64,000 bases of DNA. Origin: Clostridium cylindrosporum DSM 605 (GTDB lineage Bacteria; Bacillota; Clostridia; Clostridiales; Caloramatoraceae). The position numbers were made by a program, and so were the translations under genes. Positions within the stretch are counted from its first letter, which is position 1. Each line of letters begins with the position of its first letter. Below are positions 1-64,000 of the stretch, piece by piece. Location of the stretch: positions 1 to 64,000 of the forward strand of contig NZ_LFVU01000028.1 in assembly GCF_001047375.1 (NCBI RefSeq). Reading direction: 5' to 3'. A model generated the notes under the pieces. The model was not told where the DNA came from. It saw only the letters and a list, made by a program, of their open reading frames with translations, and ran no database searches.

Positions 1-815
<815 letters not shown>

Positions 816-915
816 AAATCCTTAATCTCAGTATGAGTGTTTTCATAAAACACACAAAATTATTGTACGCTCGCTATAGTTACTGTTTAGTTTTCAATGA
901 CCAAAGTACTTGATT

Positions 916-944
916 AGTTTATCAGTAATTGACTTGCTTGTCAA
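916..944 (-). promoter_or_regulatory. Sigma-A promoter of the rRNA operon
   Basis: On the minus strand TTGACA (939-944) and TAAACT (916-921) are separated by 17 nt, about 100 nt upstream of the 16S 5' end. This is a near-consensus vegetative promoter at the expected distance for an rrn leader. Confidence 0.75.
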
Positions 945-1263
945 CAGTTACTTTTAAACTTTTTTAATTTATTTTAGTTGTCTTTGCTCTCGCTCCGACA
1001 AGACATATCTTATCATGACTATTAATATATAATGTTATTACGCAATCTATTTTAATCAGATTATGTTAATAATGCTTTGAATATCTATTTGTATCTTCTA
1101 TTTAAACATTATGATTTACCAGGTTTAGTTGTTACCTAAATCTCAATTAATAAGTATCTCAAAGCAGCTTTAAATTCCCTTAGGCCTCTAGTAAATTACA
1201 CTAATAAGAGTTTATTGGGTTAATTCTAAAATATAAAGTAAATAACCTATAGTATAAACAAAG
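945..1263. other. Intergenic region upstream of the rRNA operon
   Basis: AT-rich, no ORF with a ribosome binding site on either strand. No second clear rrn promoter was found. Confidence 0.5.
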
Positions 1264-1307
1264 CTAAAAAATCATATAAAAGGACCCTAGAATATTCTAG
1301 AGTCCTT
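1264..1307 (-). terminator. Intrinsic terminator after the prenyl synthase gene
   Basis: Near-perfect inverted repeat at 1280-1307 (AAGGACtCTAGAATATTCTAGgGTCCTT, arms shown in part) followed on the minus strand by a T-rich tract. Confidence 0.7.
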
Positions 1308-1330
1308 AATCATTATAATAATTCCCTTAA

Positions 1331-3727
1331 TTAATAGTCTCGATTTACAATATAATTTAATAAATGTTTTAAAAAAGTAATTTTAAGTGGCACTTCCTGC
1401 AGTGCTTCCATTGCAAGACAATAATGTTCCCACATTTCTTTTCTGGCACCATCTAAGCCTAAAATTGTTACAAAAGTTGAACTGTTGTTTTCAGCATCTT
1501 TGCCAGGTGACTTTCCTAGTAAGCTCTGGTCCCCTTCAACATCAAGAATGTCATCTTTAATCTGAAAGGCAATTCCTGCATGATAGGCAAACTTCTTTAA
1601 CGCTTTAATTTCACTCTCCTTAGCATTTGCGAGAATTGCAGGCATTATTAAGGAAGCTTCGAATGCTTTTCCTGTTTTATAAAAGCACATCATGTTCAAC
1701 TGCTGAAGTGTCAATTGTTTCCCTTTGGAATCTAGGTCTATAGCCTGTCCTTTACACATATCCCCTGTCATTTGAGCAGAATACTTAATTAATTTAAGCA
1801 CAGTTTTTGCATCAAAATTCTCAAGGCATGATTGTTCTTCGATAGCCTTTTGTGTTAAAAAAAGACCTGTTAATTCAGCCACAGCAGTATTATATACCTG
1901 GTGTAGAGTTTTACGCCCTCTTCGGGTAGATGCATTATCCTGGGATGGTAAATCATCGAATATTAGAGATGCAGTATGCATATACTCAAGTGATCTAAGA
2001 AGTGGTTCAATTGAAGACTCTTTTAAACCATATTCCTTAACCCCCATAACCCAAGTCATTATAGGTCTCAATCTCTTTCCATCACCTTCCAGACTGTAAT
2101 TTGCAGCACCAACTATTGGCTCCTTAATTGATAAAGAGAACTTTTCATCTTTAGGGATATTTAATATGCTATTTATATCTTTTCGTAGAATTTCTACAGT
2201 ATCTAGGAATTCTTCTTGCTCCTTACGTTCATTTCTAAGACTAGTAATCATATGATCTCGAAGCAGCTTATCAAAGAAATCTACATCATCTGCTTTTCTA
2301 ACCATATTTTGAACTAAATCATTGAAATTAGAGTTACCAGAAGCAAAAAGCTTCATAACTTCTTTATATTTCTCAGTTCCAACTCTCTCTTTAAATCGCT
2401 TTAAACCATTTATTGCACGATCTAGAATTACCTCACAGGTCTTAGAATCTGAATTATATACTCTATGAATTAAATTAGATATAACCGTCCAGTATAATTC
2501 AAATGGGTTTATAAGATCTGAGCGCTTATCATGATATTTGATAAAATAGGTATATGGTGTTACTGCACCATCTTTCATATCATCAAACATATCTGCAAAA
2601 TCATCTGCTAGCTGATTATAAATTCCATAATAAAATGTTCTACTATCAAATCCCTCATCCTCGGTGGTATTTATTATAGAACGAGTAATTAATCTTGAAG
2701 ATGAAGATTTTAGGATAACCGGTATATATATTTCTTCATTTGTGTAATTTGAATTTGATAAATCCTTTAAACGGTCTACTTCCTGAGAATTAAAAAACAC
2801 ATAGGCCTGCTGCAAAAATGATTTAATTGTATCTTGTCCCTGATGGCCCTTAATATATTCAAAGGCTTCTCTAAGCTCTGAATGAATATATCGAATCAAA
2901 TCTCCATTACTTCCAGTCCATTCTTCTAGTTCCGGTACAGATCCTGTGATAAGTGTGGTACGTATTAAATCTGAATATTGCTCTTCCTCTTCAGGGCATA
3001 GAACTTTTGCATCTAGAAGATCATCAATAAATGGGTAGGTCAGACCATAGGAATAGCCTAGTCTAATAGCTACGTCAAGTTTATGAGAACGCTCTTTAGA
3101 GGATACCTCATCCCCCATTTCCTCAAGCTGATGCATAATTACCCCGGCAATGATTTTTATAAGTTTACGCTGGGCATGTTCAGCATCCATACCCTCTGGA
3201 ATATTAGATGACACAGTCTTTAGTTTATCTAAAAGCCAAACAAAACTACTCTCGATACCATCCTCCTGAGCCTTTCTATATAAACTTGCCATAGTAAACA
3301 TATCTGATTTTTCTCCTTGATCTGTTTCTATAGATTGAGTTAATCGATTTTTCAAATTATCAACTACTCTCTGAACTCTAGTTTTTGTGTCAGGTGATTC
3401 TAGAGTTTTGCCAAGATCTCTCATGAAAATATATGAGATGCTTCTATCTAAGTAATTATCTAACTTACCTGTGTAATCTAACCATTTTATATAACTATGG
3501 TACCCCTTTGAATCAGCTTTTCCCTTTCTACGTGAAAAAAGTGATGATAATGAATAATGACGAATATGGTTGTGTTTCCATGATTGTATATCGTTTATTA
3601 ATGTAGAGACATAAGTCTTTTTCATAACGTCTATATAAAGTGATTCAAAATAATGAGCAGCCTTCTGCTCAGCCAGCCGATAGAATGCATCTGCATCTTT
3701 TATTAATTCTTCATTCATACTATACAT
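1331..3727 (-). CDS. Large two-part polyprenyl diphosphate synthase family protein
   Basis: 798 aa. Residues about 525-798 are a trans-isoprenyl diphosphate synthase domain: GKRLRP (550-555) for IPP binding, first Asp-rich motif DDLPSQD (591-597, the DDx4D spacing of bacterial farnesyl diphosphate synthases), GDMCKGQ, and second Asp-rich motif DDILDVEGD (725-733). The first ~520 residues are an all-alpha extension of unknown function with two Asp-rich stretches, FIDDLLDA (234-240) and LADDFADMFDD (373-383), which could be remnants or variants of terpenoid-synthase-fold Mg2+ sites. A normal IspA-type enzyme is about 290 aa, so this is a fusion. Likely makes C15-C20 prenyl diphosphates; whether the N-terminal half acts on the product is inference. 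The start is ambiguous between the ATG at 3727 (AGAGGT only 2-3 nt away) and the ATG at 3718 (about 11 nt). Confidence 0.8.
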   Translation of the reverse strand: MYSMNEELIKDADAFYRLAEQKAAHYFESLYIDVMKKTYVSTLINDIQSWKHNHIRHYSLSSLFSRRKGKADSKGYHSYIKWLDYTGKLDNYLDRSISYIFMRDLGKTLESPDTKTRVQRVVDNLKNRLTQSIETDQGEKSDMFTMASLYRKAQEDGIESSFVWLLDKLKTVSSNIPEGMDAEHAQRKLIKIIAGVIMHQLEEMGDEVSSKERSHKLDVAIRLGYSYGLTYPFIDDLLDAKVLCPEEEEQYSDLIRTTLITGSVPELEEWTGSNGDLIRYIHSELREAFEYIKGHQGQDTIKSFLQQAYVFFNSQEVDRLKDLSNSNYTNEEIYIPVILKSSSSRLITRSIINTTEDEGFDSRTFYYGIYNQLADDFADMFDDMKDGAVTPYTYFIKYHDKRSDLINPFELYWTVISNLIHRVYNSDSKTCEVILDRAINGLKRFKERVGTEKYKEVMKLFASGNSNFNDLVQNMVRKADDVDFFDKLLRDHMITSLRNERKEQEEFLDTVEILRKDINSILNIPKDEKFSLSIKEPIVGAANYSLEGDGKRLRPIMTWVMGVKEYGLKESSIEPLLRSLEYMHTASLIFDDLPSQDNASTRRGRKTLHQVYNTAVAELTGLFLTQKAIEEQSCLENFDAKTVLKLIKYSAQMTGDMCKGQAIDLDSKGKQLTLQQLNMMCFYKTGKAFEASLIMPAILANAKESEIKALKKFAYHAGIAFQIKDDILDVEGDQSLLGKSPGKDAENNSSTFVTILGLDGARKEMWEHYCLAMEALQEVPLKITFLKHLLNYIVNRDY

Positions 3728-4142
3728 TACCTCTATTAAATATTAATTGCAAAAACACTTTTCTTTGTAACTATCAAAATATATTTAAATATAATACTAA
3801 TTTAATATCTTTATAACCTAAAAGATAAACATTTCCTTTTAAATATTTATCTTTTTCCTAGCTTATATTTAGTTACTTAGTTTCTAGGCATTACACATGA
3901 TAAAAATTAATTTTAATTATACTATATTAATATTCTATCTTTCTATAAATATAAAAAGCTTTCAAACTATTAATAGTAGATTATCCTACCAAGAAAGTCT
4001 GAATAAGAAAATAAGCCACATAAAATGCAGCTTATAAACTATATTAAATATCTGTTATAAAGAAAAATTGTTTTCAAATCGTAACAATTTAAAAACAATT
4101 TTTAAATAACTGTATTGCTAATTACTATATACAATCAGCAAA
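3728..4142. other. Intergenic region, no gene seen
   Basis: AT-rich, no supported ORF. An imperfect inverted repeat around 4064-4108 (AAAATTG...CAATTTT arms with adjoining T-runs on both strands) and a shorter one near 4122-4147 may act as a terminator for the gene ending at 4143. Confidence 0.3.
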
Positions 4143-6014
4143 CTAATTATGACACTCGCAATTGTTTTCCTCTTCATCTACTAAATGATAAGGGAAAGTA
4201 GAAACTATTATATTATTGTTTCTAAGTAAAGTTTCTCTAATAAAGAAACTTGTATTATTGTGTAGGACCTCATTCCATTTATCATGCGTAACGAATTGTG
4301 GTACAATTACTGTTATTTTTTCATCTTTATTTATTTTATTCGCAATTAATTCTATAGATTCAAGTAGTGGAGTGACTACAGCTCTATATGGAGAGTACTT
4401 TGTAACAAGTTTTATGTCTGTATTAAGTTCACTCCATCTATATTTTAACTTTTCCATTGCTTCCTTATCCGTTGATATGTTAAGAGCAATAACATTTTTA
4501 CTTATACTTTGAGCATATTGAAGTGCACCTATAGATGCCTTATTCAGTGTAGAAATCGGAACTATTACAATGTGAGAGTACTGTACCCTAAGGTCCACAT
4601 TCTTTAAATTTAGATTACTAATACTTAAACCACAAGCAACTTTATCATAGTGAGCTTTAATTTTTAGCTGAACTAAAATTATAATAGGAATTAAAATTGC
4701 AACTATAAATGCACCTTCACTAAATTTCTCTACTAGAATTATTATTGTTGTTATTAAAGTAACTAAAGCACCGAACCCGTTAATTGCAGCACCTTTCATC
4801 CAACCCTTGTTTCGCTTTTTTCTCCAGTAATTTACCATACCAAATTGTCCTAGGGTAAATGATATAAATACACCTATTGCATATAATGGAATCAACCTAT
4901 GTGTATCTGCTTTAAATATAATAACTAGGACACAGGCTATAAATGATAATGCAATTATCCCAAAGGAAAAACTAAGTCTCTTTCCTCTAGTAGTAAATTG
5001 TCTAGGAACAAAACCATCCTTTCCAACTACGTACATAAGCATTGGGAACCCTGTATATGCTGTATTACATGCCATAAGTAAAATTACAGCTGTACTAAAC
5101 TGAATTACATAGTACATTATTCCATTATTGAAAATACCAAATGCTATTTGCGATACAACTGTAGGTCCATTTACAATTGGAACTGCTGTATAGAATATAG
5201 CGAGTACTGAAGTTCCACCAAATATGAAGAATATTAAACCTGCTAATAATAGCATAACAATTTTAGCATTCTTTTGGCTAGGCTCCTGGAAATTCGGTAC
5301 TGAATTACTAACAGCTTCTACACCTGTTAAGGCAGAACATCCTGATGAGAAAGCCCTTAATATAATAAATATCGATAGACTTTCAGTTGCCTTTGTAGGA
5401 ATAGAATACATCGGTTCTGGATGGATATTAAGTACAAAATACTTAAATAATCCATAAAGAATCATAAAAATCATACTAAAAATAAAAATGTAAGTAGGAA
5501 TAGCAAAAATCTTTGAGGACTCACTTATCCCTCTTAAATTTAAAATAGTCAAAACTATAATTATAACTACAACGAAAATAACCTTATACTCTGCTAATCC
5601 GCTAAATGCAGAAACAATAGCATCCGCACCAGCACTTGCACTAACTGCAACAGTAAGTATGTAACTAATTATTAATCCTGCACCAGCGGATAAACCTGCC
5701 TTAGTACCTAGGTTTTCCTTAGCTACCTTATAAGCTCCTCCTCCTTGAGGATAAGCTTTTATAATTTGAATATAGGAAACTGTTAGTATGAACAATAATC
5801 CAATAATCATAAATGAAGTCCAAGTTAACCATTTATAAGCTGATGCCCCTAAAACTATAAGTACAAAAAGAATTTCCTGAGCTCCGTAAGCCACAGATGA
5901 TATTGCATCGCTGGCCATAATCGCTAGTCCAAAAGGAATATTATACTTTTCGTGACTACCTTGCTCATTTGCCAAGGGTTCTCCTATTAAGACATCCAAA
6001 AACTTTTTAAGCAT
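4143..6014 (-). CDS. kimA: KimA-like high-affinity potassium importer (APC superfamily)
   Basis: 623 aa, close in length and motif order to Bacillus subtilis KimA (YdaO, ~607 aa). N-terminal ASDAISSVAYG, IIKAYPQGGGAYKVAKENLG, TVAVSASAGADAI and AFSSGCSALTGVEAVSN are KimA signatures, followed by hydrophobic segments adding up to about 12 membrane helices. The last ~150 residues form a soluble universal-stress-like domain (HIVIVPISTLNKA, VIALNISTD, FPQFVTHDKW). KimA is a K+/H+ symporter inhibited by c-di-AMP. The usual ydaO c-di-AMP riboswitch is not recognisable upstream. Ribosome binding site GGAGGAATAATT precedes the ATG. A C-terminal tail ends in CECHN, which I cannot assign. A related APC transporter with a different substrate is possible. 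Confidence 0.75.
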   Translation of the reverse strand: MLKKFLDVLIGEPLANEQGSHEKYNIPFGLAIMASDAISSVAYGAQEILFVLIVLGASAYKWLTWTSFMIIGLLFILTVSYIQIIKAYPQGGGAYKVAKENLGTKAGLSAGAGLIISYILTVAVSASAGADAIVSAFSGLAEYKVIFVVVIIIVLTILNLRGISESSKIFAIPTYIFIFSMIFMILYGLFKYFVLNIHPEPMYSIPTKATESLSIFIILRAFSSGCSALTGVEAVSNSVPNFQEPSQKNAKIVMLLLAGLIFFIFGGTSVLAIFYTAVPIVNGPTVVSQIAFGIFNNGIMYYVIQFSTAVILLMACNTAYTGFPMLMYVVGKDGFVPRQFTTRGKRLSFSFGIIALSFIACVLVIIFKADTHRLIPLYAIGVFISFTLGQFGMVNYWRKKRNKGWMKGAAINGFGALVTLITTIIILVEKFSEGAFIVAILIPIIILVQLKIKAHYDKVACGLSISNLNLKNVDLRVQYSHIVIVPISTLNKASIGALQYAQSISKNVIALNISTDKEAMEKLKYRWSELNTDIKLVTKYSPYRAVVTPLLESIELIANKINKDEKITVIVPQFVTHDKWNEVLHNNTSFFIRETLLRNNNIIVSTFPYHLVDEEENNCECHN

Positions 6015-6297
6015 TAATTATTCCTCCGTATTATCTTATGAAAAATATTATAAGCATTATATTCTTTTAAAAACCTTCAACTAGTATAATGAACAGATGT
6101 ATACATTTTATTATAACTCTTAATTTATTATCTATACTTTTATCATTTCTAGCTGTATTTCTGCCTTTTCAATGTGCCAAATTTTACATAAACCACACCT
6201 CGAATTTGCCTCTGAACTTGCGTAATTTAATCAGACATTTTTATTAAACTTTATACATAAAATTACCTTTTTTTATTCCGTAAATTTACACCACTTA
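6015..6297 (-). promoter_or_regulatory. Long untranslated leader of kimA
   Basis: About 275 nt separate the predicted promoter from the kimA start. I see no match to ydaO, K+ or other riboswitch consensus, and no ORF with a ribosome binding site. The middle part (about 6165-6245) is less AT-rich than its flanks and contains short GGCA/TGCC-type complementarities. Confidence 0.35.
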
Positions 6298-6326
6298 ACA
6301 TTACATCTTGAAGGCTTTTTTGTCAA
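6298..6326 (-). promoter_or_regulatory. Sigma-A promoter upstream of kimA
   Basis: Minus strand TTGACA (6321-6326), 17-nt spacer, TAATGT (6298-6303). Confidence 0.65.
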
Positions 6327-6411
6327 TATATTTTCTTCTATCTTTAACTAAATATTCCCATTAACTTTTTTATTAATTTACATTTCTCTTTTATTTTGAA
6401 AATCGAATATG

Positions 6412-6440
6412 AAAATACCCTCAACATCACTGTCGAGGGC
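6412..6440 (-). terminator. Putative terminator after the 43-aa ORF
   Basis: Hairpin CCCTCgACA-loop-TGTtGAGGG at 6418-6439, downstream of the small gene on the minus strand, followed by a short T-rich stretch (TATTTTC). Modest poly-U. Confidence 0.5.
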
Positions 6441-6489
6441 TTAGCTTATCAAGACAAAAGACTATCTTTAAAAGATACATATATAACTA

Positions 6490-6621
6490 TTATTTATTTT
6501 TTATCGGTTTATATTTTGAAGCTTTTTCGCTAGGGTCTATATAAGTATAATCTCCATTTTCGCCTTTCATGAGACCTAAAGATGCCATTTTCTTCTTAGT
6601 GTTTTTATATTTTGTTCCCAT
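6490..6621 (-). CDS. Small basic protein, 43 aa, unknown function
   Basis: Short ORF beginning MGTKYKNTKKKMASLGLMKG and ending in YKPIKNK, TAA at 6490. It has a strong ribosome binding site (AGAGGTGAG, 4 nt before the ATG), a hairpin downstream, and lies 55 nt after amrS in the same orientation. It is lysine-rich at both ends, with an acidic/aromatic centre (ENGDYTYIDPSEK). No signal peptide or membrane segment. I do not recognise the family; the fit of RBS, start and terminator is the reason for calling it a gene. Confidence 0.65.
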   Translation of the reverse strand: MGTKYKNTKKKMASLGLMKGENGDYTYIDPSEKASKYKPIKNK

Positions 6622-6676
6622 TTATCTCACCTCTTATAAATTATTTTTGTATTTAAAATTACAACCTAAAAAATTA

Positions 6677-7663
6677 TCATATTATAATGTTTATCTTTTC
6701 TTTACATTCATTACATCTTCCTTCACTAATATGAACTTTTGTACTATAACCATTTCTATTAATAAGAAGTGCTCCACACTTACTACAGTAGGTATTGTTA
6801 TCAACGCCACCTACATTACCTATATACACATGCTTTAAATACTTTTTAGCTTCATTTTGAGCTTCAGTTATTCTCTCTATCTTTGTTGCCTCATTCTCCA
6901 TTTTGTACCTAGGAAAATACCTACTTAAATGTAGAGGTATATTTTCATTAACGCTTGCTATAAATTGAGCTATTTCCTTAGCTTCCTCTAAGGAATCATT
7001 TTCATCACTTACAAGTAATGTTGTTATCTCAACATGACAATGATCATTACATCTTCTGATAGTTTCAAGTACAGGATTCAAATTCGCACCACATACCTTG
7101 TTATAGTACTTATTAGTATATCCCTTTAAATCAATATTCATAGCATCAACGTAGGGTAAAAGCTTCCTTAGAGGCTCTTCATTTATATAACCATTAGATA
7201 CTACTACTACACTTGTATCCTCATTATCCTCCTTGATTTTCTTAGAGGCATCGCACATATATTCATACCACATCATCGGCTCATTATATGTAAAAGCAAC
7301 CCCAACATTATTTTCTATTGTAGGTATAATTCTTATTAAGTCCTCTGCACTAACAAACTGTGTTGATGGCCTATTTTGAGATATCTCATAGTTTTGACAA
7401 AAACTACAGGTCATATTACAGCCAAAACTTCCAATAGACAATATGTTTTTCGAAGGCTTGTAATGGTATAAAGGTTTCTTTTCTATAGGATCAACTCCAG
7501 AGGATGATACCTCTCCATAGTTTATTGCTATAAGTTCTCCATCCTTAACTGTGCGAACTTTGCATACTCCGAACTTTCCTTCATCTATCAAACAGTTATG
7601 TGGACATACTCCGCATCTATTTCTTTCTTCTTTTTTCTCATAGAATAAAACTTTTGTGTCCAT
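6677..7663 (-). CDS. amrS: AmmeMemoRadiSam system radical SAM enzyme
   Basis: 328 aa, PflA-like radical SAM protein. N-terminal zinc-type cysteines (CGVCPHNC, GVCKVR), a GSFGCNMTCSFCQNYEIS segment with the CxxxCxxC [4Fe-4S]/SAM motif at about residues 81-88, and a C-terminal CSKCG...CNEC pair. It starts 3 nt after the stop of the upstream amrB-amrA fusion, so the two are co-transcribed. This conserved trio (AMMECR1, Memo, radical SAM) is widespread in anaerobes; its substrate is not established, with roles in radical modification proposed. Confidence 0.9.
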   Translation of the reverse strand: MDTKVLFYEKKEERNRCGVCPHNCLIDEGKFGVCKVRTVKDGELIAINYGEVSSSGVDPIEKKPLYHYKPSKNILSIGSFGCNMTCSFCQNYEISQNRPSTQFVSAEDLIRIIPTIENNVGVAFTYNEPMMWYEYMCDASKKIKEDNEDTSVVVVSNGYINEEPLRKLLPYVDAMNIDLKGYTNKYYNKVCGANLNPVLETIRRCNDHCHVEITTLLVSDENDSLEEAKEIAQFIASVNENIPLHLSRYFPRYKMENEATKIERITEAQNEAKKYLKHVYIGNVGGVDNNTYCSKCGALLINRNGYSTKVHISEGRCNECKEKINIII

Positions 7664-7666
7664 CCA

Positions 7667-9076
7667 CTATTCACCTTCTTTATATCTTATAACTTCAAAC
7701 TTTTCTATCTCATAATCTTCATTGTTATTTATCCCAGCCTTACTACAAGCTATACTTAATTGTTCTTCGACACTATCTACACCCTCTAAATCAGGTAATA
7801 GTAGTCCTCTTTTATATCCTCTAGTTACTATAACTCCATACTTTTTCGGATCTAACTCCTCTATACTTGCTGGCACTGCATCCATAAGTACGTCTACAGA
7901 TATATCTATATCATCTAGTTCAAATTCATTTACAGGAGAGAACCTTGGATCTTCTAGGGCAGCTTCTATAGAATTTCTTATTATTTCTTCAGCAACAGAA
8001 TCAGTAACTGGTGAAATTGTCCCTATACATCCTCTTAGAGCTCCAAACTTCTTTAAGGATACAAAAACTCCATGTTTCTGACTTAAAAGTTCACTAGGTA
8101 AGTTTGATGTATCATCCATCCTACTACCATTAGTAAAATAATAATTTAGACTTTCCCTAGCAAGTCTAGTATATGGATTCCCTTCACTTAGCTTCTTTTT
8201 TAATTTCTCTTCCCTAGCTTTTATAAGAAAATCTAAAGCACTACTTTCTTTCTCTTCTCTATTTAACTTCATAACTCCATATCCAACTCCAAAAGGTCCT
8301 TCATAGGATAATAGCTCACCTTTAAAATTATTACCCTCTAATGTACCAAGAAGTATATTTACAGAATTAAGCCCACATTGTGCTGCCTCTTCAATCATAG
8401 TATTATCCATACTAAATAATGAATCTATATTACCTTTTTCAAGGCTATCTAAAAACTCATTATCAAACTTTTCTCCATATGGTGAATATTTATATGCTCC
8501 TTCTTCCTTAAGGGCATGTGAAAGATCTCCACTTGCTATTATTACTATATTTCTACCTAATTCCTTAGCTACATTTTGTATCTCAATTCCAAACTTATAT
8601 AATGACATATTTCCAAGTATTGAGTATGTAATATGAACTAACTTATAGTCTCTGTAATACTTATTTATGAAATATAAGGGAACCATTGTCCCATGGTCTA
8701 ACTTAAATTCGTAATTATAATTACTTAACAAATCTGCATTTACAGTAGCCGCTGGTATTCCCTCTAGATGGCAAGCAAGGTTAAGTCTTTCATTAAACTC
8801 TCTATCTATAGCAATATCCATCTTAATATTACTGCATCCGAATTGACTTAAGTCTCCAGTAATTCTATCTTCATTGGAAATTGCTATTGCATCTGAGAAC
8901 ATAGTTGCATGGGGAGTTATAACTACTATTGTCTCTGGCTTAAGAGCTTTTATCTCTTCTCCTACCTTTTCACAGGCATCTATGGTTTTCTGTATCTTTT
9001 TTTCTTCTCCTTTTCCTATATCAGGAATTATGATTGGTGGATGGGGCATTAGATAATAACCTAAAATATTTTTCAT
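7667..9076 (-). CDS. amrB-amrA: AmmeMemoRadiSam system fusion protein: Memo (AmrB) + AMMECR1 (AmrA)
   Basis: 469 aa. Residues 1-~265 are a Memo-like domain related to extradiol dioxygenases (PHPPIIIPDIGKG near the N-terminus, ITPHATMFSD, LDHGTMVPLYF, ASGDLSHAL). Residues ~285-469 are an AMMECR1 domain (GVFVSLKK, ALRGCIGTI, DPRFSPV). In many bacteria these are separate genes; here they are one polypeptide, directly followed by amrS, supporting physical association of the parts. Function of the system is unresolved. Start ATG preceded by AAGGAGAGTTTAAG. Confidence 0.9.
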   Translation of the reverse strand: MKNILGYYLMPHPPIIIPDIGKGEEKKIQKTIDACEKVGEEIKALKPETIVVITPHATMFSDAIAISNEDRITGDLSQFGCSNIKMDIAIDREFNERLNLACHLEGIPAATVNADLLSNYNYEFKLDHGTMVPLYFINKYYRDYKLVHITYSILGNMSLYKFGIEIQNVAKELGRNIVIIASGDLSHALKEEGAYKYSPYGEKFDNEFLDSLEKGNIDSLFSMDNTMIEEAAQCGLNSVNILLGTLEGNNFKGELLSYEGPFGVGYGVMKLNREEKESSALDFLIKAREEKLKKKLSEGNPYTRLARESLNYYFTNGSRMDDTSNLPSELLSQKHGVFVSLKKFGALRGCIGTISPVTDSVAEEIIRNSIEAALEDPRFSPVNEFELDDIDISVDVLMDAVPASIEELDPKKYGVIVTRGYKRGLLLPDLEGVDSVEEQLSIACSKAGINNNEDYEIEKFEVIRYKEGE

Positions 9077-9145
9077 CTTAAACTCTCCTTGTTATAAGCT
9101 TTTATATAATAGTATTATTTCTAAACTTAGCTTTAATTATTATAT

Positions 9146-9194
9146 ATAAAAAATCCAGGATATACATTCCGACTCGTATTATCCTGGATTTTTC
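9146..9194 (-). terminator. Intrinsic terminator of the histidine kinase gene
   Basis: AAATCCAGGATA / TATCCTGGATTT arms (9151-9191) with a T6 run on the minus strand. Confidence 0.85.
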
Positions 9195-9209
9195 AATATT
9201 AATATATTC

Positions 9210-10652
9210 TTAAAAATAAATATCAGAAAACTCAACATTAACAGCATTTATAAGTCTATTATCAGAATCTAAGCAAATCTTATTTTCTTCTTCTATCTTA
9301 CCTTCCTTTATTGGAAGTACTATAGTAAATGTGCTACCAGTGCCTAATTCACTGTACACTTGTATTTTCCCTCCCATAATGGTCACTAGCATTTTTACAA
9401 GAGCTAAACCAATACCACTACCTTCAGCTTGTCTAGAAAGCTTACTTTCAACTTGTCCGAATCGTTGAAAGATTTTCTCATGTTTTTCTCTTGGGATTCC
9501 TATCCCAGTATCAATTACAGAAATAGCTATTGTATTGTCCATAGCATTTTCCTTAAGCTCAACTGTTATAACGCCACCCTCAGGTGTAAATTTAATAGCA
9601 TTTGATAAAAGATTTAAAATTATACGTTCATATTTTTCATCATCTACTATAGTATTTCTATTATCAATATTAGATTTAAAGCATAAGTTGATTTTCTTCT
9701 GGTCTGCATAAATATTTACTGATTCTGTAATTGACTTTGTTAAAAATACAATATCTATATTTTTTAAATTTAATTTAAACTGCTTTGAATTTAGCCTTGT
9801 AATATCAAGCAAATTATTAACGAGACGCAATTGCCTAAATGCATTCCTCTTAATGCTTGCTATAAGATTTTTAACAGACTCAGGAATATTATCCATATAT
9901 AAATGTTCAATTAATTGAATAGCAGAATAAATAACATTTATTGGTGTTTTGAACTCATGTGTAATAAGTGTTATAAACTCATCTTTCATAATAAGATCTT
10001 TTTCAAGCAGTTCTCTTTGCTTTTTTTCAGATATATATAACAATTCCTGTTGTTTATTAATTTTACGATTTTGTCTTCTAAGTAATAGTTCACGCTCTAT
10101 TGCATCGACTACTGTAGTTAATGTCATTAGGAAAAAAGGATTGTGAAGTATCACTGCAGTCATTATACATATAGTGCCTAAAAGATTATTATCATCTGAA
10201 TAATGGAATGGCACCCCATAGCAAGCAGTGTTATGTAAATGTGTATGATAATGATTAGCTCCTATTAACTGTACCGGGTGGTTTTGCTTAACTGTTAAAC
10301 TAACCACATTTGTACCTACATGCTCCTCAATAAATTGAACACCAGGTTTAATTCCCATTTCTGCAACTGTTGACCTTATAGTTTCATCTCCAAAGGTATC
10401 TAGCACATATCCACTTTCATCTGAAATACCTACTAGTATAGGGGTACCCTCTAGTGATTTAATTATTTTCTTACCAAAATAGTTTACAACCTCTAAAATC
10501 TCTTTATAATCTTCTTTTTTCCTTGCAAGCTCTAAATCCGACATAATATTTTGAGGCATTAACGGCTTATCAGGATCCATTCCTAAATCTCTACATCTCT
10601 TTTTTGATTCTAAAATATAACTTGCTTCTTGTTCCTGTATATTTTGCAACAT
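9210..10652 (-). CDS. Soluble sensor histidine kinase with GAF-like N-terminus
   Basis: 480 aa from the ATG at 10652, which has AAGGAGG upstream at 11 nt; an in-frame TTG at 10691 would overlap no RBS and is not preferred. The N-terminal ~190 residues resemble the GAF sensor of AcoR-type activators (SKKRCRDLGMDP, VGISDESGYVLDT, GTNVVSLTV, HYHTHLHNTACYGVPF). Then a coiled linker, a HisKA domain with the phospho-acceptor in THEFKTP (His about residue 232), and a HATPase domain with N box (LLSNAIKF), G1 (DTGIGIP) and G2 (GSGIGLALVK). No transmembrane segment, so it senses a cytoplasmic ligand, possibly redox or a small metabolite. No response regulator is adjacent: an orphan kinase. Confidence 0.88.
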   Translation of the reverse strand: MLQNIQEQEASYILESKKRCRDLGMDPDKPLMPQNIMSDLELARKKEDYKEILEVVNYFGKKIIKSLEGTPILVGISDESGYVLDTFGDETIRSTVAEMGIKPGVQFIEEHVGTNVVSLTVKQNHPVQLIGANHYHTHLHNTACYGVPFHYSDDNNLLGTICIMTAVILHNPFFLMTLTTVVDAIERELLLRRQNRKINKQQELLYISEKKQRELLEKDLIMKDEFITLITHEFKTPINVIYSAIQLIEHLYMDNIPESVKNLIASIKRNAFRQLRLVNNLLDITRLNSKQFKLNLKNIDIVFLTKSITESVNIYADQKKINLCFKSNIDNRNTIVDDEKYERIILNLLSNAIKFTPEGGVITVELKENAMDNTIAISVIDTGIGIPREKHEKIFQRFGQVESKLSRQAEGSGIGLALVKMLVTIMGGKIQVYSELGTGSTFTIVLPIKEGKIEEENKICLDSDNRLINAVNVEFSDIYF

Positions 10653-11100
10653 ATTACTGCATACCTCCTTAAGAACAAAATCAACTACCAACTCTATCTT
10701 AGAATACTATCACAATCTTTAAATATTTAATTAGTTCAAAGGAATCTTCTATAGTTAAAGTAGTGTATTTGTCTACTAAAAAATTAATACTAAGGATACT
10801 ACTCCTTTTATTTATTCTTTCTAAAACACCCCAGGTGGGTTCATTAACATTCATGTGTTTTATAGTATACAATCATTATAATTAAATAAAGTGCAATAAA
10901 TCAACACCTTATTCCTAAATAATACAATATTATTCATAATTTTCTAAAAAATCAACAAATAAACTTCAATATATTTTAAATTAATATTTTACTACTTCTT
11001 TTTTCTCTTTTAATCAACACTTTCTTAAGAATACATTTATAAAATTTAGGAATAATATTACTAATCGCAACACACTGGTTTGATTTGGGAGGATAATATT
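10653..11100. other. Divergent intergenic region
   Basis: About 450 nt between the divergent kinase and amino acid permease genes. Very AT-rich, no supported ORF, no T-box or other riboswitch motif recognised. GGGAGG at 11087-11092 is the permease ribosome binding site. Confidence 0.4.
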
Positions 11101-12555
11101 ATGGACAAAAAACAACAAGGCTTGTCCGCAGGACATCTTACAATGATGGCACTAGGCACCGTTATAGGTGGTTCATTTTTTTTAGGTTCCTCTGTAGCTA
11201 TTAATGCCGCTGGACCCTCTATTCTTATAGCTTATGTACTTGGAGGAATATTAGTTTATTTTATACTTTATGCTTTATCCGAAATAACTGTAGCAAATCC
11301 CCATTCAGGTTCTTTTCATACCTTTGCGGCACAAATCTTTGGTCCAGGAATTGGGTTTGTTGTAGGTTGGGTATATTGGACTGGAATGGTTTTATCTATG
11401 TCTAGTGAAGCTACTGCTGTATCAATATTGCTACGTAATTGGATTCCTAATATACCTATCTCCTTGCTAGGAAGCTTAATAATCATTGCTGTTACTTTAC
11501 TTAATCTTTTAGGAGCAACTAAGTTAAGCAAGCTAGAAAGTAGCCTTGCAGCAGTAAAGTTAATCGCAATAGTCTCCTTTATTGTTATTTCTATACTACT
11601 AATTCTGGGAATAATTAATAAAACAACACCGATTGGCATTGGAGAGTTAACTAGGGAGCCCTTTGCACCAGGAGGAATAAAAGGGATTGCAGGCAGTATG
11701 CTTATAGTTATGTTTGCCTATGCTGGCTTTGAAATAATTGGATTAGCTGCCTCAGAAACAGCCCAGCCTAGAAAAACTATCCCTAAAGCAATTAGAAACA
11801 CTGTTTTTGCTCTGGTAAGCTTATACATATTATCTATACTTGTACTACTTCCACTAACTCCAACATCTATGCTTAATGAAAATATGAGTCCTTTGGTAGC
11901 TACTCTTAATAGATGGGGAATGGGTTGGGCCAGTAGTGTAATGAATTTTGTACTTATTACAGCTATACTATCAGCTTCCCTAGCAGCTATGTTTGGAATT
12001 GGAAGAATGATGAGATCTCTTGCTGATGAAGGTCAGGCTCCAGCATGGCTAAAAGATAAGAAAGATGTCCCTTATCGCGGAATACTCTTTTCTGGCTTTT
12101 CAATGTTATTAGCATTTTGGTTAGGTCTTTTATTCCCTAGAATGTATTTATTTCTCATAAGTTCAGGTGGTTTTGCTCTACTCTTTACATATATAGTAAT
12201 TTTAGCTATACATATTCGATTCCGTAAAATGAATGGTTGTCCCCCAGAAGGAAAATGTCAGATGCCTGGATTCCCATACACCTCTTGGTTCGCCTTGATA
12301 AGTATGGTTATTATTATCGCGAGCATGCCTTTTATCTCAGGGCAAGGATCCGGACTTGTAGCTGGAATCATAATGATAGCAGTATATTCACTAGCCTATG
12401 GAGCTATTAGATTTTTCGCTAATTCAAAAGTGAAGAACACCTCTAATAGAAGTATAAATCTTAGGAGATATAATGAGAATTTCACAACAGAATTCTCCAA
12501 GGAACTAACTGATGAAGATAATTGTAATTGCAAAAATAAGTCTAATAAAAAATAG
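11101..12555 (+). CDS. APC-family amino acid permease
   Basis: 484 aa from the ATG at 11101, placed 8 nt after GGGAGG; an upstream in-frame start at 11080 would precede the RBS. Typical APC N-terminus (MALGTVIGGSFFLGSS, the substrate-binding GxG region of helix 1), about 12 hydrophobic segments, GSFHTFAAQIFGPGIGFVVG, and FAYAGFEIIGLAASETAQPRKTIPKA as in the AAT/GABA permease group. Imports an amino acid by proton symport; the substrate cannot be told from sequence. Supplying Stickland amino acids is plausible given the glycine reductase operon in the same window. The C-terminus (CNCKNKSNKK) is a short hydrophilic tail. Confidence 0.85.
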   Translation: MDKKQQGLSAGHLTMMALGTVIGGSFFLGSSVAINAAGPSILIAYVLGGILVYFILYALSEITVANPHSGSFHTFAAQIFGPGIGFVVGWVYWTGMVLSMSSEATAVSILLRNWIPNIPISLLGSLIIIAVTLLNLLGATKLSKLESSLAAVKLIAIVSFIVISILLILGIINKTTPIGIGELTREPFAPGGIKGIAGSMLIVMFAYAGFEIIGLAASETAQPRKTIPKAIRNTVFALVSLYILSILVLLPLTPTSMLNENMSPLVATLNRWGMGWASSVMNFVLITAILSASLAAMFGIGRMMRSLADEGQAPAWLKDKKDVPYRGILFSGFSMLLAFWLGLLFPRMYLFLISSGGFALLFTYIVILAIHIRFRKMNGCPPEGKCQMPGFPYTSWFALISMVIIIASMPFISGQGSGLVAGIIMIAVYSLAYGAIRFFANSKVKNTSNRSINLRRYNENFTTEFSKELTDEDNCNCKNKSNKK

Positions 12556-12595
12556 ATTATATCTACACTGCCTTTAATTGAAATATATTATTTAT

Positions 12596-12645
12596 AAAAG
12601 ATGCACACACCTAACTTTTAAAAGTTTAGGAGTGTGCATTTAATT
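12596..12645. terminator. Bidirectional terminator between permease and hisA
   Basis: Long hairpin (12601-12639, ATGCACAC...GTGTGCAT arms) between convergent genes, A/T-rich tracts on both sides. Confidence 0.85.
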
Positions 12646-12649
12646 TATA

Positions 12650-13414
12650 TTATTTATTAAGCTTTTCAAAGTATTCTACAACTTCACTATAGGATAAATT
12701 CCCTCCAAAAATATCAAGGGCACTTCCTATTGTTACATCAATTTTATTTTGACCTAATCTTTTTATAGTTTCTATATCTTCAAAAGTATGCACTCCACCG
12801 GCATATGTAGTTGGTATTGTAACCCACTCACCTAATAATTCAACTAAGTCTTCTTGTATTCCTCTGCACTGTCCTTCAACATCAACAGCGTGCACTAAAA
12901 ACTCATCACAATAGCCTTCGAGCTTAGCTATATTATCCTTGTTTAACTCAAAGTTAGTGTACTTTTGCCATCTATCAGTTACTACATAATACTTTCCGTC
13001 TTTTTTTCTACAGCTTAAGTCTAGAACAAGCTTTTCTTTTCCGATAACCTCTACTACTTTATTTAAGTTTTCCCAGTTTATTTCCCCATCTTTAAATACA
13101 AATGAGGTAATTATAACGTGACTTGCTCCGTTATCTAAATAAAACTTAGCATTATCTGAATTTATGCCTCCTCCTACTTGAAGACCACTTGGATAAGACT
13201 TTAAAGCTTCAAGAGCTGCCTCAGTATTCCCAGGCCCTAACATAATTACATGTCCAGCAGTAAGATTATCCTTTTGGAACATCTCACCATAATATGATGG
13301 TTCCTTATCAGATATAAAATTCTCTATTAGCCCTTCTCCTTTATCTGATAAACTCCCCCCAACTATTTGCTTTACACGTCCTGAATGTATATCTATACAA
13401 GGTCTTAATCTCAT
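12650..13414 (-). CDS. hisA: Eukaryotic-type phosphoribosylformimino-AICAR ribotide isomerase
   Basis: 254 aa TIM barrel. RPCIDIHSGRVKQIVGG and HVIMLGPGN, with QVGGGINSDNA and TTYAGGVHTFEDI phosphate-binding loops, follow the fungal/plant His6 form of HisA rather than the usual bacterial form (which starts IPAIDLxxGxxVRLxQG). The enzyme catalyses the fourth step of histidine synthesis (ProFAR to PRFAR, an Amadori rearrangement). It stands alone, with no other his genes nearby, and converges on the upstream permease. Either the his genes are scattered or the enzyme is a transferred, possibly dual-use isomerase. Confidence 0.88.
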   Translation of the reverse strand: MRLRPCIDIHSGRVKQIVGGSLSDKGEGLIENFISDKEPSYYGEMFQKDNLTAGHVIMLGPGNTEAALEALKSYPSGLQVGGGINSDNAKFYLDNGASHVIITSFVFKDGEINWENLNKVVEVIGKEKLVLDLSCRKKDGKYYVVTDRWQKYTNFELNKDNIAKLEGYCDEFLVHAVDVEGQCRGIQEDLVELLGEWVTIPTTYAGGVHTFEDIETIKRLGQNKIDVTIGSALDIFGGNLSYSEVVEYFEKLNK

Positions 13415-13682
13415 CTATATAACCCCTCCCGATGTTTATTTTACCTTCTATTTTTATCTACATATATTCCCCTATTAAACCTTATCTATATTTTAAGATA
13501 TATACATATAGTTTAACAAATCTTAAAACATTAAGTCAAAGTAAAAACTCCAACATTTTCGTCGTGATTTAAATAAATAATACATATTAACTATATTGAC
13601 TCCCAATGTAATACTGTAAAACTTACTTCTGTCCTTTATGCTACTATGCTTTTATGCTAAACTTATCTAGAGGTGTATAGTT

Positions 13683-14081
13683 ATGAAGAAATTAATAAAA
13701 GTCGTTGGTGCAATTATTGAAAATGAAAATAACGAAATACTATGTGCTCTTCGTTCTCCTAAAATGTCCATTCCGAACAGCTGGGAATTTCCTGGTGGAA
13801 AAATAGAAGATAAGGAATCATTAAAGCAAGCTATAGAAAGAGAAATTAAAGAAGAGCTCGCTTGTGATATAGAATTTCTTGATATTTTTAATGATAATAC
13901 TCATGAATATGATAACTTTGTAGTGAACTTAATTACTGTTAAGTGTAAATTAATCTCTGGTACACCTGTCGCAAAGGAACACTCAAAACTAATATGGTTA
14001 CATAGAGAAAATTTACTTTCACTAAAATGGGCCCCAGCAGATATTCCTGCAGTTAAGCAGTTAGTAGCAGAAAAGGTATAG
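13683..14081 (+). CDS. Nudix hydrolase, MutT-like (8-oxo-dGTP type)
   Basis: 132 aa. Nudix box at about residues 39-61 (GKIEDKESLKQAIEREIKEE, matching Gx5Ex7REUxEE). N-terminal VVGAIIENENNEILCALRS and WEFPGGK are standard for MutT/CTP-pyrophosphatase relatives. Probable role: sanitising oxidised nucleotides; NudG-like CTP pyrophosphatase is an alternative. Start ATG 13683 with AGAGGTG upstream. The terminator hairpin overlaps its 3' end and is shared with the convergent helicase gene. Confidence 0.88.
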   Translation: MKKLIKVVGAIIENENNEILCALRSPKMSIPNSWEFPGGKIEDKESLKQAIEREIKEELACDIEFLDIFNDNTHEYDNFVVNLITVKCKLISGTPVAKEHSKLIWLHRENLLSLKWAPADIPAVKQLVAEKV

Positions 14082-14103
14082 CAAAACTTGCTATACCTTT
14101 TTT
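14071..14103. terminator. Bidirectional terminator overlapping the Nudix 3' end
   Basis: AAGGTATAGC-loop-GCTATACCTT followed by T6; A4 on the other side, so it serves both convergent genes. It includes the last codons of the Nudix gene. Confidence 0.88.
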
Positions 14104-16985
14104 GTAAACTCTGTATATATGCCTGTTGGCATTTCATTTTCAAGCTTCATTAAAACAGTTATAGGCTTTTCCCCTTCAAAGCTATCAACATCACCTTTGC
14201 CTATATAAATATAGGGTTCTACTACTCCATCAATTTCTTTATACTTTCTTACTAATATGTGTAAATTAATATTTCTCTCTTTATTATAGATAATATTCTT
14301 ACCTCTTTCAGAACTTTGAGCAGTATTATTTGGACTTTGCCATTGAAAGTATTTTTTATCTATAAATTTATCCTTATAATTTATACTCTCTTTAATTCCC
14401 TCTTCCTTATGTAAATCTACAAAAATAAAATATTCATTTCCATTTGTTATAAGTCCACTTCCTCTAAAAGAACTGTGAATTTTAGTATAATTTGAAAGTA
14501 ATGCAGCATCTACCATTTGATACTGTTCATATAACTTAAAGAATGGAACTCCAAAGTTTTTACTTCCAAATTCCTTTTCATATCTTATAAGAGCATAATT
14601 TACAATATCTTCAACATATCTTCTATAATTTATATTATTAATAACATTCTTAAAATCTGAAGTACAACTTAAAATGCCTTCATTCAAATTAAAGCATTTA
14701 ATATTATTTCTCACTTGAGATGAATCATAGTAATTTTGATTTAGACATTGGAATGCATGAAGAATACTTTCTTCATCGCAGCTATCAATATACTTTAATA
14801 CTTCAATTTTACCTTGATTAATATCTATAGTTTCATGCTTTAAAAGATATTTTATTATACTAAATTCATATGGTCTTTTTATTGGCAATCTATCTGTTAA
14901 CTCCTTTAGAATTTTAAAGAAAACTTCATCATCTAATAGAGACTTTAACTCATTATCACTTTCAACTTTAGCAACAAAATTAGTATACGTCTTTTCCTTA
15001 TTTAGGAACTTTAAAGGATTTGGAGCTCCATCATATTTTATGTAGTCCATAAGCAGATATGGAACCTTGCCCCCATTCATTTTCTTAAACTCAAGGTATT
15101 CTTCCTTTAAATATCTCATAGAATTAAAATTTTCTTCATTTAACTGATCGAGTATCCTCTCTTGAATAATTCTATCCATTTGAATATTAGTGCATCCTGG
15201 TATATTTCCAAACCCAGTTGCCACAGCTATCTTTAAGCTGTCCTTGTCATAGAATCTTGCACCATTTAAAGCTATTGCTATTAAAAATGCCTTCTTATGA
15301 TTACCTATAAAGTCTAATACAGTAAGAAAAGTTTTATCCTTATACTTTCTAAGCCCTCTACCAAGTTGCTGTATAAAAATTATAGGTGAACTAGTTGGCC
15401 TAAGCATAAGAACTTGATTAATAGATGGTATATCCACACCTTCATTAAAAATATCTACTGTAAATATAACATCTAGATCATCTTCATCTGACTCTAGCTT
15501 CTTTATAAAATGCTCTCTTTCATCAGCAGAGTTAGCGCCTGTTAAACATACACTCCAAATCCCTCTTTTGTTAAATTCCTCTGCCATATACTGAGCATGC
15601 TCAATACTCGCACAGAAACCTACACACTTAAGCTTCTCTCCATCATGACCATAGAAGTTCATTTTCTCTACTATAAAATCAACTCTTTCATTAACCTTAA
15701 GTCTTTTAACTATCTCATCTACGTCATTTATCTTTACATCACTTAAGTCAATTCCTTCAATGTCAGTTATTCCAAAGTAATGAAAAGGAATAACTAATTC
15801 TAATCCTAAAGCTTCTCTAAGTCTCACTTCTAGAGCCACATTGTTACCAAATATATCGAATATATCTCCTCCATCACACCTTTCTGGAGTAGCCGTCATA
15901 CCTAGTAAAAACTTTGGTTTAAAATAGCTAATTACTTTTTCATAGGAAGAACTTGCAGCATGATGTGCCTCATCTATAATAATATAATCAAACTCTTCTC
16001 TCGAAAAACTTTCTAAACTATTATTCATTGATTGTATAGTAGAAAATAAATAATCCGAACTAAAATCTTTACTTGAACCTGTTAATAATCCCGTTGTTTT
16101 ATTTTTATTTTTCACAAGCTTTCTAAAAGTTCTCTCTGCTGTTCTTAAAATTTCCTCTCTATGAACTATAAATAGCATCTTTTTAGGATTGTAATTTATA
16201 ACATCAAAAGCTGACATATAGGTTTTCCCAGTACCAGTTGCAGCAATAACTAATGCCTTACTCTCTCCTGATGCTCTTAATCTATTTAAATTATCCATTG
16301 CTCTTTTTTGCATATCGTTAGGGGATATAAGTTCATAATCACTAAACTCTAAAGTGCTAGCTTTATTTATTTTTTTAAGCTCTTTTATGAAAGTACTATA
16401 ACTATCAAGAAAATCGTCATTTACAATGGTGGTAGTTTCCCATAGGCTTAAATACTCCTCTAAAACCTCACGGGTAAAGCTATCATCCTTTTTAGAAATA
16501 ACCTTAACATTCCATTCAACATTACTTTTTAATGCACTTTGAGTTATATTAGAAGACCCTATAATGATCTTATAATCTTCCTTATTTTCAAAAATATAAG
16601 CCTTAGTATGAAACCCCTTATTTTTATTAGCTATAAAAACCTTTAAATCTATATTTGTGAACCTTTTTATTCTTTCTAGAGCTTTTGGTTCAGTAAAGTT
16701 GAGGTAGGTTGATGTTACTATCTTTCCATGAACACCTCTTTCTTCAAGCTCCTTAAAAGAATCTAATAACAGCTGAAGTCCACTAAAATTAATAAAAGCT
16801 ACACTAAAATAGAATCTTTCACATTCACTTAAACACTTTTTAAGTTCATTTAATAAATTCCCATCTTCATAGTTTACAATTAGCTTATTGTTAACTAAAA
16901 ACTCTGTACTCTTTATTTCTTCGTAAATAGCTCCTTCTAAATCAACTTGCATATTCTCTTTAACATCTATACTGTCAAATATCAC
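14091..16985 (-). CDS. PLD-domain DEAD/DEAH-box helicase with DUF3427-type C-terminus
   Basis: 964 aa starting at a GTG (GGAGAAAG 6 nt upstream). Residues ~40-205: phospholipase-D-like nuclease module with one visible HxK motif (FHTKAYIF...IIIGSSNIT). Residues ~225-620: superfamily 2 helicase with AATGTGKT (Walker A), IIIDEAHHA (DEAH), MTATPERCDG, and motif VI QQLGRGLRKYKDK. The remainder matches the DUF3427 arrangement (HILVRKYK, YIYIGKGDVDSFEGEKPI). This architecture is found in many Firmicutes, sometimes near restriction systems, and is thought to act on DNA. No restriction or methylase genes lie beside it here, so a defence role is only possible. Confidence 0.85.
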   Translation of the reverse strand: MIFDSIDVKENMQVDLEGAIYEEIKSTEFLVNNKLIVNYEDGNLLNELKKCLSECERFYFSVAFINFSGLQLLLDSFKELEERGVHGKIVTSTYLNFTEPKALERIKRFTNIDLKVFIANKNKGFHTKAYIFENKEDYKIIIGSSNITQSALKSNVEWNVKVISKKDDSFTREVLEEYLSLWETTTIVNDDFLDSYSTFIKELKKINKASTLEFSDYELISPNDMQKRAMDNLNRLRASGESKALVIAATGTGKTYMSAFDVINYNPKKMLFIVHREEILRTAERTFRKLVKNKNKTTGLLTGSSKDFSSDYLFSTIQSMNNSLESFSREEFDYIIIDEAHHAASSSYEKVISYFKPKFLLGMTATPERCDGGDIFDIFGNNVALEVRLREALGLELVIPFHYFGITDIEGIDLSDVKINDVDEIVKRLKVNERVDFIVEKMNFYGHDGEKLKCVGFCASIEHAQYMAEEFNKRGIWSVCLTGANSADEREHFIKKLESDEDDLDVIFTVDIFNEGVDIPSINQVLMLRPTSSPIIFIQQLGRGLRKYKDKTFLTVLDFIGNHKKAFLIAIALNGARFYDKDSLKIAVATGFGNIPGCTNIQMDRIIQERILDQLNEENFNSMRYLKEEYLEFKKMNGGKVPYLLMDYIKYDGAPNPLKFLNKEKTYTNFVAKVESDNELKSLLDDEVFFKILKELTDRLPIKRPYEFSIIKYLLKHETIDINQGKIEVLKYIDSCDEESILHAFQCLNQNYYDSSQVRNNIKCFNLNEGILSCTSDFKNVINNINYRRYVEDIVNYALIRYEKEFGSKNFGVPFFKLYEQYQMVDAALLSNYTKIHSSFRGSGLITNGNEYFIFVDLHKEEGIKESINYKDKFIDKKYFQWQSPNNTAQSSERGKNIIYNKERNINLHILVRKYKEIDGVVEPYIYIGKGDVDSFEGEKPITVLMKLENEMPTGIYTEFTKKV

Positions 16986-17316
16986 TTTATCTTTCTCCTA
17001 TTTAATACAATTTTGTCTATAAAATGTTTTTCTATATTAAAATTATACTCGATCTCTAAATTCATTTAAATGAATAATCAGTAAAATCTTTTATTGCTAG
17101 ATTTATCACATACTTATATTTTTTTACCTATCTAAAACTTCAATTAAATAGATACATAGAAAAGGCAGTATAATTATTATAAAGAAGGGATACATTTAAT
17201 AAGTGAGAAGTAAAATTAACTATTTTGATGTGTATTCTTTATGACATATAAAGAGTTTATAGCGATGATTCCTATAATCTACACTACTTTAATATATCTT
17301 ACTGGAGGTTTATATT
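16986..17316. other. Divergent intergenic region
   Basis: No ORF of note. A TATAAT-like element at about 17169 on the + strand may be the -10 for the NifX-like gene, but I see no good -35. Confidence 0.3.
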
Positions 17317-17682
17317 ATGAAAATTGCACTACCATCTCGTAATAACCAAATTGATGATCACTTTGGACACTGTGAATACTTCACTGTTTTCACAGTTGAC
17401 ACACAAAATAAAGAAATACTATCTTCTGATACTGTTCCATCACCATCAGGTTGTGGTTGCAAGTCAAATATTGCATCCGTTCTTTCTGATAAGGGTGTTA
17501 AAGTTATGCTTGCAGGTAATATGGGTGAAGGTGCTGTAAATGCCCTTAACAACTCAGGAATAGAAGTATTACGTGGTTGCTCTGGGGATGTAAAGACAGT
17601 AGCTTTAAAATGGCTAGAAGGATCTCTTATAGATTCTAGTGATAATTGCCATGCCCATGGTCATGAGTGTCACCACGAATAA
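17317..17682 (+). CDS. NifX/NifB-type iron-molybdenum cofactor-binding protein
   Basis: 121 aa, single Nitro_FeMo-Co domain: MKIALPSRNNQIDDHFGHCEYF at the start (DxHFGHC), a GCGCKSN cysteine patch and LAGNMGEGA. C-terminal His/Cys tail (HAHGHECHHE) probably binds metal. Small stand-alone proteins of this type in clostridia bind Fe-S or Mo-Fe-S clusters and are not evidence of nitrogen fixation. Strong RBS CTGGAGG 10 nt before ATG; monocistronic with its own terminator. Confidence 0.88.
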   Translation: MKIALPSRNNQIDDHFGHCEYFTVFTVDTQNKEILSSDTVPSPSGCGCKSNIASVLSDKGVKVMLAGNMGEGAVNALNNSGIEVLRGCSGDVKTVALKWLEGSLIDSSDNCHAHGHECHHE

Positions 17683-17716
17683 AGATTTTAAGAACAATAC
17701 TTTCTAAAATTATGTA

Positions 17717-17750
17717 AAATAACCTCACCAAACTGGTGAGGTTATTAATT
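17717..17750. terminator. Bidirectional terminator
   Basis: AATAACCTCACC-aaac-TGGTGAGGTTATT hairpin between convergent genes. Almost the same hairpin recurs at 21505-21533. Confidence 0.85.
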
Positions 17751-18560
17751 TTATACTTCAACTCTTGGTTTCCCTGGATTACAGCCAGGTTTATTTATAT
17801 TAGCAACCATTGAAAGCTTCGTCAGGTAATAACATTCTTCCCTAAACATATGGTCTGGTACTAAAGGAGAAAGAGAACTAAGTACTTTCTTTTCAGTTAC
17901 TCCTTCTTCTAATTCCTTTAAGAACTTCTTAAATAATGTCATTTTCTCATCAGCATCTTCATTAAGCTTTCTTAGTGCTGGGAAGTCACAAAGACCGGTT
18001 CTCCTATACCCGTTAAACTCTATTGACTTTAAGTAAAGGTTCGTAAATACTTTTTCATATATATTGCTTTTATTAATCAATTCTTTCTCTGTATCATCTA
18101 ATCTAGCTGATATGGCTCTAGCGTGTCCTGCTCCATCTAAAAGCCATAACAAGTGAAGTTGCATATCTCTTTGTAAAGAGGTTTTACCCGCCATTAATCC
18201 TTTTAAAATGCAAATGTAGCTATCTAACTCATTTAGCATATGATTTACAAATGTAGGAGGAAGATCAAAATTAATTTTGCCTGAAATCTGTTTAGTAAGA
18301 ATAGATAATTTAAATTCCCTAAGTTTCATTGCAGCATCATATGCTTCATGATTTAAATCTGTAACCTCTTCCAAAGAAAGCTGTTTACGGGACTTTTGCA
18401 ATAAATTATCAAATAAATTAATAAATTCATTAGCCTTTTGAATATTCGTCGTCTCCTTTGGTGAAAGCGCATTTAGAATAAACCTAGAATGATCTCCTAA
18501 AATTTGAAGCCAAAAACGATGTTCAAAAAGTGCCATTTCTTTAATATTGTTTACCTTCAA
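17751..18560 (-). CDS. DUF2935 protein (ferritin-like, metal-binding)
   Basis: 269 aa, helical, with two repeats of a ferritin-like half: EHRFW near the N-terminus, a central HLLWLLDGAGHARAI, and DHMFREECYY near the C-terminus, the E/H pairs typical of DUF2935 proteins of Bacilli and Clostridia. Probably binds a di-metal centre; function unknown. Start is TTG at 18560, 4 nt after GGAGGATAATA. It is the last gene downstream of the ECF transporter genes but may be transcribed separately. Confidence 0.85.
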   Translation of the reverse strand: MKVNNIKEMALFEHRFWLQILGDHSRFILNALSPKETTNIQKANEFINLFDNLLQKSRKQLSLEEVTDLNHEAYDAAMKLREFKLSILTKQISGKINFDLPPTFVNHMLNELDSYICILKGLMAGKTSLQRDMQLHLLWLLDGAGHARAISARLDDTEKELINKSNIYEKVFTNLYLKSIEFNGYRRTGLCDFPALRKLNEDADEKMTLFKKFLKELEEGVTEKKVLSSLSPLVPDHMFREECYYLTKLSMVANINKPGCNPGKPRVEV

Positions 18561-18641
18561 TATTATCCTCCAAAATAAACTCTATCTTACCATTTTATGA
18601 ACGTCTAAAATCTTTGTTACAAATACAAAAATTAAAATTCT

Positions 18642-19379
18642 CTAGATTTTATTTTGCAAAGAAAGTGGTAATTCTAAATTACACTTTTCCATTAATTCTT
18701 TATCCCTAAGCAGGTTATCTACAATTCCATCAGCCACTACTTTACCATTGTTTAGAATAATAACTCTACTACATAAATCCATTATCATATCTAAGTCATG
18801 AGTAGCTATTATATTAGTTTGTGGTAATTCTTTTAATGTATTTATAAGTATTCTCCTTGACTTTGGATCTAACGCTGCAGTTGGCTCATCCATAAGTAAT
18901 ATCCTAGGATTCATAACAAGAATTCCAGCTATAGCTACCATTCGCTTTTGTCCACCAGACAATTTGTATATGGATTTATCAGTTAAGTGTTCAATGTTCA
19001 TTTGCTTTATTATATCTTCTACCTTTTCTTTTACAATGTATTCTTCTAATCCTCCACTTCTAAGTCCGAAAGCTATATCTTCATACACAGTATTCATGAA
19101 TAGTTGATTATCTGAGTCTTGGAATATAAAACCTATCTTCTTCCTTATATCCCTTAATGTTTTTTTTGTAAATTCTATATTATCTATGAATATCTTTCCT
19201 TCTGTTGCAGTAAATAAGCCAGTTAGAAGTTGTAGAATTGTAGATTTACCAGCACCATTTACTCCAATAATTCCAATTTTTTCTCCCACATTAACAGAAA
19301 ATGATATCTCATCTATAGCTTTAAAGTCATCTGGATATTTATATGTAACTTTATCTACACAAATATGTGAATTACCTAT
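18642..19379 (-). CDS. cbiO: Cobalt/nickel ECF transporter ATPase, with a non-standard start codon
   Basis: ABC ATPase: GVNGAGKST (Walker A), Q-loop FIFQDSDNQLF, KLSGGQKRMVAIAG signature, ILLMDEPTAALD (Walker B), THDLDM. The first ATG/GTG/TTG in frame is the GTG at 19289, which would remove the first ~30 residues including the A-loop. The reading frame is open further upstream and encodes the expected beginning (HICVDKVTYKYPDDFKAIDE). A strong RBS (AGAGGGGAG at 19386-19394) sits just after the cbiQ stop, and the codons at the right distance are ATA (19379) or ATC (19382). So either a rare ATA/ATC start is used or the ATG has been lost. With the broken cbiQ upstream, loss is plausible. Confidence 0.75.
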   Translation of the reverse strand: MGNSHICVDKVTYKYPDDFKAIDEISFSVNVGEKIGIIGVNGAGKSTILQLLTGLFTATEGKIFIDNIEFTKKTLRDIRKKIGFIFQDSDNQLFMNTVYEDIAFGLRSGGLEEYIVKEKVEDIIKQMNIEHLTDKSIYKLSGGQKRMVAIAGILVMNPRILLMDEPTAALDPKSRRILINTLKELPQTNIIATHDLDMIMDLCSRVIILNNGKVVADGIVDNLLRDKELMEKCNLELPLSLQNKI

Positions 19380-19394
19380 GATACTCTCCCCTCT

Positions 19395-20132
19395 CTAGAA
19401 ATGAATTGTACAAGAAAAAATACCTATAAATATACCTAAGTACATATAATCTGCAACTTTTAATTTTTCTTCTGTATTAGTGTAATATTCACCTTCAAAA
19501 CCTCTAAGCTTCATAGCCTTATATATATCTTCTGCTCTTGCTATACTTCTTAAAAGCATATGAGCCATTATCTGTCCAAAGTTTTTAATATCCATTGATT
19601 TTTTATCTAATGTTCTAAGTTCGTATGCACATTTTATCTTATACGCCTCTTCCATCATTAATACTATGTACCTATAAAGCATAGATATTTGAATCACAAG
19701 TATCTTTGGCACTTTTAATCTTCTCAGTGTTCTTGTGATGTTATTCATACCTGTAGTTGTTATAAAAAGTAATGTTATAACAACTGAAAATACACACTTG
19801 AAAAATAATAGTAATGATAAAATCATTTGATTATATGAGAAATCTATAATCAAATTTACCCCTATAACCCCTATTATTACTGGCAATATCAGAATTAATC
19901 TTCCAAATATTAATTTTACAGGGATTTTTCCTATAATAAATAATATTATTGGACATGCCATTATTACAGCCATGTCCAATAATACAAAATCTTTTAATTA
20001 CAGAACCTTTATTATATACAAAAATGTAGTTATGAGCTTAATTATTGGATTTATTCTATGTATTACACTTTCCTGTGTACCTAAATCATCTATAAGTCTG
20101 ATTTTATAAAGCTTATTATTTATATCCACCAT
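19395..20132 (-). pseudogene. cbiQ: ECF transporter T component with in-frame stop
   Basis: The ATG at 20132 begins a CbiQ N-terminus (MVDINNKLYKIRLIDDLG... HRINPIIKLITTFLY) right after the cbiM stop. At 19998-20000 the frame meets TAA (codon 45), and the same frame then continues with the rest of CbiQ: hydrophobic segments, LRRLKVPKIL, the coupling motif AYELRTLDKKS and AMKLRGFEGE. One base change (e.g. TCA to TAA) explains the stop. CbiQ couples the S component to the ATPase, so a truncated protein would inactivate the transporter unless the stop is read through or translation restarts at TTG 19979 / ATG 19973. Confidence 0.85.
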
Positions 20133-20133
20133 A

Positions 20134-21150
20134 TCATTCAATCCTTATTTTCAACTTCTTTCGTCTTTCAACTAAGCTTCCTATACCTAAGAATACTCCT
20201 ATGGTTAATGTAACTCCAGTTATACCAGATACTGAAGTACCTAGTTTTTCTAAAATTTCAGAGGGTTTATCTATTTTGAAATTGTAATCCATTAATATTG
20301 CTGTTTTTTCTTGAATATTTGAAATTACATCATATACTTCTCCTTTTGTTTCTAATTCTTCAATTCCTGAAGTCTTTAACATAGACCATTCAAGCCCATC
20401 TGGATTTGATGATGCAGCCCATGAAAGGAATCCCCCAAGTACTAAAGATGATACTAACAATACATTTACAACTTTTTTATTAGAAATTTTTATCTTCTCC
20501 TTTTCACCAACCCTTTCTAAAAGGTCTGGTCTCTTTTGCCAAAGAAAATCTAATATCACAGCAGTAATTATCCCTTCACCAATTCCTATTACTAAATGAA
20601 TTGGTTGCATAAAGCTTACAAAAGTTGAAAATGGTAACTCTGTTATACCTGATGATAAAGTTTGTAAAACTACCCCAAGTGAACCAAGTTGCAATGCTAC
20701 AGTTGCTGCGAGTACAGATCCTGTAAATATTCTCTTTTTAGAATATCCTTTACTTACAACCTTACTATATATTAGCTTGTAGCCTATTATACAAGAAAAG
20801 AATCCCATATTTATAATGTTACAACCTAAGGCTAAAAGCCCCCCGTCTCCAAAGAGTAAAGCTTGAATTACTAGTATTGATGTCATTGTCAAAAATGCTG
20901 CATAGGGACCTAATATAGCTGATAATAATATTCCACCTGCAATATGTCCACTTGAGCCTGTCCCAGGTATTGTAATATTAATCATTTGTGCAGCAAATAC
21001 AAATGCACCCATAACCCCCATAAGAGGAATTTTTTCTTCAATATTCTCATCATATTTTAATTTTTTTACTGAATAAGTAGTAACTCCAGCTGTAGCAATC
21101 ATCATTCCCACACCTACAGCTGGTGATACTAAAGCATCTCCCATATGCAT
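20134..21150 (-). CDS. cbiM: Cobalt/nickel ECF transporter substrate-binding component, CbiM-CbiN fusion
   Basis: 338 aa from the ATG at 21150 (GGAGG 8 nt upstream). This start gives the N-terminal MHMGDAL needed for metal binding through the first residues (Met-His at the N-terminus is a CbiM/NikM ligand set); the in-frame TTG at 21165 overlaps the RBS and would bury that end. Residues 1-~215 are the CbiM membrane domain (GSSGHIAGGILLS, LFGDGGLLALGCN); residues ~225-338 match CbiN (NPDGLEWSM). Takes up Co2+ or Ni2+. cbiQ and cbiO follow directly but look damaged. No cobalamin or NiCo riboswitch was recognised upstream. Confidence 0.9.
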   Translation of the reverse strand: MHMGDALVSPAVGVGMMIATAGVTTYSVKKLKYDENIEEKIPLMGVMGAFVFAAQMINITIPGTGSSGHIAGGILLSAILGPYAAFLTMTSILVIQALLFGDGGLLALGCNIINMGFFSCIIGYKLIYSKVVSKGYSKKRIFTGSVLAATVALQLGSLGVVLQTLSSGITELPFSTFVSFMQPIHLVIGIGEGIITAVILDFLWQKRPDLLERVGEKEKIKISNKKVVNVLLVSSLVLGGFLSWAASSNPDGLEWSMLKTSGIEELETKGEVYDVISNIQEKTAILMDYNFKIDKPSEILEKLGTSVSGITGVTLTIGVFLGIGSLVERRKKLKIRIE

Positions 21151-21230
21151 TCTTTTATCCTCCAAATAAAATACTTTGTTTTTCTATTCTTTACAAATAA
21201 CAGATATTTCATCTTGTATCTTCATTCTAA

Positions 21231-21470
21231 TTAAAGTTCTAATGCTGTAAATGGTTCATCGATGAATATAACTTCGGAATCAACTACTAAATCTATAACA
21301 ATTGCAGCTCTTTGCTACATACCTTTTGAAAGTTTATATGTATGACTTTTTAAACTTACTAAGACCTACAGTATCAATATATTTATATTCAATATCATTT
21401 ATTCCTTTCTTGCTAAGCTTTTTACTTTCTGATAATAATGGAAGATATTCTGAAGAATTGCTAGCTGAAA
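21231..21470 (-). pseudogene. ABC transporter ATPase remnant
   Basis: Minus-strand translation shows pieces of an ABC ATPase in two frames: YIDTVGLSKFKKSY, then after a frameshift near 21340 YKLSKGM-stop-QRAAIVIDL (an LSKGMxQR signature with TAG in place of a codon) and VIFIDEPFTALE (Walker B). The 5' half with Walker A is missing. A decayed gene next to the ECF operon; the LSKGMQQR form suggests the ABC-2/antibiotic exporter class rather than CbiO. Confidence 0.75.
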
Positions 21471-21504
21471 AGCTAAAAACTTTATAAAGAGTTTATAAAC
21501 GTAA

Positions 21505-21533
21505 AATAACCTTACCAAAATGGTGAGGTTATT
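21505..21533. terminator. Hairpin similar to the 17.7 kb terminator
   Basis: AATAACCTtACC-aaaa-TGGTGAGGTTATT. It is followed at 21537-21548 by TGGTGGAGGTGA, an 11/12 match to the ssrA 3' end (see findings). Confidence 0.6.
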
Positions 21534-21755
21534 AATTGGTGGAGGTGAAATACAGTGGGTAAAATCTACTATTAGATATAACTAGAAACCTTTGTGTTTT
21601 TAGTTCTCTATCTTCTAAATCAAAATCAACATTTTAATTTATTAAAATGGGACTTTTAAAAATGCTTCACCTATTATATTTGTGCTACTTTAATTCGCAC
21701 TAGGTCTACCATTGAAGGTAACTTCTTTCACTAGCTATGACTTAAATCATTATTT

Positions 21756-22340
21756 TTATAACATTTGATAAAACAATCCATCCTCTGTACAATAAAAATA
21801 AAGTTTTCCATGTTTTTGTTTATTAAATGTAAATTCTAAATTCCATTCAGGATATTGTTTTGAAATAATAACCGTATCCCCTCTAACATAAGCTATAAAA
21901 GAAATGTAATGTTCTTTTTTCATATCATGCTTTGATGTTACAAACAATTCCTCTTCTATAGGCTTTATATCAAGCATATGTTGATCATTAAACTTTTCTG
22001 GAATTAGAGGCTCTAACTTCTTACCACAACAAGAAACACTTGCCTCTCCTGTAGCTGTCATTAAATTATTGCATTTAGGACATACATAAAATTTTATTTT
22101 TTTCATATTTCCTCCTACCAAATCATTTGTATTTATTTCTCCTGATAATATTCTCTCTATACTTACTTCTAATATTTCTGATAACTCTAGAAGTAAAGAA
22201 ACATCTGGACACCCTTGACCTCGCTCCCATTTACTTATTGTTTTATCACTTATATTCATTTCATCAGCTACTTGCTTTTGAGTTAAATTTTTTGCTTTTC
22301 TTAATTTATATATTAATTCACCAATTTTCTTACAGTCCAT
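21756..22340 (-). CDS. XRE-family regulator fused to a desulfoferrodoxin-like domain
   Basis: 194 aa. Residues 5-60: HTH_3 DNA-binding domain (LRKAKNLTQKQVADEMNIS, KTISKWERGQGCPD). Residues ~82-112: a rubredoxin/desulforedoxin-like cysteine set (YVCPKCNNLM...VSCCGKKLEPL). Residues ~135-194: superoxide-reductase-like fold with HDMKKEHYISFIAYV, which parallels the EEHYIEWIE region of neelaredoxin/desulfoferrodoxin. The usual iron ligands are only partly kept (final Cys-x-x-His missing), so it is more likely an iron/redox-sensing module than an enzyme. RBS GAGGTG. A MerR-type operator lies in its promoter region (22386-22407). Confidence 0.82.
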   Translation of the reverse strand: MDCKKIGELIYKLRKAKNLTQKQVADEMNISDKTISKWERGQGCPDVSLLLELSEILEVSIERILSGEINTNDLVGGNMKKIKFYVCPKCNNLMTATGEASVSCCGKKLEPLIPEKFNDQHMLDIKPIEEELFVTSKHDMKKEHYISFIAYVRGDTVIISKQYPEWNLEFTFNKQKHGKLYFYCTEDGLFYQML

Positions 22341-22385
22341 GTAGTGTCACCTCTTATTTTTAATTTAAACTATGTATATCTTTTA

Positions 22386-22407
22386 TTCAATAAACGTATC
22401 GTAGAGT
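22386..22407 (-). promoter_or_regulatory. MerR/TipA-type operator, copy 1
   Basis: Minus strand ACTCTACGATACGTTTATTGAA, about 50 nt upstream of the XRE gene start. A GC-rich dyad inside very AT-rich DNA and nearly identical to copy 2. Confidence 0.5.
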
Positions 22408-22544
22408 TTTCTTATTTTTTTTTACCTTTTGATTATAAAAACAAAAGAATTCTAGCTATAAAATAATTAGAATCCTTTTACCCGTTTAATATAATTTTCT
22501 AATAAAATTAAAGTCAATATTAATAAAGCTATACACTAAACCCT

Positions 22545-23063
22545 TTATAAAGTATTTTTCTCCTTTTCATATCTTATAACAGTTCCATTTTCTAATTCTT
22601 TATCAGTTGGAGGCTTAAACAAGCCTTCTACATAGTCAAACATTTCCTCTGTAACTTCAAAAGAGAAAGTTTCTCCTTTTTCTTTATTTCTTTTTCTTAA
22701 TCTCCTTTTTCTTTCATCTACAGGAATATCTAAAAAATGAAGTGACACCTCTATACCTAATGACTTAGCCCAATTCCGATAAAACTCTCTTGATTCAAAG
22801 TCTCCAAATGTAAAGTCAAATATTACATCAATTCCACTATTTAATAATCCTTGTGCAACTTCTTTTATTTGGTTCTTACATCTTTCACATCTTTCTAATA
22901 GCCACTTCATATCATGAACTTTGCTATTATAATCGTCACCATATAAAGTTTGCATCCATTGATCAATTGAAAAACTTATTGCATTTTTTTCTGTTGCTAG
23001 CTTTTTAGTGTATGTACTTTTCCCTGCTGCAGTATTTCCACAAATCAAATATAGTTTACTCAT
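22545..23063 (-). CDS. P-loop kinase-like ATPase (AAA_33 type)
   Basis: 172 aa. GNTAAGKST Walker A at residues 9-17, then SFSIDQWMQTLYGDDY, and DVIFDFTFGDFESREFYRNWA, FLDIPVDERKRRLRKRNKEKG, the lid-type arginines of small-molecule/antibiotic phosphotransferase-like kinases. Substrate unknown; relatives include zeta-toxin-like, chloramphenicol and nucleoside-type kinases. RBS AAGGAGGAAGT. Its promoter region contains the second copy of the MerR-type operator, so it is probably co-regulated with the XRE gene. Confidence 0.8.
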   Translation of the reverse strand: MSKLYLICGNTAAGKSTYTKKLATEKNAISFSIDQWMQTLYGDDYNSKVHDMKWLLERCERCKNQIKEVAQGLLNSGIDVIFDFTFGDFESREFYRNWAKSLGIEVSLHFLDIPVDERKRRLRKRNKEKGETFSFEVTEEMFDYVEGLFKPPTDKELENGTVIRYEKEKNTL

Positions 23064-23218
23064 ACTTCCTCCTTTATTACATCCTATTAATTTTTATTAT
23101 TTCGGTTATATTTATATTATTTCTTATAAGATGAATACACATGAAATTTAATTTAACTCCTTTATTAAAACCCATACTCTTATTTCCATATCTATTATAA
23201 GCTTTGATAAATTCACTT

Positions 23219-23240
23219 TTCAATAAACGTTACGTAGAGT
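23219..23240 (-). promoter_or_regulatory. MerR/TipA-type operator, copy 2
   Basis: Minus strand ACTCTACGTAACGTTTATTGAA directly overlapping a TTGACT -35-like hexamer, about 155 nt upstream of the P-loop kinase gene. Differs from copy 1 at two central bases. Confidence 0.5.
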
Positions 23241-23260
23241 CAAGTAAATCTAATAATAGA

Positions 23261-23296
23261 AAAAGACACATTGAAATTTACTTCAATGTGTCTTTT
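23261..23296 (-). terminator. Terminator after the radical SAM gene
   Basis: AAAAGACACATTGAA-loop-TTCAATGTGTCTTTT, followed by CTATT on the minus strand. It is nearly identical (32/36) to a palindromic stretch inside the serine recombinase remnant at 36847-36882. Confidence 0.75.
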
Positions 23297-23359
23297 AAAA
23301 AATAATTCCTTCGCTACTTCCTAATATCTACATTCTACTACATATTAAAGACAAATCCT

Positions 23360-24484
23360 CTAAAACATCATCTCCCCTGGTTTATAACCATCAGGCAATT
23401 CTTCTTCACATAAGAATTTGAAATTATCGTCACGTAGTATAGGTAAAAATACTTCATATGGAATCCTAGCAAACTCACAGGCATAATTACTAACTCCGAA
23501 CCCCTTACCCTCTTTGCTACTTAAATTTAAACCTCTAGCAAATTTTGTATGGTTTGAGCAATCATGAATTACTAAATCCCATTTTTCTTCATCGGCTATT
23601 TTCATAAATTTTAGAGTTAACTCCCTACTCCAAGTTGGAGATATATAGCCATGTCTAGAAATATACATATTTTCTCCATAATAATTGTTTATGTTATTCT
23701 CATTTAAATGTAATTCTGCACAATTGATAAAATCTAGCCCTGTCTCTAAGATTGCTTGCTTTTTCTTTAAAAAAGCTTCGAAAAACTCAGGAGTCATCGG
23801 AGTTTCGATACCTACATTTTTAATATATTTTTTCGCTATTCTAATATTTTCAATAACTTTGTCTGAACATTTAGAAGCCCCTAGGTTGAAACGTATCTCG
23901 TTAAGACCAGCTTCACCTAATGCTTTTAGTGTCTCTTCAGTCGCTAAAATGCCATTTGTATATAGATGTTGATGAATTTGAGCATCACTAAATTTCTTTA
24001 TTACAGAATAGTACTTTTCAATTTCCATAAATGGCTCTAAATAAACGTAGGCAATGCCAGTAGGTTTCTGGTAGGTGGAAAGAAGTAAATCAATATCCTT
24101 CTCATAAAATTTTGTGCCTCCAATTTCCCACATACCTTCTCCAATTGGTGGAACATCTTCTAGTTGTCCATAATTGTAACAAAAATTACACTCTATGTTA
24201 CATTTGTTCGTTTTCCTAATTGCACTTAAACCAGTACCTAACAGACAAGAACAACATCCCTTTGGGAATTTACTCTCATTTCCCACAAAATAAGTTCTAT
24301 TCTTCAAAGTTTTGAAACCTTTTATTTCCGATATTAACATATCATTTCTATGATCGATAGCTGCCTCAATTTGTGCAAAGGTAGAGTAAATGATTTCTTG
24401 TTGTTTTGTCATCAGTTCCTCTTCCTCAGGCAACATTGAAAAAAATTCAAACCATATCAATGCATCTTTCTTTGAAATCTTCAT
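23360..24484 (-). CDS. Radical SAM protein of unknown function
   Basis: 374 aa. CNIECNFCYNYGQ carries the CxxxCxxC cluster motif at about residues 97-104, preceded by a cysteine patch GCCSCLLGTGL that may hold another metal or cluster. YVYLEPFMEIEKYYSVI and LYTNGILATEETLKALGEAGLNEIRFNLG are typical of the second half of a radical SAM barrel. Conserved in clostridia as stand-alone genes; reaction unknown. RBS GGAGGATATATT before ATG. The terminator lies downstream at 23261-23296. Confidence 0.82.
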   Translation of the reverse strand: MKISKKDALIWFEFFSMLPEEEELMTKQQEIIYSTFAQIEAAIDHRNDMLISEIKGFKTLKNRTYFVGNESKFPKGCCSCLLGTGLSAIRKTNKCNIECNFCYNYGQLEDVPPIGEGMWEIGGTKFYEKDIDLLLSTYQKPTGIAYVYLEPFMEIEKYYSVIKKFSDAQIHQHLYTNGILATEETLKALGEAGLNEIRFNLGASKCSDKVIENIRIAKKYIKNVGIETPMTPEFFEAFLKKKQAILETGLDFINCAELHLNENNINNYYGENMYISRHGYISPTWSRELTLKFMKIADEEKWDLVIHDCSNHTKFARGLNLSSKEGKGFGVSNYACEFARIPYEVFLPILRDDNFKFLCEEELPDGYKPGEMMF

Positions 24485-24678
24485 AATATATCCTCCATTA
24501 ATTAATTCTCTTGAAGACTCAATTCAAGTCTTCTTACTGTGCTTTTTAATAAGATTACTGTCTTCACATCTATTGTATAAAAAAACATAGATCATAAAAG
24601 TTCAATTAATTATAACACTTTAATATTGCAAAAGCTAAAAATATAAACCTATATTGATAGGCCTATAAAAAATTCAAC

Positions 24679-24694
24679 ACATTAGTAAAAACCC
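24679..24694 (+). repeat. 16-nt direct repeat, left copy
   Basis: ACATTAGTAAAAACCC, identical to 29426-29441. The two copies bracket the Tet(M)-like/NYN gene with its IStron. Confidence 0.6.
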
Positions 24695-24716
24695 ACGATA
24701 TTTTTGCCGTGGGTTT
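24686..24716 (-). terminator. Terminator of the Tet(M)-like/NYN gene
   Basis: AAACCCACGG-loop-CGTGGGTTTTTAC hairpin with T5 on the minus strand, just after the stop at 24726. It resembles the hairpin at 33206-33237. Confidence 0.85.
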
Positions 24717-24725
24717 CAATTAGCC

Positions 24726-25029
24726 TTATTCTGTAAACAAGTTTTCCATTTGCTTTTTCGATTCCTGAGATAATGCATCGCTAAGATAATTCCGGCTTAC
24801 TCCCTGAATTTTTTCTTGCTCCTCCCTAATCTTCTTATTTGTATTCTCCACCTCGGCCTTCAGTTCTCTGGCGGACATCAACAAACACCCTTCGCCCCTG
24901 ACGATTACTTGCTGCAAGCCGTCTGAGGTTGCAACCACTATATTGTATTTTTTGCTATTGTCATGAGCGAATTTTTCAATATATTGGTCAGCTGTCTGGG
25001 CCGTTGCCAAAAATCTATAAAAATCTATA
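24726..25029 (-). CDS. 3' exon of the Tet(M)-like GTPase: C-terminal part of the NYN (YacP-like) domain
   Basis: In frame this encodes IDFYRFLATAQTADQYIEK then VVATSDGLQQVIVRGEG and LMSARELKAEVE, which is the second half of a YacP/DUF901 NYN domain (AQTADQYIEK and ATSDGLQQ are conserved). The first half lies at the 3' end of the upstream exon (EYLLVDGYNIIFAWPE ... VVFDAYRVEGHREE) on the other side of the IStron. A TTG at 25010 could start a separate polypeptide but has no RBS. I read it as the downstream exon of one gene joined by intron splicing. Confidence 0.8.
25003..25027 (+). repeat. Terminal inverted repeat of a short palindromic element, one arm
   Basis: 25 nt beginning GTTGCC and ending AAAAATCTA, matching the reverse complement of 26895-26919 at 22 of 25 positions. 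It flanks the IStron on the 3' exon side. Confidence 0.6.
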
Positions 25030-25164
25030 AATTCTGTTTAATTCCCTATTCAACCTACCCTATTTCAAATATCCGAAAATATTCTACTTTAGTTTGATGT
25101 AATAGTCCAAGGGCGTAAATTCCGATACAACGAATCGTACATATCAGTAATATCTTTTTTGTGA
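25030..25164 (-). ncRNA. IStron 3' end, putative omega-RNA scaffold
   Basis: Region from the tnpB stop to the right end, with a small hairpin CGAT-tcgttgt-ATCG and GC-richer segments unlike flanking DNA. In tnpB elements this segment is the guide RNA scaffold, with the guide taken from the flanking host sequence (here the 3' exon). Assigned by position, not by a recognised consensus. Confidence 0.45.
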
Positions 25165-26298
25165 TTAACTTACTAATTTATACTTAGATAGATTAATAGC
25201 AGCATTTAAGTCTCTGTCTATATTTAATCCGCAGTCTATGCAGCTATAAGTTCTGTCTGAAAGCTTTAAATCTTTTTTAGTGGCTCCACATGAACTACAT
25301 GTTTTAGATGATGCATACCATTTATCAGCTTGAATAAACTCTATACCGTTAAATTTACACTTATATTTCATTTGACGTATAAATTCATATAGGCATTGAT
25401 TTGCAATAGCTTTTGATAAATGTTTGTTTTTCATCATACCTTTAATATTTAAATCTTCCATAACAACCCTGTAAGGTTTTAACTTAACTATCTTATTCGT
25501 TGTTTGATGAATATGATTGTTTCTAATGTTTGTTAGCCTTCTATATATTAACTTTATTTCTTTTTCAAGTTTAATAATGTTATTAGTCTTAATAAAATTA
25601 GAACCGTTTTTATTCATTTCATACTTTCTCGAAACTTGTCTTTGTAATCTTTTAAGTCTTTTATTCAATCTTCTAACTTCATATGATTTATTAATGTTTT
25701 TAATTGGTTTATCTAAACAGCTAACGAAAGCTAAGTTTTTAATTCCTAAATCTATTCCTATTGATAAATCCTCATTTAACTCGATTTGGTTTTCACCTTG
25801 TTCAAAGCCTAATGTTAGGTACCAGTACTTACCATCAAAATGACACCTAGGGTTATTATATTTAGATAAACTAGGTATCTTATAATTAGTTTTATAATTT
25901 ACCTTACCTATTTTCTCTAAATTCACCTTATTATCTTCAAATTTAATAGCATCATATCTAACATAAAAGCTTTTTCTGGATTTTTTCTTAGATTTAAATT
26001 TAGGATAGTTAGATTCCTTTTTAAAGAATTTCTTAAAAGCATCATCTAAGTCACCAAATGCTTGTGCAGTAACCTGAGCGCTTACTTCATAAAGCCATTT
26101 ATATTCTGGTTGCTTTTTAACTGTATTATTAAATTCTTTCTTAATTGTAGACTTAGATGGTTTTGAACCTTGATTATATAATTCACTCCACTTGTTAAGT
26201 CCCCAGTTATATGCGAATCTAGCTATACCAACAGATTTAAACATTAATTCTTCTTGCTCTTTTGTTGGTAGTAATCTAATTTTTATGGCCTTTATCAT
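25165..26298 (-). CDS. tnpB: TnpB RNA-guided nuclease of the IStron
   Basis: 377 aa from the ATG at 26298, placed after AAGGAGGTGAGATA; an upstream in-frame start at 26316 overlaps the RBS. OrfB_IS605 fold: N-terminal IKIRLLPTKEQEELM, FAYNWGLNKW; RuvC-like catalytic residues all present, D183 (SIGIDLGIKNLAF), E281 (VVMEDLNIKGM), D362 (NIDRDLNAAINL); zinc finger C334-x2-C337...C353-x2-C356 (CSSCGATKKD...CIDCG). Nothing is truncated, so the nuclease should be active. TnpB cuts the donor site after excision and preserves the element. Confidence 0.93.
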   Translation of the reverse strand: MIKAIKIRLLPTKEQEELMFKSVGIARFAYNWGLNKWSELYNQGSKPSKSTIKKEFNNTVKKQPEYKWLYEVSAQVTAQAFGDLDDAFKKFFKKESNYPKFKSKKKSRKSFYVRYDAIKFEDNKVNLEKIGKVNYKTNYKIPSLSKYNNPRCHFDGKYWYLTLGFEQGENQIELNEDLSIGIDLGIKNLAFVSCLDKPIKNINKSYEVRRLNKRLKRLQRQVSRKYEMNKNGSNFIKTNNIIKLEKEIKLIYRRLTNIRNNHIHQTTNKIVKLKPYRVVMEDLNIKGMMKNKHLSKAIANQCLYEFIRQMKYKCKFNGIEFIQADKWYASSKTCSSCGATKKDLKLSDRTYSCIDCGLNIDRDLNAAINLSKYKLVS

Positions 26299-26469
26299 TA
26301 TCTCACCTCCTTGCATACTTATTGTACCAAATAGTTATCACATTATTGACAACCAATTTTTGTAATAAATACTTTGAGGTGATAAAATTATCTCTAATAT
26401 TAGATTACTTATAAAATACAAAGACATTTTTTAAACAAGTTATTTATATATATTTATAGATTTTTGACT

Positions 26470-26869
26470 TTATTCAATAGTATTCGTCATATACTACCAG
26501 TTCTCCTATGAACTTCTTATGCTTTCACATAAGCGTAGACTATATCATTACCTATTTCTAGGTATCCCCCACTTCCACTATCATTATTGACTTATAGTGT
26601 ACTTCCCTTCGGAATAGTCGTTGAAGTTTATTCATATCCATTGGACTTAGAATCTTACCTGCTGATTGCCTATTATTTAAAGCACTTAGGATTTAACCTT
26701 ATGCTATCTTAGTACTTTTTTCTGCTTTCGCAACATTCAAGCTTATCTTTTCAGATTACTTTGTAGTGTACTAAGCTTTAAGGGTTTCCAGCAATTCAAG
26801 GGATTTTGGATGGCCATTGCCACCACTCCATGCTCTTTATGAACATGGGAGGCTGTTGACAATTTTAAT
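26470..26869 (-). ncRNA. Group I intron ribozyme of the IStron
   Basis: Core elements in order on the minus strand: P (AATTGCTGGAAACCC, 26782-26796), Q (AATCAGCAGGTAAG, 26654-26667), R (TTCAACGACTATT, about 26613-26625) and S (AATGATATAGTCTACG, 26534-26549). R and S pair through GACTAT/ATAGTC as P7 does. A P2-type hairpin (CCTCCCATG...CATGGaGTGG) lies near the 5' end and a P9-like hairpin (GTAGTAT...ATACTAT) near the 3' end. Splicing anywhere equivalent to collapsing the 17-nt repeat restores the host reading frame. Confidence 0.88.
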
Positions 26870-29300
26870 ATCTATAAAAATCTATATGTTTTATTAGATT
26901 TTTATAGATATTTTGTAACTGTTCGGTTACCTCTTTAGTAAATACCATATGTATATTGTGATAGTCCACTATTTCCTCACGATGACCCTCAACACGGTAA
27001 GCATCAAAAACAACAACAATTTCTTTATTGTGAAAACCTTTATAATCACTTAGGATATCAAGTAATTTTATTCTGGCACCATCCATATTATCCTCTGCCA
27101 GTTCACTTAACTCTGGCCATGCAAAGATAATATTATAACCATCCACAAGAAGATATTCTTCTTTATTTGTATAATCTCTAGAAACAAAGTTTGATGTAAC
27201 AGGTTTGTAATAAGCTGCCCTAGCTGGCTTATAACTTTTCCATGCAGATTTCCTTCCCTGGTTGGCATAGTAGGTTTGATTGATTATCTTATCAATCTCA
27301 TCAGGGCTAATGAAACTCTCTTCTGTATATGCAGCTTGTTTTTGCATTCCTGAGCAGGATAACTCTTCTTTTTTATCAAAATAACTTTCTAAATGCATGT
27401 AATCCTTCACATTATTCCATTCAACAATAAAACCTGAACCTTGGGCACAGAATACAGAACTAGCCGTATTTCCAATGTCTCTTTCAGGATCATATGCTAT
27501 GCGCTCTATGACATCCTCAGAATTATGACAGGGCTCATATCCTTTTAAACTGCAAAAGAGCCTGCCAGTACCTTTGGTATAAGCAATCACTTCTTTTTGA
27601 TAATTTCTCATACCACTAACTGGGGCACTTCCAACTAAAACTGCGGTTTCACCGTCTGAATGAGCTATTTCGCAGGTACCATGAATTTTGTCAACATCAG
27701 TCATGGCTCTTCCTAACATTTTCTCAGGCAATTCAAGCTGAAAGGAGTAGTAAGGCTCCAACAAAACAGATTTAGCCTCCATTAAGCCCTGACGTACTGC
27801 ACGCCAGGTGGCCTCTCTAAAGTCACCGCCTTCAGTATGCTTATTGTGTGCTCTGCCAGAGACTAAAGTGATTTTCATATCAGTAATCTCCGAACCTGTT
27901 AAAACTCCTTTATGAACTTTTTCTTCAAGATGGTGTATAACTAAGTTCTGCCAACTCTTGCCTAGTATATCTTCACTGCATTTAGTTTCAAACACTAAAC
28001 CGCTTCCTATCTCGCCTGGCTCCAATAAAAGGTGAACCTCAGCATAATGCCTAAGGGGTTCAAAATGCCCTACTCCCTCAACTATATTTGCAATTGTTTC
28101 CTTATATACAATTCCTCCTGCATCAAAGGATACATCAACATCAAAACGGCTTTGTATCATGTTCTGAAGGATTTCGATCTGAACCTCACCCATAATACGA
28201 ACCTGAATCTCCTGCAACTGCTCATCCCACACAATATTAAGTTCTGGGTCCTCCTCTTCAATCTGACGTAGTTTAGGAATCATTGCTCTTGGGTCGCATC
28301 CCTCGGGCAGTATCATCTGATAGGACAATACAGGTTCAAGCACCGGAGCATTTGAAGCTTCCTCTACCCCTAGGCCTTCTCCTGGTCTGGCCTGACTTAG
28401 CCCTGTAACTGCACATATAGAGCCCGCTTCTATCTCACTTATTGCTTCAAATTTATTTCCAGAATATATGCGTATCTGATTTATTTTCTCTTCCCAGCCA
28501 TGATTGGATAGAACATCCTTTACCTTTAGCTTTCCACCGGTAACCTTCAAGTGAGTAAGGCGATTTCCCTGGTCATCCCTGGTTACTTTGAATATCTTAG
28601 CCCCAAATTCATCTGGATAAGAAGGTATTATAGTATAATCAACAATAACTTGTATCAATTGCTCAATGCCTTCCAATCTTAAAGCTGACCCGAAAATACA
28701 TGGAAATACCTTTCTACCCTTAATAGCTTCCCTAATCTGAACAGTTTCAATATGTTCTGTTTCCAGAAAGGTTTCCATCATGCTTTCATCACACATGGCC
28801 AGCTGATCGTAAAAGCCTTCTGTCTTTACCTGTTCAAATTCAACACATCCGTCATTTAGTTTCTTTTTCAATTCTTCTATTAACCTATCCTTATCCGTGC
28901 CACTTTGATCCATCTTGTTCACAAAAATAAAAGTAGGAATCTCATACAGTTCCAGAAGCCTCCAGAGAGTCCTTGTGTGTCCCTGAACACCATCTGCACC
29001 ATTTATAACTAGTATGGCATAATCTAATACCTGCAGTGTCCTCTCCATTTCAGCGGAAAAATCCACATGTCCTGGAGTATCCAGCAAGGTTATCTGATAC
29101 CCATTGGTTTCAAATATTGCCTGCTTGGAAAAAATAGTGATACCCCTTGCCCGCTCCAGCTCATAGGTATCCAAATATGCATCTTTATTATCTACTCTTC
29201 CTAATTTTCTAATCTTACCACTCATATAGAGCATACCCTCTGACAAGGTTGTCTTGCCCGAATCAACATGAGCTAATATTCCAATGACTATTTTTTTCAT
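26870..29300 (-). CDS. 5' exon of a Tet(M)-like ribosomal-protection GTPase fused to a NYN domain
   Basis: EF-G-like translational GTPase of the TetM/TetO family: AHVDSGKTT (G1, residues 10-18), RGITI (G2), DTPGHVDF (G3), NKMD (G4), followed by domains II-V. Compared with Tet(M) (~640 aa) it has a C-terminal extension of which VDGYNIIFAWPE and EIVVVFDAYRVEG are the start of a YacP-like NYN endonuclease domain. The rest of that domain is at 24726-25029. Without splicing the ORF reads through the palindromic element and stops inside the IStron at 26865, giving 811 aa. Such fusions are annotated in clostridia as tetracycline-resistance-like translation factors; whether it protects from tetracycline is not known. 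Confidence 0.85.
26895..26919 (-). repeat. Terminal inverted repeat of a short palindromic element, other arm
   Basis: Minus strand begins GTTACA and ends AAAAATCTA; partner of 25003-25027. Without the IStron the two arms make a palindrome of about 60 bp that is translated in frame inside the NYN domain. Confidence 0.6.
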
Positions 29301-29425
29301 ATCTATTTCAAATCCTTTATCTTTTCTTCTGTTTTGGATGTTTATTTAACATAGATCTCAAAATAACAATTGTCTATTAATATTTTTACAATAAAATTAT
29401 ATCTCAAAACAAAGGAAATTGCATT

Positions 29426-29441
29426 ACATTAGTAAAAACCC
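29426..29441 (+). repeat. 16-nt direct repeat, right copy
   Basis: ACATTAGTAAAAACCC, identical to 24679-24694, just upstream of the Tet(M)-like gene. Confidence 0.6.
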
Positions 29442-29454
29442 TTGATTTTTGGTA

Positions 29455-29486
29455 TAAGAAAAGAACCTTGATTTTTTAAGGTTCTA
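29455..29486 (-). terminator. Terminator-like hairpin
   Basis: AGAACCTT-aaaaaatc-AAGGTTCT followed by TTTCTT on the minus strand. Confidence 0.6.
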
Positions 29487-29539
29487 ACTGTGTTTTCTTA
29501 TCAGCTCATTCTTAACCACTCAAAAATTTCTAAAAACAG

Positions 29540-29567
29540 CGAAACCTACTAAAATCAGTAGGTTTGC
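29540..29567 (-). terminator. Terminator-like hairpin after the NB-ARC gene
   Basis: AAACCTACTG-atttta-GTAGGTTT, then CGCTGTTTTTAG on the minus strand, about 120 nt past the NB-ARC stop. Confidence 0.5.
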
Positions 29568-29685
29568 ATTGTATCAAAATCTTAGTTCTTATTTGGTAGA
29601 GACGACTCGTGACTGGCTTAATCCACTAAAACTTTAATATTATTAGTAGTATATTTGAAGTTATTGTAGAAGTCTTTAAACATTG

Positions 29686-32619
29686 CTAAGATTTATTTTT
29701 TCTAGCATCAATAATTAAAGTGTCTCCTATGTTGTAGGTTATCAAATTTATATCTTTCAAGACTTGACTCATTCGCTTTCTATCTAGCCTACTCACAACT
29801 TCACCAGTATAGTTACTATATTCCGTGGTAAAATTGTAATATTCATTTTCCACAAACATTTTCAACTCTATATGTTCATTATCTAATTCTAGACTTTCAT
29901 GGAATGCTTTACCTAAGTATTCCATTGCTTTAATAATATTACCGTTATCCCCCAATGTTTTGTAGATTAAAAACAAATTCTCAGTAATTATTGCATTATT
30001 CCTTCCTTTATTGCTCTTATTAATTGTATGAGCTTTGTTTAACTTATCAAGCGCCTTGTTATAATTAGAACTTTTATAATATATGTATCCCATTTTCATG
30101 TAGCACCATGATACCTCGATACTCTTTTCTCCAAAAGTACTTGAACTAGAAGACAATAGCTCCTTGCAAAAGTTAATAGCATCACTATATTCTTCAAGAT
30201 CAATTAGTGCGTCAATTACAATTCTAGTCTTTTCTATAGTAAGTTTAGAATTATTCCCATATATATCTTTATATTTCTTAATAGCTTCTTTATAATTCTG
30301 TATTGCATCACCTTTATTACCAACCTTTTCATGCGCAATTGCAAGATTGAACTCACTATCAATGATGATAGGATGCATTGGTTCATATAGCTTTTTTCTT
30401 AAATGATAGGCTTCGTTAATATTTATTATATACTTATCTTCTCTCTTTCTCTTAAGTGCAATATATGCTTTTAATTCTAATGTATCTGCATATAGCTTAT
30501 TTTCTGTCCCATAATGCTTAATTACTAAAGGTTCTATCTTATCTATCAAATTTTCCAGTTGATCTATCTCGTTAAGATTAAGTAGACATATCCCTAGATT
30601 AATCTTTTTTACTAGTAATTCTTTGTGTGATTTAGGATAAAATGATTCATCAATACTTATTGCTTCCATATATAAATTATATTCTTCATTATGTTCTCCC
30701 AATGAACTTAAAAGAACAGCCTTATTGTTTATAGCTTTTGAATAATGTAGACTTTTCTTAGTATAGATCTTTTCTGCTAAACTAATAGCCTCATCAATAT
30801 GAGATCGTGCTTCTTCATATTGCCCACTTTTAGTTTCTAAATCACAAATATTACATAAAATTGTTATTTTGGATTTTTCCATATCATCGAACTTTTCTAA
30901 TTCTTTAAGACTTTTCTTTAGATATATAATAGCCTGAAAGTAATCTCCTCTTTTTTTGAATAAGTTCGCAATATTATTTAATATTATAGAAACATTTCTT
31001 TCATCGTTATCCGCTCTTAATCTATCCAATGTTCCTAGATAAATATCTTGAGCCTTATCATCTTCTCCTAATTCTATCATAATACCTGCAAGAAGTACTG
31101 AAGCCATATTTAAATGATTATTTTCACTATCACCATAGTGATTAAATATGTCATATGCTTTTTGAGCATATGACATGGCTTTTTCTGTTTGCAAAAGTAA
31201 TTTAAAAGCAATTGCTCCTTTATATAAAAGCTCTGCAATAAGTCTTTTTTCTTGCAGGCAATCTCCATATATTGTTATATTATCCACTAAAGCTTCAAAA
31301 TGAGAAATTAGACTAAAACTATCTATAATTTTTACTTCATCTAAAAAATTATTTGGGAAGATGTTACAAAAAAGCTTTAAGGCTAGTAACATAGTCTCAT
31401 TATTTTCATTAGTATCTCTTAAAATAGCTTTTATTGATTCTATTATTAAACAATGTATAGATATATTGGACTTAGATAATTCTATTAATGAATACTTATT
31501 CAAGTTAGCAAGTGCATTATTTAAATTTAAAATATCTACATTTGTATCTAACACTTCTTCTAAGATAGTAATCTTGTTTTCAACGATTCTTCTTGGGAGA
31601 CTGTCTGGAGATAAAAAAGCAAATATATACATCAAATTCTTGCTAAGATTATTCTCTTTTGATATAGCATCTAGTCCAATTTGTCCTACAGATTTTATTG
31701 TATATTCATAATCTTTACTTGGTTCTCCACTTTCTAATACATCCATCTTATACTTATTATATAGTTCTACATAGTCCCTAAAGCCTATTTTGTTATATTC
31801 AATATATGATGCAGCTTGTACTAGTGCTATTGGCAAATTTCCTAGTAAATTCCCGACAATCTTAGCCCATTCTCTATCTTCTAATTGAGTTCTTTCTAAT
31901 AAAAAATCTATCGCTGTTTCTTCGTCAAACGGATTAATTTTCATAGGAGGTGTAAGTTCATTCCAATTAGAATTTTTTGATGTAATAATTATACTTAGCA
32001 TATTATCATACTCGATAGGCAAGTAATCATATATCATTTTATAATCAATTGCATCATCAAATATAAGCAATACTCGTTCTGTATCTAATACTTTGAAAAT
32101 AACCTCTTGTATAATAGTATCCACAGTTTTATTTTCATAGCCTAGCTTTAGATATTTAGCTAACTCCAAGAAGCTTTTAAGAATTTCCTCTTTTGAGCTA
32201 CACTTTATCCATGCAACTAACTTATAATGTTGCTTATTATCAATAGCATACTTTAATGCAAGTCTCGACTTTCCTACCCCGGGTAGTCCAGTTATTACTT
32301 GAATTTTATTCTTCAATAACCTATCTTTCAAGTCCCATAGTTCATTATCTCTTCCACAGCATTTCATATTTCTTATCTGCGGTACAAAAAAGATTTGTTC
32401 ATCATTTGAAGTATCTTGGTTGATAGAACTTCCATATATATATTTTTCTATATATATTCCATTGTTTATATTTATTTGCCTGTGATTTTCTTGTGTTCCA
32501 AAATTACAATTTTCAACAGTGTTAAAATTACTATCCTCAAAGTTTATAACTTTTTTATTATTAATTCTCCCAAATAAGTTTCCAATAATATGTCTAAATA
32601 AATATTTATTTTCTCTCAT
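29686..32619 (-). CDS. NB-ARC/TPR STAND ATPase (NLR-like), probable immune sensor
   Basis: 977 aa from the ATG at 32619 (the in-frame TTG at 32631 is an alternative). Residues 18-45: an Asn/Gln-rich motif, RINNKKVINFEDSNFNTVEN then NFGTQ. Residues ~88-400: NB-ARC with GLPGVGKS (Walker A, 111-118), VLLIFDDA (Walker B), IIITSKN and GNLPIALVQAA (GxP motif). Residues ~450-930: many TPR units (e.g. ALKLFCNIF, AQKAYDIFNHYGD, IYLKKSLKELEKFDD, ALDKLNKAHTIN). Bacterial NB-ARC-TPR proteins oligomerise on sensing phage and activate an effector. No enzymatic effector domain is fused; the small membrane protein encoded just upstream (14-nt overlap) shares the N-terminal motif and is the likely effector. 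Confidence 0.85.
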   Translation of the reverse strand: MRENKYLFRHIIGNLFGRINNKKVINFEDSNFNTVENCNFGTQENHRQININNGIYIEKYIYGSSINQDTSNDEQIFFVPQIRNMKCCGRDNELWDLKDRLLKNKIQVITGLPGVGKSRLALKYAIDNKQHYKLVAWIKCSSKEEILKSFLELAKYLKLGYENKTVDTIIQEVIFKVLDTERVLLIFDDAIDYKMIYDYLPIEYDNMLSIIITSKNSNWNELTPPMKINPFDEETAIDFLLERTQLEDREWAKIVGNLLGNLPIALVQAASYIEYNKIGFRDYVELYNKYKMDVLESGEPSKDYEYTIKSVGQIGLDAISKENNLSKNLMYIFAFLSPDSLPRRIVENKITILEEVLDTNVDILNLNNALANLNKYSLIELSKSNISIHCLIIESIKAILRDTNENNETMLLALKLFCNIFPNNFLDEVKIIDSFSLISHFEALVDNITIYGDCLQEKRLIAELLYKGAIAFKLLLQTEKAMSYAQKAYDIFNHYGDSENNHLNMASVLLAGIMIELGEDDKAQDIYLGTLDRLRADNDERNVSIILNNIANLFKKRGDYFQAIIYLKKSLKELEKFDDMEKSKITILCNICDLETKSGQYEEARSHIDEAISLAEKIYTKKSLHYSKAINNKAVLLSSLGEHNEEYNLYMEAISIDESFYPKSHKELLVKKINLGICLLNLNEIDQLENLIDKIEPLVIKHYGTENKLYADTLELKAYIALKRKREDKYIININEAYHLRKKLYEPMHPIIIDSEFNLAIAHEKVGNKGDAIQNYKEAIKKYKDIYGNNSKLTIEKTRIVIDALIDLEEYSDAINFCKELLSSSSSTFGEKSIEVSWCYMKMGYIYYKSSNYNKALDKLNKAHTINKSNKGRNNAIITENLFLIYKTLGDNGNIIKAMEYLGKAFHESLELDNEHIELKMFVENEYYNFTTEYSNYTGEVVSRLDRKRMSQVLKDINLITYNIGDTLIIDARKNKS

Positions 32620-32773
32620 TCTGATCACCAAAATTATTATCTTTGATAATATTAAAGTTACTCTTATTTAAATTAATTACTTTTTTATTATTAAATCGCT
32701 TTGCAGAATAAATAATAGTAATTAATATCCCAGCTACTCCTAGTATTACCCCTATTAACAAGCTTGTATCCAC
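32606..32773 (-). CDS. Small single-pass membrane protein paired with the NB-ARC gene
   Basis: 55 aa from the GTG at 32773, which is 7 nt after GGAGG; the ATG at 32779 is too close to the RBS. MDTSLLIGVILGVAGILITIIYS is almost all one membrane helix, followed by a basic boundary (AKR) and a tail FNNKKVINLNKSNFNIIKDN then NFGDQNERK. The tail aligns without gaps with residues 18-45 of the NB-ARC protein (16 of 28 identical: NNKKVIN, SNFN, NFG, Q). Stop TAA at 32606 lies inside the NB-ARC gene start, so translation is coupled. Proposed role: membrane-disrupting effector recruited through the shared motif. Unannotated size class; function is inference. Confidence 0.75.
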   Translation of the reverse strand: MDTSLLIGVILGVAGILITIIYSAKRFNNKKVINLNKSNFNIIKDNNFGDQNERK

Positions 32774-32779
32774 AGTCAT

Positions 32780-33205
32780 CCCTCCATTTGTTTTTGTTGC
32801 ATTTCAAATCTTTTTCTAAGCTATATATTACCATAACTTGTTTGGGCTTTAATACTACTTGATTTATATAGTCAGATAAGTATGTAATATCGTCCTTAGG
32901 TAAATTCAACATCGTGACAAGAGGACTAATCATGATATCTAACGTTTTCAAAACTAGCATTTTTGCAAATTAAATTATGTATATTGGTTTGATAATTATA
33001 TTTATCTTAAAATCCCTTATATTTCACTGGAGAAGCAGGCAAATTAAATCTTACTAACCTTTTTTAAATTTCTTCCATTCTCTTTATCTTTTGTTTCATT
33101 TTTCTTCTTTTTTACCTCTCCCCATATATGCCTTCAAAACAAAAATACACTATAACTCAATATGGTAATTATACCACATTTATACATAATATTATATTTT
33201 TCATA
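32780..33205. other. Upstream region of the NLR pair
   Basis: Contains a TATAAT at about 33165 on the minus strand that could serve as -10 for the pair. An open frame from 32960 lacks an RBS and overlaps the small membrane gene in another frame; its first ~55 codons could be a gene relic, but I do not recognise it. Confidence 0.3.
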
Positions 33206-33237
33206 TAAAAAACCCACGACATTTTTGTCGTGGGTTT
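33206..33237 (-). terminator. Terminator at the island's far end
   Basis: AACCCACGAC-aaaaat-GTCGTGGGTT with T6 on the minus strand. It sits directly after an ssrA-like 3' end, as the terminator at 37318-37355 does after ssrA itself, and is probably the displaced original ssrA terminator. Confidence 0.8.
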
Positions 33238-33252
33238 CAATGGTGGAGGCGA
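33232..33252 (+). repeat. Attachment-site copy (ssrA 3' end duplicate)
   Basis: GGGTTTCAATGGTGGAGGCGA: on the minus strand this ends in TCGCCTCCACCA, the 3' terminus of tmRNA, followed by the start of a terminator. It matches 37350-37369 with one extra A. Confidence 0.75.
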
Positions 33253-33322
33253 AGCGCGACCTTTAAAACCCACCAAAATTAAATTTATAGATAACTATAA
33301 ACAAAATTACATATATAAATTC

Positions 33323-33664
33323 CTACTTATAGCTTGAAGTTTCTATTTTAATAATTCGATTAAGTTTTTCATAAGTATCCATATGAATCCCCCAACTAGA
33401 TTTTTCATTAATTTGGTGTACCTTACAGCTATCAACAAAATCTCTAGTTAGCTGTACAAACAAATTGTATATTTCCTCTTCCTTTTTACAACTCTTTTTA
33501 CATGCAATATAAAACAACTCTTGGAAAAGATTCAAGCTTTCGTATCTTTTATATAAAGTAACCTTCTCCTCTATTCTTTTATAATCCATATTTAAAATTT
33601 TATCTATTATTTCTTTTTTACTCAGATTAATTTTTGTACTAACATTTTTCTTTATATCATCCAT
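33323..33664 (-). CDS. Hypothetical protein downstream of trlF-like gene
   Basis: 113 aa, strong RBS GGAGGATATTTTAT before ATG. Lysine-rich and helical, with a CKKSCKKEEE segment and no membrane helix. It starts 77 nt after the stop of the PHP-ATPase gene in the same direction and is probably co-transcribed. I do not recognise the family; by position it could be a partner or regulator of the ATPase. Confidence 0.65.
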   Translation of the reverse strand: MDDIKKNVSTKINLSKKEIIDKILNMDYKRIEEKVTLYKRYESLNLFQELFYIACKKSCKKEEEIYNLFVQLTRDFVDSCKVHQINEKSSWGIHMDTYEKLNRIIKIETSSYK

Positions 33665-33741
33665 ATAAAATATCCTCCAATTTTGTCTTTATATATTATA
33701 TGGATGATAAAATATATTTATTATTAAAGTTTTTCTCCTAC

Positions 33742-36522
33742 TTATTCCGTATACTTCTTACTCCTCTTTTCAAATGCAGGCATAGTACCCTCTAGAACGT
33801 CTACAATATACTTTCTCATTTCTGAAGCTTCCATACTATTATAAGTATATTTAAGATGTAATTCTTCTTTATTCATACTACTATAAATAATTTGTTCTGA
33901 ATCACATGCCACTGCTATATTAGGGTTATGGGTAACTATAATAATCTGCCTCTGAGCTTTTGCTCTAATTATATATTTCACTAATCTATCAAAAATAGAT
34001 TGGTTATCTAAATTATCTTCTGGCTGATCTATTATTAAAGGGCAATTTTCCTTATCCAATAATAAATAGAATATTAATAATAATAATCCTCTTTCACCTG
34101 GAGATAATTTACTTAATAATTTATCCCCTAATTTTAGTTGATAATTTGTTTTTATATAATCTAATCCATAAAGATTGTTAAAAAATTCTGCCTTATCTAA
34201 AAACACTTTATCGTAATCTGATGATGAATTTTTTAATTCATCTTCTATTTTTTTTAAAGAATCAAATACGCTATCAAATTCATCTATTTTTATTGTTTCT
34301 ACTAATAAAGATAAATTTTCCTTAGCCTGTTCTTTTCCTCTAAATATACTTTTTACATTTTGATTAATATGATTAAACAACTTTCTTTCCATATTATTAC
34401 TATCTAAATAAAAATTAATCTCTATTTTAGGCTTTTCTGATTCTTTTATATCAAGTTCACTTATTGCGCTATTTATATATGAATACTTTTGTGCATATTT
34501 TTCTACAATACTCTTTTTTAACAAATAAACTTCTTTGCATATCAACTTCCTTGATTCATATAGCTCATTTAGTTTTATAGGAATATCTTCTTCTAATACT
34601 CTAAGTTCTTCCCTTATTTTAGTAATATTCTCAGAGACTTTAGCAACTTTTTCTCTCCATTTTATTAAATCCTGTAAATAATTTTGATAATTCACCTCTG
34701 CTAATGATAATTTACTTGTTATTTGGGTAATTCTTTGCTGTGTCTCTTTTAACTTGAGCACTAATGTACCATCTTTCTTATCATTTTCAATAGTACTTAT
34801 TTCTAACTTTATACTATTTATCCCACTTTCAACTTGTTTCTTTAAAGATAGTAAATCTTCACAATTTACGTCTACCTTGCATGCAACTATTTCTTTTACT
34901 CCATTACTTAGCAAATTATTATTTAATTTATCGAACCATTCTTCTACACTATTCTTTGCTTTTTCAATTTGTTCTAAAGTACTTTCTATCAAATGTTGTT
35001 TTTTACTCAAATTGTCTAAATCTTGCTTTTTAATTTCAAATTGCTTTTTTAAATCCTCCATTTGAACATTAAGCATATTTAATGTTTCTTCTACTTGAGT
35101 GTCTATATTAGGCTTTACAACATCTATAGGTTTATTATTTGCTTCCTGTTCCAGTTGCTTTTGATAATCATTTAACTTTTCATTCAAAATTCGCTTTTCA
35201 CCAAGTGAACTCTTATTTTCCTTCTCTATAATTTGAGCATTTATTTCCTTTAACTTTACTTGCTTGGAATCAATATCTTTAACTACATTACTTGTTAAGT
35301 ATTCCATTAAGTGAAATAAAGAATCCATACCTAGTTTTTCCTCTTGTGGTAAATAGTCAAAAATAAGTCTTTCTATCTCATCATTAAAACCATCCTTTAA
35401 ATCATTACATACGTATTCAATATATTGTTGAGGTAAATATTTGACTTTCTCTACTAATAATGTATTATCAGTAGGAAATAATAACTTCTCCTCTTCAATT
35501 CCATTCTTCCATTTGAGTACTACACCATAATTTTTACCTAAATAATCTGGTTTTTGATTAAACTTTTCAGTACTTAAAAAAGAAAATTTATTATTATGAG
35601 TATTTCCTGCATGTCCAATTATATCTGCTAATGCACTTTTACCATTACCTTTGTTACCGATAATTGTAACTAAGTCATAATTTAGTGGTATTTCATCATC
35701 AAACCACTTATCTGAAGGTGTTATTCCTTTAATTTTAATGCTATCTATAAATTTATGACTATTATCATTAACAATTTTCTTCTTAGGAGGAATGTCTCCT
35801 ACAAAAAATCGTAACTCTGGTTCTTTAATTGCTTGCAGCAATCCCTCAAATGACGCATCTGCCTTTATCCATAAGTTCTCTTTCAATTGATAATTCCTAG
35901 GATCATGGTTATCGGAACAAATTATCATTGGCTTTCTTCTAACAGTTTTAAAAACGAATTTATTATAGTTATCTATATCATTTATCTTTCCCATTTCAAA
36001 AACATCTGCATATTCTGCAATTTCAGCTTTAATAGCCATATTAACTTCTAGAGAATTTGTTATACCATCATCAATTCCTTTATCTTTTTTACCAGCATGA
36101 ACACTAACAATGCCATTATTAGTCCTAGCAAATTCAACAATATCTTTGTAGTCCCAGTAAATGCTATCATGGTTATCCTTATTTCTTGCTTTATCATCTT
36201 TCATGATTACACTAAATCTGGTTGAAAGCTTATCCAAATCCTGATTAGAAAAAATTAAAATTACATGTAAATTTGAAGTTCCTTTATCACACCTTAGTTC
36301 TACTCCCGGTAAAATAGTAATTTCTGGTGCTAACAATTGTAGTTTTTTTATTCTTTCAGCATCAATTAAAAAATGATCTGTAATAGCAACAACCGCTAAT
36401 TCCTTTTCTCTCCAAGACTTTACTAATAATTCATCACAATCATCTGTTTTATATTTATAATCATATGATGATGCTGTATGAACATGCAAATCCCATTTTC
36501 TCCATTCTGACCCTCTACTCAT
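33742..36522 (-). CDS. TrlF-type PHP domain + SMC-like AAA ATPase, probable defence protein
   Basis: 926 aa. Residues 5-~235: PHP phosphoesterase domain with DLHVHT (11-16), ITDH (47-50), VHAG (141-144) and CSDNHD (202-207), the metal-binding His/Asp set. Residues ~275-926: an ABC/SMC-like ATPase with Walker A GNKGNGKS (289-296), a long coiled coil (~400-700), the signature LSPGERGLLLL and Walker B CPLIIDQPEDNLD, then IIVTHNPN. Matches the TrlF architecture. Related PHP or TOPRIM nuclease-SMC ATPase proteins (RloC, OLD, Lamassu) sense or cut nucleic acid during phage infection. Lies on a mobile island in ssrA, which supports a defence role; substrate is unknown. Confidence 0.85.
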   Translation of the reverse strand: MSRGSEWRKWDLHVHTASSYDYKYKTDDCDELLVKSWREKELAVVAITDHFLIDAERIKKLQLLAPEITILPGVELRCDKGTSNLHVILIFSNQDLDKLSTRFSVIMKDDKARNKDNHDSIYWDYKDIVEFARTNNGIVSVHAGKKDKGIDDGITNSLEVNMAIKAEIAEYADVFEMGKINDIDNYNKFVFKTVRRKPMIICSDNHDPRNYQLKENLWIKADASFEGLLQAIKEPELRFFVGDIPPKKKIVNDNSHKFIDSIKIKGITPSDKWFDDEIPLNYDLVTIIGNKGNGKSALADIIGHAGNTHNNKFSFLSTEKFNQKPDYLGKNYGVVLKWKNGIEEEKLLFPTDNTLLVEKVKYLPQQYIEYVCNDLKDGFNDEIERLIFDYLPQEEKLGMDSLFHLMEYLTSNVVKDIDSKQVKLKEINAQIIEKENKSSLGEKRILNEKLNDYQKQLEQEANNKPIDVVKPNIDTQVEETLNMLNVQMEDLKKQFEIKKQDLDNLSKKQHLIESTLEQIEKAKNSVEEWFDKLNNNLLSNGVKEIVACKVDVNCEDLLSLKKQVESGINSIKLEISTIENDKKDGTLVLKLKETQQRITQITSKLSLAEVNYQNYLQDLIKWREKVAKVSENITKIREELRVLEEDIPIKLNELYESRKLICKEVYLLKKSIVEKYAQKYSYINSAISELDIKESEKPKIEINFYLDSNNMERKLFNHINQNVKSIFRGKEQAKENLSLLVETIKIDEFDSVFDSLKKIEDELKNSSSDYDKVFLDKAEFFNNLYGLDYIKTNYQLKLGDKLLSKLSPGERGLLLLIFYLLLDKENCPLIIDQPEDNLDNQSIFDRLVKYIIRAKAQRQIIIVTHNPNIAVACDSEQIIYSSMNKEELHLKYTYNSMEASEMRKYIVDVLEGTMPAFEKRSKKYTE

Positions 36523-36744
36523 ATATGTATCACCTCATTATGTTAATCTGATAATATAATTATACATCAATCTCCTCCTTTTTTACATATTTAAACAAAA
36601 TATTGAATAATTTTATTGTATTGAAAATAAAATCCAAATAACCAATTTTAAACGACAGCAAAATAAAATATATTTTGTACATTAAAGACAACTTTAGCGT
36701 AGTTTACAATGCATTATTACTATAATTCTTAAATAAAGTATTCA

Positions 36745-37092
36745 TTAATAAACCTTAATATAGAAGCTATTACTATATCTTTCAAATAAACCATGCCTAT
36801 CAATTTTACTTAAAATCTCTACACCTTGACAATTTTTCAGCATATTAAAAGACACATTGAAGATTACTTCAATGTGTTCTTTATGCACTACTACTTCTTT
36901 TACGAAGTCCTGTATAAACTTTTTACATTCTAGTATGTTTCTACTTATTACATAACCCTTGAAGTTATTTAATAACATTCTTACATCTGCTCCGGTTACC
37001 ATTTGAGCTATATCATCTGATTTTAGTTTGGATTGCTTAAACTCTAACTCAGACTTTTGCATTTGTGCATATTTATCAAAAAATATTTATTT
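36745..37092 (-). pseudogene. C-terminal remnant of a large serine recombinase
   Basis: Open frame from about 37092 without a start; first ATG at 37062. FDKYAQMQKSELEFKQSKLK, then CKKFIQDFVKEVVVHKEHIEVIFNV is the end of a resolvase-type integrase (coiled coil plus final beta region). The catalytic N-terminal domain and zinc ribbon are missing. It lies about 300 nt from the ssrA 3' end and is the likely former integrase of the island. Confidence 0.75.
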
Positions 37093-37317
37093 TTGTATAT
37101 CTCATTATAATACTAAAATTCGCATAATGGAATCATTGAATGAACATCGAATAGTATTTTAAGTTTCATCGTCACTTAAGTTTATATATAAATGGATGTA
37201 GTTTTCCTAAAAAGTCAGTATACTCCAATTACTTTAATATACCAGCATACTCAAATAGTAAAAACCTCCGTTACTTTTGATACGGCTCACTCTGAATAAT
37301 TCTATAATTAAACATAG

Positions 37318-37355
37318 GGAAAAAACCCTCGATTAATCTAATTAGTCGAGGGTTT
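37318..37355 (-). terminator. Terminator directly after ssrA
   Basis: AAACCCTCGACTAATT / AATCGAGGGTTTTTT hairpin beginning 3 nt after the CCA end. Confidence 0.88.
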
Positions 37356-37369
37356 CATGGTGGAGGCGA
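37350..37369 (+). repeat. Attachment-site copy at the ssrA 3' end
   Basis: GGGTTTCATGGTGGAGGCGA, matching 33232-33252. Together they bound a 4.1-kb island. Confidence 0.75.
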
Positions 37370-37984
37370 GGGGACATGTTCTTCCACTATCTCTAATGGC
37401 ACTGACTATATCTTTAGCTCCAAAATATTTACTTGTAGCTACTTGGCGTATTATAGAAGTATAATATAGTTTTTACCTTCTATCCTAGTATCTCATATCA
37501 TAAGATTTAGAGACCTATAAGTCGATAAGGAGCTGTTAGGTTTCCCTACATACCCCTCGGTATTGCCGGTAGCATTACCTACTACGGTTTCACCGATAAA
37601 GCCAAGTTTTCACTTATGAATTACTTCATAAGGCGACTCTTTTCAAATCGAACCCCTGTCCGAAAGCATAAAAACTTAAGCATCTCCGAGTGCAGTTCTT
37701 GTTTTGAGATTCCCCCTATCTATCGCCCAAGAACAGGCTATAGATTTCGGTAGCTTCATAAATTCCGTTCCTATCTCAAAGCTTTGACAGGCGCGTTTCC
37801 CCACTTATTTGACACCCTGGTCCTAAGCTGTGGGAAGCCTAGGCAGGATGAGCTGCAACTAGGCAGCTAATGCGTAATTTTCGTTTTTTGCGTTTATATT
37901 TAAGTTCCCAGTTTTTAACGAGGTACAGGTCCTCGACTCGCTTCCTAAGCTCCTACTACCCCCGTCGAATGCCTTGACGCCCCC
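37358..37984 (-). ncRNA. ssrA: tmRNA gene, interrupted by an intron in the T-loop
   Basis: 5' GGGGGCG (37978-37984) pairs with 3' CGCCTCC before CCA (37358-37360). The tag reading frame GCAAAAAACGAAAATTACGC... encodes AKNENYALAA and then TAG, ending in the LAA degron expected for ClpXP. Pseudoknots surround it. The tRNA-like T-arm (AGGGG TTCGAT) is cut after TTCGAT at 37647 and resumes with TCCCCTCGCC at 37374. Without the 272-nt insert the mature RNA is about 355 nt, a normal tmRNA length. smpB is the next gene upstream, as usual. Confidence 0.95.
37375..37646 (-). ncRNA. Group I intron in the tmRNA T-loop
   Basis: The 272-nt insert begins after a U (exon 1 ends CGAU) and ends in G, as group I introns do. 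P1: exon CGAU pairs with internal GUCG (about 11 nt into the intron), with U-G at the splice site. P2: CTTATGAA-gtaa-TTCATAAG. A GTAGGGAAACCTAACAGC segment and an S element (AAAGATATAGTCAG, about 37414-37427) are present, with GACTTATA upstream able to pair with TATAGTC as P7. No ORF inside. Removal restores a perfect 5-bp T-stem with TTCGATT loop. Confidence 0.9.
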
Positions 37985-38017
37985 ATGTATATATGAATCA
38001 GCTATGCTGATTACATG

Positions 38018-38476
38018 CTAAAACTTTTCTCTAAGAGATCTTTCGATATCTCTCTTGGCGTCTTTCTTAGCTAAATCCTGACGTTTGTCGTAAAGCTTCT
38101 TACCCTTAGCTACTGCTATCTTAACCTTTACTAGTCCACGCACTTCATATAGTGCTAGTGGTACAAGTGTTAGGCCTTCTTGGGTTAAATTCTGTTCAAG
38201 CTTTCTTATTTCACTTTTATGAAGAAGAAGCTTTCTAGTTCTTAATGGGTCTTTATTAAATATATTACCCTTTTCATATGGACTTATGTGTAGGTTATTA
38301 AGAAAAACCTCTCCATTCTTCACTGTAGCATAGCTGTCCTTAAGATTGGCTTTGCCAAGTTTCACAGACTTAACTTCAGTTCCAAATAGTTCTATGCCTG
38401 CTTCATATGTTTCCTCTATGAAGTATTCATGTCTTGCTTTTCTATTTTCAGCAAGTGTATTACTCTTACCTTTCAT
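38018..38476 (-). CDS. smpB: SsrA-binding protein
   Basis: 152 aa, usual length. [20 protein letters not shown] near the N-terminus, [19 protein letters not shown], and the basic tail [20 protein letters not shown] that inserts into the mRNA channel. Binds the tRNA-like domain of tmRNA during ribosome rescue. Lies between rnr and ssrA, same strand, RBS TAGGTGATGTA. Confidence 0.97.
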
Positions 38477-38577
38477 TACATCACCTACAATCCTTACGTA
38501 GTAACTTATTATAAACTTTTTTTACTCTTTTGTCAATCACCTGTAAGGATTTCAAAAGAATTGAGACTTATTTAATT

Positions 38578-38613
38578 GGAGTTCGTAGAGGATATCTCTA
38601 TCCCCTACTTCTC
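38578..38613 (-). other. Stem-loop between rnr and smpB
   Basis: GGAG-aag-TAGGGGATAgagaTATCCTCTA-cgaa-CTCC. No T-run, so more likely an RNA processing or stability element than a terminator. Confidence 0.4.
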
Positions 38614-38642
38614 CAAATGTTAGTGTATCCCTAAAACTTATA

Positions 38643-40778
38643 CTACTCTTCTACAGTCTCTTTTACAAGTGAGAAATCAATGGATCTAGTCTCTACGTCT
38701 ACCTTAGATACCTTAACCTTTAGCTTTTGGCCTAATTTGTATGTTTTCTTAGTAGCTTCTCCCATGATTAGGTGCTTGCTTTCATCATATATATAGTAAT
38801 CATCTGATAAATGACTTATATGGACAAGCCCCTCTATAGTGTTTTCAAGTTCGACGAAAATACCAAAGCTAGTAACTGATGATATGATTCCATCATATAC
38901 CTCACCAATTCTATCTAGCATATATTCAGCCTTCTTTAGGTCATCTGTTTCTCTTTCAGCCTCTTGAGCTAGTCTTTCCATTTCACTTGACTGCTTAGAT
39001 GCATCTACAACGAATTTCTTAAGCTTTGATTCCTTCTTAGTATCTATTTCACCATGTAGGAACCACTTTATTATTCTATGAATAACAAGGTCAGGGTAAC
39101 GTCTTATCGGTGAAGTAAAGTGGCAGTAATACTTAGCTGCAAGTCCATAGTGACCTATACACTCTTCAAAGTACTTAGCTTTCTTAAGTGACCTTAGTAG
39201 AAGTGTTGATACTACTTGCTCTTCATCTTTACCCTTAACCTCTTCTAGAATCTTTTGTAGTGACTTTGGATGAACTTCCTTACCTGGTCTTAGATAATAT
39301 CCAAGGTTATATATAAATTCACCAAATGCTAGAAGCTTCTCATCATTTGGCTTCTCATGTATTCTATATACAAATGGAAGTCCAGTCCAGAACATGTACT
39401 CTGCTATAGTCTCATTACATACAAGCATAAACTCTTCTATGATTCTGTTTGCTATTTCTCTTTCATATGGTTTAATGTCTATTGGTTTGCCTTCTTCATC
39501 AAGGATAATCTTACACTCTTCAAAATCGAAGTCAATTGCCCCACGACCCATACGCTTCTTATTAAGAATCTCACATAATTCCTTCATCATATTAAATTCT
39601 TCAAGTAGGTAATCATATCTTTCCTTAAGTTCTGGATCATCATCTCTAAGAATCTTAGTTACGTCTGTATATGTCATTCTCTCTGATGTCTTAATAACAC
39701 TTTCGAATACTTCATGTTCAAGTACTCTACCATTCTCGTCTATGATCATCATACAAGTCATAGTAAGTCTATCTACTCTTGGATTAAGTGAACATATTCC
39801 ATTAGAAAGCTTTCTTGGTAGCATAGGTATAACTCTATCAACTAGGTATATACTTGTAGCACGATTATATGCTTCCTTATCAAGTACGTTATTTTCTCTA
39901 ACATAATGTGATACGTCTGCTATATGAACTCCAAGCTTGAATCTTCCACCACTTAATCTTTCTATAGATATAGCGTCATCAAGGTCCTTCGCGTCTTCTC
40001 CGTCAATAGTAACTATCTTAAGGTCTCTAAGGTCACGTCTTCCCTTGTAATCCTCTGCTGGAATCTGCTCTGGAATATTCTCAGCATACTCTTCAACCTT
40101 CTTCGGGAATTCCTCAGGTAGATTATACTTTTTAATAATAGATATAATGTCTACTCCTAAGTCGTCTTTATGACCTAGAATCTCAACTACCTTACCCTCA
40201 GGGTTACGTCTATTCTCAGGCCATACTGTAATTTCAGCTACTACCTTCTCTCCAGTTTTTGCACCTTGGATGTTGTTCTTAGATATGAATATATCTTGAT
40301 ATATTCTTTTGTCATCTGGTACAACAAATCCAAAATAACCGCTTTTTTCGAATGTTCCAACTACTTTAGTGTTAGCTCTTTTTACTATTCTAACGATTTC
40401 TCCTTCAGTTCTCTTTCCTGTTTCCGAAGCATCACGAACTACCTTCGCTATAACTTCATCCCCATTCATAGCACCGTTCATGTTCTCAAGTGGTATGAAT
40501 AAATCATCTGCTTCTTCACTATCTGGAATAACGAAACCAAATCCCTTTGCATTTCCTTGTAGCTTACCTCTTATAAGGCCTAGTCTATCTGGTGAGGCAT
40601 ACTTTTCCTTTCTTGTCTTTATAACAAGTCCCTCTGCCTCCATTGAATCTAAAATCTCAATAAACATAGGCATATCTTTCTTTCCAATATCAAATATAAG
40701 GGCAATTTCCTGTGCCTTAAGTGGCTTATATGCCTCTTCTCTCATAAATGCAATTATTTGTTCTTTAATTTTACTCAT
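38643..40778 (-). CDS. rnr: Ribonuclease R (3'-5' exoribonuclease)
   Basis: 711 aa. Order: N-terminal winged-helix (KPLKAQEIALIFDI), two cold-shock OB domains (GNAKGFGFVIPD, EKSGYFGFVVPD), RNB catalytic domain with TIDGEDAKDLDDAIS (metal-binding Asp cluster) and HYGLAAKYYCHFTSPIRRYPD, and a C-terminal S1 domain (GEVYDGIISSVTSFGIFVEL). Degrades structured RNA and works with tmRNA-SmpB to clear faulty mRNA, matching its neighbours. RBS AGGTGATATAA. Confidence 0.97.
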   Translation of the reverse strand: MSKIKEQIIAFMREEAYKPLKAQEIALIFDIGKKDMPMFIEILDSMEAEGLVIKTRKEKYASPDRLGLIRGKLQGNAKGFGFVIPDSEEADDLFIPLENMNGAMNGDEVIAKVVRDASETGKRTEGEIVRIVKRANTKVVGTFEKSGYFGFVVPDDKRIYQDIFISKNNIQGAKTGEKVVAEITVWPENRRNPEGKVVEILGHKDDLGVDIISIIKKYNLPEEFPKKVEEYAENIPEQIPAEDYKGRRDLRDLKIVTIDGEDAKDLDDAISIERLSGGRFKLGVHIADVSHYVRENNVLDKEAYNRATSIYLVDRVIPMLPRKLSNGICSLNPRVDRLTMTCMMIIDENGRVLEHEVFESVIKTSERMTYTDVTKILRDDDPELKERYDYLLEEFNMMKELCEILNKKRMGRGAIDFDFEECKIILDEEGKPIDIKPYEREIANRIIEEFMLVCNETIAEYMFWTGLPFVYRIHEKPNDEKLLAFGEFIYNLGYYLRPGKEVHPKSLQKILEEVKGKDEEQVVSTLLLRSLKKAKYFEECIGHYGLAAKYYCHFTSPIRRYPDLVIHRIIKWFLHGEIDTKKESKLKKFVVDASKQSSEMERLAQEAERETDDLKKAEYMLDRIGEVYDGIISSVTSFGIFVELENTIEGLVHISHLSDDYYIYDESKHLIMGEATKKTYKLGQKLKVKVSKVDVETRSIDFSLVKETVEE

Positions 40779-40904
40779 TTATATCACCTCGAATATAGCA
40801 AGCTATATATTTATAAAACTCAATCTAGTTTATTCTATATTATTATTCTTATACCTTTATACATACTTTATACATATTTAATATATAAATAATAAAAGTA
40901 TATA

Positions 40905-40946
40905 CAAAAACTCCTACCTAATAGTATAAAACTAAAGATAGGAGTA
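40905..40946 (-). terminator. Terminator after secG
   Basis: ACTCCTATCT...AGGTAGGAGT followed by T5 on the minus strand. Confidence 0.75.
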
Positions 40947-40956
40947 TACTTCAAGA

Positions 40957-41214
40957 CTATAGATTTGCAACATATGATAATCCTATAGTTGTTATAACAA
41001 ATAAGATGGTAAGGAATATTGTTAGCTTTTCCATTTTACCTTCATAGGTTCTTCCTTTGTTCTTACTAAAGAAATTATCACTATCTCCTCCGCCACTTCC
41101 GCCTAGTGCTGCGCCTAGTCCGGCTTGCTTAGCTGGTTGAGCAAGTATTACTATTGCTAATGCAATACATATAATTATATGTATAACTGTTATTGCTGTA
41201 CTCAAAATTTCCAC
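40957..41214 (-). CDS. secG: Preprotein translocase subunit SecG
   Basis: 85 aa with two membrane helices (TAITVIHIIICIALAIVILA and LTIFLTILFVITTIGLSYV) around the conserved QPAKQAGLGAALGGSGGGDS loop. Accessory subunit of SecYEG. Between eno and rnr, the usual clostridial position. RBS TAGGAGGTGGAAATTTTG with ATG following. Confidence 0.95.
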   Translation of the reverse strand: MEILSTAITVIHIIICIALAIVILAQPAKQAGLGAALGGSGGGDSDNFFSKNKGRTYEGKMEKLTIFLTILFVITTIGLSYVANL

Positions 41215-41294
41215 CTCCTAGCCTAAAGTTTCCAATAAAATAATTGTAGCACATATAACTTTAAATTCCAACTTTTATAATGATAAATAATTGT

Positions 41295-41330
41295 AAAAAA
41301 GGCTGATAACCCAAAAGTTATCAGCCTCTG
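41295..41330 (-). terminator. Terminator of the glycolytic operon after eno
   Basis: AGGCTGATAAC-ttttgg-GTTATCAGCCT followed by T6. Confidence 0.92.
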
Positions 41331-41346
41331 TTTTTAATGAAATAAA

Positions 41347-42654
<1,308 letters not shown>

Positions 42655-42663
42655 TTAAATTCT

Positions 42664-44196
42664 TTAGTTAGTTAAAAGGCTTTCACCTGTCATTTCCACT
42701 GGAACATCAAGCTCCATAAAGTTTAGTATAGTTGGAGCTATATCTGAGATTTTACCATCTTCACGAAGGTGTACATCTCCCTCTCCTATTACTACAAATG
42801 GAACCTTATTTATTGTATGTGCAGTAAATGCTTCCCCGTTTTCAGGGTCAATCATTTGCTCTGCGTTTCCATGGTCAGCTGTTATATATACAGCACCGCC
42901 ATTTTGAAGTATAGCTTCTACTATTTTACCTGTACATTCATCAACTGTCTCTACAGCCTTTATAGCCGCATCTAAATCTCCAGTGTGGCCTACCATGTCA
43001 GGATTAGCAAAGTTAAGTAAAATAAAGTCATATATACCCTCTGATATTTCCTTAAGCACTCTTTCAGTAACCTCACCAGCACTCATTTCAGGTTGCATAT
43101 CGTAGGTAGCAACCTTTGGAGATGGTACTAGTATTCTATCTTCTCCTTGATATGGAGTTTCAACTCCGCCATTGAAGAAGAATGTAACATGGGCGTATTT
43201 TTCTGTTTCTGCAATTCTTAGCTGTCTTTTTCCCTTTTTACTTAAGGTTTCCCCTAGAGTGTTTTCGATATTCTCTGGTTTATATGCTATATTTAAATTC
43301 TTAAATGACTTATCATATTGGGTCATAGATACAAAGTAAGTTTCTATGTAATCGGATTTAAATCCATCAAAGTTTCTTTCAGTAAGAGCTCTTGTTATCT
43401 CTCTTGCTCTATCTGGTCTAAAGTTAAAGAATATAACAGAATCTTTATTACTTATAGACGCTACTGGAGAACCGTCCTTAACAATTACTGATGGAACTAC
43501 AAACTCATCTAGAACCTTATCTTTATATGAGCTTTCGATAGCCTTAGCTGCTGAGTCAAAGGTAGGTCCCTCTGACTTCACCATAGCATCATATGCCTTT
43601 TGTACTCTTTCCCATCTATTGTCTCTATCCATTGCATAGTATCTGCCTGAAATAGTTGCAATAGAGCCTACTCCGACTTCCTTAATATATGATTCAAGAG
43701 ACTCTACATATTCAAGGGCACTTTGAGGTGGTACATCTCTACCATCTAAGAACCCATGAACATATACCTTAGTTAATCCCTCTTCTTTGCATAGCTTAAG
43801 TAAAGCCTTTAGATGGTCAATGTGGCTATGAACTCCTCCATCTGATAGTAATCCCATTAGATGAATAGATGAGTTATTTCTTCTTGAGTAATCTATTGCC
43901 TTAAGAAGTGCTTCGTTTTTAAAGAAGCCACCTTCACTTATTTCTTTATTTATTCTTGTAAGTTCTTGATAAATTACTCTTCCAGCACCTATGTTTAAGT
44001 GTCCAACCTCAGAGTTCCCCATTTGTCCCTCTGGAAGTCCTACGCTTAGACCACTAGCATTTAGAAATGTTTTAGGATATGTATTAAAGTATTTATCAAG
44101 ATTAGGCTTTTTTGCATCTACAACTGCATTTCCTTTTTCCTCGTTTCTTATTCCATATCCGTCTAGAATAAGAAGCATTTTAGTGGCTTTCTTCAT
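42664..44196 (-). CDS. gpmI: 2,3-bisphosphoglycerate-independent phosphoglycerate mutase
   Basis: 510 aa Mn2+-dependent alkaline phosphatase-like enzyme. LLILDGYGIRNEEKGNAV, GNSEVGHLNIGAGRV (phospho-Ser in the NSEVGH motif), HGFLDGRDVPP, ISGRYYAMDRD, ITADHGNAEQM and FTAHTINKVPF. Interconverts 3- and 2-phosphoglycerate. Starts 11 nt after tpiA; the ATG has AAGGAGG. Confidence 0.98.
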   Translation of the reverse strand: MKKATKMLLILDGYGIRNEEKGNAVVDAKKPNLDKYFNTYPKTFLNASGLSVGLPEGQMGNSEVGHLNIGAGRVIYQELTRINKEISEGGFFKNEALLKAIDYSRRNNSSIHLMGLLSDGGVHSHIDHLKALLKLCKEEGLTKVYVHGFLDGRDVPPQSALEYVESLESYIKEVGVGSIATISGRYYAMDRDNRWERVQKAYDAMVKSEGPTFDSAAKAIESSYKDKVLDEFVVPSVIVKDGSPVASISNKDSVIFFNFRPDRAREITRALTERNFDGFKSDYIETYFVSMTQYDKSFKNLNIAYKPENIENTLGETLSKKGKRQLRIAETEKYAHVTFFFNGGVETPYQGEDRILVPSPKVATYDMQPEMSAGEVTERVLKEISEGIYDFILLNFANPDMVGHTGDLDAAIKAVETVDECTGKIVEAILQNGGAVYITADHGNAEQMIDPENGEAFTAHTINKVPFVVIGEGDVHLREDGKISDIAPTILNFMELDVPVEMTGESLLTN

Positions 44197-44207
44197 TTGT
44201 TTCCTCC

Positions 44208-44954
44208 TTAGAAGTTAACAATACCTGAGAAATCTTCCGCCTTAAGTGCTGCACCACCAACTAGTGCACCATCTATATCACTTTGAGCCATTTGCTCTTT
44301 AATTGTTGATGGCTTAACACTTCCACCGTATTGAATACGTACAGCATCAGATGCTACTTCTCCATAAAGAGACTTAACTTCTTCTCTTATAAACTTAATT
44401 ACGTCATTTGCATCCTCTGAAGTTGCAGTTTTTCCTGTTCCTATAGCCCAAATTGGTTCATATGCTATAACCATTGATGCAACCTTTTCTGATGTTAGTC
44501 CATTAAGTCCAGCTTTGATTTGTCCTGATATCTTTGACTTAGTATTTCCCGCTTCCTTTTCTTCTAGCGTTTCTCCAACACATAGTATAGGAATTAGATC
44601 ATAATCAAATGATACTTGAACCTTCTTATTAATAAGGCTGTCATCTTCCTTAAAGTATTCTCTTCTTTCACTATGTCCAAGGATAACGTACTTAACTCCC
44701 ATTTCCTTAAGCATAAGTGGAGAAATTTCCCCAGTAAATGCACCACTTTCTTCAAAGTACATGTTTTGTGCACCAACTGCAATATTACTTCCCTTTACTT
44801 CTTCAAGCACTGGGTAAAGTGAAGTAAATGTTGGGCATACTATAACCTCACATGAAGCATCTTTTACAAGGGGCATAAGCTCTTTAACTAAACTTACTGC
44901 TTCAGCTGGTGTTTTGTGCATTTTCCAGTTTCCTGCTATAATTGGCTTTCTCAT
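44208..44954 (-). CDS. tpiA: Triosephosphate isomerase
   Basis: 248 aa TIM barrel. AGNWKMHKT (N-terminal Asn/Lys), [12 protein letters not shown] (catalytic His), [16 protein letters not shown] (catalytic Glu and loop 6), [10 protein letters not shown] and [10 protein letters not shown]. Sits 12 nt after pgk in the glycolytic operon. Confidence 0.98.
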
Positions 44955-44966
44955 AGTTTCTTCCTC

Positions 44967-46154
44967 CTATTTGTCAGCTAGTGCTGCAACTCCTGGTAGT
45001 ACTTTTCCTTCTAGGAATTCAAGTGATGCTCCACCACCTGTTGAGATGTGAGACATTTTATCAGCAAATCCAAGTTGTTCAACCGCTGCTGCTGAGTCTC
45101 CTCCACCAATAATAGTTGTTCCGCTAATTGAAGCTAGAACCTTAGCAACTTCCTTAGTACCTGCTGCGAATTTTTCCATTTCGAATACTCCCATAGGACC
45201 ATTCCAGATAACTGTTTTAGCATCCTTTAGAGCACCTTCAAATTCTGAAATTGATTTAGGTCCTATATCTAGTCCCATAAACCCATCTTCTATATCTCCT
45301 TCAACAACCTTGCTATCAGCATCTGCCTTAAATTCTGTAGCTACAACGTGATCAACTGGAAGATATACCTTAACTCCCTTAGCTTCAGCCTTTTCAAGCA
45401 TTTCCTTAGCATAGTCTACCTTTTCTTCTTCAACTAGAGAACTTCCGATTTTAACTCCCATAGCCTTTAGGAATGTATAAGCCATTCCTCCACCTATGAT
45501 TAGTCTGTCTACTTTTTCAAGTAGGTTATTTATAACACCGATCTTATCTGAAACCTTAGCACCACCTAGAATAGCTACAAATGGCTTTTCTGGACTCATA
45601 AGTGCTCCACCGATAAATTCAAGTTCCTTTTCTATAAGGAATCCTGCTACAGCTGGTATAAACTTAGCTACACCTTCAGTTGATGAATGTGCTCTGTGAG
45701 CTGTACCAAATGCATCATTTACAAATATATCTGCAAGGTCTGCAAGCTTCTTTGCAAATTCAAGGTCATTTTTAGTTTCTGTCTTAACGAATCTAACGTT
45801 TTCAAGTAAAACAACATCACCACTGTTCATTTCACTTGTTGCCTTTATTGCGTTTTCTCCTACAACTTCTTCATCTGCTGCAAGAACAACTTCCTTTCCA
45901 AGTAGGCTGCTTAGTCTTTCAGCTACTGGCTTTAGGCTAAACTTAGCATCATATCCTTCCTTTGGTCTTCCAAGGTGAGACATAAGTATAACCTTTGCGT
46001 TATTATCTAAAAGGTATTTAATAGTATCTAGTGCTGATACTATTCTTCTATCATCTGTTATGTTGCCATCCTTATCTTGAGGTACGTTAAAGTCACATCT
46101 AACTATAACCTTCTTACCTGATACATCTATATCCTTAACTGTTTTCTTGTTCAT
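44967..46154 (-). CDS. pgk: Phosphoglycerate kinase
   Basis: 395 aa. [76 protein letters not shown] and [11 protein letters not shown] are all present. Makes ATP from 1,3-bisphosphoglycerate. Follows gap after an 80-nt spacer that contains a stem-loop. Confidence 0.98.
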
Positions 46155-46185
46155 TAATATCCCTCCAAGCTTATACGAAGTTAAA

Positions 46186-46220
46186 GTCCGGCCCTATAGC
46201 CTAAGCTTATAAAACCGGAC
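46186..46220 (-). other. Stem-loop between gap and pgk
   Basis: GTCCGG / CCGGAC arms with a ~23-nt loop and no T-run. Possibly an RNA stabiliser or processing site giving more gap than pgk message. Confidence 0.4.
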
Positions 46221-46234
46221 ATAAAGATCAATAA

Positions 46235-47606
<1,372 letters not shown>

Positions 47607-48287
47607 CTAATTAAGTATTCCCTTAATAGTGAAAAATACTATAGGTATTAAAAGTGCAGGAAGTAAATTAAGTGTCTTTATCTTCTTTATATTCAAGATA
47701 TTTAGTCCTGTAGTTATAAGAAGTATTCCACCTATAATGGATATCTCGTTAAGCATATCAGGTGTTATAATTGGTGATATAAACTGTGCAGACATAAATA
47801 AGGCTCCCTGCCAAAGAAATAATATTCCCGCTGTAATCACTATTCCTATACCAAAGTTCGCAGCAAATACTATAGATGTAAACCCATCTAGTATGGCGTT
47901 AGTAAATAGTAAGGTATTATCTCCCTTAAGTGCACTTTCAATAGGTCCTAGAATGGATAGTGTTCCTACACAAAATAATAATACTGTAGTTGTTATTCCC
48001 TCTAGTAGATTAGACTCCTTAAATCTAGCACCATAGCTATTCACCTTAGAGTCTAGGTCAATAACCTCACCTATATAGGCTCCTATAATCATACTAGCTA
48101 CAAATAGCACAGAATACTTACTCTGAGGTATGCTTTTAGCTACCCATGAGATTCCAAGAGAAAGTGCAACAAGACCTGCACCTACCATTATATTATTCTG
48201 GTATTTTTCCTTCATTCCTCTTTTTAATGTTGAACCTATTATCGCTCCAATAATAATAGCCAAAACATTTACAAATGTCCCTAACAT
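47607..48287 (-). CDS. DUF554 membrane protein (YdfK-like)
   Basis: 226 aa with about 7 hydrophobic segments. N-terminal MLGTFVNVLAIIIGAIIGS and GVITT...FCVGTLSILGPIESALKGD are hallmarks of DUF554. Function unknown, possibly a transporter. Starts about 200 nt upstream of an anti-sigma gene end; no operon partner seen. Confidence 0.88.
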   Translation of the reverse strand: MLGTFVNVLAIIIGAIIGSTLKRGMKEKYQNNIMVGAGLVALSLGISWVAKSIPQSKYSVLFVASMIIGAYIGEVIDLDSKVNSYGARFKESNLLEGITTTVLLFCVGTLSILGPIESALKGDNTLLFTNAILDGFTSIVFAANFGIGIVITAGILFLWQGALFMSAQFISPIITPDMLNEISIIGGILLITTGLNILNIKKIKTLNLLPALLIPIVFFTIKGILN

Positions 48288-48433
48288 AATTATTCCCCCG
48301 TTTTTATCATATATGTAACTTCCATAGCATTGTATCTCAATAAAATTCTACATTAATATAATACTTAAAATTTAAATCATAATAACTATTATAAATTTAT
48401 TGGAAAATAAACGCAAATTCAAGGGAACGTTGC

Positions 48434-48480
48434 ACGAAAATATAGATGCTAAAAGCATTAAAAATACTTTCAACATCTAT
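48434..48480 (-). terminator. Putative terminator after the anti-sigma gene
   Basis: ATAGATGtTGAAAG...CTTTtAGCATCTAT then ATTTTC on the minus strand. Confidence 0.5.
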
Positions 48481-48489
48481 TCTTCAAAT

Positions 48490-49815
48490 CTACTTCTTAA
48501 GATTTATTGTAAATGCCTTGTCTTCATACATTATGTGCCATTCATACATTTTATGAGCACCAAGCTTATATATCTTGCTTCTATCTAACCCACTAAAAAC
48601 CTTCTCGAAGTTTTTCAAATCACCTCTAGAGACCTGATAATTAGTCAGCTTATCAGAATCCATCTCTTTATTATTAGGGTCTAGTAAAATAGGAGCCGCT
48701 GACACTGTAAGTGGATACTTACTATCTACTTCATAACTAATCTTAAGCTTATCTTTTTCAATCCATTCAGCCTTTTTGACAGTAAAGCTTCCATATTTCC
48801 CTTGGTCTATCTTTATAGGAAGTTTGTCTAAACTATATATTTCAAACCTAGGCTCATAATCCTCTTTAATCTTAAAAGGTACAAAAGTAAGACTCTTAGT
48901 GTCCTCTGAGAGTAAACCTGAGTAGTCCATAGTAATATTCCCATCCGAGGTGTGAACACCTTTAAAGTCAAGCTGATTTCCCTTATCATCAAATAATGTA
49001 TAAGAATCCCTCCCATAACTACTTGTACACTTAACACCTACAGATAGTGGTGATGTAATAATCTTTTTAATAGTGATATTCTGATTTTTAACTGTTTTTA
49101 TATTTTTATTAACTTTATACTCTTTAACTTTCTCCTTTATTTTATCGCTATTTACCTTAACACTAATATCCCAATTACCCTTTAACTTTCCTATATCCTT
49201 CATCTGAATATCCAAGTAAAAATCCCCCTTAGGTATAATACCTTCTGAATCCTTTACCCAATCACATCCATCATACCTATTTTCACTTATCATCTTTCCT
49301 TCTCTAGTAAGTCCTGAAAACTGCTTTCCATTTATACTAGGCCAAGAACCTATTTCACTAATATCCTTTAACTTATCCTTTAAACTAGCATCTGATATTA
49401 TTGAATATGATACAACTAAGTGATTGCCATCTGATATTACTTCATTTATTACAAATTTTATTCCCTTATCAGTTACAGATGCATTAACCATACTCGTGTA
49501 TTTATCATACTCTCCTACATCTCCTATTAGCTTTGCAAACGAAGCCACTATACTCTTTCCAATATTAGCGTATACCTTAACCCCTCCACTAGATAATAAA
49601 ATGACATTTATAGCTATAAAAAGACCAAGTCCTATAGCTTTAAACCCTCTATACTTTGGCTTATTTCTTTTTATTTTATTATCTAATAGCTTTTTTATTC
49701 TCTTTGATGTAATTTCATCTATCTTATCCACATTATCAATGTCTGTGTCTTCTTCTATTTGATAATAGTTTAAAGCGTGGTATATGTATCCATCATTTTT
49801 ACTATTTTTCTTCAT
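48490..49815 (-). CDS. DUF4179 anti-sigma-like membrane protein
   Basis: 441 aa. A cytoplasmic N-terminal ~65 residues rich in charged residues, one membrane helix (FKAIGLGLFIAINVILLSSG, ~66-85), then a large outside domain typical of DUF4179/DUF5643 proteins (SVTDKGIKFVINEVISDGNHL). Overlaps the sigma factor gene by 14 nt, so it is translationally coupled and probably holds that factor at the membrane until an envelope signal arrives. Confidence 0.85.
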   Translation of the reverse strand: MKKNSKNDGYIYHALNYYQIEEDTDIDNVDKIDEITSKRIKKLLDNKIKRNKPKYRGFKAIGLGLFIAINVILLSSGGVKVYANIGKSIVASFAKLIGDVGEYDKYTSMVNASVTDKGIKFVINEVISDGNHLVVSYSIISDASLKDKLKDISEIGSWPSINGKQFSGLTREGKMISENRYDGCDWVKDSEGIIPKGDFYLDIQMKDIGKLKGNWDISVKVNSDKIKEKVKEYKVNKNIKTVKNQNITIKKIITSPLSVGVKCTSSYGRDSYTLFDDKGNQLDFKGVHTSDGNITMDYSGLLSEDTKSLTFVPFKIKEDYEPRFEIYSLDKLPIKIDQGKYGSFTVKKAEWIEKDKLKISYEVDSKYPLTVSAAPILLDPNNKEMDSDKLTNYQVSRGDLKNFEKVFSGLDRSKIYKLGAHKMYEWHIMYEDKAFTINLKK

Positions 49816-50377
49816 AGCACTGCCTCCCTGTGATTTCTAACCATTTATTTTTTATTTCCCTTCGACCCCTAGACAATCGATTATCAATTACACTTCTAGC
49901 AATGCCTAGTGCCTTTGATATATCTTCTATTTTCTCGTTTAAGATATATCTTTTGATAAAAATCTGCCTATCAACATCACCCATCGAATCTATAATTTTC
50001 CTTAGTGAATCCACATCCTCTGCAATTACTATCTTATCCTCTATAGTTAACTCTTCAACTAGTTCATTTTCGTCAAGTTCTACATTAACATCCTTTGATT
50101 TAAGTTTTCTCTTATAATCAATAGCCTTATACCTGCTGACTGCTGAAAACCATGTTTTAAAGGATGTGATCTCTTCACTATACTTATCTATGTTGTTCCA
50201 AACCCCAACAAATATATCGCTTACACATTCCTCAACATCTTCCTTAGTGCCTATATCCCTTAAATTATCAAAGGCAATTTTATAGGCTAGGCCAAGGTAT
50301 TTTTCATATAGATAATTTAAAGCCTTTTCGTTTTTTCTTTTCAACTCATTAATAAAGTTATTTGAGTCAATATTCAC
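49802..50377 (-). CDS. ECF-type RNA polymerase sigma factor
   Basis: 191 aa from GTG at 50377, 6 nt after GGAGGCGG; the longer ORF to 50452 has no RBS. Region 2: NYLYEKYLGLAYKIAFDNLR, DVEECVSDIFVGVWNNIDKY, FKTWFSAVSRYKAIDYKRK. Region 4: DRQIFIKRYILNEKIEDISK and an HTH ending in RLSRGRREIKNKW. Directs transcription of an unknown regulon together with the anti-sigma gene that follows. Confidence 0.9.
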   Translation of the reverse strand: MNIDSNNFINELKRKNEKALNYLYEKYLGLAYKIAFDNLRDIGTKEDVEECVSDIFVGVWNNIDKYSEEITSFKTWFSAVSRYKAIDYKRKLKSKDVNVELDENELVEELTIEDKIVIAEDVDSLRKIIDSMGDVDRQIFIKRYILNEKIEDISKALGIARSVIDNRLSRGRREIKNKWLEITGRQCYEEK

Positions 50378-50481
50378 TTTACCGCCTCCTTTGAATAGCC
50401 CTTCACTAAACATATACGTCAAAGAAATGATGTTTCTATCATCATAAACCATTTTTTCTAATTACTTACATATGATTATAC

Positions 50482-50517
50482 AAAAATAAACCTCAGAAGA
50501 TAAACTTCTAAGGTTTA
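50482..50517 (-). terminator. Hairpin terminator between the grd and sigma genes
   Basis: AAACCTtAGAAG-ttta-TCTTCTgAGGTTT (arms on the minus strand) then ATTTTTG. It insulates the sigma gene from the grd operon. Confidence 0.65.
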
Positions 50518-50559
50518 CTTGTAGAGTATTATTTTTTATAAATTTTTATATGTATAAAT

Positions 50560-50604
50560 AAAAAAGAAATGTCCCAAAATGACTTAAAAAATCATTTTGA
50601 GACA
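50560..50604 (-). terminator. Terminator of the glycine reductase operon
   Basis: GTCTCAAAATGA-loop-TCATTTTGGGAC then a T-rich tract (TTTCTTTTTT) right after grdD. Confidence 0.85.
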
Positions 50605-50611
50605 CCTTTTA

Positions 50612-51778
50612 TTATCCTATATATTCTTTTTCTTTAAGAATTTCTATAGCCTTATCCTTATCCTCAGTTGCTACTAGCACTATAGGACCAGTACATCCCA
50701 TACCACTTTCAGCATATATACCTGCTTTCCAAAGCTCTTTAACAGAGTCTTCAAGGTCTAGTATATCAACCCCTGGGATGTCATTTGTTACTACCTTCTT
50801 TGTTGGTGCCACAACTTCATTTTCTGATGCTGCTGCTTTCTTATCTGAAGAAGTAATCTTTTCGCATAATTCCTTAAATCCTGCTTTATTTAAAGATGCA
50901 AATTCATTCTTAGATATATCGATTATATTATTTTGAGCACATGATGCGCAGTATCTAAGGGCTTCACAGATAACTGGAGCACCTGAAGCTCTAGATATAA
51001 TATTAACTAGTCTATTATATCCTTCTCCAATTCCAGGTCCATATCCATATCCTGATGCTTCATAGCTTCCACCTGTTGTAAATGAACTGAACATCTTCAT
51101 TAATATATTACCTGTTAATGAATCTGTTACCATAACATCTGGTGTTCCTGTTAATAGATCGTTTCCTCTCATAACAATTCCACCATCTGATCTCATTGAC
51201 TCTGTAAATGAAATATCATAGCCATTAGACTTAAGCTCAGTAAGTGCTCTTTCAACTTGTCTTGCACCATCAACATTAAGAATACCAACCTTTGGATCTT
51301 TTATTCCTACTGATTTTGCAGCTATGATTCCGTAAATAGCGTTTTTAACCATACCCTCTACTCTATTAGTAGATGAAGTACCTGTTGTAGTTGCAATTAT
51401 CATTTCGTGGCCAAGAGCTGGAGTTATAACTCTTCCTACAGTTGAAACACCTATAGGGAAGTTATAGTGCATTGTTACACATCCCTTTATTTCTTCTGAG
51501 TCTAAAAGACTTTCCATTTTCTCGTGAGCTTCCTTTTCTGAAGTCACTTCATAGGTAGTAAGTGAAGTGTTAGATTTTGGCCCTATGAGTACAACTTCAA
51601 AGTCATTATACTTATTTGTTGCCATTTCTGCAGCCTTAATTACTTCATCTAATCCATGTTCACTTCCTAAAGTAGTTAATCCAACCTTTACCTTAGGTGC
51701 AAAACTTCCGCTTTGAATAGCATCTGCAATTTCATTAAAAACGTCACCAATTAGTTTTTTTACATTATCCTTTGACAT
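50612..51778 (-). CDS. grdD: Glycine reductase complex protein C, alpha-type subunit
   Basis: 388 aa. N-terminal LIGDVFNEIADAIQSG, then a PlsX/phosphotransacetylase-like fold (GLTTLGSEHGLDEVIKAA, GNDLLTGTPDVMVTDSLTGN, GYGPGIGEGYNRLVNIISRA) and the C-terminal ESGMGCTGPIVLV segment with the conserved Cys. Protein C takes the carboxymethyl-selenoether on GrdA and releases acetyl phosphate, which yields ATP by acetate kinase. Twelve nt after grdC. Confidence 0.95.
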   Translation of the reverse strand: MSKDNVKKLIGDVFNEIADAIQSGSFAPKVKVGLTTLGSEHGLDEVIKAAEMATNKYNDFEVVLIGPKSNTSLTTYEVTSEKEAHEKMESLLDSEEIKGCVTMHYNFPIGVSTVGRVITPALGHEMIIATTTGTSSTNRVEGMVKNAIYGIIAAKSVGIKDPKVGILNVDGARQVERALTELKSNGYDISFTESMRSDGGIVMRGNDLLTGTPDVMVTDSLTGNILMKMFSSFTTGGSYEASGYGYGPGIGEGYNRLVNIISRASGAPVICEALRYCASCAQNNIIDISKNEFASLNKAGFKELCEKITSSDKKAAASENEVVAPTKKVVTNDIPGVDILDLEDSVKELWKAGIYAESGMGCTGPIVLVATEDKDKAIEILKEKEYIG

Positions 51779-51789
51779 GGTACCACTCC

Positions 51790-53325
51790 TTACTTTTGTA
51801 GTAGGTATGAAGCGAAATCTTTCATAGCTTCTCCAACCATGCTCTTTACTTCTTCTCTTGAAATAGAAGCTTCAGCCTTAACTGTTCCTGGGTTCTTTTC
51901 TACTATAAATGATACACCGTCGAATAGCCTAGTCATTCTACCAAGGAATAAACTTCCCTTTCCAATTACCATGAATCTATTAATGTCTCCACTAAGAATT
52001 CTTTCTCTACCAAATCCCATAACAGGAGCCCCTGATGGAATATGTCCTTGAGTTGGAGCAAATCCTACCCAACCCTTAGTTGTAAAGAAGTCTTTAAGTT
52101 GTGCTTTTTCAAGTTGTCCTTTCTTAACTGCAAGTGCACCTATCATTTTGTAGTTAGCTGTAGGAACATCTCCAGCCCCTGCTGGTTCAGTCATCTCTGG
52201 ATTTTGCATTTCCGGTCCATATACATCTATATCATTAAATGAAAGTCCTGCTGCAGTTAAAGGCGCCTCAACTATTGCTTCCATAACAGCCTGAGGTGAA
52301 GCACCTGCAGATATAGTATGTCTTCCTATAGCATCAGTTCTAATTATTGGATTTATGCCATCATTTTCTGAAACTAATACAGCAAATCCACCTATTACTT
52401 CTTCAAGAACTGGCATTCCCTTTTTAACATGATCTTTACCGTTCATACCAAGTTTCGCTGATGCTCCACCTGCTACTACCATTACATTTTTAAACATACC
52501 AGATGCTACAAGTGCTGATGCATATATCATAGCATGTGTTGGTGCTGCACAGAATCCTCTAACGTCACTTCCTGTAGCATTCATAGTTCCTACTATTTCA
52601 CCAATAGCCTTAGCAAAGTTTCCTCCACCTCTTTGGTTCATATCACCACACGCTTCCTCTGAACACTCAATAATATAATCTATATCTTCTTTTTTAATTT
52701 CTGGATTTTTAGCAAATAGGTTAAGTGCAGCAAGTATACCTGAAGCCTTAACAACAAGGTTTTCACATATAATATGAGAAGTTAGATTCTTATCAAATTC
52801 ATGTGCTCTTTTTACACATCCAATTAGTTTTCCGTCTATATATAAAGCTTCAGCATGTGTTTCATTTACAGCCTTTTCAATTGCCTCAATATCAAAACCT
52901 TCCCCAAGCTTTGATACTAAATCTTTTAGTAATGGATGAGCTTCAAACTTAGCTTTAATATCAGACATTACAGCTTTCTCAATAAGAACTAAATCAAAAG
53001 CGTCGGATACCTTCATAAGTCCATAGAATTCGTCTTGTGGCATTACTTCTCCAAACTTTCCGAATCTTGATGCTCCTTCTATGTTCTTTTCAAACCAAGG
53101 CTTTGGAAGCTTTCCAAGTTCCTCTGGACTATAGTTTCCTATATATGTTTGAGATGCAGGATATTCAACAACATCCTTAAATTCTCTAATATGCTTAGGT
53201 AGTTCCTTTAAGTACTCTGAATCAGGATGAGTTTCTCTCTCTAGAGTTTGAGTTGTTCCGTTATGGATAATCATGTCTGGAGCATTTACCAGTACATAGC
53301 TAGCTCCCTTAATTACAGGATTCAT
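51790..53325 (-). CDS. grdC: Glycine reductase complex protein C, beta-type subunit
   Basis: 511 aa, thiolase/FabH-like fold. VLVNAPDMIIHNGTTQ at the start, IECSEEACGDMNQRGGGNFAK, GFCAAPTHAMIYASALVASG (reactive Cys), GQIPSGAPVMG-like GHIPSGAPVMG and SRGSLFLGRMTRLFDG-type GKGSLFLGRMTRLFDG. Forms an acetyl thioester and hands it to phosphate with GrdD. Start ATG after AGGTGTAATT. Confidence 0.96.
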   Translation of the reverse strand: MNPVIKGASYVLVNAPDMIIHNGTTQTLERETHPDSEYLKELPKHIREFKDVVEYPASQTYIGNYSPEELGKLPKPWFEKNIEGASRFGKFGEVMPQDEFYGLMKVSDAFDLVLIEKAVMSDIKAKFEAHPLLKDLVSKLGEGFDIEAIEKAVNETHAEALYIDGKLIGCVKRAHEFDKNLTSHIICENLVVKASGILAALNLFAKNPEIKKEDIDYIIECSEEACGDMNQRGGGNFAKAIGEIVGTMNATGSDVRGFCAAPTHAMIYASALVASGMFKNVMVVAGGASAKLGMNGKDHVKKGMPVLEEVIGGFAVLVSENDGINPIIRTDAIGRHTISAGASPQAVMEAIVEAPLTAAGLSFNDIDVYGPEMQNPEMTEPAGAGDVPTANYKMIGALAVKKGQLEKAQLKDFFTTKGWVGFAPTQGHIPSGAPVMGFGRERILSGDINRFMVIGKGSLFLGRMTRLFDGVSFIVEKNPGTVKAEASISREEVKSMVGEAMKDFASYLLQK

Positions 53326-53401
53326 AATTACACCTCCAAAAATAGTAGATAATATTAAAAATGGAGGTGGACATCCACCTCCACTTAAATCAAGTTATCT
53401 T

Positions 53402-54709
53402 TTACTTAACTTCAAAAACTGTTTGTTCTGTTACTGGAGTTTCAAGCGCCTTTAAAGCAACTTCTGTAAGCTTTCTTCTTAGTGCCTTTTCATCTGCTGC
53501 TGAAAGGTTTGGATTTCCAAGTGGGTGAGGAATAGCTATTGTTGGAACTATTCTGTTTGCCCCTACAGTTTTAGATATAGGTACTATTGTACACATATGA
53601 ACTATTGGGAGACCAACTCTCTCAATTTCTTTAAGCATTGTTGCACCGCAACGTGTACAAGTACCTCATGTAGAAGTTAGTATAACTGCTGTTACATTGT
53701 CTTCTAGTAGCTTCTTTGCAATTTCTGCTCCAAAAGCCTTTGAACTCTTAACAGCTGTACCATTACCAGTAGTTGTATAATAGTACTCATGAAGACTTCC
53801 AATTTGCCCATTCGCTTCCATTTCTCTTAGAATATCTACTGGTATAACCCTATCTGCATCTTGATTAGCATATGTTGGGTCATATCCACCGTGAGCTGTT
53901 TCACTATCGGCAGAAGTAAGATCCTTCATTCCTGCTATACTATATTGACCATATTTTTGAGCATTTGAAGCCTCGATTCTATCTGGGTTACCCTTTGGTA
54001 CAATACCGCCTGAAGTAACAATAGCAATTCTTGCCTTTGTTATATCAGCTACTGGTGTTGCAGGATCTACTCTATCGAAGTTAGGCATTTCAAATTCTGT
54101 TACAAATTCTTCACCTTTAAGCTTTTTAACAAGCATGTCAACTGCTCTTTTTGATCCTCTTTCGCTAGCAAAGTAGTTAACTCTAATACCTCTTTCAAGA
54201 TATCCTTCTTCATCTGGTGAAGCTACAGCTTCACCTTTAGCTAATTTAAGAGCTAAAGCTGCCATTTTAGGAGCTGCTTCTCTCATTCCTGCTGCACTGT
54301 TCTTAGTTGATATTATATAAATATCTTTTTTAAACATATCAGCACCTGGATTTTCAACATACATACCTGTTACTACTGGTATGTTAAGCTCATCTTGAAC
54401 CTTTTTAGCTATAGCTCCACAGGCTGTCCCATATCTACCTGCATTAAATGCTGGTCCTGCAATTAAAACATCTGGGTTTTGTGCTTTAATCATTTCAAGA
54501 ATATCTTTTTCAGCTTGTTCTTGATTTTCAGCAAAATATGAGTCTCCACAGATTACTGTTGCAACAATTTCTGCTTCCCCATTAAATGCTTTAGTTAAAG
54601 CCATACCTGGTCCTACTACACCTTCTCTAACTTCAGGTGCAACATGAGCCATTTCTTCCCCCCCAATATTAGCGAAGAATTGGTTTATATAGTGTACTAC
54701 ACGAATCAT
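53402..54709 (-). CDS. grdB: Glycine reductase protein B gamma subunit, selenoprotein
   Basis: 435 aa when the TGA at 53666-53668 (codon 348) is read as selenocysteine. The context VILTST-U-GTCTRCGATMLKE is the known GrdB active site. N-terminal VVHYINQFFANIGGEEMAHV is standard. Protein B, made of GrdB and the two GrdE pieces, activates glycine as a Schiff base and passes the carboxymethyl group to selenium. Simple ORF calling would break this gene into 347- and 78-codon pieces. Confidence 0.97.
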
Positions 54710-54766
54710 CTAACTTGACCCCTCCTTATTCGGTGGATTAATTTAAAATTAATTTACGCTCGTTCT

Positions 54767-55219
54767 CTAACCTCTAACGCCTCTCATTTGTTCTTTAATT
54801 CCATCAACGTCAAGAACCATTTCCATCATTCCACATTGTTCATCATAAACAGCTTCATCAAATTCAGCCTTAACTTCATCTTCAACAACATGATAAACTG
54901 TAAGTCCTAGTTCAACTCCAGCAAGTGGTCCTGCATATGTTGGGTCTCCTGTTGTTACTGTTTCTGCTGAAAGTACTGATGAATCAGCTTCTGCACCACC
55001 TAGTATAACTACTAGATTATCTTTGCCTACTGATTCAGCTGCATCTTTAACTCTTTGTTGGATCTCCAGATCCATAGCTCCTGCAGCAGTTCAGACGAAA
55101 CATTCTGTTGTAGAAAAAAGAATTTCTCCTCCTGCTGATTTTACACATTCTTCTATTGCTGGTCCTGGAATACCATCTCTATCTCCTATTGCTATGACTT
55201 TTTTTCCACTAAGTATCAT
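54767..55219 (-). CDS. grdA: Glycine reductase selenoprotein A
   Basis: 150 aa from ATG 55219 (AGGAGGTATTTCTT upstream). TGA at 55091-55093 is codon 43 in [17 protein letters not shown], the exact GrdA selenocysteine site. Small carrier protein that holds the carboxymethyl-selenoether made by protein B and passes it to protein C, and is reduced again by thioredoxin. The stretch after UGA contains short complementary segments (GGATCT/AGATCC) compatible with a bacterial SECIS. Confidence 0.97.
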
Positions 55220-55276
55220 AAGAAATACCTCCTAATAATTTATAAATATTTTGATTAAATTTATTCTATTGAAAAC

Positions 55277-56572
55277 TTAGAAAGTTTTTGCTGTTAAATA
55301 TCCAAATCCAACTTCACTAGTAGCTCCAGTTATAACTTGGATTTCTGCTTCTATAGATCCATCTTCTCTTAGAGAACCTGCAAACCCACCTGATAGTGCA
55401 TCAACAGCCTCAGGGTGTCCGATAACCTTTTTCATTGAAGGAAGGATAACTATTTCATTAGCATTACCACCTGTAACTACTGCATCTCCCTTTGGAGTTG
55501 AATCTGCAAGTGATTGTGAAGCACCATCTCTTCCAGCATACTCATCAGTTAAAAGAACAGTCTTTATTCCTTTTTCTGAAATCTTGTTACAGTTCATTAC
55601 AAGGTCAGCGTCTGGATTTCCAAAACCTTCTTCTGAAATTACAGCTGCGTCTGCTCCTAGGAACTCAACAAGTTTTGCTGTGTAGCTTGATGATCTTTCC
55701 TTGTCAGCTAGGTACACGTTTTCATTTGTAATAACACATCCAAGGAAGTTAAAGTCCTTACCATGTCTTTCATAAAGATCAGTGATTATTGGATGATTCA
55801 TGTGAACATAACTTGGATTCTTATCACATGCTGATACACAGTTACCACTTACTATAGAACCATCAAACATTTCTGTTGGATAAATGAATGTAGGGATTAT
55901 CTTCTTAGCATCAACTCCATATACATATGTGTCATGAAGAAGTCCTTGTGATTGAAGCATGTACACATATACAACCTTTGGTAGATCTGGATAAGCCTTA
56001 ACTTGCTCTTGAAGAGGAAGTGTTTCAAAAGTTTTAACTTCATCTGGAGCAACTTCCTTAGCAGCTTTTCCTAGATAAGTAGCAACCTTAAACCCTACCA
56101 TTCTAACAGCTTCTTCATGTTGGTGTTGATCAATTCCACTAGCTGGTTCACAAATCATAACGATATTGTGAGTCTTTGAAAACGGAGTATACTTAGCTCC
56201 CTCTCCTGACATATCTATTATTCCTTCCTGGAATCCAACTATTTTTCCAGTTGTAACAACAGCAGCTCCCTTAAGAACATTAGTTTTACCTGATCCTACT
56301 GTATCAACTCCTGAAATGAATCCTGGGAATACTCCCCCATTACCTTCAACCTTTACTCTTGGCTCAATAACATCCTTTACTGGTATTATTCTTACCTCAT
56401 CACCTGGGTGAACAATGTCCACATCAACTGATAATAATCTTTCATCTCCAGATACCTCATTTAAAAGCTCTTCCTTATCTACATAAAGAATACCATTTTC
56501 AATCTTAGTTTCTGAAGAGAACTGAACATCCTTAATGAATACATTTCCTAATTCAAGGCGCAAAGCCTTCAC
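55277..56572 (-). CDS. grdE: Glycine reductase protein B proprotein (alpha and beta subunits)
   Basis: 431 aa. LRLELGNVFIKDVQFSS at the N-terminus, GISGVDTVGSGKTN-like FISGVDTVGSGKTNVLKG, and GNCVSACDKNPSYVHMNHP, where self-cleavage before the Cys yields the pyruvoyl group that binds glycine. First enzyme gene of the operon. Thioredoxin and thioredoxin reductase genes, usually found between grdX and grdE, are absent here. RBS TAGGAGGTG. Confidence 0.96.
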   Translation of the reverse strand: MKALRLELGNVFIKDVQFSSETKIENGILYVDKEELLNEVSGDERLLSVDVDIVHPGDEVRIIPVKDVIEPRVKVEGNGGVFPGFISGVDTVGSGKTNVLKGAAVVTTGKIVGFQEGIIDMSGEGAKYTPFSKTHNIVMICEPASGIDQHQHEEAVRMVGFKVATYLGKAAKEVAPDEVKTFETLPLQEQVKAYPDLPKVVYVYMLQSQGLLHDTYVYGVDAKKIIPTFIYPTEMFDGSIVSGNCVSACDKNPSYVHMNHPIITDLYERHGKDFNFLGCVITNENVYLADKERSSSYTAKLVEFLGADAAVISEEGFGNPDADLVMNCNKISEKGIKTVLLTDEYAGRDGASQSLADSTPKGDAVVTGGNANEIVILPSMKKVIGHPEAVDALSGGFAGSLREDGSIEAEIQVITGATSEVGFGYLTAKTF

Positions 56573-56754
56573 CTCCTAAAATTATATACAAGTAGAAGTT
56601 TATTAACTTTTTTTATTTTTCTGAATCTTCAAGTCATAATATTCTGTCTAAAGTGTAAAATGTGTAATAAGAAATTTGTCATGTGTGTCATTTTAGATTC
56701 ACATATAGTAATTGGGAGATACTACGTGATGTGTTGTTAGCTTAACTTTCGTAA
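56573..56754 (-). other. Spacer between grdX and grdE
   Basis: 182 nt, AT-rich, no ORF. This is where trxB and trxA lie in many grd operons. No clear promoter or terminator. Confidence 0.35.
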
Positions 56755-57126
56755 TTAAATAAGTGCATTTTTAATTAAATCATAATCTATAATACTAAAA
56801 TCCTCCAAAACACTTTGAGGCCACTGTCTAGGCGCTTTATTTCTAATAAGCTTATTAGATGTTTCTATACTGTTTTCAATAAGCATTACAGAATTAAAGT
56901 CTACTGACACCTCCGGCTTTAAGGATATAGCAACTGATTTGTAGGGAGTTTCATTTGGTTTAATACTTCCCATAAGAGGATGTGTTAAAAGTTTATGCCC
57001 CTTATGTATGTAATCTCGAGCTTTAATCATTACATCTGAAAGAGAACCATCTATGAACTCAACATCAAAGTGAACTTTAAGATTTTCATATGTTATCTTG
57101 TTGTTTGTGATAACTTTAGGTTCAAT
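56755..57126 (-). CDS. grdX: GrdX family protein, with a probable ATT start
   Basis: About 123 aa. RDYIHKGHKLLTHPLMGS then IKPNETPYKSVA are the GrdX signature; conserved first gene of grd operons, function unknown. The frame is open to 57294, but that extra part is the glycine riboswitch aptamer and terminator (57168-57312), so it cannot be translated leader-to-leader in the normal way. Downstream of the terminator there is a strong RBS (GGGGGGTGGAG, about 57137-57147), and no in-frame ATG, GTG or TTG until well inside the conserved region. The codon 9 nt after the RBS is ATT (57124-57126), followed by EPKVITNNKIT, which matches where GrdX proteins begin. An ATT start is therefore the best reading. 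Confidence 0.75.
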   Translation of the reverse strand: MEPKVITNNKITYENLKVHFDVEFIDGSLSDVMIKARDYIHKGHKLLTHPLMGSIKPNETPYKSVAISLKPEVSVDFNSVMLIENSIETSNKLIRNKAPRQWPQSVLEDFSIIDYDLIKNALI

Positions 57127-57167
57127 AACTACTTTCTCCACCCCCCTATATTTAATAAAGATGTGTA

Positions 57168-57312
57168 TAAAAAAAGAGAATGTATCGCCTACACTCTCAA
57201 ATTTAAGAGCTGTGTCCATAAGTAGTCCCTTTGCCTGAAAGATCATTAACAAGGACTTTGTTAACTTACCCCTTCGGCGCTTTGAAAATTTCAAAGTCTC
57301 TCCTACTTACTT
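57168..57312 (-). promoter_or_regulatory. Glycine riboswitch (single aptamer) with transcription terminator
   Basis: Minus strand: P1 TAAGTAG (57304-57310) pairs with CTACTTA (57219-57225). Between them are GGAGAGAC, the hairpin CTTTGAAA/TTTCAAAG, the conserved core CGCCGAAGGGGTAA, a hairpin GTTAACAAAG.../...TTGTTAAT, and CTTTCAGGCAAAGGGAC, all in glycine riboswitch order. Downstream, GAGAGTGTA-ggcga-TACATTCTC followed by T7 (57168-57198) is an intrinsic terminator. CTCTTAAATTTGAGAG just before it can form an alternative hairpin using the terminator's 5' arm, i.e. an antiterminator. Predicted to switch the grd operon on when glycine is abundant. Confidence 0.93.
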
Positions 57313-57322
57313 CATCCAGAAA

Positions 57323-57511
57323 CTATGTTATTTTTTCTACAACCTCTTTTATACTTTTCATTATATCTGATAATTCAGACTTTTGCCATAGCTTTTTTCT
57401 ATACCATAAATTAACATATCTTATAGATAATCCTTCATTTTTACTACTTCAGTATAGATATAACCTATTAGAATAATTAATTTTAGCAAGAAAATCATTT
57501 AAATCTTTCAT
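57323..57511 (-). other. Short upstream ORF with in-frame TGA
   Basis: ATG at 57511 opens a 62-codon frame ending in TAG at 57323-57325, 11 nt before the riboswitch P1 stem. Codon 21 (57449-57451) is TGA; on either side the peptide looks protein-like (MKDLNDFLAKINYSNRLYLY, then SSKNEGLSIRYVNLWYRKKL, then WQKSELSDIMKSIKEVVEKI). There is no good RBS. It could be a decayed small gene (TGG to TGA), a selenocysteine-containing leader peptide, or chance. TATAAT at about 57555-57560 may be the operon's -10. Confidence 0.3.
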
Positions 57512-57623
57512 TTTCTTTATGCATTCACTTTATCACATTAAACTTTTATCCTATTATATGTAAAATAAGTAGTAACATTTCCATAATGATTGAATTAATT
57601 TTTAAAATATTTTTTATATTTTC

Positions 57624-57676
57624 ACAAAAATAAAGTGGAAAATTTAGAATTTTCATTACTAAATTCCCCACTTTTT
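57624..57676 (-). terminator. Terminator after degV
   Basis: AAAGTGGgGAATTTAG...CTAAATTtTCCACTTT followed by ATTTTTG on the minus strand. Confidence 0.85.
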
Positions 57677-57696
57677 ATTGATAATTATATGTCATA

Positions 57697-58542
57697 TTAT
57701 TTCTTAAAGAAGAATACTCCAATAGTTCCCGGCCCTGCGTAAGTCGCAATAACACTTCCAACCTTTACAGATTGTGCGTCATCTATAATATTCTCTTCTT
57801 TAAGCATTTTTTTAAATTCTTCCACATCATCTTCAGCAGCTACATTCCCTACTGCAAATGTAATATCAGTATCTGGATTTTGCTCTTTAACATAATCCAG
57901 AAGTCTTTTTAATGCTTTTTTCCTTCCGCGAACTTTATCAAAAACATCTATCTTTCCATCTTCTACACAAAGAATAGGCTTTATATTAAGGAGTGTGCCT
58001 ACAGCTGCATGAATAGATGATATTCTCCCACCTTTTCTTATGTACTCTAAGTTGTCCACTGCAAATGCAACTTTAACCTTATCTGTAAGAAGATTTATCT
58101 TCTCAACTGTACTCTCTACACTCTCACCTAACTCTAGCATTTTTATAGTTTCCTGTACTAAAGCACCTGTAGCAAAGCTAACTCCCTTAGAGTCAATTAC
58201 ATGTATATTCTCATTATTTTCAATCATATCCCTTGCAATACAAGCTGATTGATATGTTCCACTCACTTTTGATGATATATGAATTGAAATTATCTTATAT
58301 CCTTCTTTAATTATAGATTCATATTCCTCATAAAATGCATTCGGGTTAACCTGGGATGTCTTAGGAAGCTTCTCCCCCTTATCAAGCATAGATAAAAGAG
58401 TAGGCTCGTCTATTTCTACTCCATCCTTATACACTTTGCCCTCAAATTCAATTGTCAGTGGAAGAACCTTTACATTTTTGTTCTCCACTATATTCCTTGG
58501 AACACCTGCGGTACTATCTGTAACTATATATACCTTTTCCAT
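57697..58542 (-). CDS. DegV family fatty-acid-binding protein (FakB-like)
   Basis: 281 aa from ATG 58542 (GGAGG 6 nt upstream); the in-frame start at 58554 overlaps the RBS. VTDSTAGVPRNIVENKNVKVLPL, LPKTSQVNPNAF (fatty-acid carboxylate-binding Thr-Ser), ISSKVSGTYQSA, GVSFATGALV and YIRKGGRIS. Binds an acyl chain for phosphorylation by FakA in phospholipid synthesis from exogenous fatty acids. Follows trmL by 18 nt, likely one operon. Confidence 0.92.
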   Translation of the reverse strand: MEKVYIVTDSTAGVPRNIVENKNVKVLPLTIEFEGKVYKDGVEIDEPTLLSMLDKGEKLPKTSQVNPNAFYEEYESIIKEGYKIISIHISSKVSGTYQSACIARDMIENNENIHVIDSKGVSFATGALVQETIKMLELGESVESTVEKINLLTDKVKVAFAVDNLEYIRKGGRISSIHAAVGTLLNIKPILCVEDGKIDVFDKVRGRKKALKRLLDYVKEQNPDTDITFAVGNVAAEDDVEEFKKMLKEENIIDDAQSVKVGSVIATYAGPGTIGVFFFKK

Positions 58543-58560
58543 AATTACCTCCATAAATGC

Positions 58561-59028
58561 TTATTTCATATTCGGATAGCCGATTTGTCTTAATGCTTCA
58601 TAAACTACTAAAGAAGCAGTATTTGCAAGGTTAAGTGATCTAGTTGTTGAATTTATCATAGGTACTCTTATTTGAGTTTCCTTAAATAAATTATTTATTT
58701 CCTCAGTTACTCCTGAAGACTCTCTTCCAAACATTATAAAATCACCATCTTTATATTCTACATCACTATGAAATTTTGTTGCCTTTGTTGTTGATAAGAA
58801 TATTCTCTTATCCCTATGAGCTTCATAAAACTCATCAAAACTTTCATAATATGTTATATCAATATCCTTCCAATAATCAAGTCCCGCTCTTTTTAACATC
58901 TTATCATCTACAGAAAAACCTAAAGGTTTTATAAGGTGAAGCTTAGTATCTGTAAGTACACAAGTCCTTCCTATACTTCCTGTATTATGTGGTATCTCTG
59001 GCTGATAAAGTACAATATTTAAACTCAT
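58561..59028 (-). CDS. trmL: tRNA (cytidine/uridine-34-2'-O)-methyltransferase
   Basis: 155 aa SPOUT protein: LYQPEIPHNTGSIGRTC, LIKPLGFSVDDKMLKRAGLDY, FMFGRESSGV (knot) and MINSTTRSLNLANTASLVVYE. Modifies the wobble base of tRNA-Leu isoacceptors. Start ATG with GGAGGAAAAAA upstream. Confidence 0.95.
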   Translation of the reverse strand: MSLNIVLYQPEIPHNTGSIGRTCVLTDTKLHLIKPLGFSVDDKMLKRAGLDYWKDIDITYYESFDEFYEAHRDKRIFLSTTKATKFHSDVEYKDGDFIMFGRESSGVTEEINNLFKETQIRVPMINSTTRSLNLANTASLVVYEALRQIGYPNMK

Positions 59029-59196
59029 TTTTTTCCTCCGAAATCCTCTTATCCTATGCCTTTAATGGCCTATATAAATTTTTATAATTACAAATATCAT
59101 TTTACCATATTCTCATGTTAGTGTAATCTTTCTAAGTTTTCATCATACATATTTAAGACTTAATATTGCAAAACTAAGTCTAAAGGAGTGATTACA

Positions 59197-60216
59197 TTGG
59201 TTTTTATGCCAAAGCAAGTATTCTTCGAACCAAAGGCTACTGAATATCCTCTTGGAGAAGAATTATATAATAAATTTCAAAAGCTTAATATACCTATACA
59301 AAAACTAAGTTCATATAACAAACTAGATAGAGAAAGTTCTAGTCCATCAGAATTTTATGCCTTTGCAAAGGATAGCATAGTTGTTGGAATCAAAAGAAGT
59401 ATGAAGCTTGTTCCATGCAAGCCTTCTGCTGACTATCAGTTTTCACTTGTAACAGGATGTCCTGGTAGCTGTCAATACTGCTACCTTCAAACAAACCAGT
59501 CACTTAAACCATTTACAAGGGTTTATGTAAATCGAGATGAGATTTTTAATAATATACAAAAATACATAGACTCTGCACTACCTAATATTACTACATTCGA
59601 ACTAGCTAGCACAGGTGACCCTTTATCTGTTGAACATCTTACAGGTTCCGTTAAGTCTGCTATAGAGTTTTTCTCAACCTCTGAACATGGAAGATTAAGA
59701 CTTGTAACTAAATTCTCATATGTGGATTCCCTACTTGATCTAAATCATAATGGCAAGACTAAGGTTAGATACACTATTAACTCTCCATACGTTATAAATA
59801 ACTTTGAATTTAATACGGATTCACTTGAGAATAGATTAGATGCTGCATCTAAAATATACTCAGCTGGCTATCCACTTGGGTTTATTATAGCCCCTATTAT
59901 GATTTATGAAGGATATAAGGAGGAATATACCTCTATGCTAGAATCCCTTAGATCTAAAATAGAAAGTCCTGATACAGCACCTATTACTTTTGAACTTATA
60001 CAGTATAGATTTACCGCCAAATCTAAAAAAGTTATAAATGAGAGATTCCCTTTAACGAAACTTGACCTAAATGAAGAGACTCGCTTTAAAAAATGGGGAC
60101 CATATGGTGTTTATAAATATGTATACCAAAAGGATGAGTCTAAATTACTTAAAGAATTCTTTGAAGAGAAGATAAAAAAGTACTTTCCAAGTTCCACAAT
60201 TGAATACTTTACTTAA
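59197..60216 (+). CDS. splB: Spore photoproduct lyase
   Basis: 339 aa from TTG 59197, 8 nt after AAAGGAG; the GTG at 59188 overlaps the RBS and the next ATG (59206) is too far. VTGCPGSCQYCYLQTNQ holds the radical SAM CxxxCxxC motif; TFELASTGDPLSVEHLTGS, RLVTKFSYVDSLLDLNHNGKTK and YTINSPYVI are SplB-specific. Repairs the spore-DNA thymine dimer 5-thyminyl-5,6-dihydrothymine on germination, so the host forms spores. Confidence 0.95.
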   Translation: MVFMPKQVFFEPKATEYPLGEELYNKFQKLNIPIQKLSSYNKLDRESSSPSEFYAFAKDSIVVGIKRSMKLVPCKPSADYQFSLVTGCPGSCQYCYLQTNQSLKPFTRVYVNRDEIFNNIQKYIDSALPNITTFELASTGDPLSVEHLTGSVKSAIEFFSTSEHGRLRLVTKFSYVDSLLDLNHNGKTKVRYTINSPYVINNFEFNTDSLENRLDAASKIYSAGYPLGFIIAPIMIYEGYKEEYTSMLESLRSKIESPDTAPITFELIQYRFTAKSKKVINERFPLTKLDLNEETRFKKWGPYGVYKYVYQKDESKLLKEFFEEKIKKYFPSSTIEYFT

Positions 60217-60285
60217 AATCTATATATCATAATAAAGCAATACTCCATGTAAGTATATTTACACGGAGCATTAAAAGTAGATATG

Positions 60286-60321
60286 AAAAAAGAGATTGTT
60301 CATATGAACAATCTCTTTTTT
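60286..60321. terminator. Terminator between splB and the tRNA genes
   Basis: Perfect palindrome AAAAAAGAGATTGTTC / GAACAATCTCTTTTTT, bidirectional. A second weaker hairpin (AATgCTCC...GGAGtATT arms) lies at about 60238-60273. Confidence 0.9.
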
Positions 60322-60324
60322 ATC

Positions 60325-60415
60325 TGGCGGAGAAAGTGGGATTCGAACCCACGGTAGAGTCACCCCTACGCCGGTTTTCAAGACCGGTGCCTTAAACCAA
60401 CTCGACCATCTCTCC
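60325..60415 (-). tRNA. tRNA-Ser (UGA)
   Basis: 91 nt including encoded CCA. Acceptor GGAGAGA pairs with TTTCTCC, long variable arm, anticodon loop CTTGAAA with anticodon TGA, T-loop TTCGAAT. Confidence 0.96.
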
Positions 60416-60420
60416 ATAAA

Positions 60421-60495
60421 TGGTGACCCCTAGGGGAATCGAACCCCTGTTACCACCGTGAAAGGGTGGTGTCTTAACCGCTTGACCAAGGGGCC
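60421..60495 (-). tRNA. tRNA-Glu (UUC)
   Basis: 75 nt including encoded CCA. Acceptor GGCCCCT pairs with AGGGGTC, anticodon stem CCACC/GGTGG with loop CTTTCAC, anticodon TTC. It lies 5 nt upstream of tRNA-Ser in the same direction, so they form one transcript. Confidence 0.96.
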
Positions 60496-60705
60496 ATCGT
60501 TAACTACTCATTTATAATAACACGATACTTTTTAAGTGTCAATACCTTATATAAACTTTTTTTATAATTTTTCATTCTTTTTTATTATGCTTAATAATAT
60601 GGAAAATATACAATTATCACACTACTCTAACACTTAATAATTTATAATTAAAAATAGATATGCTAAAATGATATTAATATATTATGTAAAAGGAGTTTTT
60701 GAAGT

Positions 60706-61896
60706 ATGATATCTAAAAAGATGCAATCCCTAGTAGCTAGTAGTTCTACTATAAGAGCTATGTTTGAAGAAGGAAAGAAACTTGCAGCTATACATGGAGA
60801 AGAAAATGTATTTGATTATAGTATAGGAAACCCTAATGTCGAACCTCCTGAAAATATAAAGCTTGCAATTAAAGAAATATTAGATGAGGAAAAATCAACC
60901 TATGTTCATGGTTACATGAACAATTCTGGCTATGATGATGTAAGAGAAACTATCGCCCTACATATAAACAAGAAAAACGAACTAAATCTTTCTAAGGAAA
61001 ATATAGTTATGACATGTGGTGCAGCTGGAGGCTTAAATATTACATTAAAGACTCTACTTAATCCAGGAGATGAAGTAATCGCATTTGCACCATTTTTCGG
61101 TGAATACAATAATTATGTAAATAACTTTGATGGAGTTCTTACAGTTATTCCTGCTGATACTGAAACATTTGAACCTAATATTGAAGTATTAAGCGAGAAA
61201 ATTTCATCAAATACTAAGGCAGTTATAATAAACTCTCCAAACAATCCAACAGGGGTTATATACTCAGAGGAAACTCTAAAGAAGCTTTGTGATCTACTTT
61301 CTAAGAAGCAAGAGGAATTTAACACTAGTATATACCTAATATCAGATGAACCATATAGAGAAATTGTTTATGATAACTGTGAGGTTCCATGTGTATTAAA
61401 GTATTACAAAAACTCATTTATCGGGTACTCATATAGTAAATCTTTATCACTACCTGGTGAAAGAATCGGATATGTAGTTATAAATAATGATATGGATGAC
61501 TTTAATGATGTAGTAGATTCACTTAATACAGCTAATAGAATCCTAGGATTCGTTAACGCTCCTTCTCTATTCCAAAGGGTAATAGGAAGATGTTTAGATG
61601 CTGAGGTTGATGTAAACGTATACAAGAGAAATAGAGACCTACTATATAATCACCTAATAAAGGTTGGTTTTACTTGTATAAAGCCACAAGGTGCGTTTTA
61701 TCTATTCCCTAAATCACCTATAGAAGATGATAAGAAATTCTGCGAGGATGCTAAGAAGTTTAATTTACTATTAGTACCTGGTTCAGCATTCGGATGTCCT
61801 GGGCATATTAGAATTTCATACTGTACTTCATACGAAAAAATAGAAAAATCATTAGATGCATTTACAAAGCTTGCAAAGCTTTATAACTTAATATAA
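60706..61896 (+). CDS. PLP-dependent aminotransferase, class I/II
   Basis: 396 aa, fold type I. MTCGAAGGLNITLKTLLNPGDEV, INSPNNPTGVIYSEETLKK, SDEPYREIVYD (PLP Asp/Tyr), SYSKSLSLPGERIGYVVI (Schiff-base Lys) and GAFYLFPKSP. Close to the AspC/AraT group; donor could be aspartate, aromatic or branched amino acids. In a Stickland fermenter it may supply 2-oxo acids. RBS AAGGAG 9 nt before the ATG; monocistronic. Confidence 0.88.
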   Translation: MISKKMQSLVASSSTIRAMFEEGKKLAAIHGEENVFDYSIGNPNVEPPENIKLAIKEILDEEKSTYVHGYMNNSGYDDVRETIALHINKKNELNLSKENIVMTCGAAGGLNITLKTLLNPGDEVIAFAPFFGEYNNYVNNFDGVLTVIPADTETFEPNIEVLSEKISSNTKAVIINSPNNPTGVIYSEETLKKLCDLLSKKQEEFNTSIYLISDEPYREIVYDNCEVPCVLKYYKNSFIGYSYSKSLSLPGERIGYVVINNDMDDFNDVVDSLNTANRILGFVNAPSLFQRVIGRCLDAEVDVNVYKRNRDLLYNHLIKVGFTCIKPQGAFYLFPKSPIEDDKKFCEDAKKFNLLLVPGSAFGCPGHIRISYCTSYEKIEKSLDAFTKLAKLYNLI

Positions 61897-61935
61897 TTTA
61901 ATTATTACAAATCTTAAGCCTCTTCATGAAATTAA

Positions 61936-61975
61936 AAGCCATGCATATAAGAACAAATCTTTATATGCATGGCTT
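61936..61975. terminator. Terminator after the aminotransferase gene
   Basis: AAGCCATGCATATAA-loop-TTATATGCATGGCTT; convergent genes on both sides. Confidence 0.8.
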
Positions 61976-62040
61976 CTGTTAATAATTTTATTATGTATAT
62001 TTTAATAATTGTTAATCTATACTGCTTATATATATCTTTT

Positions 62041-62976
62041 TTAGCTATAAATACCCATCACTTTAATAACTACTCCTGATAGGAAACTTATTCCGAATAA
62101 AATAAGTGTTATATATACAGCCTTTTTCTTATTTTCTTTAAATAGGAATATAAGTGCAAGGCCTGCATTAGCTGATAGTCCAGCTATTACACTTGAAAAC
62201 CCTATTACATTCATAGTAAATAACTTAACAAGTCCTACTGATATTGCACAGTTAGGAATTAGACCAATTAGTGAAGCAATAAACACTTGACCATACCCCT
62301 CACTAAAAAGTGTTCCTGCAAGTGTTTCAACACCAAAATATTCAATAATAAAAGTTATAATAACTGTCACTATGTATATATATATTGTCACCTTTAAAGT
62401 TCTCTCTAAGGAATGAATAAGTACTTTTGAGAATTTTATCGTATCCACATCTACACATTTTAAAGCCTGATCATCTACTTCCTTACTTGCAGCAATTTCA
62501 CATCTTTGACTTCTTCTAATAGTAACAACATCAATGAAGTATCCTGCAACTATAGCTATTGCAATCTTTGTTATTAGAAAAGGCATTATGCTTCCATATG
62601 CACTAGGCATAGATAGGAAAACAGGTAGCGCCTCATCTGATGTGGCTATAAAAATAGATATCAGCGTTCCAAGACTTACTATCTTTCTTGAATAAAGTGC
62701 TACCGCCATAACAGAGAATCCACATTGTGGTATAATTCCAATAAGTGCTCCAACAATCGGTCCTAGAACCCCTGCATTTCTTATTTTCTCCTGAAGTCCT
62801 GCTGAAAATCTATGTTCCATATACTCAATCATAATAAAAGTTATAATAAGTATTGGAATCATAGGAAGAGTGTCTATAAAAGCATGTTCAATAACCGAAA
62901 ATATAGATACTCCCTCTGTATGTAGATGACCTTCATGTATTTCATGAGAATGTTCTACTAGATTTAGATTCATCAT
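62041..62976 (-). CDS. Polytopic membrane permease, putative manganese/arsenic efflux type
   Basis: 311 aa with about 9-10 hydrophobic helices in two related halves. Each half has a PQCG/PNCA motif (GIIPQCGFSVMAVALYSRK and GLIPNCAISVGLVKLF), typical of the family annotated as putative manganese transporter or arsenic efflux protein. The N-terminus is His-rich (HSHEIHEGHLH), consistent with metal handling. Probably exports a divalent cation; substrate unproven. RBS AGGGGGAGAT before ATGATG. Confidence 0.8.
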   Translation of the reverse strand: MMNLNLVEHSHEIHEGHLHTEGVSIFSVIEHAFIDTLPMIPILIITFIMIEYMEHRFSAGLQEKIRNAGVLGPIVGALIGIIPQCGFSVMAVALYSRKIVSLGTLISIFIATSDEALPVFLSMPSAYGSIMPFLITKIAIAIVAGYFIDVVTIRRSQRCEIAASKEVDDQALKCVDVDTIKFSKVLIHSLERTLKVTIYIYIVTVIITFIIEYFGVETLAGTLFSEGYGQVFIASLIGLIPNCAISVGLVKLFTMNVIGFSSVIAGLSANAGLALIFLFKENKKKAVYITLILFGISFLSGVVIKVMGIYS

Positions 62977-63026
62977 ATCTCCCCCTTCTATTTTTAATAT
63001 TTTCCATAATTATTAATTTTATACCT

Positions 63027-63995
63027 TTATTTTACATCAAAACTTGCATCTGATGTTACACTTATTTTCTCATTTTTACTTTTCTTAATATCATCTATTA
63101 GCTTAAATAAACTTAAATCCTTCTTTTTGGCCTCAATCATAACATCTAAATCTCTTCCATCAACCCTTTTTGAAAGTTCTATAAAGTCAATAAAACTATC
63201 TTTATCTATGTATTCACTATGTGCTCTAAAGTCACTTTCACTTTTCGGGCTTGAGAAATGAATTTTCGGAGGATAATCTCTCCCTTTCCATGTATCATAT
63301 ATAGATGAAAGTATGTCCTCAAGATTATTCTCACCTTTATTACATCTATCATGATGAACGTCTAGAACCATTGGTACTGAAATATTGCTACTGATACTTA
63401 ATACATCCTCTGCTGTGTATATCTTATCGTCATTTTCAAGTATAATTCTTTCTTTTATATCTTCATTTAAAGAATCAAATCCTTTATAAAACCTTTCAAT
63501 AGCTTCTTTTTTATTACCGTATACTCCTCCAATATGCATAACTAATTTACTCTCATTTGAAAGACCCATTAATTTAAACATCTTCACATGATACTCAAGG
63601 TCTTTAATAGATGAGGCTAAGACATCCTCTCTCGGACTATTTAGTAATACAAAATGATCTGGATGAGCACTTACCCGTATGCCTAACTTCTTTATAGTAG
63701 TGCCAAGTAACTCAAAACTACCTTTAAGTTCATCTTCCCATTCCCAACCTTTTAACGCATCATGGGTTGCAAGTGGTATTATTTTTGATGTCATTCTATA
63801 TAGTTTTATTCCGTAGGCGTTATTGTATCTTATAATTCTTTCGGTATTTTCAATGTTCATAATAGCCAAATCACTTAGCTTTTTCTTCCATATACTAGGG
63901 TCTAACTTTGAAAGATTTTTAAATGTCGTTGTTCTATTTGGTGATGAATCTTTAAGTTTAAGTGATATTGCAACATATCCAAGGTTAACTTTCAT
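63027..63995 (-). CDS. uvsE: UV damage endonuclease
   Basis: 322 aa TIM barrel. LGYVAISLKLKDSSPNRTTTF, RMTSKIIPLATHDALKGWEW, HPDHFVLLNSPREDV, LVMHIGGVYGNK, LENDDKIYTAEDVL, VLDVHHDRCN and KIHFSSPKSE (metal ligands) are UvsE motifs. Cuts DNA 5' to UV lesions, an excision repair route common in spore formers and complementary to splB nearby. The full start is within the window (ATG 63995); its RBS would lie past the edge. Confidence 0.95.
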   Translation of the reverse strand: MKVNLGYVAISLKLKDSSPNRTTTFKNLSKLDPSIWKKKLSDLAIMNIENTERIIRYNNAYGIKLYRMTSKIIPLATHDALKGWEWEDELKGSFELLGTTIKKLGIRVSAHPDHFVLLNSPREDVLASSIKDLEYHVKMFKLMGLSNESKLVMHIGGVYGNKKEAIERFYKGFDSLNEDIKERIILENDDKIYTAEDVLSISSNISVPMVLDVHHDRCNKGENNLEDILSSIYDTWKGRDYPPKIHFSSPKSESDFRAHSEYIDKDSFIDFIELSKRVDGRDLDVMIEAKKKDLSLFKLIDDIKKSKNEKISVTSDASFDVK

Positions 63996-64000
63996 ATGAT

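Follow-up and report, generated by a model that had tools for sequence, protein, structure and literature searches.

The question raised by this locus is whether a translation factor gene that has been split by a mobile element can still give rise to its complete product and, if so, by what route. The window analysed is a stretch of 64,000 nucleotides of Clostridium cylindrosporum DSM 605, and all features discussed lie on its minus strand. Very probably the product is made in full: the insertion is a group B IStron with ORF B only, which entered directly behind a GAGG motif without target duplication and in sense orientation, and which would splice from the message and so restore the host protein.

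Host gene

The 5' exon (26930-29300, minus strand) encodes a Tet(M)/EF-G-like translational GTPase with the Pfam domains GTP_EFTU, EFG_III, EFG_IV and EFG_C, followed by the first half of a YacP-type NYN nuclease domain, and ends in ...HMVFTKE-G; the 3' exon (24726-25000, minus strand, stop codon included) supplies the second half (...AQTADQYIEKF...). The proposal of an earlier note on this DNA that the NYN domain lies in two halves was confirmed with the Pfam model NYN_YacP, which matches with its positions 1-76 in the upstream open reading frame and 76-165 in the downstream one, the domain being cut at model position 76 with nothing lost. When the exons are joined at GAGG|CCCAG, they are in frame, comprise 881 codons and yield VFTKEAQTADQYIEKF, and the joined protein consists of an EF-G-like Tet GTPase and a complete NYN_YacP domain; the NCBIfam model tet_protect scores below its cut-off. 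The upstream open reading frame on its own comprises 811 aa, of which the last ~20 residues (...VTEQLQNIYKNLIKHIDFYRY) are encoded by the IStron.

The fusion itself is already known, as a YacP-like NYN domain has been described before in Tet proteins of clostridia (Atkinson 2015, PMC4342817); these proteins share the domain fusion of the present host gene, and the available part of that description contains none with an IStron. About 40 of the 391 class members align with nearly the whole query at an identity of at least 55% and represent uninterrupted relatives. The site reads ...T(K/R)E(A/S)QTAD... in 12 uninterrupted genes, in agreement with the earlier expectation that the two halves would prove to be in frame. 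In another genome (G138), this site was suspected of holding an IStron as well; the idea was rejected, because the contig ends one base past GAGG and continues there like an empty site; a search of that genome found no IStron copy and yielded weak matches to the tnpB region only. It should be noted that the C. cylindrosporum genome yielded just one further YacP gene, which looks like a pseudogene.

Boundaries and identity of the element

The element occupies positions 25001-26929 (minus strand) and reads TAACCG...GGCAACGG over 1,929 nt. Its junctions, GAGG|TAAC...CAACGG|CCCAG, were fixed by comparison with another copy elsewhere in this genome, with 15 related IStrons starting GG|TAAC and with the 12 uninterrupted relatives. 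The second full copy, on contig C4, is 89% identical over the full length and has the same two ends; homology begins exactly at GAGG and stops exactly at CAACGG. The target motif GAGG (26930-26933, minus strand), which is the insertion site, the end of the 5' exon and presumably also the TAM of TnpB, precedes the C4 copy too, and GG precedes the other relatives. The 3' terminus GGCAACGG (25001-25008, minus strand) would include the 3' splice site; most relatives end with CAACGG or CGTATCGG, and the ends GG|TAAC ... CGG| are common to them.

By its sequence, the element is an IStron of group B (IS607/GG-type) that carries ORF B only: it contains a group I ribozyme, an intact tnpB and a RAGATH-18 guide-RNA scaffold, and tnpA is missing. 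The group B IStrons BcISt1, CbISt1-4, LsISt1 and SrISt1 are characterized, in the available part of the survey by Tourasse et al. (2014, PMC4227781), by a GG-ending site such as GAGG, a U after the exon G, a CGG 3' end, a group I intron together with TnpB, and a long AU-rich inverted repeat with a 3' direct repeat. The present element has GAGG at both genome copies and no target duplication at the empty sites, a 5' exon ending in G and an intron starting with U (GAGG|TAAC, backed by the empty sites), CGG at the 3' terminus (CAACGG), ORF B (NF040570, 293 bits), and an AT-rich imperfect palindrome at its 5' end (5' IR/DR; 26867-26912, minus strand, detected as an opposite-strand self-match) together with a 3' direct repeat. 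It differs from these IStrons in that it is without any ORF A and interrupts a different host gene, and its RAGATH-18 guide RNA lies outside the 2014 group B description as far as that part extends (PMC4227781). CsISt1 of Clostridium sporogenes likewise has ORF B only, but differs in its AG site and CAG end (PMC4227781, same part). The occurrence of IStrons in C. difficile and C. botulinum, which the earlier note had mentioned, is correct and yet incomplete, since the survey, in the part available, records them in Firmicutes and Fusobacteria and in two groups, including the ORF-B-only CsISt1 (PMC4227781). The present element thus adds a well-preserved member to a kind already known. The earlier note was right to read it as a TnpB-only IStron that splits the host gene in a manner which splicing could mend.

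An IS607-type ORF A was found neither in the element nor, above the cut-off, in the 96%-complete genome. TnpA acting in trans was also considered, but the three Resolvase-domain genes of the genome are other serine recombinases or fall below the IS607 cut-off. With no IS607 TnpA encoded, the element may therefore be immobile now. The absence of ORF A is compatible with membership, as ORF-B-only and truncated-ORF-A members are among those listed in the available part of the survey (PMC4227781).

The group I ribozyme and predicted splicing

The group I intron sits at the 5' end of the element. The ribozyme that had been postulated between the two halves is matched by the Rfam model RF00028 at 26516-26852 (minus strand; 84.2 bits versus a gathering score of 50, E 1.8e-21); the default Rfam scan misses it, and more permissive filters recover it. 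The introns of group B IStrons are placed in subgroup IA2, and the match obtained here is to the general group I model. An internal guide sequence, GCCUCC (26848-26853, minus strand), pairs with the 5'-exon end GAGG|U, where the first base of the intron forms a U.G wobble. Exon position -5, a G at the C4 copy, is an A here and unpaired, leaving five paired positions, not six. The internal guide sequence tracks the target class, being (A/G)CCUCC in relatives at GAGG sites and UACCC in those at TGGG sites.

Across seven IStrons, the 48 named pairs of P2-P9 are 96.7% paired, and double-sided compensatory changes were observed at 14 of them, versus 6.7 in shuffles and 0-3 when the alignment was slid. 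The ribozyme is 97% identical between the two genome copies, the spacer 77%, and tnpB has diverged with a dS of 0.46 and a dN of 0.06. The IStron lies on the sense strand of its host gene. Among 16 elements (two in this genome and 14 relatives), 14 have a sense ORF that runs uninterrupted, in a single frame, across the joined site, and none is clearly antisense. This bias has P ~0.007 after allowing for the sense-strand bias of the target motifs; the face-value P of 6e-5 was discarded, because GAGG, AAGG and TGGG are themselves commoner on the sense strand. The conserved catalytic helices with their compensatory changes, the ribozyme identity set against the tnpB dS, the fitting internal guide sequence and the sense-strand insertions together suggest that the IStron is spliced exactly from the host message. 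BcISt1 of group B splices in B. cereus, after G, according to the available part of the survey (PMC4227781).

In the pre-mRNA, the internal guide sequence would pair with the exon end GAGG and the first intron U, attack by guanosine would cut after GAGG, the last G of ...CAACGG would mark the 3' cut, and ligation of the exons would restore the reading frame. The in-frame join is weaker evidence for this than the earlier note had taken it to be, because, for any insertion that duplicates no target, the empty site is in frame anyway.

The alternative that the element simply knocks out the nuclease part of the gene, its ribozyme being intact but splicing at this site too weak to matter, so that the 811-aa GTPase with its truncated NYN domain is the only product, is unlikely. 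The five instead of six paired positions would fit it, and the insertion could be recent; the ribozyme core is nevertheless strongly conserved, the insertions of the relatives are mostly intragenic and on the sense strand, and exon 2 is free of frameshifts and stops and about as constrained as exon 1 (dN 0.19 and 0.15, respectively, versus an empty relative). The dN/dS of exon 2 was rejected as a proof of splicing, as dS is saturated versus the sole close relative and a spliced gene and a recent insertion are indistinguishable by it. It is less likely still that the IStron is a regulated switch, in which splicing efficiency sets whether a ribosome-bound factor can cut RNA: unspliced transcripts would give the 811-aa GTPase, whose NYN domain is devoid of the C-terminal half with the acidic motifs TADQ and TSD, and spliced mRNA would give GTPase plus RNase. 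If this were true and the other YacP gene were a pseudogene, the ribozyme would control the YacP activity of the cell.

TnpB and its predicted guide RNA

The tnpB gene (25165-26316, minus strand) is intact, as the earlier note had stated, and encodes 383 aa, or 377 aa from the alternative start MIKAIK. Its product matches NF040570 (guided_TnpB), contains the Pfam domains Cas12f1-like_TNB, OrfB_IS605 and HTH_OrfB_IS605, and has the RuvC motifs GIDLG, MEDLN and IDRD and the zinc finger (CSSCG/CIDCG); its dN/dS versus the C4 copy is ~0.13. Directly downstream of its stop at 25165 lies a RAGATH-18 motif (25042-25113, minus strand; RF03064, 62.7 bits), the putative guide-RNA scaffold (reRNA/omega RNA); this scaffold and the second genome copy had been overlooked earlier. 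RAGATH-18 has been identified as the guide RNA of IS607 TnpB (PMC11061315). Like ISFba1 and others in that study, the present pair combines a TnpB of ~380-390 aa and a presumably G-rich TAM with a RAGATH-18 downstream of tnpB and not overlapping it; it differs in lying inside an IStron. Because the 20-nt guide lies 3' of the scaffold in these systems, the predicted guide is CCCAGACAGCTGACCAATAT (24981-25000, minus strand), with which the 3' exon opens; the exon would thus double as guide. The known TAMs of RAGATH-18 TnpBs are AGGAG or GAGGG (PMC11061315), with which the GAGG flank is compatible as predicted TAM. A single four-base motif, GAGG, is the insertion site and also the exon end that the ribozyme would recognize, and it is presumably the TAM as well.

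From unspliced transcripts TnpB would be translated, and their 3' end would become the RAGATH-18 guide RNA. The ribonucleoprotein would then cut the empty allele (TAM GAGG followed by CCCAGACAGCTG...), favouring retention of the element. In IStrons studied in Science in 2024, the group I intron and the TnpB guide RNA reportedly share the element 3' end, likewise here. As both would use this end, splicing and guide-RNA production would compete for it, and the present IStron offers a clean test case for this conflict.

The 17-nt repeat

The repeat that catches the eye most in the flanks does not mark the ends of the element, a trap into which the earlier note had fallen. The 17-nt direct repeat that it described is real (25013-25029 and 26870-26886), but both copies lie within the element, the first as 3' DR (minus strand, kept in the C4 element) and the second inside the palindrome. 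It is evidently the element's own subterminal 5'-IR/3'-DR repeat, of the type with which group B IStrons are described in the available part of the survey (PMC4227781), and not a duplicated target. An element bounded by it at 25029/26870, with splicing or excision by its collapse, is very improbable. Collapse would remove 1,857 nt, which is divisible by 3, and the frame is kept with this join as well as with GAGG|CCCAG. However, the C4 copy and the relatives place the ends at GG|TAAC and CGG|, the 5' repeat of the C4 copy differs (TATAAATTCTTTATAGAT), and the peptide obtained (...HIDFYR-FLATAQTADQY instead of the expected VFTKE-AQTADQY) would contain 24 foreign residues that are missing from the uninterrupted relatives; the empty sites refute it.

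The second copy

The chance that the locus is an assembly artefact, with a repeat joined chimerically to the gene, is negligible: multi-copy elements can mis-assemble and the other copy is on contig C4, but at 89% identity the copies are no assembler duplicates, and both flanks join perfectly to the gene of an uninterrupted relative. The C4 copy, also preceded by GAGG, interrupts another gene, likewise joining in frame, and both halves of each host gene are intact at the two 11%-diverged copies. With these copies, the intact host halves and many uninterrupted relatives, splicing and self-targeting by the IStron are directly measurable. A further element of the same genome, on contig C24, has the ends GGAG|CAAC ... 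TAG| and looks closer to the CsISt1 type.

Anatomy and boundaries of the IStron

The element within the Tet(M)-like GTPase/YacP-NYN fusion gene is a real and well-preserved group B IStron. As the earlier note had described, the YacP-type NYN domain is broken into two halves: a Tet(M)/EF-G-like ORF (26865-29300, minus strand) breaks off inside the domain, and a 94-aa ORF (24726-25010, minus) carries the remainder. The halves match positions 1-76 and 76-165 of the Pfam NYN_YacP model, so that the domain is complete and nothing is missing. Between them lie, in order and all on the minus strand, the expected group I intron (26516-26852), which the proposed search with the Rfam model recovered (RF00028; 84 bits, gathering score 50), the intact tnpB (25165-26316; NF040570, 293 bits) and a RAGATH-18 RNA (25042-25113; 62.7 bits), RAGATH-18 being the guide-RNA scaffold of IS607-type TnpB proteins (PMC11061315). 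IStrons of this kind, their guide RNA and the fusion in the host gene were already known; new are this combination at this site and the set of relatives, which makes the IStron easy to test.

The earlier note had placed the element ends at a flanking 17-nt repeat (25013-25029 and 26870-26886), but sequence comparison indicates that this delimitation is wrong. A second copy on contig C4 of the same genome is 89% identical to the window copy across the whole element, and in both the homology begins at GAGG and stops at TTTTTGGCAACGG. Among the named relatives found via TnpB, the left end, where readable, is GG|TAAC in 15 elements, and most right ends are ...CAACGG| or ...CGTATCGG|. The suggested search for empty sites found the fusion gene uninterrupted in a same-family relative (...ATGGTATTTACCAAAGAAGCACAAACTGCAGACCAG, with VFTKEAQTADQ at the site) and in eleven more relatives of the class, with T(K/R)E(A/S)QTAD at the same site. 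The halves do rejoin in frame, since joining the window exons as GAGG|CCCAG yields VFTKEAQTADQYIEKF and an 881-codon frame. Based on the ends of the C4 copy and of the relatives, the uninterrupted genes and this frame, the IStron is delimited at 25001-26929 (1,929 nt). The ends of the C4 copy and the relatives, together with the uninterrupted genes, rule out the 17-nt repeat as the boundary: it is internal at both ends, and the peptide joined there (IDFYR-FLATAQTADQY) would contain 24 extra residues compared with VFTKEAQTADQ. The repeat, the 5' instance of which is not identical in the C4 copy, corresponds to the 5' IR/DR and 3' DR of group B IStrons, as described in PMC4227781. The Tet-NYN contig of another relative (L146; G138:C82, contig end at 7240) stops one base past the GAGG target site, possibly by chance or possibly because the assembly broke where an insertion is polymorphic.

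Evidence for splicing and proposed mechanism

In-frame joining supports splicing only weakly, because any insertion without target duplication leaves in-frame halves once removed. Better evidence than the frame comes from four tests, on divergence, base-pair covariation, the internal guide sequence and sense-strand placement. Between the window and C4 copies, tnpB has a dS of 0.46 and a dN of 0.06, and the ribozyme is 97% and the spacer 77% identical. When seven related IStrons are aligned, the 48 base pairs named in P2, P2.1, P3, P4, P6, P7, P8 and P9 show standard pairing in 96.7% of cells, with double-sided changes in 14 of the 48 versus a shuffle mean of 6.7 and 0-3 with the partner strand slid. 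The internal guide sequence, as read from the elements, fits the target motif: it is (A/G)CCUCC in most elements after GAGG, pairing with GAGG and the first intron U (by a U.G wobble where its first base is G), and UACCC in those after TGGG. Both flanks are available for 16 elements (the window copy, the C4 copy and 14 relatives). In 14 of these the insertion falls within a sense-strand ORF, or close to its beginning, with one reading frame open on either side; of the other two, one sits a short way upstream of an ORF and one is ambiguous, and no element is clearly antisense. Once the greater frequency of the target motifs on the sense strand is allowed for, 14/14 sense has a probability of about 0.007 and not 6e-5. 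Within group B, BcISt1 has been shown to splice after G in vivo (PMC4227781); for the window IStron, splicing is predicted.

In the pre-mRNA, the ribozyme would most likely fold, cleave 3' of GAGG and 3' of the last G of CAACGG, and ligate the exons, while RNA left unspliced would provide the tnpB mRNA and the RAGATH-18 guide-RNA precursor. The expected guide is CCCAGACAGCTGACCAATAT, the 20 nt with which the 3' exon begins; using it, TnpB would recognise the empty allele adjoining GAGG; the occupied right junction, preceded by AACGG, would not be recognised. Splicing would detach the guide from its scaffold, and therefore splicing and guide-RNA use of the same RNA would compete. Because its genome contains no recognisable IS607 TnpA, the present mobility of the IStron is doubtful, like that of other IStrons with ORF B only.

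The host gene

In clostridia, Atkinson (PMC4342817) reported Tet GTPases fused to a YacP-like NYN RNase. Of 391 genomes drawn from the class, 132 matched the C-terminal part of the host gene (E <= 1e-60), many of them across the whole NYN domain; among the genomes examined here, only the window's own has an IStron in this gene. With VDGYN and FDAY on one side of the insertion and TADQ and TSD on the other, an unspliced message would encode a GTPase whose nuclease is incomplete. The other, stand-alone YacP gene, adjoining an rlmB-like gene (L155; contig C8, 1104-1460), appears to be a pseudogene. It is interrupted by two in-frame stops and seems to have lost an internal segment, and therefore the fusion, if spliced, may be the genome's sole source of YacP activity, which makes a splicing test more valuable but proves nothing. 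A 981-aa ORF (29686-32631, minus), resembling an NB-ARC/TPR protein by appearance, adjoins the host gene.

Related elements and introns in the same genome

The C4 copy (L007; 162353-164261) splits the gene of a secreted protein, seemingly a glycoside hydrolase, with an in-frame join at TGGAGG|ACAAATG. A third, IStron-like element on contig C24 (L132/L133, about 270700-273100) encodes a different TnpB-like protein (462 aa) and splits what looks like a nitroreductase gene (join ...NKQPW|RTRVVVDG...); inserted after GGAG and ending in TAG, it is similar to CsISt1, which is of the AG-site type. Three group I introns split dnaE, encoding DNA polymerase III alpha (L008; contig C28, 318500-325500), the middle one having a ribozyme related to that of the IStron and a GGAG|CAAC site. 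In the window, the tmRNA gene (37360-37975, minus), missed by ARAGORN, carries a group I intron in its T-loop (GGTTCGATT|...|TCCCCTCGCCTCCACCA), a kind of intron already known (PMC11915505). A SECIS_4 element (53628-53665, minus) and a glycine riboswitch (57213-57315, minus) suggest selenoprotein and glycine metabolism genes nearby.

What the first reader, a model, noticed from the sequence alone, without database searches (positions are those of the whole stretch)
33232..37374. 4.1-kb island integrated at the ssrA 3' end carries a TrlF-type defence ATPase
The last 12 nt of tmRNA plus the start of its terminator are duplicated at 33232-33252, and each copy is followed by its own terminator. 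Between them lie the PHP-SMC ATPase, a 113-aa partner and a serine recombinase relic. ssrA is a classic integration site. The intact defence genes with a dead integrase suggest a fixed defence island.
Basis: partly seen in the sequence, partly recalled or inferred. Interest (0 to 1): 0.7.

Follow-up and report, generated by a model that had tools for sequence, protein, structure and literature searches.

The report
Stranded defence island at tmRNA gene
A 4.1-kb piece of foreign DNA, carrying a probable anti-virus gene pair, was inserted at the end of the bacterium's tmRNA gene by a serine-type integrase that has since lost its working part; matching insertion scars in dozens of related bacteria show that this integrase family uses the tmRNA gene as a regular docking site.

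Summary
On the minus strand ssrA ends in TCGCCTCCACCAT (37357-37369). The only other exact copy in the 2.7-Mb genome is at 33240-33252, and each copy runs into its own terminator hairpin. Between them lie an intact TrlF-family PHP-SMC ATPase (926 aa, NF045780, 603 bits against a cutoff of 350), a 113-aa gene that follows a TrlF in one other genome, and the last 103 residues of a large serine recombinase (LSR). The far end is a true attR: its 32-bp arm-plus-core motif (TGGRTTT-N13-TCGCCTCCACCA) recurs 98 times in 53 of 218 genomes of the order, and the reversed control motif never. Intact LSRs 70-72% identical to the relic sit beside such sites. None of the 16 other genomes of the family has attR or TrlF. 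Beyond the window, related LSRs sit tail-to-tail with tmRNA or tRNA genes across Bacillota. A 2014 island database said serine integrases were not known to target such genes; the Dehalococcoides ssrA islands are an earlier exception. The phage-defence role is inferred, not shown.

The parts
37647..37984 (-). ssrA (tmRNA) exon 1
   Evidence: Rfam RF00023, 145.5 bits. Joined to exon 2, ARAGORN calls a 355-nt tmRNA with tag AKNENYALAA.
37375..37646 (-). group I intron, 272 nt, no ORF, in the tmRNA T-loop
   Evidence: Rfam RF00028, 41.4 bits, E 4.8e-9, below the gathering score of 50. Boundaries follow the U / omega-G rule. The same junction occurs in about 20 of 218 genomes of the order. Known site: T-loop position 7 (PMC11915505).
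37358..37374 (-). ssrA exon 2 (TCCCCTCGCCTCCACCA)
37357..37369 (-). attL core TCGCCTCCACCAT, at the intact ssrA
37322..37356 (-). ssrA terminator on the island side
   Evidence: hairpin -16.7 kcal/mol, z -5.6
36745..37062 (-). truncated large serine recombinase: C-terminal 103 residues only
   Evidence: 72% and 70% identical to residues 426-528 and 425-527 of intact LSRs in L076 and L075. The intact protein has Resolvase, Recombinase and Zn_ribbon_recom domains.
33742..36522 (-). TrlF-family PHP-SMC ATPase, 926 aa, intact
   Evidence: NF045780, 602.6 bits, cutoff 350, positions 1-943 of 944. 68% identical to a G168 protein over its full length. PHP and ABC/SMC motifs read from the sequence.
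33323..33664 (-). 113-aa partner gene
   Evidence: 46% identical homologue directly downstream of the TrlF gene in G168. No Pfam, PADLOC or NCBIfam match.
33241..33272 (-). attR: conserved arm TGGGTTTTAAAGGTCGCGCT plus core
   Evidence: motif TGGRTTT-N13-TCGCCTCCACCA: 98 hits in 53 of 218 genomes, 0 for the reversed control
33240..33252 (-). attR core TCGCCTCCACCAT (displaced tmRNA 3' fragment)
33209..33238 (-). displaced native ssrA terminator
   Evidence: hairpin in the -21.8 kcal/mol fold of 33190-33245, z -5.9

Best explanation
This is a small integrative island that entered the 3' end of ssrA through a large serine recombinase of a tmRNA-targeting family. The incoming attP carried a copy of the tmRNA 3' end (TCGCCTCCACCAT) and a terminator, so recombination rebuilt ssrA at one end (attL) and pushed the old 12-13-nt tail and terminator to the other end (attR). 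The order tmRNA, LSR, cargo, attR is the one seen in relatives. The LSR later lost everything but its C-terminal region, leaving the cargo stranded. The cargo, an intact PHP-SMC ATPase (TrlF family) with a small helical partner, most likely acts as an anti-phage nuclease module: the SMC-like part senses a phage-induced state of DNA or nucleotides and licenses the metal-dependent PHP domain to cut nucleic acid, as reported for Ppl. Shown here: the att sites, their conservation, the LSR relic and its intact relatives, and the TrlF family match. Inferred: the crossover point, the loss of mobility, the defence role and its mechanism, and the partner's role.
For: Only two exact copies of the 13-nt core in 2.7 Mb, both at the island ends. 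The 32-bp attR motif, with fixed 13-nt spacing, is found 98 times in 53 of 218 genomes and 0 times reversed. The nearest intact LSRs (70-72% to the relic) lie beside attR copies in L075 and L076. The order matches other loci and includes tandem arrays, with ten attR copies over 133 kb below ssrA in G076. None of the 16 other family genomes has attR or TrlF, while a genome of another family has the pair at 68% and 46% identity. The window attR is palindromic about the first shared dinucleotide TC (14 pairs, 0 of 2000 shuffles). TrlF scores 602.6 bits against a cutoff of 350, with a PADLOC Ppl match over its N-terminal 305 residues and a match to AriA of PARIS over the ATPase part. Compact ssrA islands elsewhere carry Septu, Lamassu, GmrSD-like and DpnII-type genes.
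Against: No genome of the same genus is held and synteny beyond attR is not conserved in the family, so the exact empty site was not seen. At family level the TC-centred symmetry is only the second best of the tested centres. The defence role is unproven; in Photorhabdus the TRL operon containing trlF limits growth at high temperature through TrlG, and no trlF mutation was found (PMC7554251). The cargo survey is small, and the control regions happened to include a CRISPR locus. A tyrosine integrase acting in trans was not excluded.
Confidence: 0.85

Rival explanations
1. The island was placed by a tyrosine integrase, now lost, as is usual for tmRNA genes; the serine recombinase relic is a passenger.
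For: Tyrosine integrases are the usual agents at tRNA/tmRNA genes (PMC4383910).
Against: The nearest intact LSRs sit between tmRNA or attL and the same attR motif in other genomes. Related LSRs end within about 20-110 nt of tmRNA 3' ends in about 20 of 80 loci. The cargo Pfam tally lists Resolvase/Recombinase, and no tyrosine integrase among the 25 families shown.
Confidence: 0.08
2. The repeat is a decayed second terminator region or a chance tmRNA-like fragment, and TrlF plus the 113-aa gene are ordinary resident genes.
For: The core is only 13 nt, and no same-genus empty site is available.
Against: Unique in the genome; the conserved attR arm is found in 53 genomes; TrlF is absent from the 16 other family genomes.
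Confidence: 0.02
3. The cargo is not anti-phage but a stress or temperature-response or plasmid-restriction module.
For: The TRL operon of Photorhabdus carries trlF and restricts growth at 36 C (PMC7554251); TrlF relatives are common on plasmids (855 records).
Against: In that study the phenotype mapped to trlG, not trlF. The resemblance to Ppl and AriA, and the mobile setting, favour defence or competition between mobile elements.
Confidence: 0.25
4. The group I intron in the T-loop came after the island and locks it in place by replacing the left half of the attachment site.
For: In the three intron-bearing genomes with a relic of this LSR near ssrA (G000, G025, G035) the LSR is broken. Beyond TCCCC, the left side of attL in the window is intron sequence.
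Against: attR occurs in 3 of 20 intron genomes and 44 of 132 plain ones, Fisher p 0.12. L116 has an intact LSR of another clade about 1 kb from an intron-bearing ssrA.
Confidence: 0.15

Closest known systems
Dehalococcoides ssrA genomic islands with integrase DsiB (PMC3146451)
   Same: Large serine recombinase (540 aa) next to ssrA, tandem islands, displaced ssrA 3' repeat, varied cargo including rdhA.
   Different: [quoted passage not shown] Here the shared block starts at the T-stem/acceptor junction, the motif differs, and no second recombinase was seen in the window island.
Tyrosine-integrase tDNA islands (Islander database, PMC4383910)
   Same: Gene restored at one end, 3' fragment at the other; the T-stem/acceptor junction is one of the known subsites.
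   Different: Serine, not tyrosine, recombinase. Islander 2014 states that serine-family integrases were not known to target tDNAs.
TrlF family AAA-like ATPase (NF045780; name as in the Photorhabdus TRL operon)
   Same: Full-length match above the curated cutoff.
   Different: No trlR- or trlG-like gene lies within the island; a 113-aa gene follows instead, seen in only one other genome.
Ppl anti-phage protein (NF042955, PADLOC Ppl)
   Same: N-terminal PHP domain followed by an NTPase.
   Different: Score 109.5 against a cutoff of 1000, so not a member; the resemblance is mainly in the N-terminal PHP half.
Group I intron of tmRNA T-loop position 7 (PMC11915505)
   Same: Same position, size class (272 nt; the mean given there is 293) and boundary rule.
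   Different: Nothing notable; a new example.

Membership tests
Site-specific genomic island in ssrA | gene regenerated at one end, 3' fragment at the other | tested here: met
Site-specific genomic island in ssrA | precise empty site in a close relative | tested here: inconclusive
   No same-genus genome is held; 16 other family genomes lack attR, but downstream synteny has diverged.
Site-specific genomic island in ssrA | integrase on board | tested here: inconclusive
   Only an LSR relic of 103 residues; intact relatives elsewhere.
Large serine recombinase | Resolvase, Recombinase and Zn-ribbon domains with catalytic Ser | tested here: not met
   The window copy lacks them. Its 72% relative in L076 has all three. 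The window piece is filed as a relic, not an LSR.
TrlF family (NF045780) | whole-protein score above the curated cutoff | tested here: met
   602.6 bits, cutoff 350
TrlF family (NF045780) | intact PHP metal-site and ABC/SMC motifs | tested here: met
   HVH 13-15, TDH 48-50, E75, H86, H142, SDNH 203-206; Walker A GNKGNGKS, signature LSPGE, Walker B LIIDQPED, VTH 863-865 (sequence); conserved in the 68% homologue.
TrlF family (NF045780) | anti-phage activity | not testable with these tools
   No phage challenge possible; no paper on TrlF defence found in the held library.
Ppl | score above NF042955 cutoff | tested here: not met
   109.5 bits, cutoff 1000
Group I intron (RF00028) | Rfam gathering score | tested here: not met
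   41.4 bits against 50, E 4.8e-9. Boundaries, T-loop position and restored tmRNA still support it.
DsiB-type Dehalococcoides ssrA islands | mid T-loop crossover and DsiA/DsiB module | tested here: not met
   Shared block starts after the T-stem; only one recombinase remnant.

The most novel reading that the evidence does not exclude
A widespread, unrecognised lineage of large serine recombinases in Bacillota uses tmRNA and tRNA 3' ends as docking sites, switches between them, and builds tandem arrays of cargo islands rich in defence genes at ssrA; the window holds one stranded member whose host also carries an intron splitting the same site.
Probability: 0.6. Interest if true: 0.65.

Novelty: new variant of a known kind. 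Interest (0 to 1): 0.5.

Why it matters
tRNA and tmRNA genes are regarded as the territory of tyrosine integrases. The attR motif here shows that serine integrases do the same over much of the order and, by their position, across Bacillota. That gives a defined set of integrases with a predictable single-copy target in a nearly universal gene, useful as tools and for finding islands, and an easy way to collect new defence genes: read what lies between ssrA and each attR motif. The TrlF pair adds a candidate two-gene form of a little-studied PHP-SMC family.

Tried and rejected
ARAGORN alone gave no tmRNA, explained by the intron. The relic had no significant Pfam or PDB match and no phage or plasmid match; whole-genome search identified it. 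Three weak 113-aa matches at 28-38% were chance: a helix-rich end of a large protein, a hydroxyethylthiazole-kinase-like ORF and an HD-type ORF (identities of these ORFs judged by eye). The 113-aa model (one of five models at pLDDT 79) had no significant PDB fold. The TrlF model was too poor to use (pLDDT 39). The first regular expression for cores was wrong and was corrected. Intron against attR was not significant (p 0.12). The LSR tree does not make the tmRNA-targeting LSRs one clade; tmRNA and tRNA targets are interleaved, and the careful search did not finish. Viral contigs held only distant TrlF relatives and none of the 113-aa gene.

Full report
Observation. On the minus strand the tmRNA gene runs from 37984 to 37358. 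ARAGORN does not find it, but Rfam does, and a permissive Rfam scan places a group I intron over 37383-37656 (41.4 bits, below the gathering score of 50, E 4.8e-9). Using the U / omega-G rule, exon 1 ends at 37647, the intron is 37375-37646 (272 nt) and exon 2 is 37374-37358. The joined product is a 355-nt tmRNA with tag AKNENYALAA that ARAGORN accepts. This is the known T-loop intron type (PMC11915505); about 20 of 218 genomes of the order show the same junction.

Boundaries. TCGCCTCCACCAT, the last 12 nt of tmRNA plus one base, occurs exactly twice in the 2.7-Mb genome: 37357-37369 and 33240-33252. The longer pattern with GAAACCC has no chance expectation in the window. Both copies lead into stable hairpins followed by U (z -5.6 and -5.9). 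The interval is about 4.1 kb.

The far copy is a real attR. Beside island LSR genes in other clostridia the same core is preceded by a conserved arm. The motif TGGRTTT-N13-TCGCCTCCACCA gave 98 hits in 53 of 218 genomes of the order; the reversed control gave none. The window copy is TGGGTTTTAAAGGTCGCGCTTCGCCTCCACCA. G076 has ten copies spread over 133 kb below its ssrA, so islands pile up in tandem. The window attR is palindromic about the dinucleotide TC at which identity with attL begins (14 pairs, none of 2000 shuffles as good). Over the 55 distinct sites collected this centre ranks second, so the exact crossover is an inference.

The recombinase. ORF 36745-37062 has no significant domain match by itself. 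It is 72% identical to residues 426-528 of a 529-aa protein of G093 and 70% to one of G069. The G093 protein has Resolvase, Recombinase and Zn_ribbon_recom domains. No other part of the protein was found in the island, so the catalytic serine domain is gone. Both intact relatives stand next to the attR motif, and the order tmRNA, LSR, cargo, attR is the same in the loci that include ssrA.

A wider family. A scan of 84,980 genomes for relatives of this LSR (80 best kept) showed many whose 3' end lies within about 20-110 nt of the 3' end of a tmRNA gene on the opposite strand. These include Paenibacillus, Clostridium, Ruminiclostridium, Desulforamulus and Alicyclobacillus. Eight others stand in the same way beside tRNA genes. 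The tree is a quick one, and in it tmRNA and tRNA targets are interleaved. The Islander paper of 2014 states that serine recombinases are not known to target tDNAs (PMC4383910). The Dehalococcoides ssrA islands with DsiB are an earlier exception with another crossover point (PMC3146451). The large LSR survey of 2022 scored target sites as protein-coding genes and its text does not mention tRNA or tmRNA (PMC10083194). No paper describing this clostridial family was found in the held library; that library lacks most subscription journals.

Foreign origin. None of the 16 other genomes of the family has the attR motif or a TrlF match. Twelve show one plain ssrA 3' end in the pattern search and one (G003) the intron form. 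G168, in another family, has TrlF at 68% over the full length with a 46% homologue of the 113-aa gene directly behind it, at a locus with no ssrA core within the 20 kb read. No same-genus genome is held, and gene order beyond ssrA is not shared in the family, so the strict empty-site test could not be done.

Cargo. The 926-aa protein meets the TrlF family cutoff (602.6 bits against 350). Its PHP metal-site residues and ABC/SMC motifs are complete (sequence). Its N-terminal 305 residues resemble Ppl, and its ATPase end resembles AriA of PARIS, the only solved relative by sequence. Ppl is reported as a PHP 3'-5' ssDNA exonuclease held in check by NTPs (PMC12904381). TrlF relatives are frequent on plasmids (855 records, 174 with at least 80% cover) and rare in phages. 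The 113-aa partner is predicted as a four-helix protein with no known fold match. It is rare: one other convincing genome among 225 of the order, none other among 291 of the class. The mechanism proposed, SMC-like sensing that licenses a PHP nuclease, is by analogy.

Cargo of sister islands. In 112 proteins of compact ssrA islands from five genomes, 114 PADLOC families matched at E 1e-10 or better, against 42 in 112 random-region proteins, which included a CRISPR locus. The island set includes Septu (PtuA, PtuB), Lamassu (LmuA, LmuB) and AriA-like genes beside transporters and metabolic genes. Single proteins include GmrSD-like, DpnII-like, RES-domain and a second PHP-SMC ATPase. This suggests enrichment but is not a formal test.

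Intron and islands. The intron replaces the left half of the attachment site beyond TCCCC. In the three intron genomes with a relic of this LSR near ssrA the gene is broken, but the counts (3 of 20 against 44 of 132, p 0.12) do not show that the intron blocks integration.

Verdict. Score 0.5: a new variant of a known kind, with a testable and possibly broad addition to tDNA integration biology.

Noticed in passing
window 37375-37646 (-): Group I intron, 272 nt without an ORF, in the tmRNA T-loop; the same site is interrupted in about 20 of 218 genomes of the order.
   Followed up: yes
window 29686-32631 (-): 981-aa STAND-like NB-ARC/TPR protein (FxSxx_TPR model 251 bits, below the cutoff of 300) just beyond attR, outside the island; possibly another defence or signalling gene.
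   Followed up: partly
window 25042-26316 (-): RAGATH-18 RNA (62.7 bits) 52 bp downstream of the end of a TnpB-like 383-aa ORF (ORF named by eye).
   Followed up: no
window 26865-29300 (-): EF-G-like protein close to tetracycline ribosomal protection proteins (NF012153, 435 bits, below the cutoff of 775) with a C-terminal extension.
   Followed up: no
window 24687-24720: 34-bp copy of the attR terminator hairpin (94% identity) without a tmRNA core beside it; probably only a similar terminator.
   Followed up: partly
G076 C1:5459507-5592664 (L233-L239): Array of ten attR motifs over 133 kb downstream of ssrA, carrying defence, transporter and metabolic genes.
   Followed up: partly
L106, L123, L125, L127, L144, L147, L155, L160: Large serine recombinases whose 3' end faces the 3' end of a tRNA gene (Ala, Gln, Arg, Pro, Leu, Pro, Ala, Arg) within about 100 nt.
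   Followed up: partly
L116 11492 and 12522: An intron-bearing ssrA end, then about 1 kb further a displaced tmRNA fragment with an intact LSR.
   Followed up: no

What the first reader, a model, noticed from the sequence alone, without database searches (positions are those of the whole stretch)
37358..37984. Group I intron inside the T-loop of tmRNA
The ssrA gene is split after TTCGAT by a 272-nt ORF-less insert with group I features: U before the 5' splice site, terminal G, U-G P1 pair (CGAU/GUCG), a P7-compatible pair and an AAAGATATAGTC S element. Joining the exons restores a perfect T-arm and a 355-nt tmRNA. Group I introns in tmRNA are, as far as I recall, reported in only a few bacteria. 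Ribosome rescue would depend on self-splicing.
Basis: partly seen in the sequence, partly recalled or inferred. Interest (0 to 1): 0.82.

Follow-up and report, generated by a model that had tools for sequence, protein, structure and literature searches.

The report
Self-splicing intron in tmRNA gene
The gene for tmRNA, the RNA that rescues stalled ribosomes, is split here by a ribozyme-type (group I) intron; this is real but belongs to a well-catalogued class seen in hundreds of bacteria, so it is a good example rather than a discovery.

Summary
On the minus strand ssrA has exon 1 (37984-37647, 338 nt), a 272-nt insert (37646-37375) and exon 2 (37374-37358, 17 nt). The joined exons are a 355-nt tmRNA (tag AKNENYALAA) that ARAGORN finds; the unjoined gene is not found. 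The insert is a group I intron. Rfam Intron_gpI covers it end to end (41.4 bits, E 4e-9, below the curated cut-off of 50). A 64-pair group I structure (P1-P9, P7.1/P7.2, P9.0) is kept in 98.3% of cells over 35 relatives, and 37 pairs show changes on both sides. Near relatives carry the exact empty site. The kind is known: a 2025 survey lists 883 intron-bearing tmRNA genes in 21 phyla, mostly at this same T-loop position, and the Clostridium botulinum homologue self-splices. "Only a few bacteria" is out of date. Modestly new: this intron groups with introns of another family while its tmRNA and SmpB stay with their own, which suggests that the intron moved sideways although it has no endonuclease gene. 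Seen in passing and probably more unusual: the same genome's dnaE is cut by three group I introns at conserved motifs, and the window holds an IStron.

The parts
37647..37984 (-). ssrA exon 1 (338 nt): 5' acceptor strand, tag reading frame AKNENYALAA, pseudoknots, T-arm 5' strand up to TTCGAT
   Evidence: Rfam tmRNA 145.5 bits at 37644-37975; ARAGORN on joined exons
37375..37646 (-). group I intron, 272 nt, without ORF
   Evidence: Intron_gpI E 4.2e-9; covariation; empty sites in relatives
37358..37374 (-). ssrA exon 2 (17 nt): T60, T-stem 3' strand, acceptor 3' strand, ACCA
   Evidence: sequence; ARAGORN on joined exons
37634..37650 (-). P1: exon CGAU plus intron U1 (37650-37646) with AGUCG (37638-37634); [quoted passage not shown]
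   Evidence: all 35 sequences paired, the pair at intron base 1 covaries UA/CG
37613..37632 (-). P2 hairpin, 8 pairs, GUAA loop
   Evidence: 7 of 8 pairs change on both sides
37442..37606 (-). P3 (37606-37601 with 37447-37442), 6 pairs
   Evidence: 3 of 6 pairs change on both sides, none broken
37528..37596 (-). P4, P5, P6, P6a
37404..37523 (-). P7 (37523-37520 GACU with 37407-37404 AGUC), guanosine-binding helix
   Evidence: invariant in 35 of 35, so no covariation; place fixed by the core
37453..37513 (-). P7.1 and P7.2, the extension between P7 and P3 that Rfam's model treats as an insert
   Evidence: 8 of 11 pairs change on both sides; insert in the alignment
37415..37441 (-). P8
   Evidence: 4 of 5 pairs change on both sides
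37377..37401 (-). P9 (GAGA loop, 37399-37384) and the P9.0 pair 37401/37377
   Evidence: P9.0: UA in 20, CG in 15 of 35
38018..38476 (-). smpB, tmRNA's protein partner, directly upstream of ssrA
   Evidence: Pfam SmpB 1.6e-62

Best explanation
A 272-nt group I intron without a gene of its own sits in the T-loop of the tmRNA gene, after the sixth loop base (TTCGAT|T, 'position 7' of the tmRNA survey). In the precursor, CGAU at the end of exon 1 pairs with the intron's guide (A)GUCG. A guanosine bound in P7 attacks at U-1, then the freed exon 1 attacks after the terminal G, and joining makes the T-arm and acceptor stem whole so that tmRNA can be charged with alanine and used. Shown: exon and intron limits, the joined tmRNA, covarying group I core, empty sites in relatives. 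Inferred: that it splices, and does so by itself. Also inferred, from discordant trees: this copy came sideways from a Clostridium-like donor rather than down the host's own lineage.
For: ARAGORN finds tmRNA only in the joined sequence. Intron_gpI covers the insert end to end at E 4.2e-9, and the same-site intron of G003 passes the cut-off at 52.3 bits. 64 pairs are 98.3% paired over 35 sequences, 37 with changes on both sides, 0 of 500 shuffles as high. Relatives G004 and G001 have GGGGTTCGATTCCCCTCGCCTCCACCA without insert, identical to the joined site. The C. botulinum tmRNA intron (287 nt; exons 338 and 24 nt in the construct) is listed as self-splicing (PMC2729099). Intron tree: an intron clade of G000 and G003 is rejected, AU p 0.0006; exon and SmpB trees keep G000 in its own family, 100/99 and 95/88.
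Against: The Rfam score is under the curated cut-off (41.4 against 50). No RNA data. P10 with exon 2 is only about 2 pairs by eye. Losses plus old divergence could partly imitate the transfer signal; intron and exons are short (272 and 338 nt) and some branches are weak.
Confidence: 0.96

Rival explanations
1. A degenerate group I intron that no longer splices, leaving the cell without working tmRNA.
For: Rfam score below cut-off; no expression data.
Against: All paired core helices are intact, P1 and P7 invariant, 98.3% of cells paired. Only one tmRNA over the cut-off is found in the genome, so an inactive copy would remove trans-translation while smpB is kept.
Confidence: 0.03
2. A two-piece (permuted-type) tmRNA or an intervening sequence cut out by protein enzymes.
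For: RF04321 tmRNA_permuted gives a weak partial match at 36.9 bits, under its cut-off of 47.
Against: Gene order is the standard 5'-to-3' one and the joined RNA is a standard one-piece tmRNA; the permuted match lies in shared exon 1, and the insert has the full group I core.
Confidence: 0.01
3. On the history only: the intron is inherited vertically from the ancestor of the order and was lost many times; the odd tree is noise from short sequences.
For: Intron and exon distances correlate overall, r = 0.83 over 115 loci; only 5 state changes needed on the exon tree.
Against: AU test p 0.0006 against a G000+G003 intron clade; grouping G000 with the f2 intron group is rejected by exon data (p 1.8e-6) and SmpB (p 8e-7).
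Confidence: 0.25

Closest known systems
Group I introns at T-loop position 7 of bacterial tmRNA (Williams 2002; survey PMC11915505, 2025)
   Same: Same host gene, same insertion point TTCGAT|T, U-1 and terminal G, similar length (founding set averages 293 nt), no homing endonuclease gene (only 36 of 883 have one), Bacillota host
   Different: Nothing structural; the intron differs from its nearest same-site introns at 19-25% of bases. Whether this very sequence is in the database was not checkable.
Clostridium botulinum tmRNA group I intron (PMC2729099)
   Same: 287-nt intron, 338-nt 5' exon, self-splicing shown
   Different: Different species; not compared base by base here
Phage T4 td and related group IA introns
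   Same: P7.1/P7.2 extension and an AAGAUAUAGUC-type S element (subgroup from general knowledge)
   Different: Host gene; td carries an endonuclease gene
IStrons (CdISt1 type; PMC4227781)
   Same: Also a group I intron, present in the same window (26516-26852)
   Different: Fused to a TnpB insertion sequence; 84 bits to Intron_gpI; no useful sequence match to the tmRNA intron

Membership tests
Group I intron | U at -1 paired with G in P1; G as last intron base | tested here: met
   U-G at the splice site in 35 of 35 aligned sequences; terminal G in all
Group I intron | Core helices P3-P4-P6-P7-P8 in order, with P3/P7 crossing | tested here: met
   100% of cells paired in P3, P4, P7; double changes in P3, P4, P6, P8
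Group I intron | Covariance-model match | tested here: inconclusive
   41.4 bits, under the cut-off of 50, E 4.2e-9, full length; same-site intron of G003 52.3 bits, over it
Group I intron | P10 pairing of the guide with the 3' exon | tested here: inconclusive
   By eye only GA with UC, 2 pairs
Group I intron | Guanosine-dependent self-splicing | not testable with these tools
   Needs RNA work; shown for the C. botulinum homologue (PMC2729099)
tmRNA, intron form | Joined exons form a complete standard tmRNA | tested here: met
   ARAGORN, 355 nt, tag AKNENYALAA
tmRNA, intron form | Intron in the T-loop at one of four known subsites | tested here: met
   TTCGAT|T is position 7 as counted in PMC11915505; position read from the text and sequence
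tmRNA, intron form | Related genes lack the insert at the same point | tested here: met
   L011, L016 and others are uninterrupted
tmRNA_permuted | Permuted gene order | tested here: not met
   Standard order; RF04321 only 36.9 bits, under its cut-off of 47

The most novel reading that the evidence does not exclude
tmRNA introns without endonuclease genes move between bacterial families on their own, separately from the tmRNA gene and its neighbour smpB; this genome, which also carries three dnaE introns and IStron copies, is a recipient and could show by what route (reverse splicing, lost endonuclease, or exchange of short DNA around the T-loop).
Probability: 0.5. Interest if true: 0.45.

Novelty: new member of a known kind. 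Interest (0 to 1): 0.27.

Why it matters
It is a clean case in which a housekeeping RNA depends on a ribozyme for its maturation. It also explains why standard tools miss this ssrA: ARAGORN finds nothing and the Rfam tmRNA match misaligns the 3' end. The discordant intron history makes it a usable case for asking how endonuclease-free group I introns spread.

Tried and rejected
Permuted tmRNA (RF04321, 36.9 bits, below cut-off) rejected on gene order. A second or intact ssrA elsewhere in the genome: none over the cut-off. A duplicate exon 2 or attachment site in the window: the only other hit has 3 mismatches (33241-33257), and no second copy of the intron end turned up in the genome. Origin from the genome's other group I introns: the only notable sequence match is a 37-nt P1-P2 stretch of the third dnaE intron, 89%. 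Pfam on ORF 36745-37062: no family. Literature on group I introns in chromosomal dnaE: none found in the library searched. A first placement of P6 pairs was one base off and was corrected before counting.

Full report
What is there. ssrA lies on the minus strand just downstream of smpB (38018-38476). Rfam tmRNA matches 37975-37644 at 145.5 bits but the alignment breaks off inside the T-loop, and ARAGORN finds no tmRNA in the window. Removing 37646-37375 and joining 37647 to 37374 gives a 355-nt RNA that ARAGORN reports as tmRNA with tag AKNENYALAA; the unjoined sequence gives nothing. The joined T-arm is AGGGG-TTCGATT-CCCCT, and the acceptor stem GGGGGCG/CGCCTCC has the G3-U70 pair known (general knowledge) to mark alanine acceptance. 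A terminator-like hairpin follows the ACCA.

The insert is a group I intron. Searched on a short stretch, Intron_gpI (RF00028) covers 37656-37383 over its whole length at 41.4 bits, E 4.2e-9, under the curated cut-off of 50; the low score goes with a 68-nt insert that the family model does not hold. The homologous intron of a family-mate, G003, passes the cut-off at 52.3 bits. I aligned 35 same-site introns, wrote down a group I structure from the window's own sequence and counted pairs: 98.3% of 2220 cells pair, 37 of 64 pairs change on both sides, 365 double-change cells against 103.7 expected from shuffles, and slid controls pair at 32-41%. P2, P3, P6, P6a, P7.1, P7.2, P8, P9 and the single P9.0 pair all covary; P7 and four of the five P1 pairs are invariant and so say nothing by covariation. 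The caveat that the structure was derived from one of these sequences applies to percentage paired more than to double changes. There is no ORF beyond 39 stop-free codons.

Empty sites and spread. Of 60 relatives, 57 match the query and about a dozen match over all or nearly all of its length. Uninterrupted sites with the identical joined sequence occur in G004 and G001 of the same family.

What is known. A 2025 survey lists 883 unique intron-form tmRNA genes in 21 phyla, nearly all without endonuclease genes and mostly at T-loop position 7, with a U at -1 and a terminal G (PMC11915505). TTCGAT|T is that position. The C. botulinum tmRNA intron is described as previously shown to self-splice (PMC2729099).

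History of this copy. Intron and exon distances over 115 loci correlate well (r 0.83, 0 of 500 permutations), so introns mostly follow their hosts. This one does not. Its closest introns are those of G048 and G041 in family f2 (19-20% differences), while its closest exon 1 is that of G004, which has no intron. A tree of introns places it among f2 introns, and a clade with the intron of G003, the other intron-bearing member of its family, is rejected (AU p 0.0006). Exon 1 and SmpB both keep G000 in its family (100/99 and 95/88), and both reject grouping it with the f2 intron set (p 1.8e-6 and 8e-7). Sideways acquisition is therefore the better reading, at perhaps 0.6-0.7; short sequences and unequal sampling keep it from being settled. 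How an intron without endonuclease moved is unknown.

Mechanism, step by step. Shown by sequence: boundaries, P1, P7, P9.0 and joined product. Inferred from the family: guanosine attack at U-1, exon joining after the terminal G, and catalysis by the RNA alone. Inferred from tmRNA biology: without splicing neither the T-arm nor the acceptor stem is whole, so alanine charging and ribosome rescue need it.

Beyond the finding. The same genome has five more group I introns over the Rfam cut-off. One, in this window at 26516-26852, is the intron of an IStron with TnpB (25165-26316) and a RAGATH-18 RNA (25042-25113); a second copy, 90% identical, is on contig C4. Three lie in dnaE (contig C28, 318861-323522). 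For each of the three there is exactly one U-1/terminal-G junction, within the ranges tried, that restores the conserved protein: LIFER|FLNPERISMPDID, TYGATVYQEQVMQ and YAFNKSHAAAY, with introns of 284, 509 and 353 nt. Relatives have the gene unbroken at these points, except that G005 seems to share the first. The middle one is 73% identical to the IStron ribozyme over 311 nt. A 2014 review names recA, nrdE and flagellin as bacterial protein genes with group I introns (PMC3984707), and dsrA has been added since (PMC4853749), so dnaE deserves a second look of its own.

Noticed in passing
L168 2862-7523 (-) = genome contig C28:318861-323522, outside the window: dnaE (DNA polymerase III alpha) is interrupted by three group I introns (284, 509, 353 nt) at highly conserved motifs; each has exactly one U-1/terminal-G junction that restores the protein. 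The middle one resembles the IStron ribozyme (73% over 311 nt). Likely more unusual than the tmRNA intron.
   Followed up: partly
window 24998-26860 (approximate), with 25165-26316 TnpB, 26516-26852 group I intron, 25042-25113 RAGATH-18: An IStron interrupts a tetracycline-protection/EF-G-like gene (26865-29300) whose end seems to continue at 24726-25010. RAGATH-18 sits at the far end of the element, beside tnpB, and might be the TnpB guide RNA or part of the element's 3' end; a second copy is on contig C4.
   Followed up: partly
window 26516-26852: The whole-window Rfam scan at gathering threshold missed this 84-bit group I intron, which the genome search found: fast filters can hide group I introns.
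   Followed up: no
L138 (reverse strand 4511-4571 and 6232-6292), L125 (reverse strand 4934-5232 and 7553-7904): Second copies of the intron's 3' end plus tmRNA exon 2 lie 1.7-2.7 kb downstream of intron-bearing tmRNA genes, 61 nt identical in L138: possible attachment sites of islands that use the intron-exon 2 boundary.
   Followed up: partly
L083 6060-6760 (Paucisalibacillus globulus): An intron-free tmRNA is followed about 250 nt later by the last part of the intron plus a second exon 2, as if the intron had been displaced by integration of an intron-free 3' end.
   Followed up: partly
G005:C54:918-4446: The dnaE of a family-mate seems to share the first dnaE intron and to hold another group I intron about 32 nt into the following exon, within a 1.2-kb insert.
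   Followed up: no
window 29686-36522: Two large ORFs beside ssrA: a TPR/NB-ARC-like protein (29686-32631, FxSxx_TPR below cut-off) and a PHP-domain ATPase-like protein (33742-36522, PHP below cut-off), possibly a defence or island gene set.
   Followed up: no
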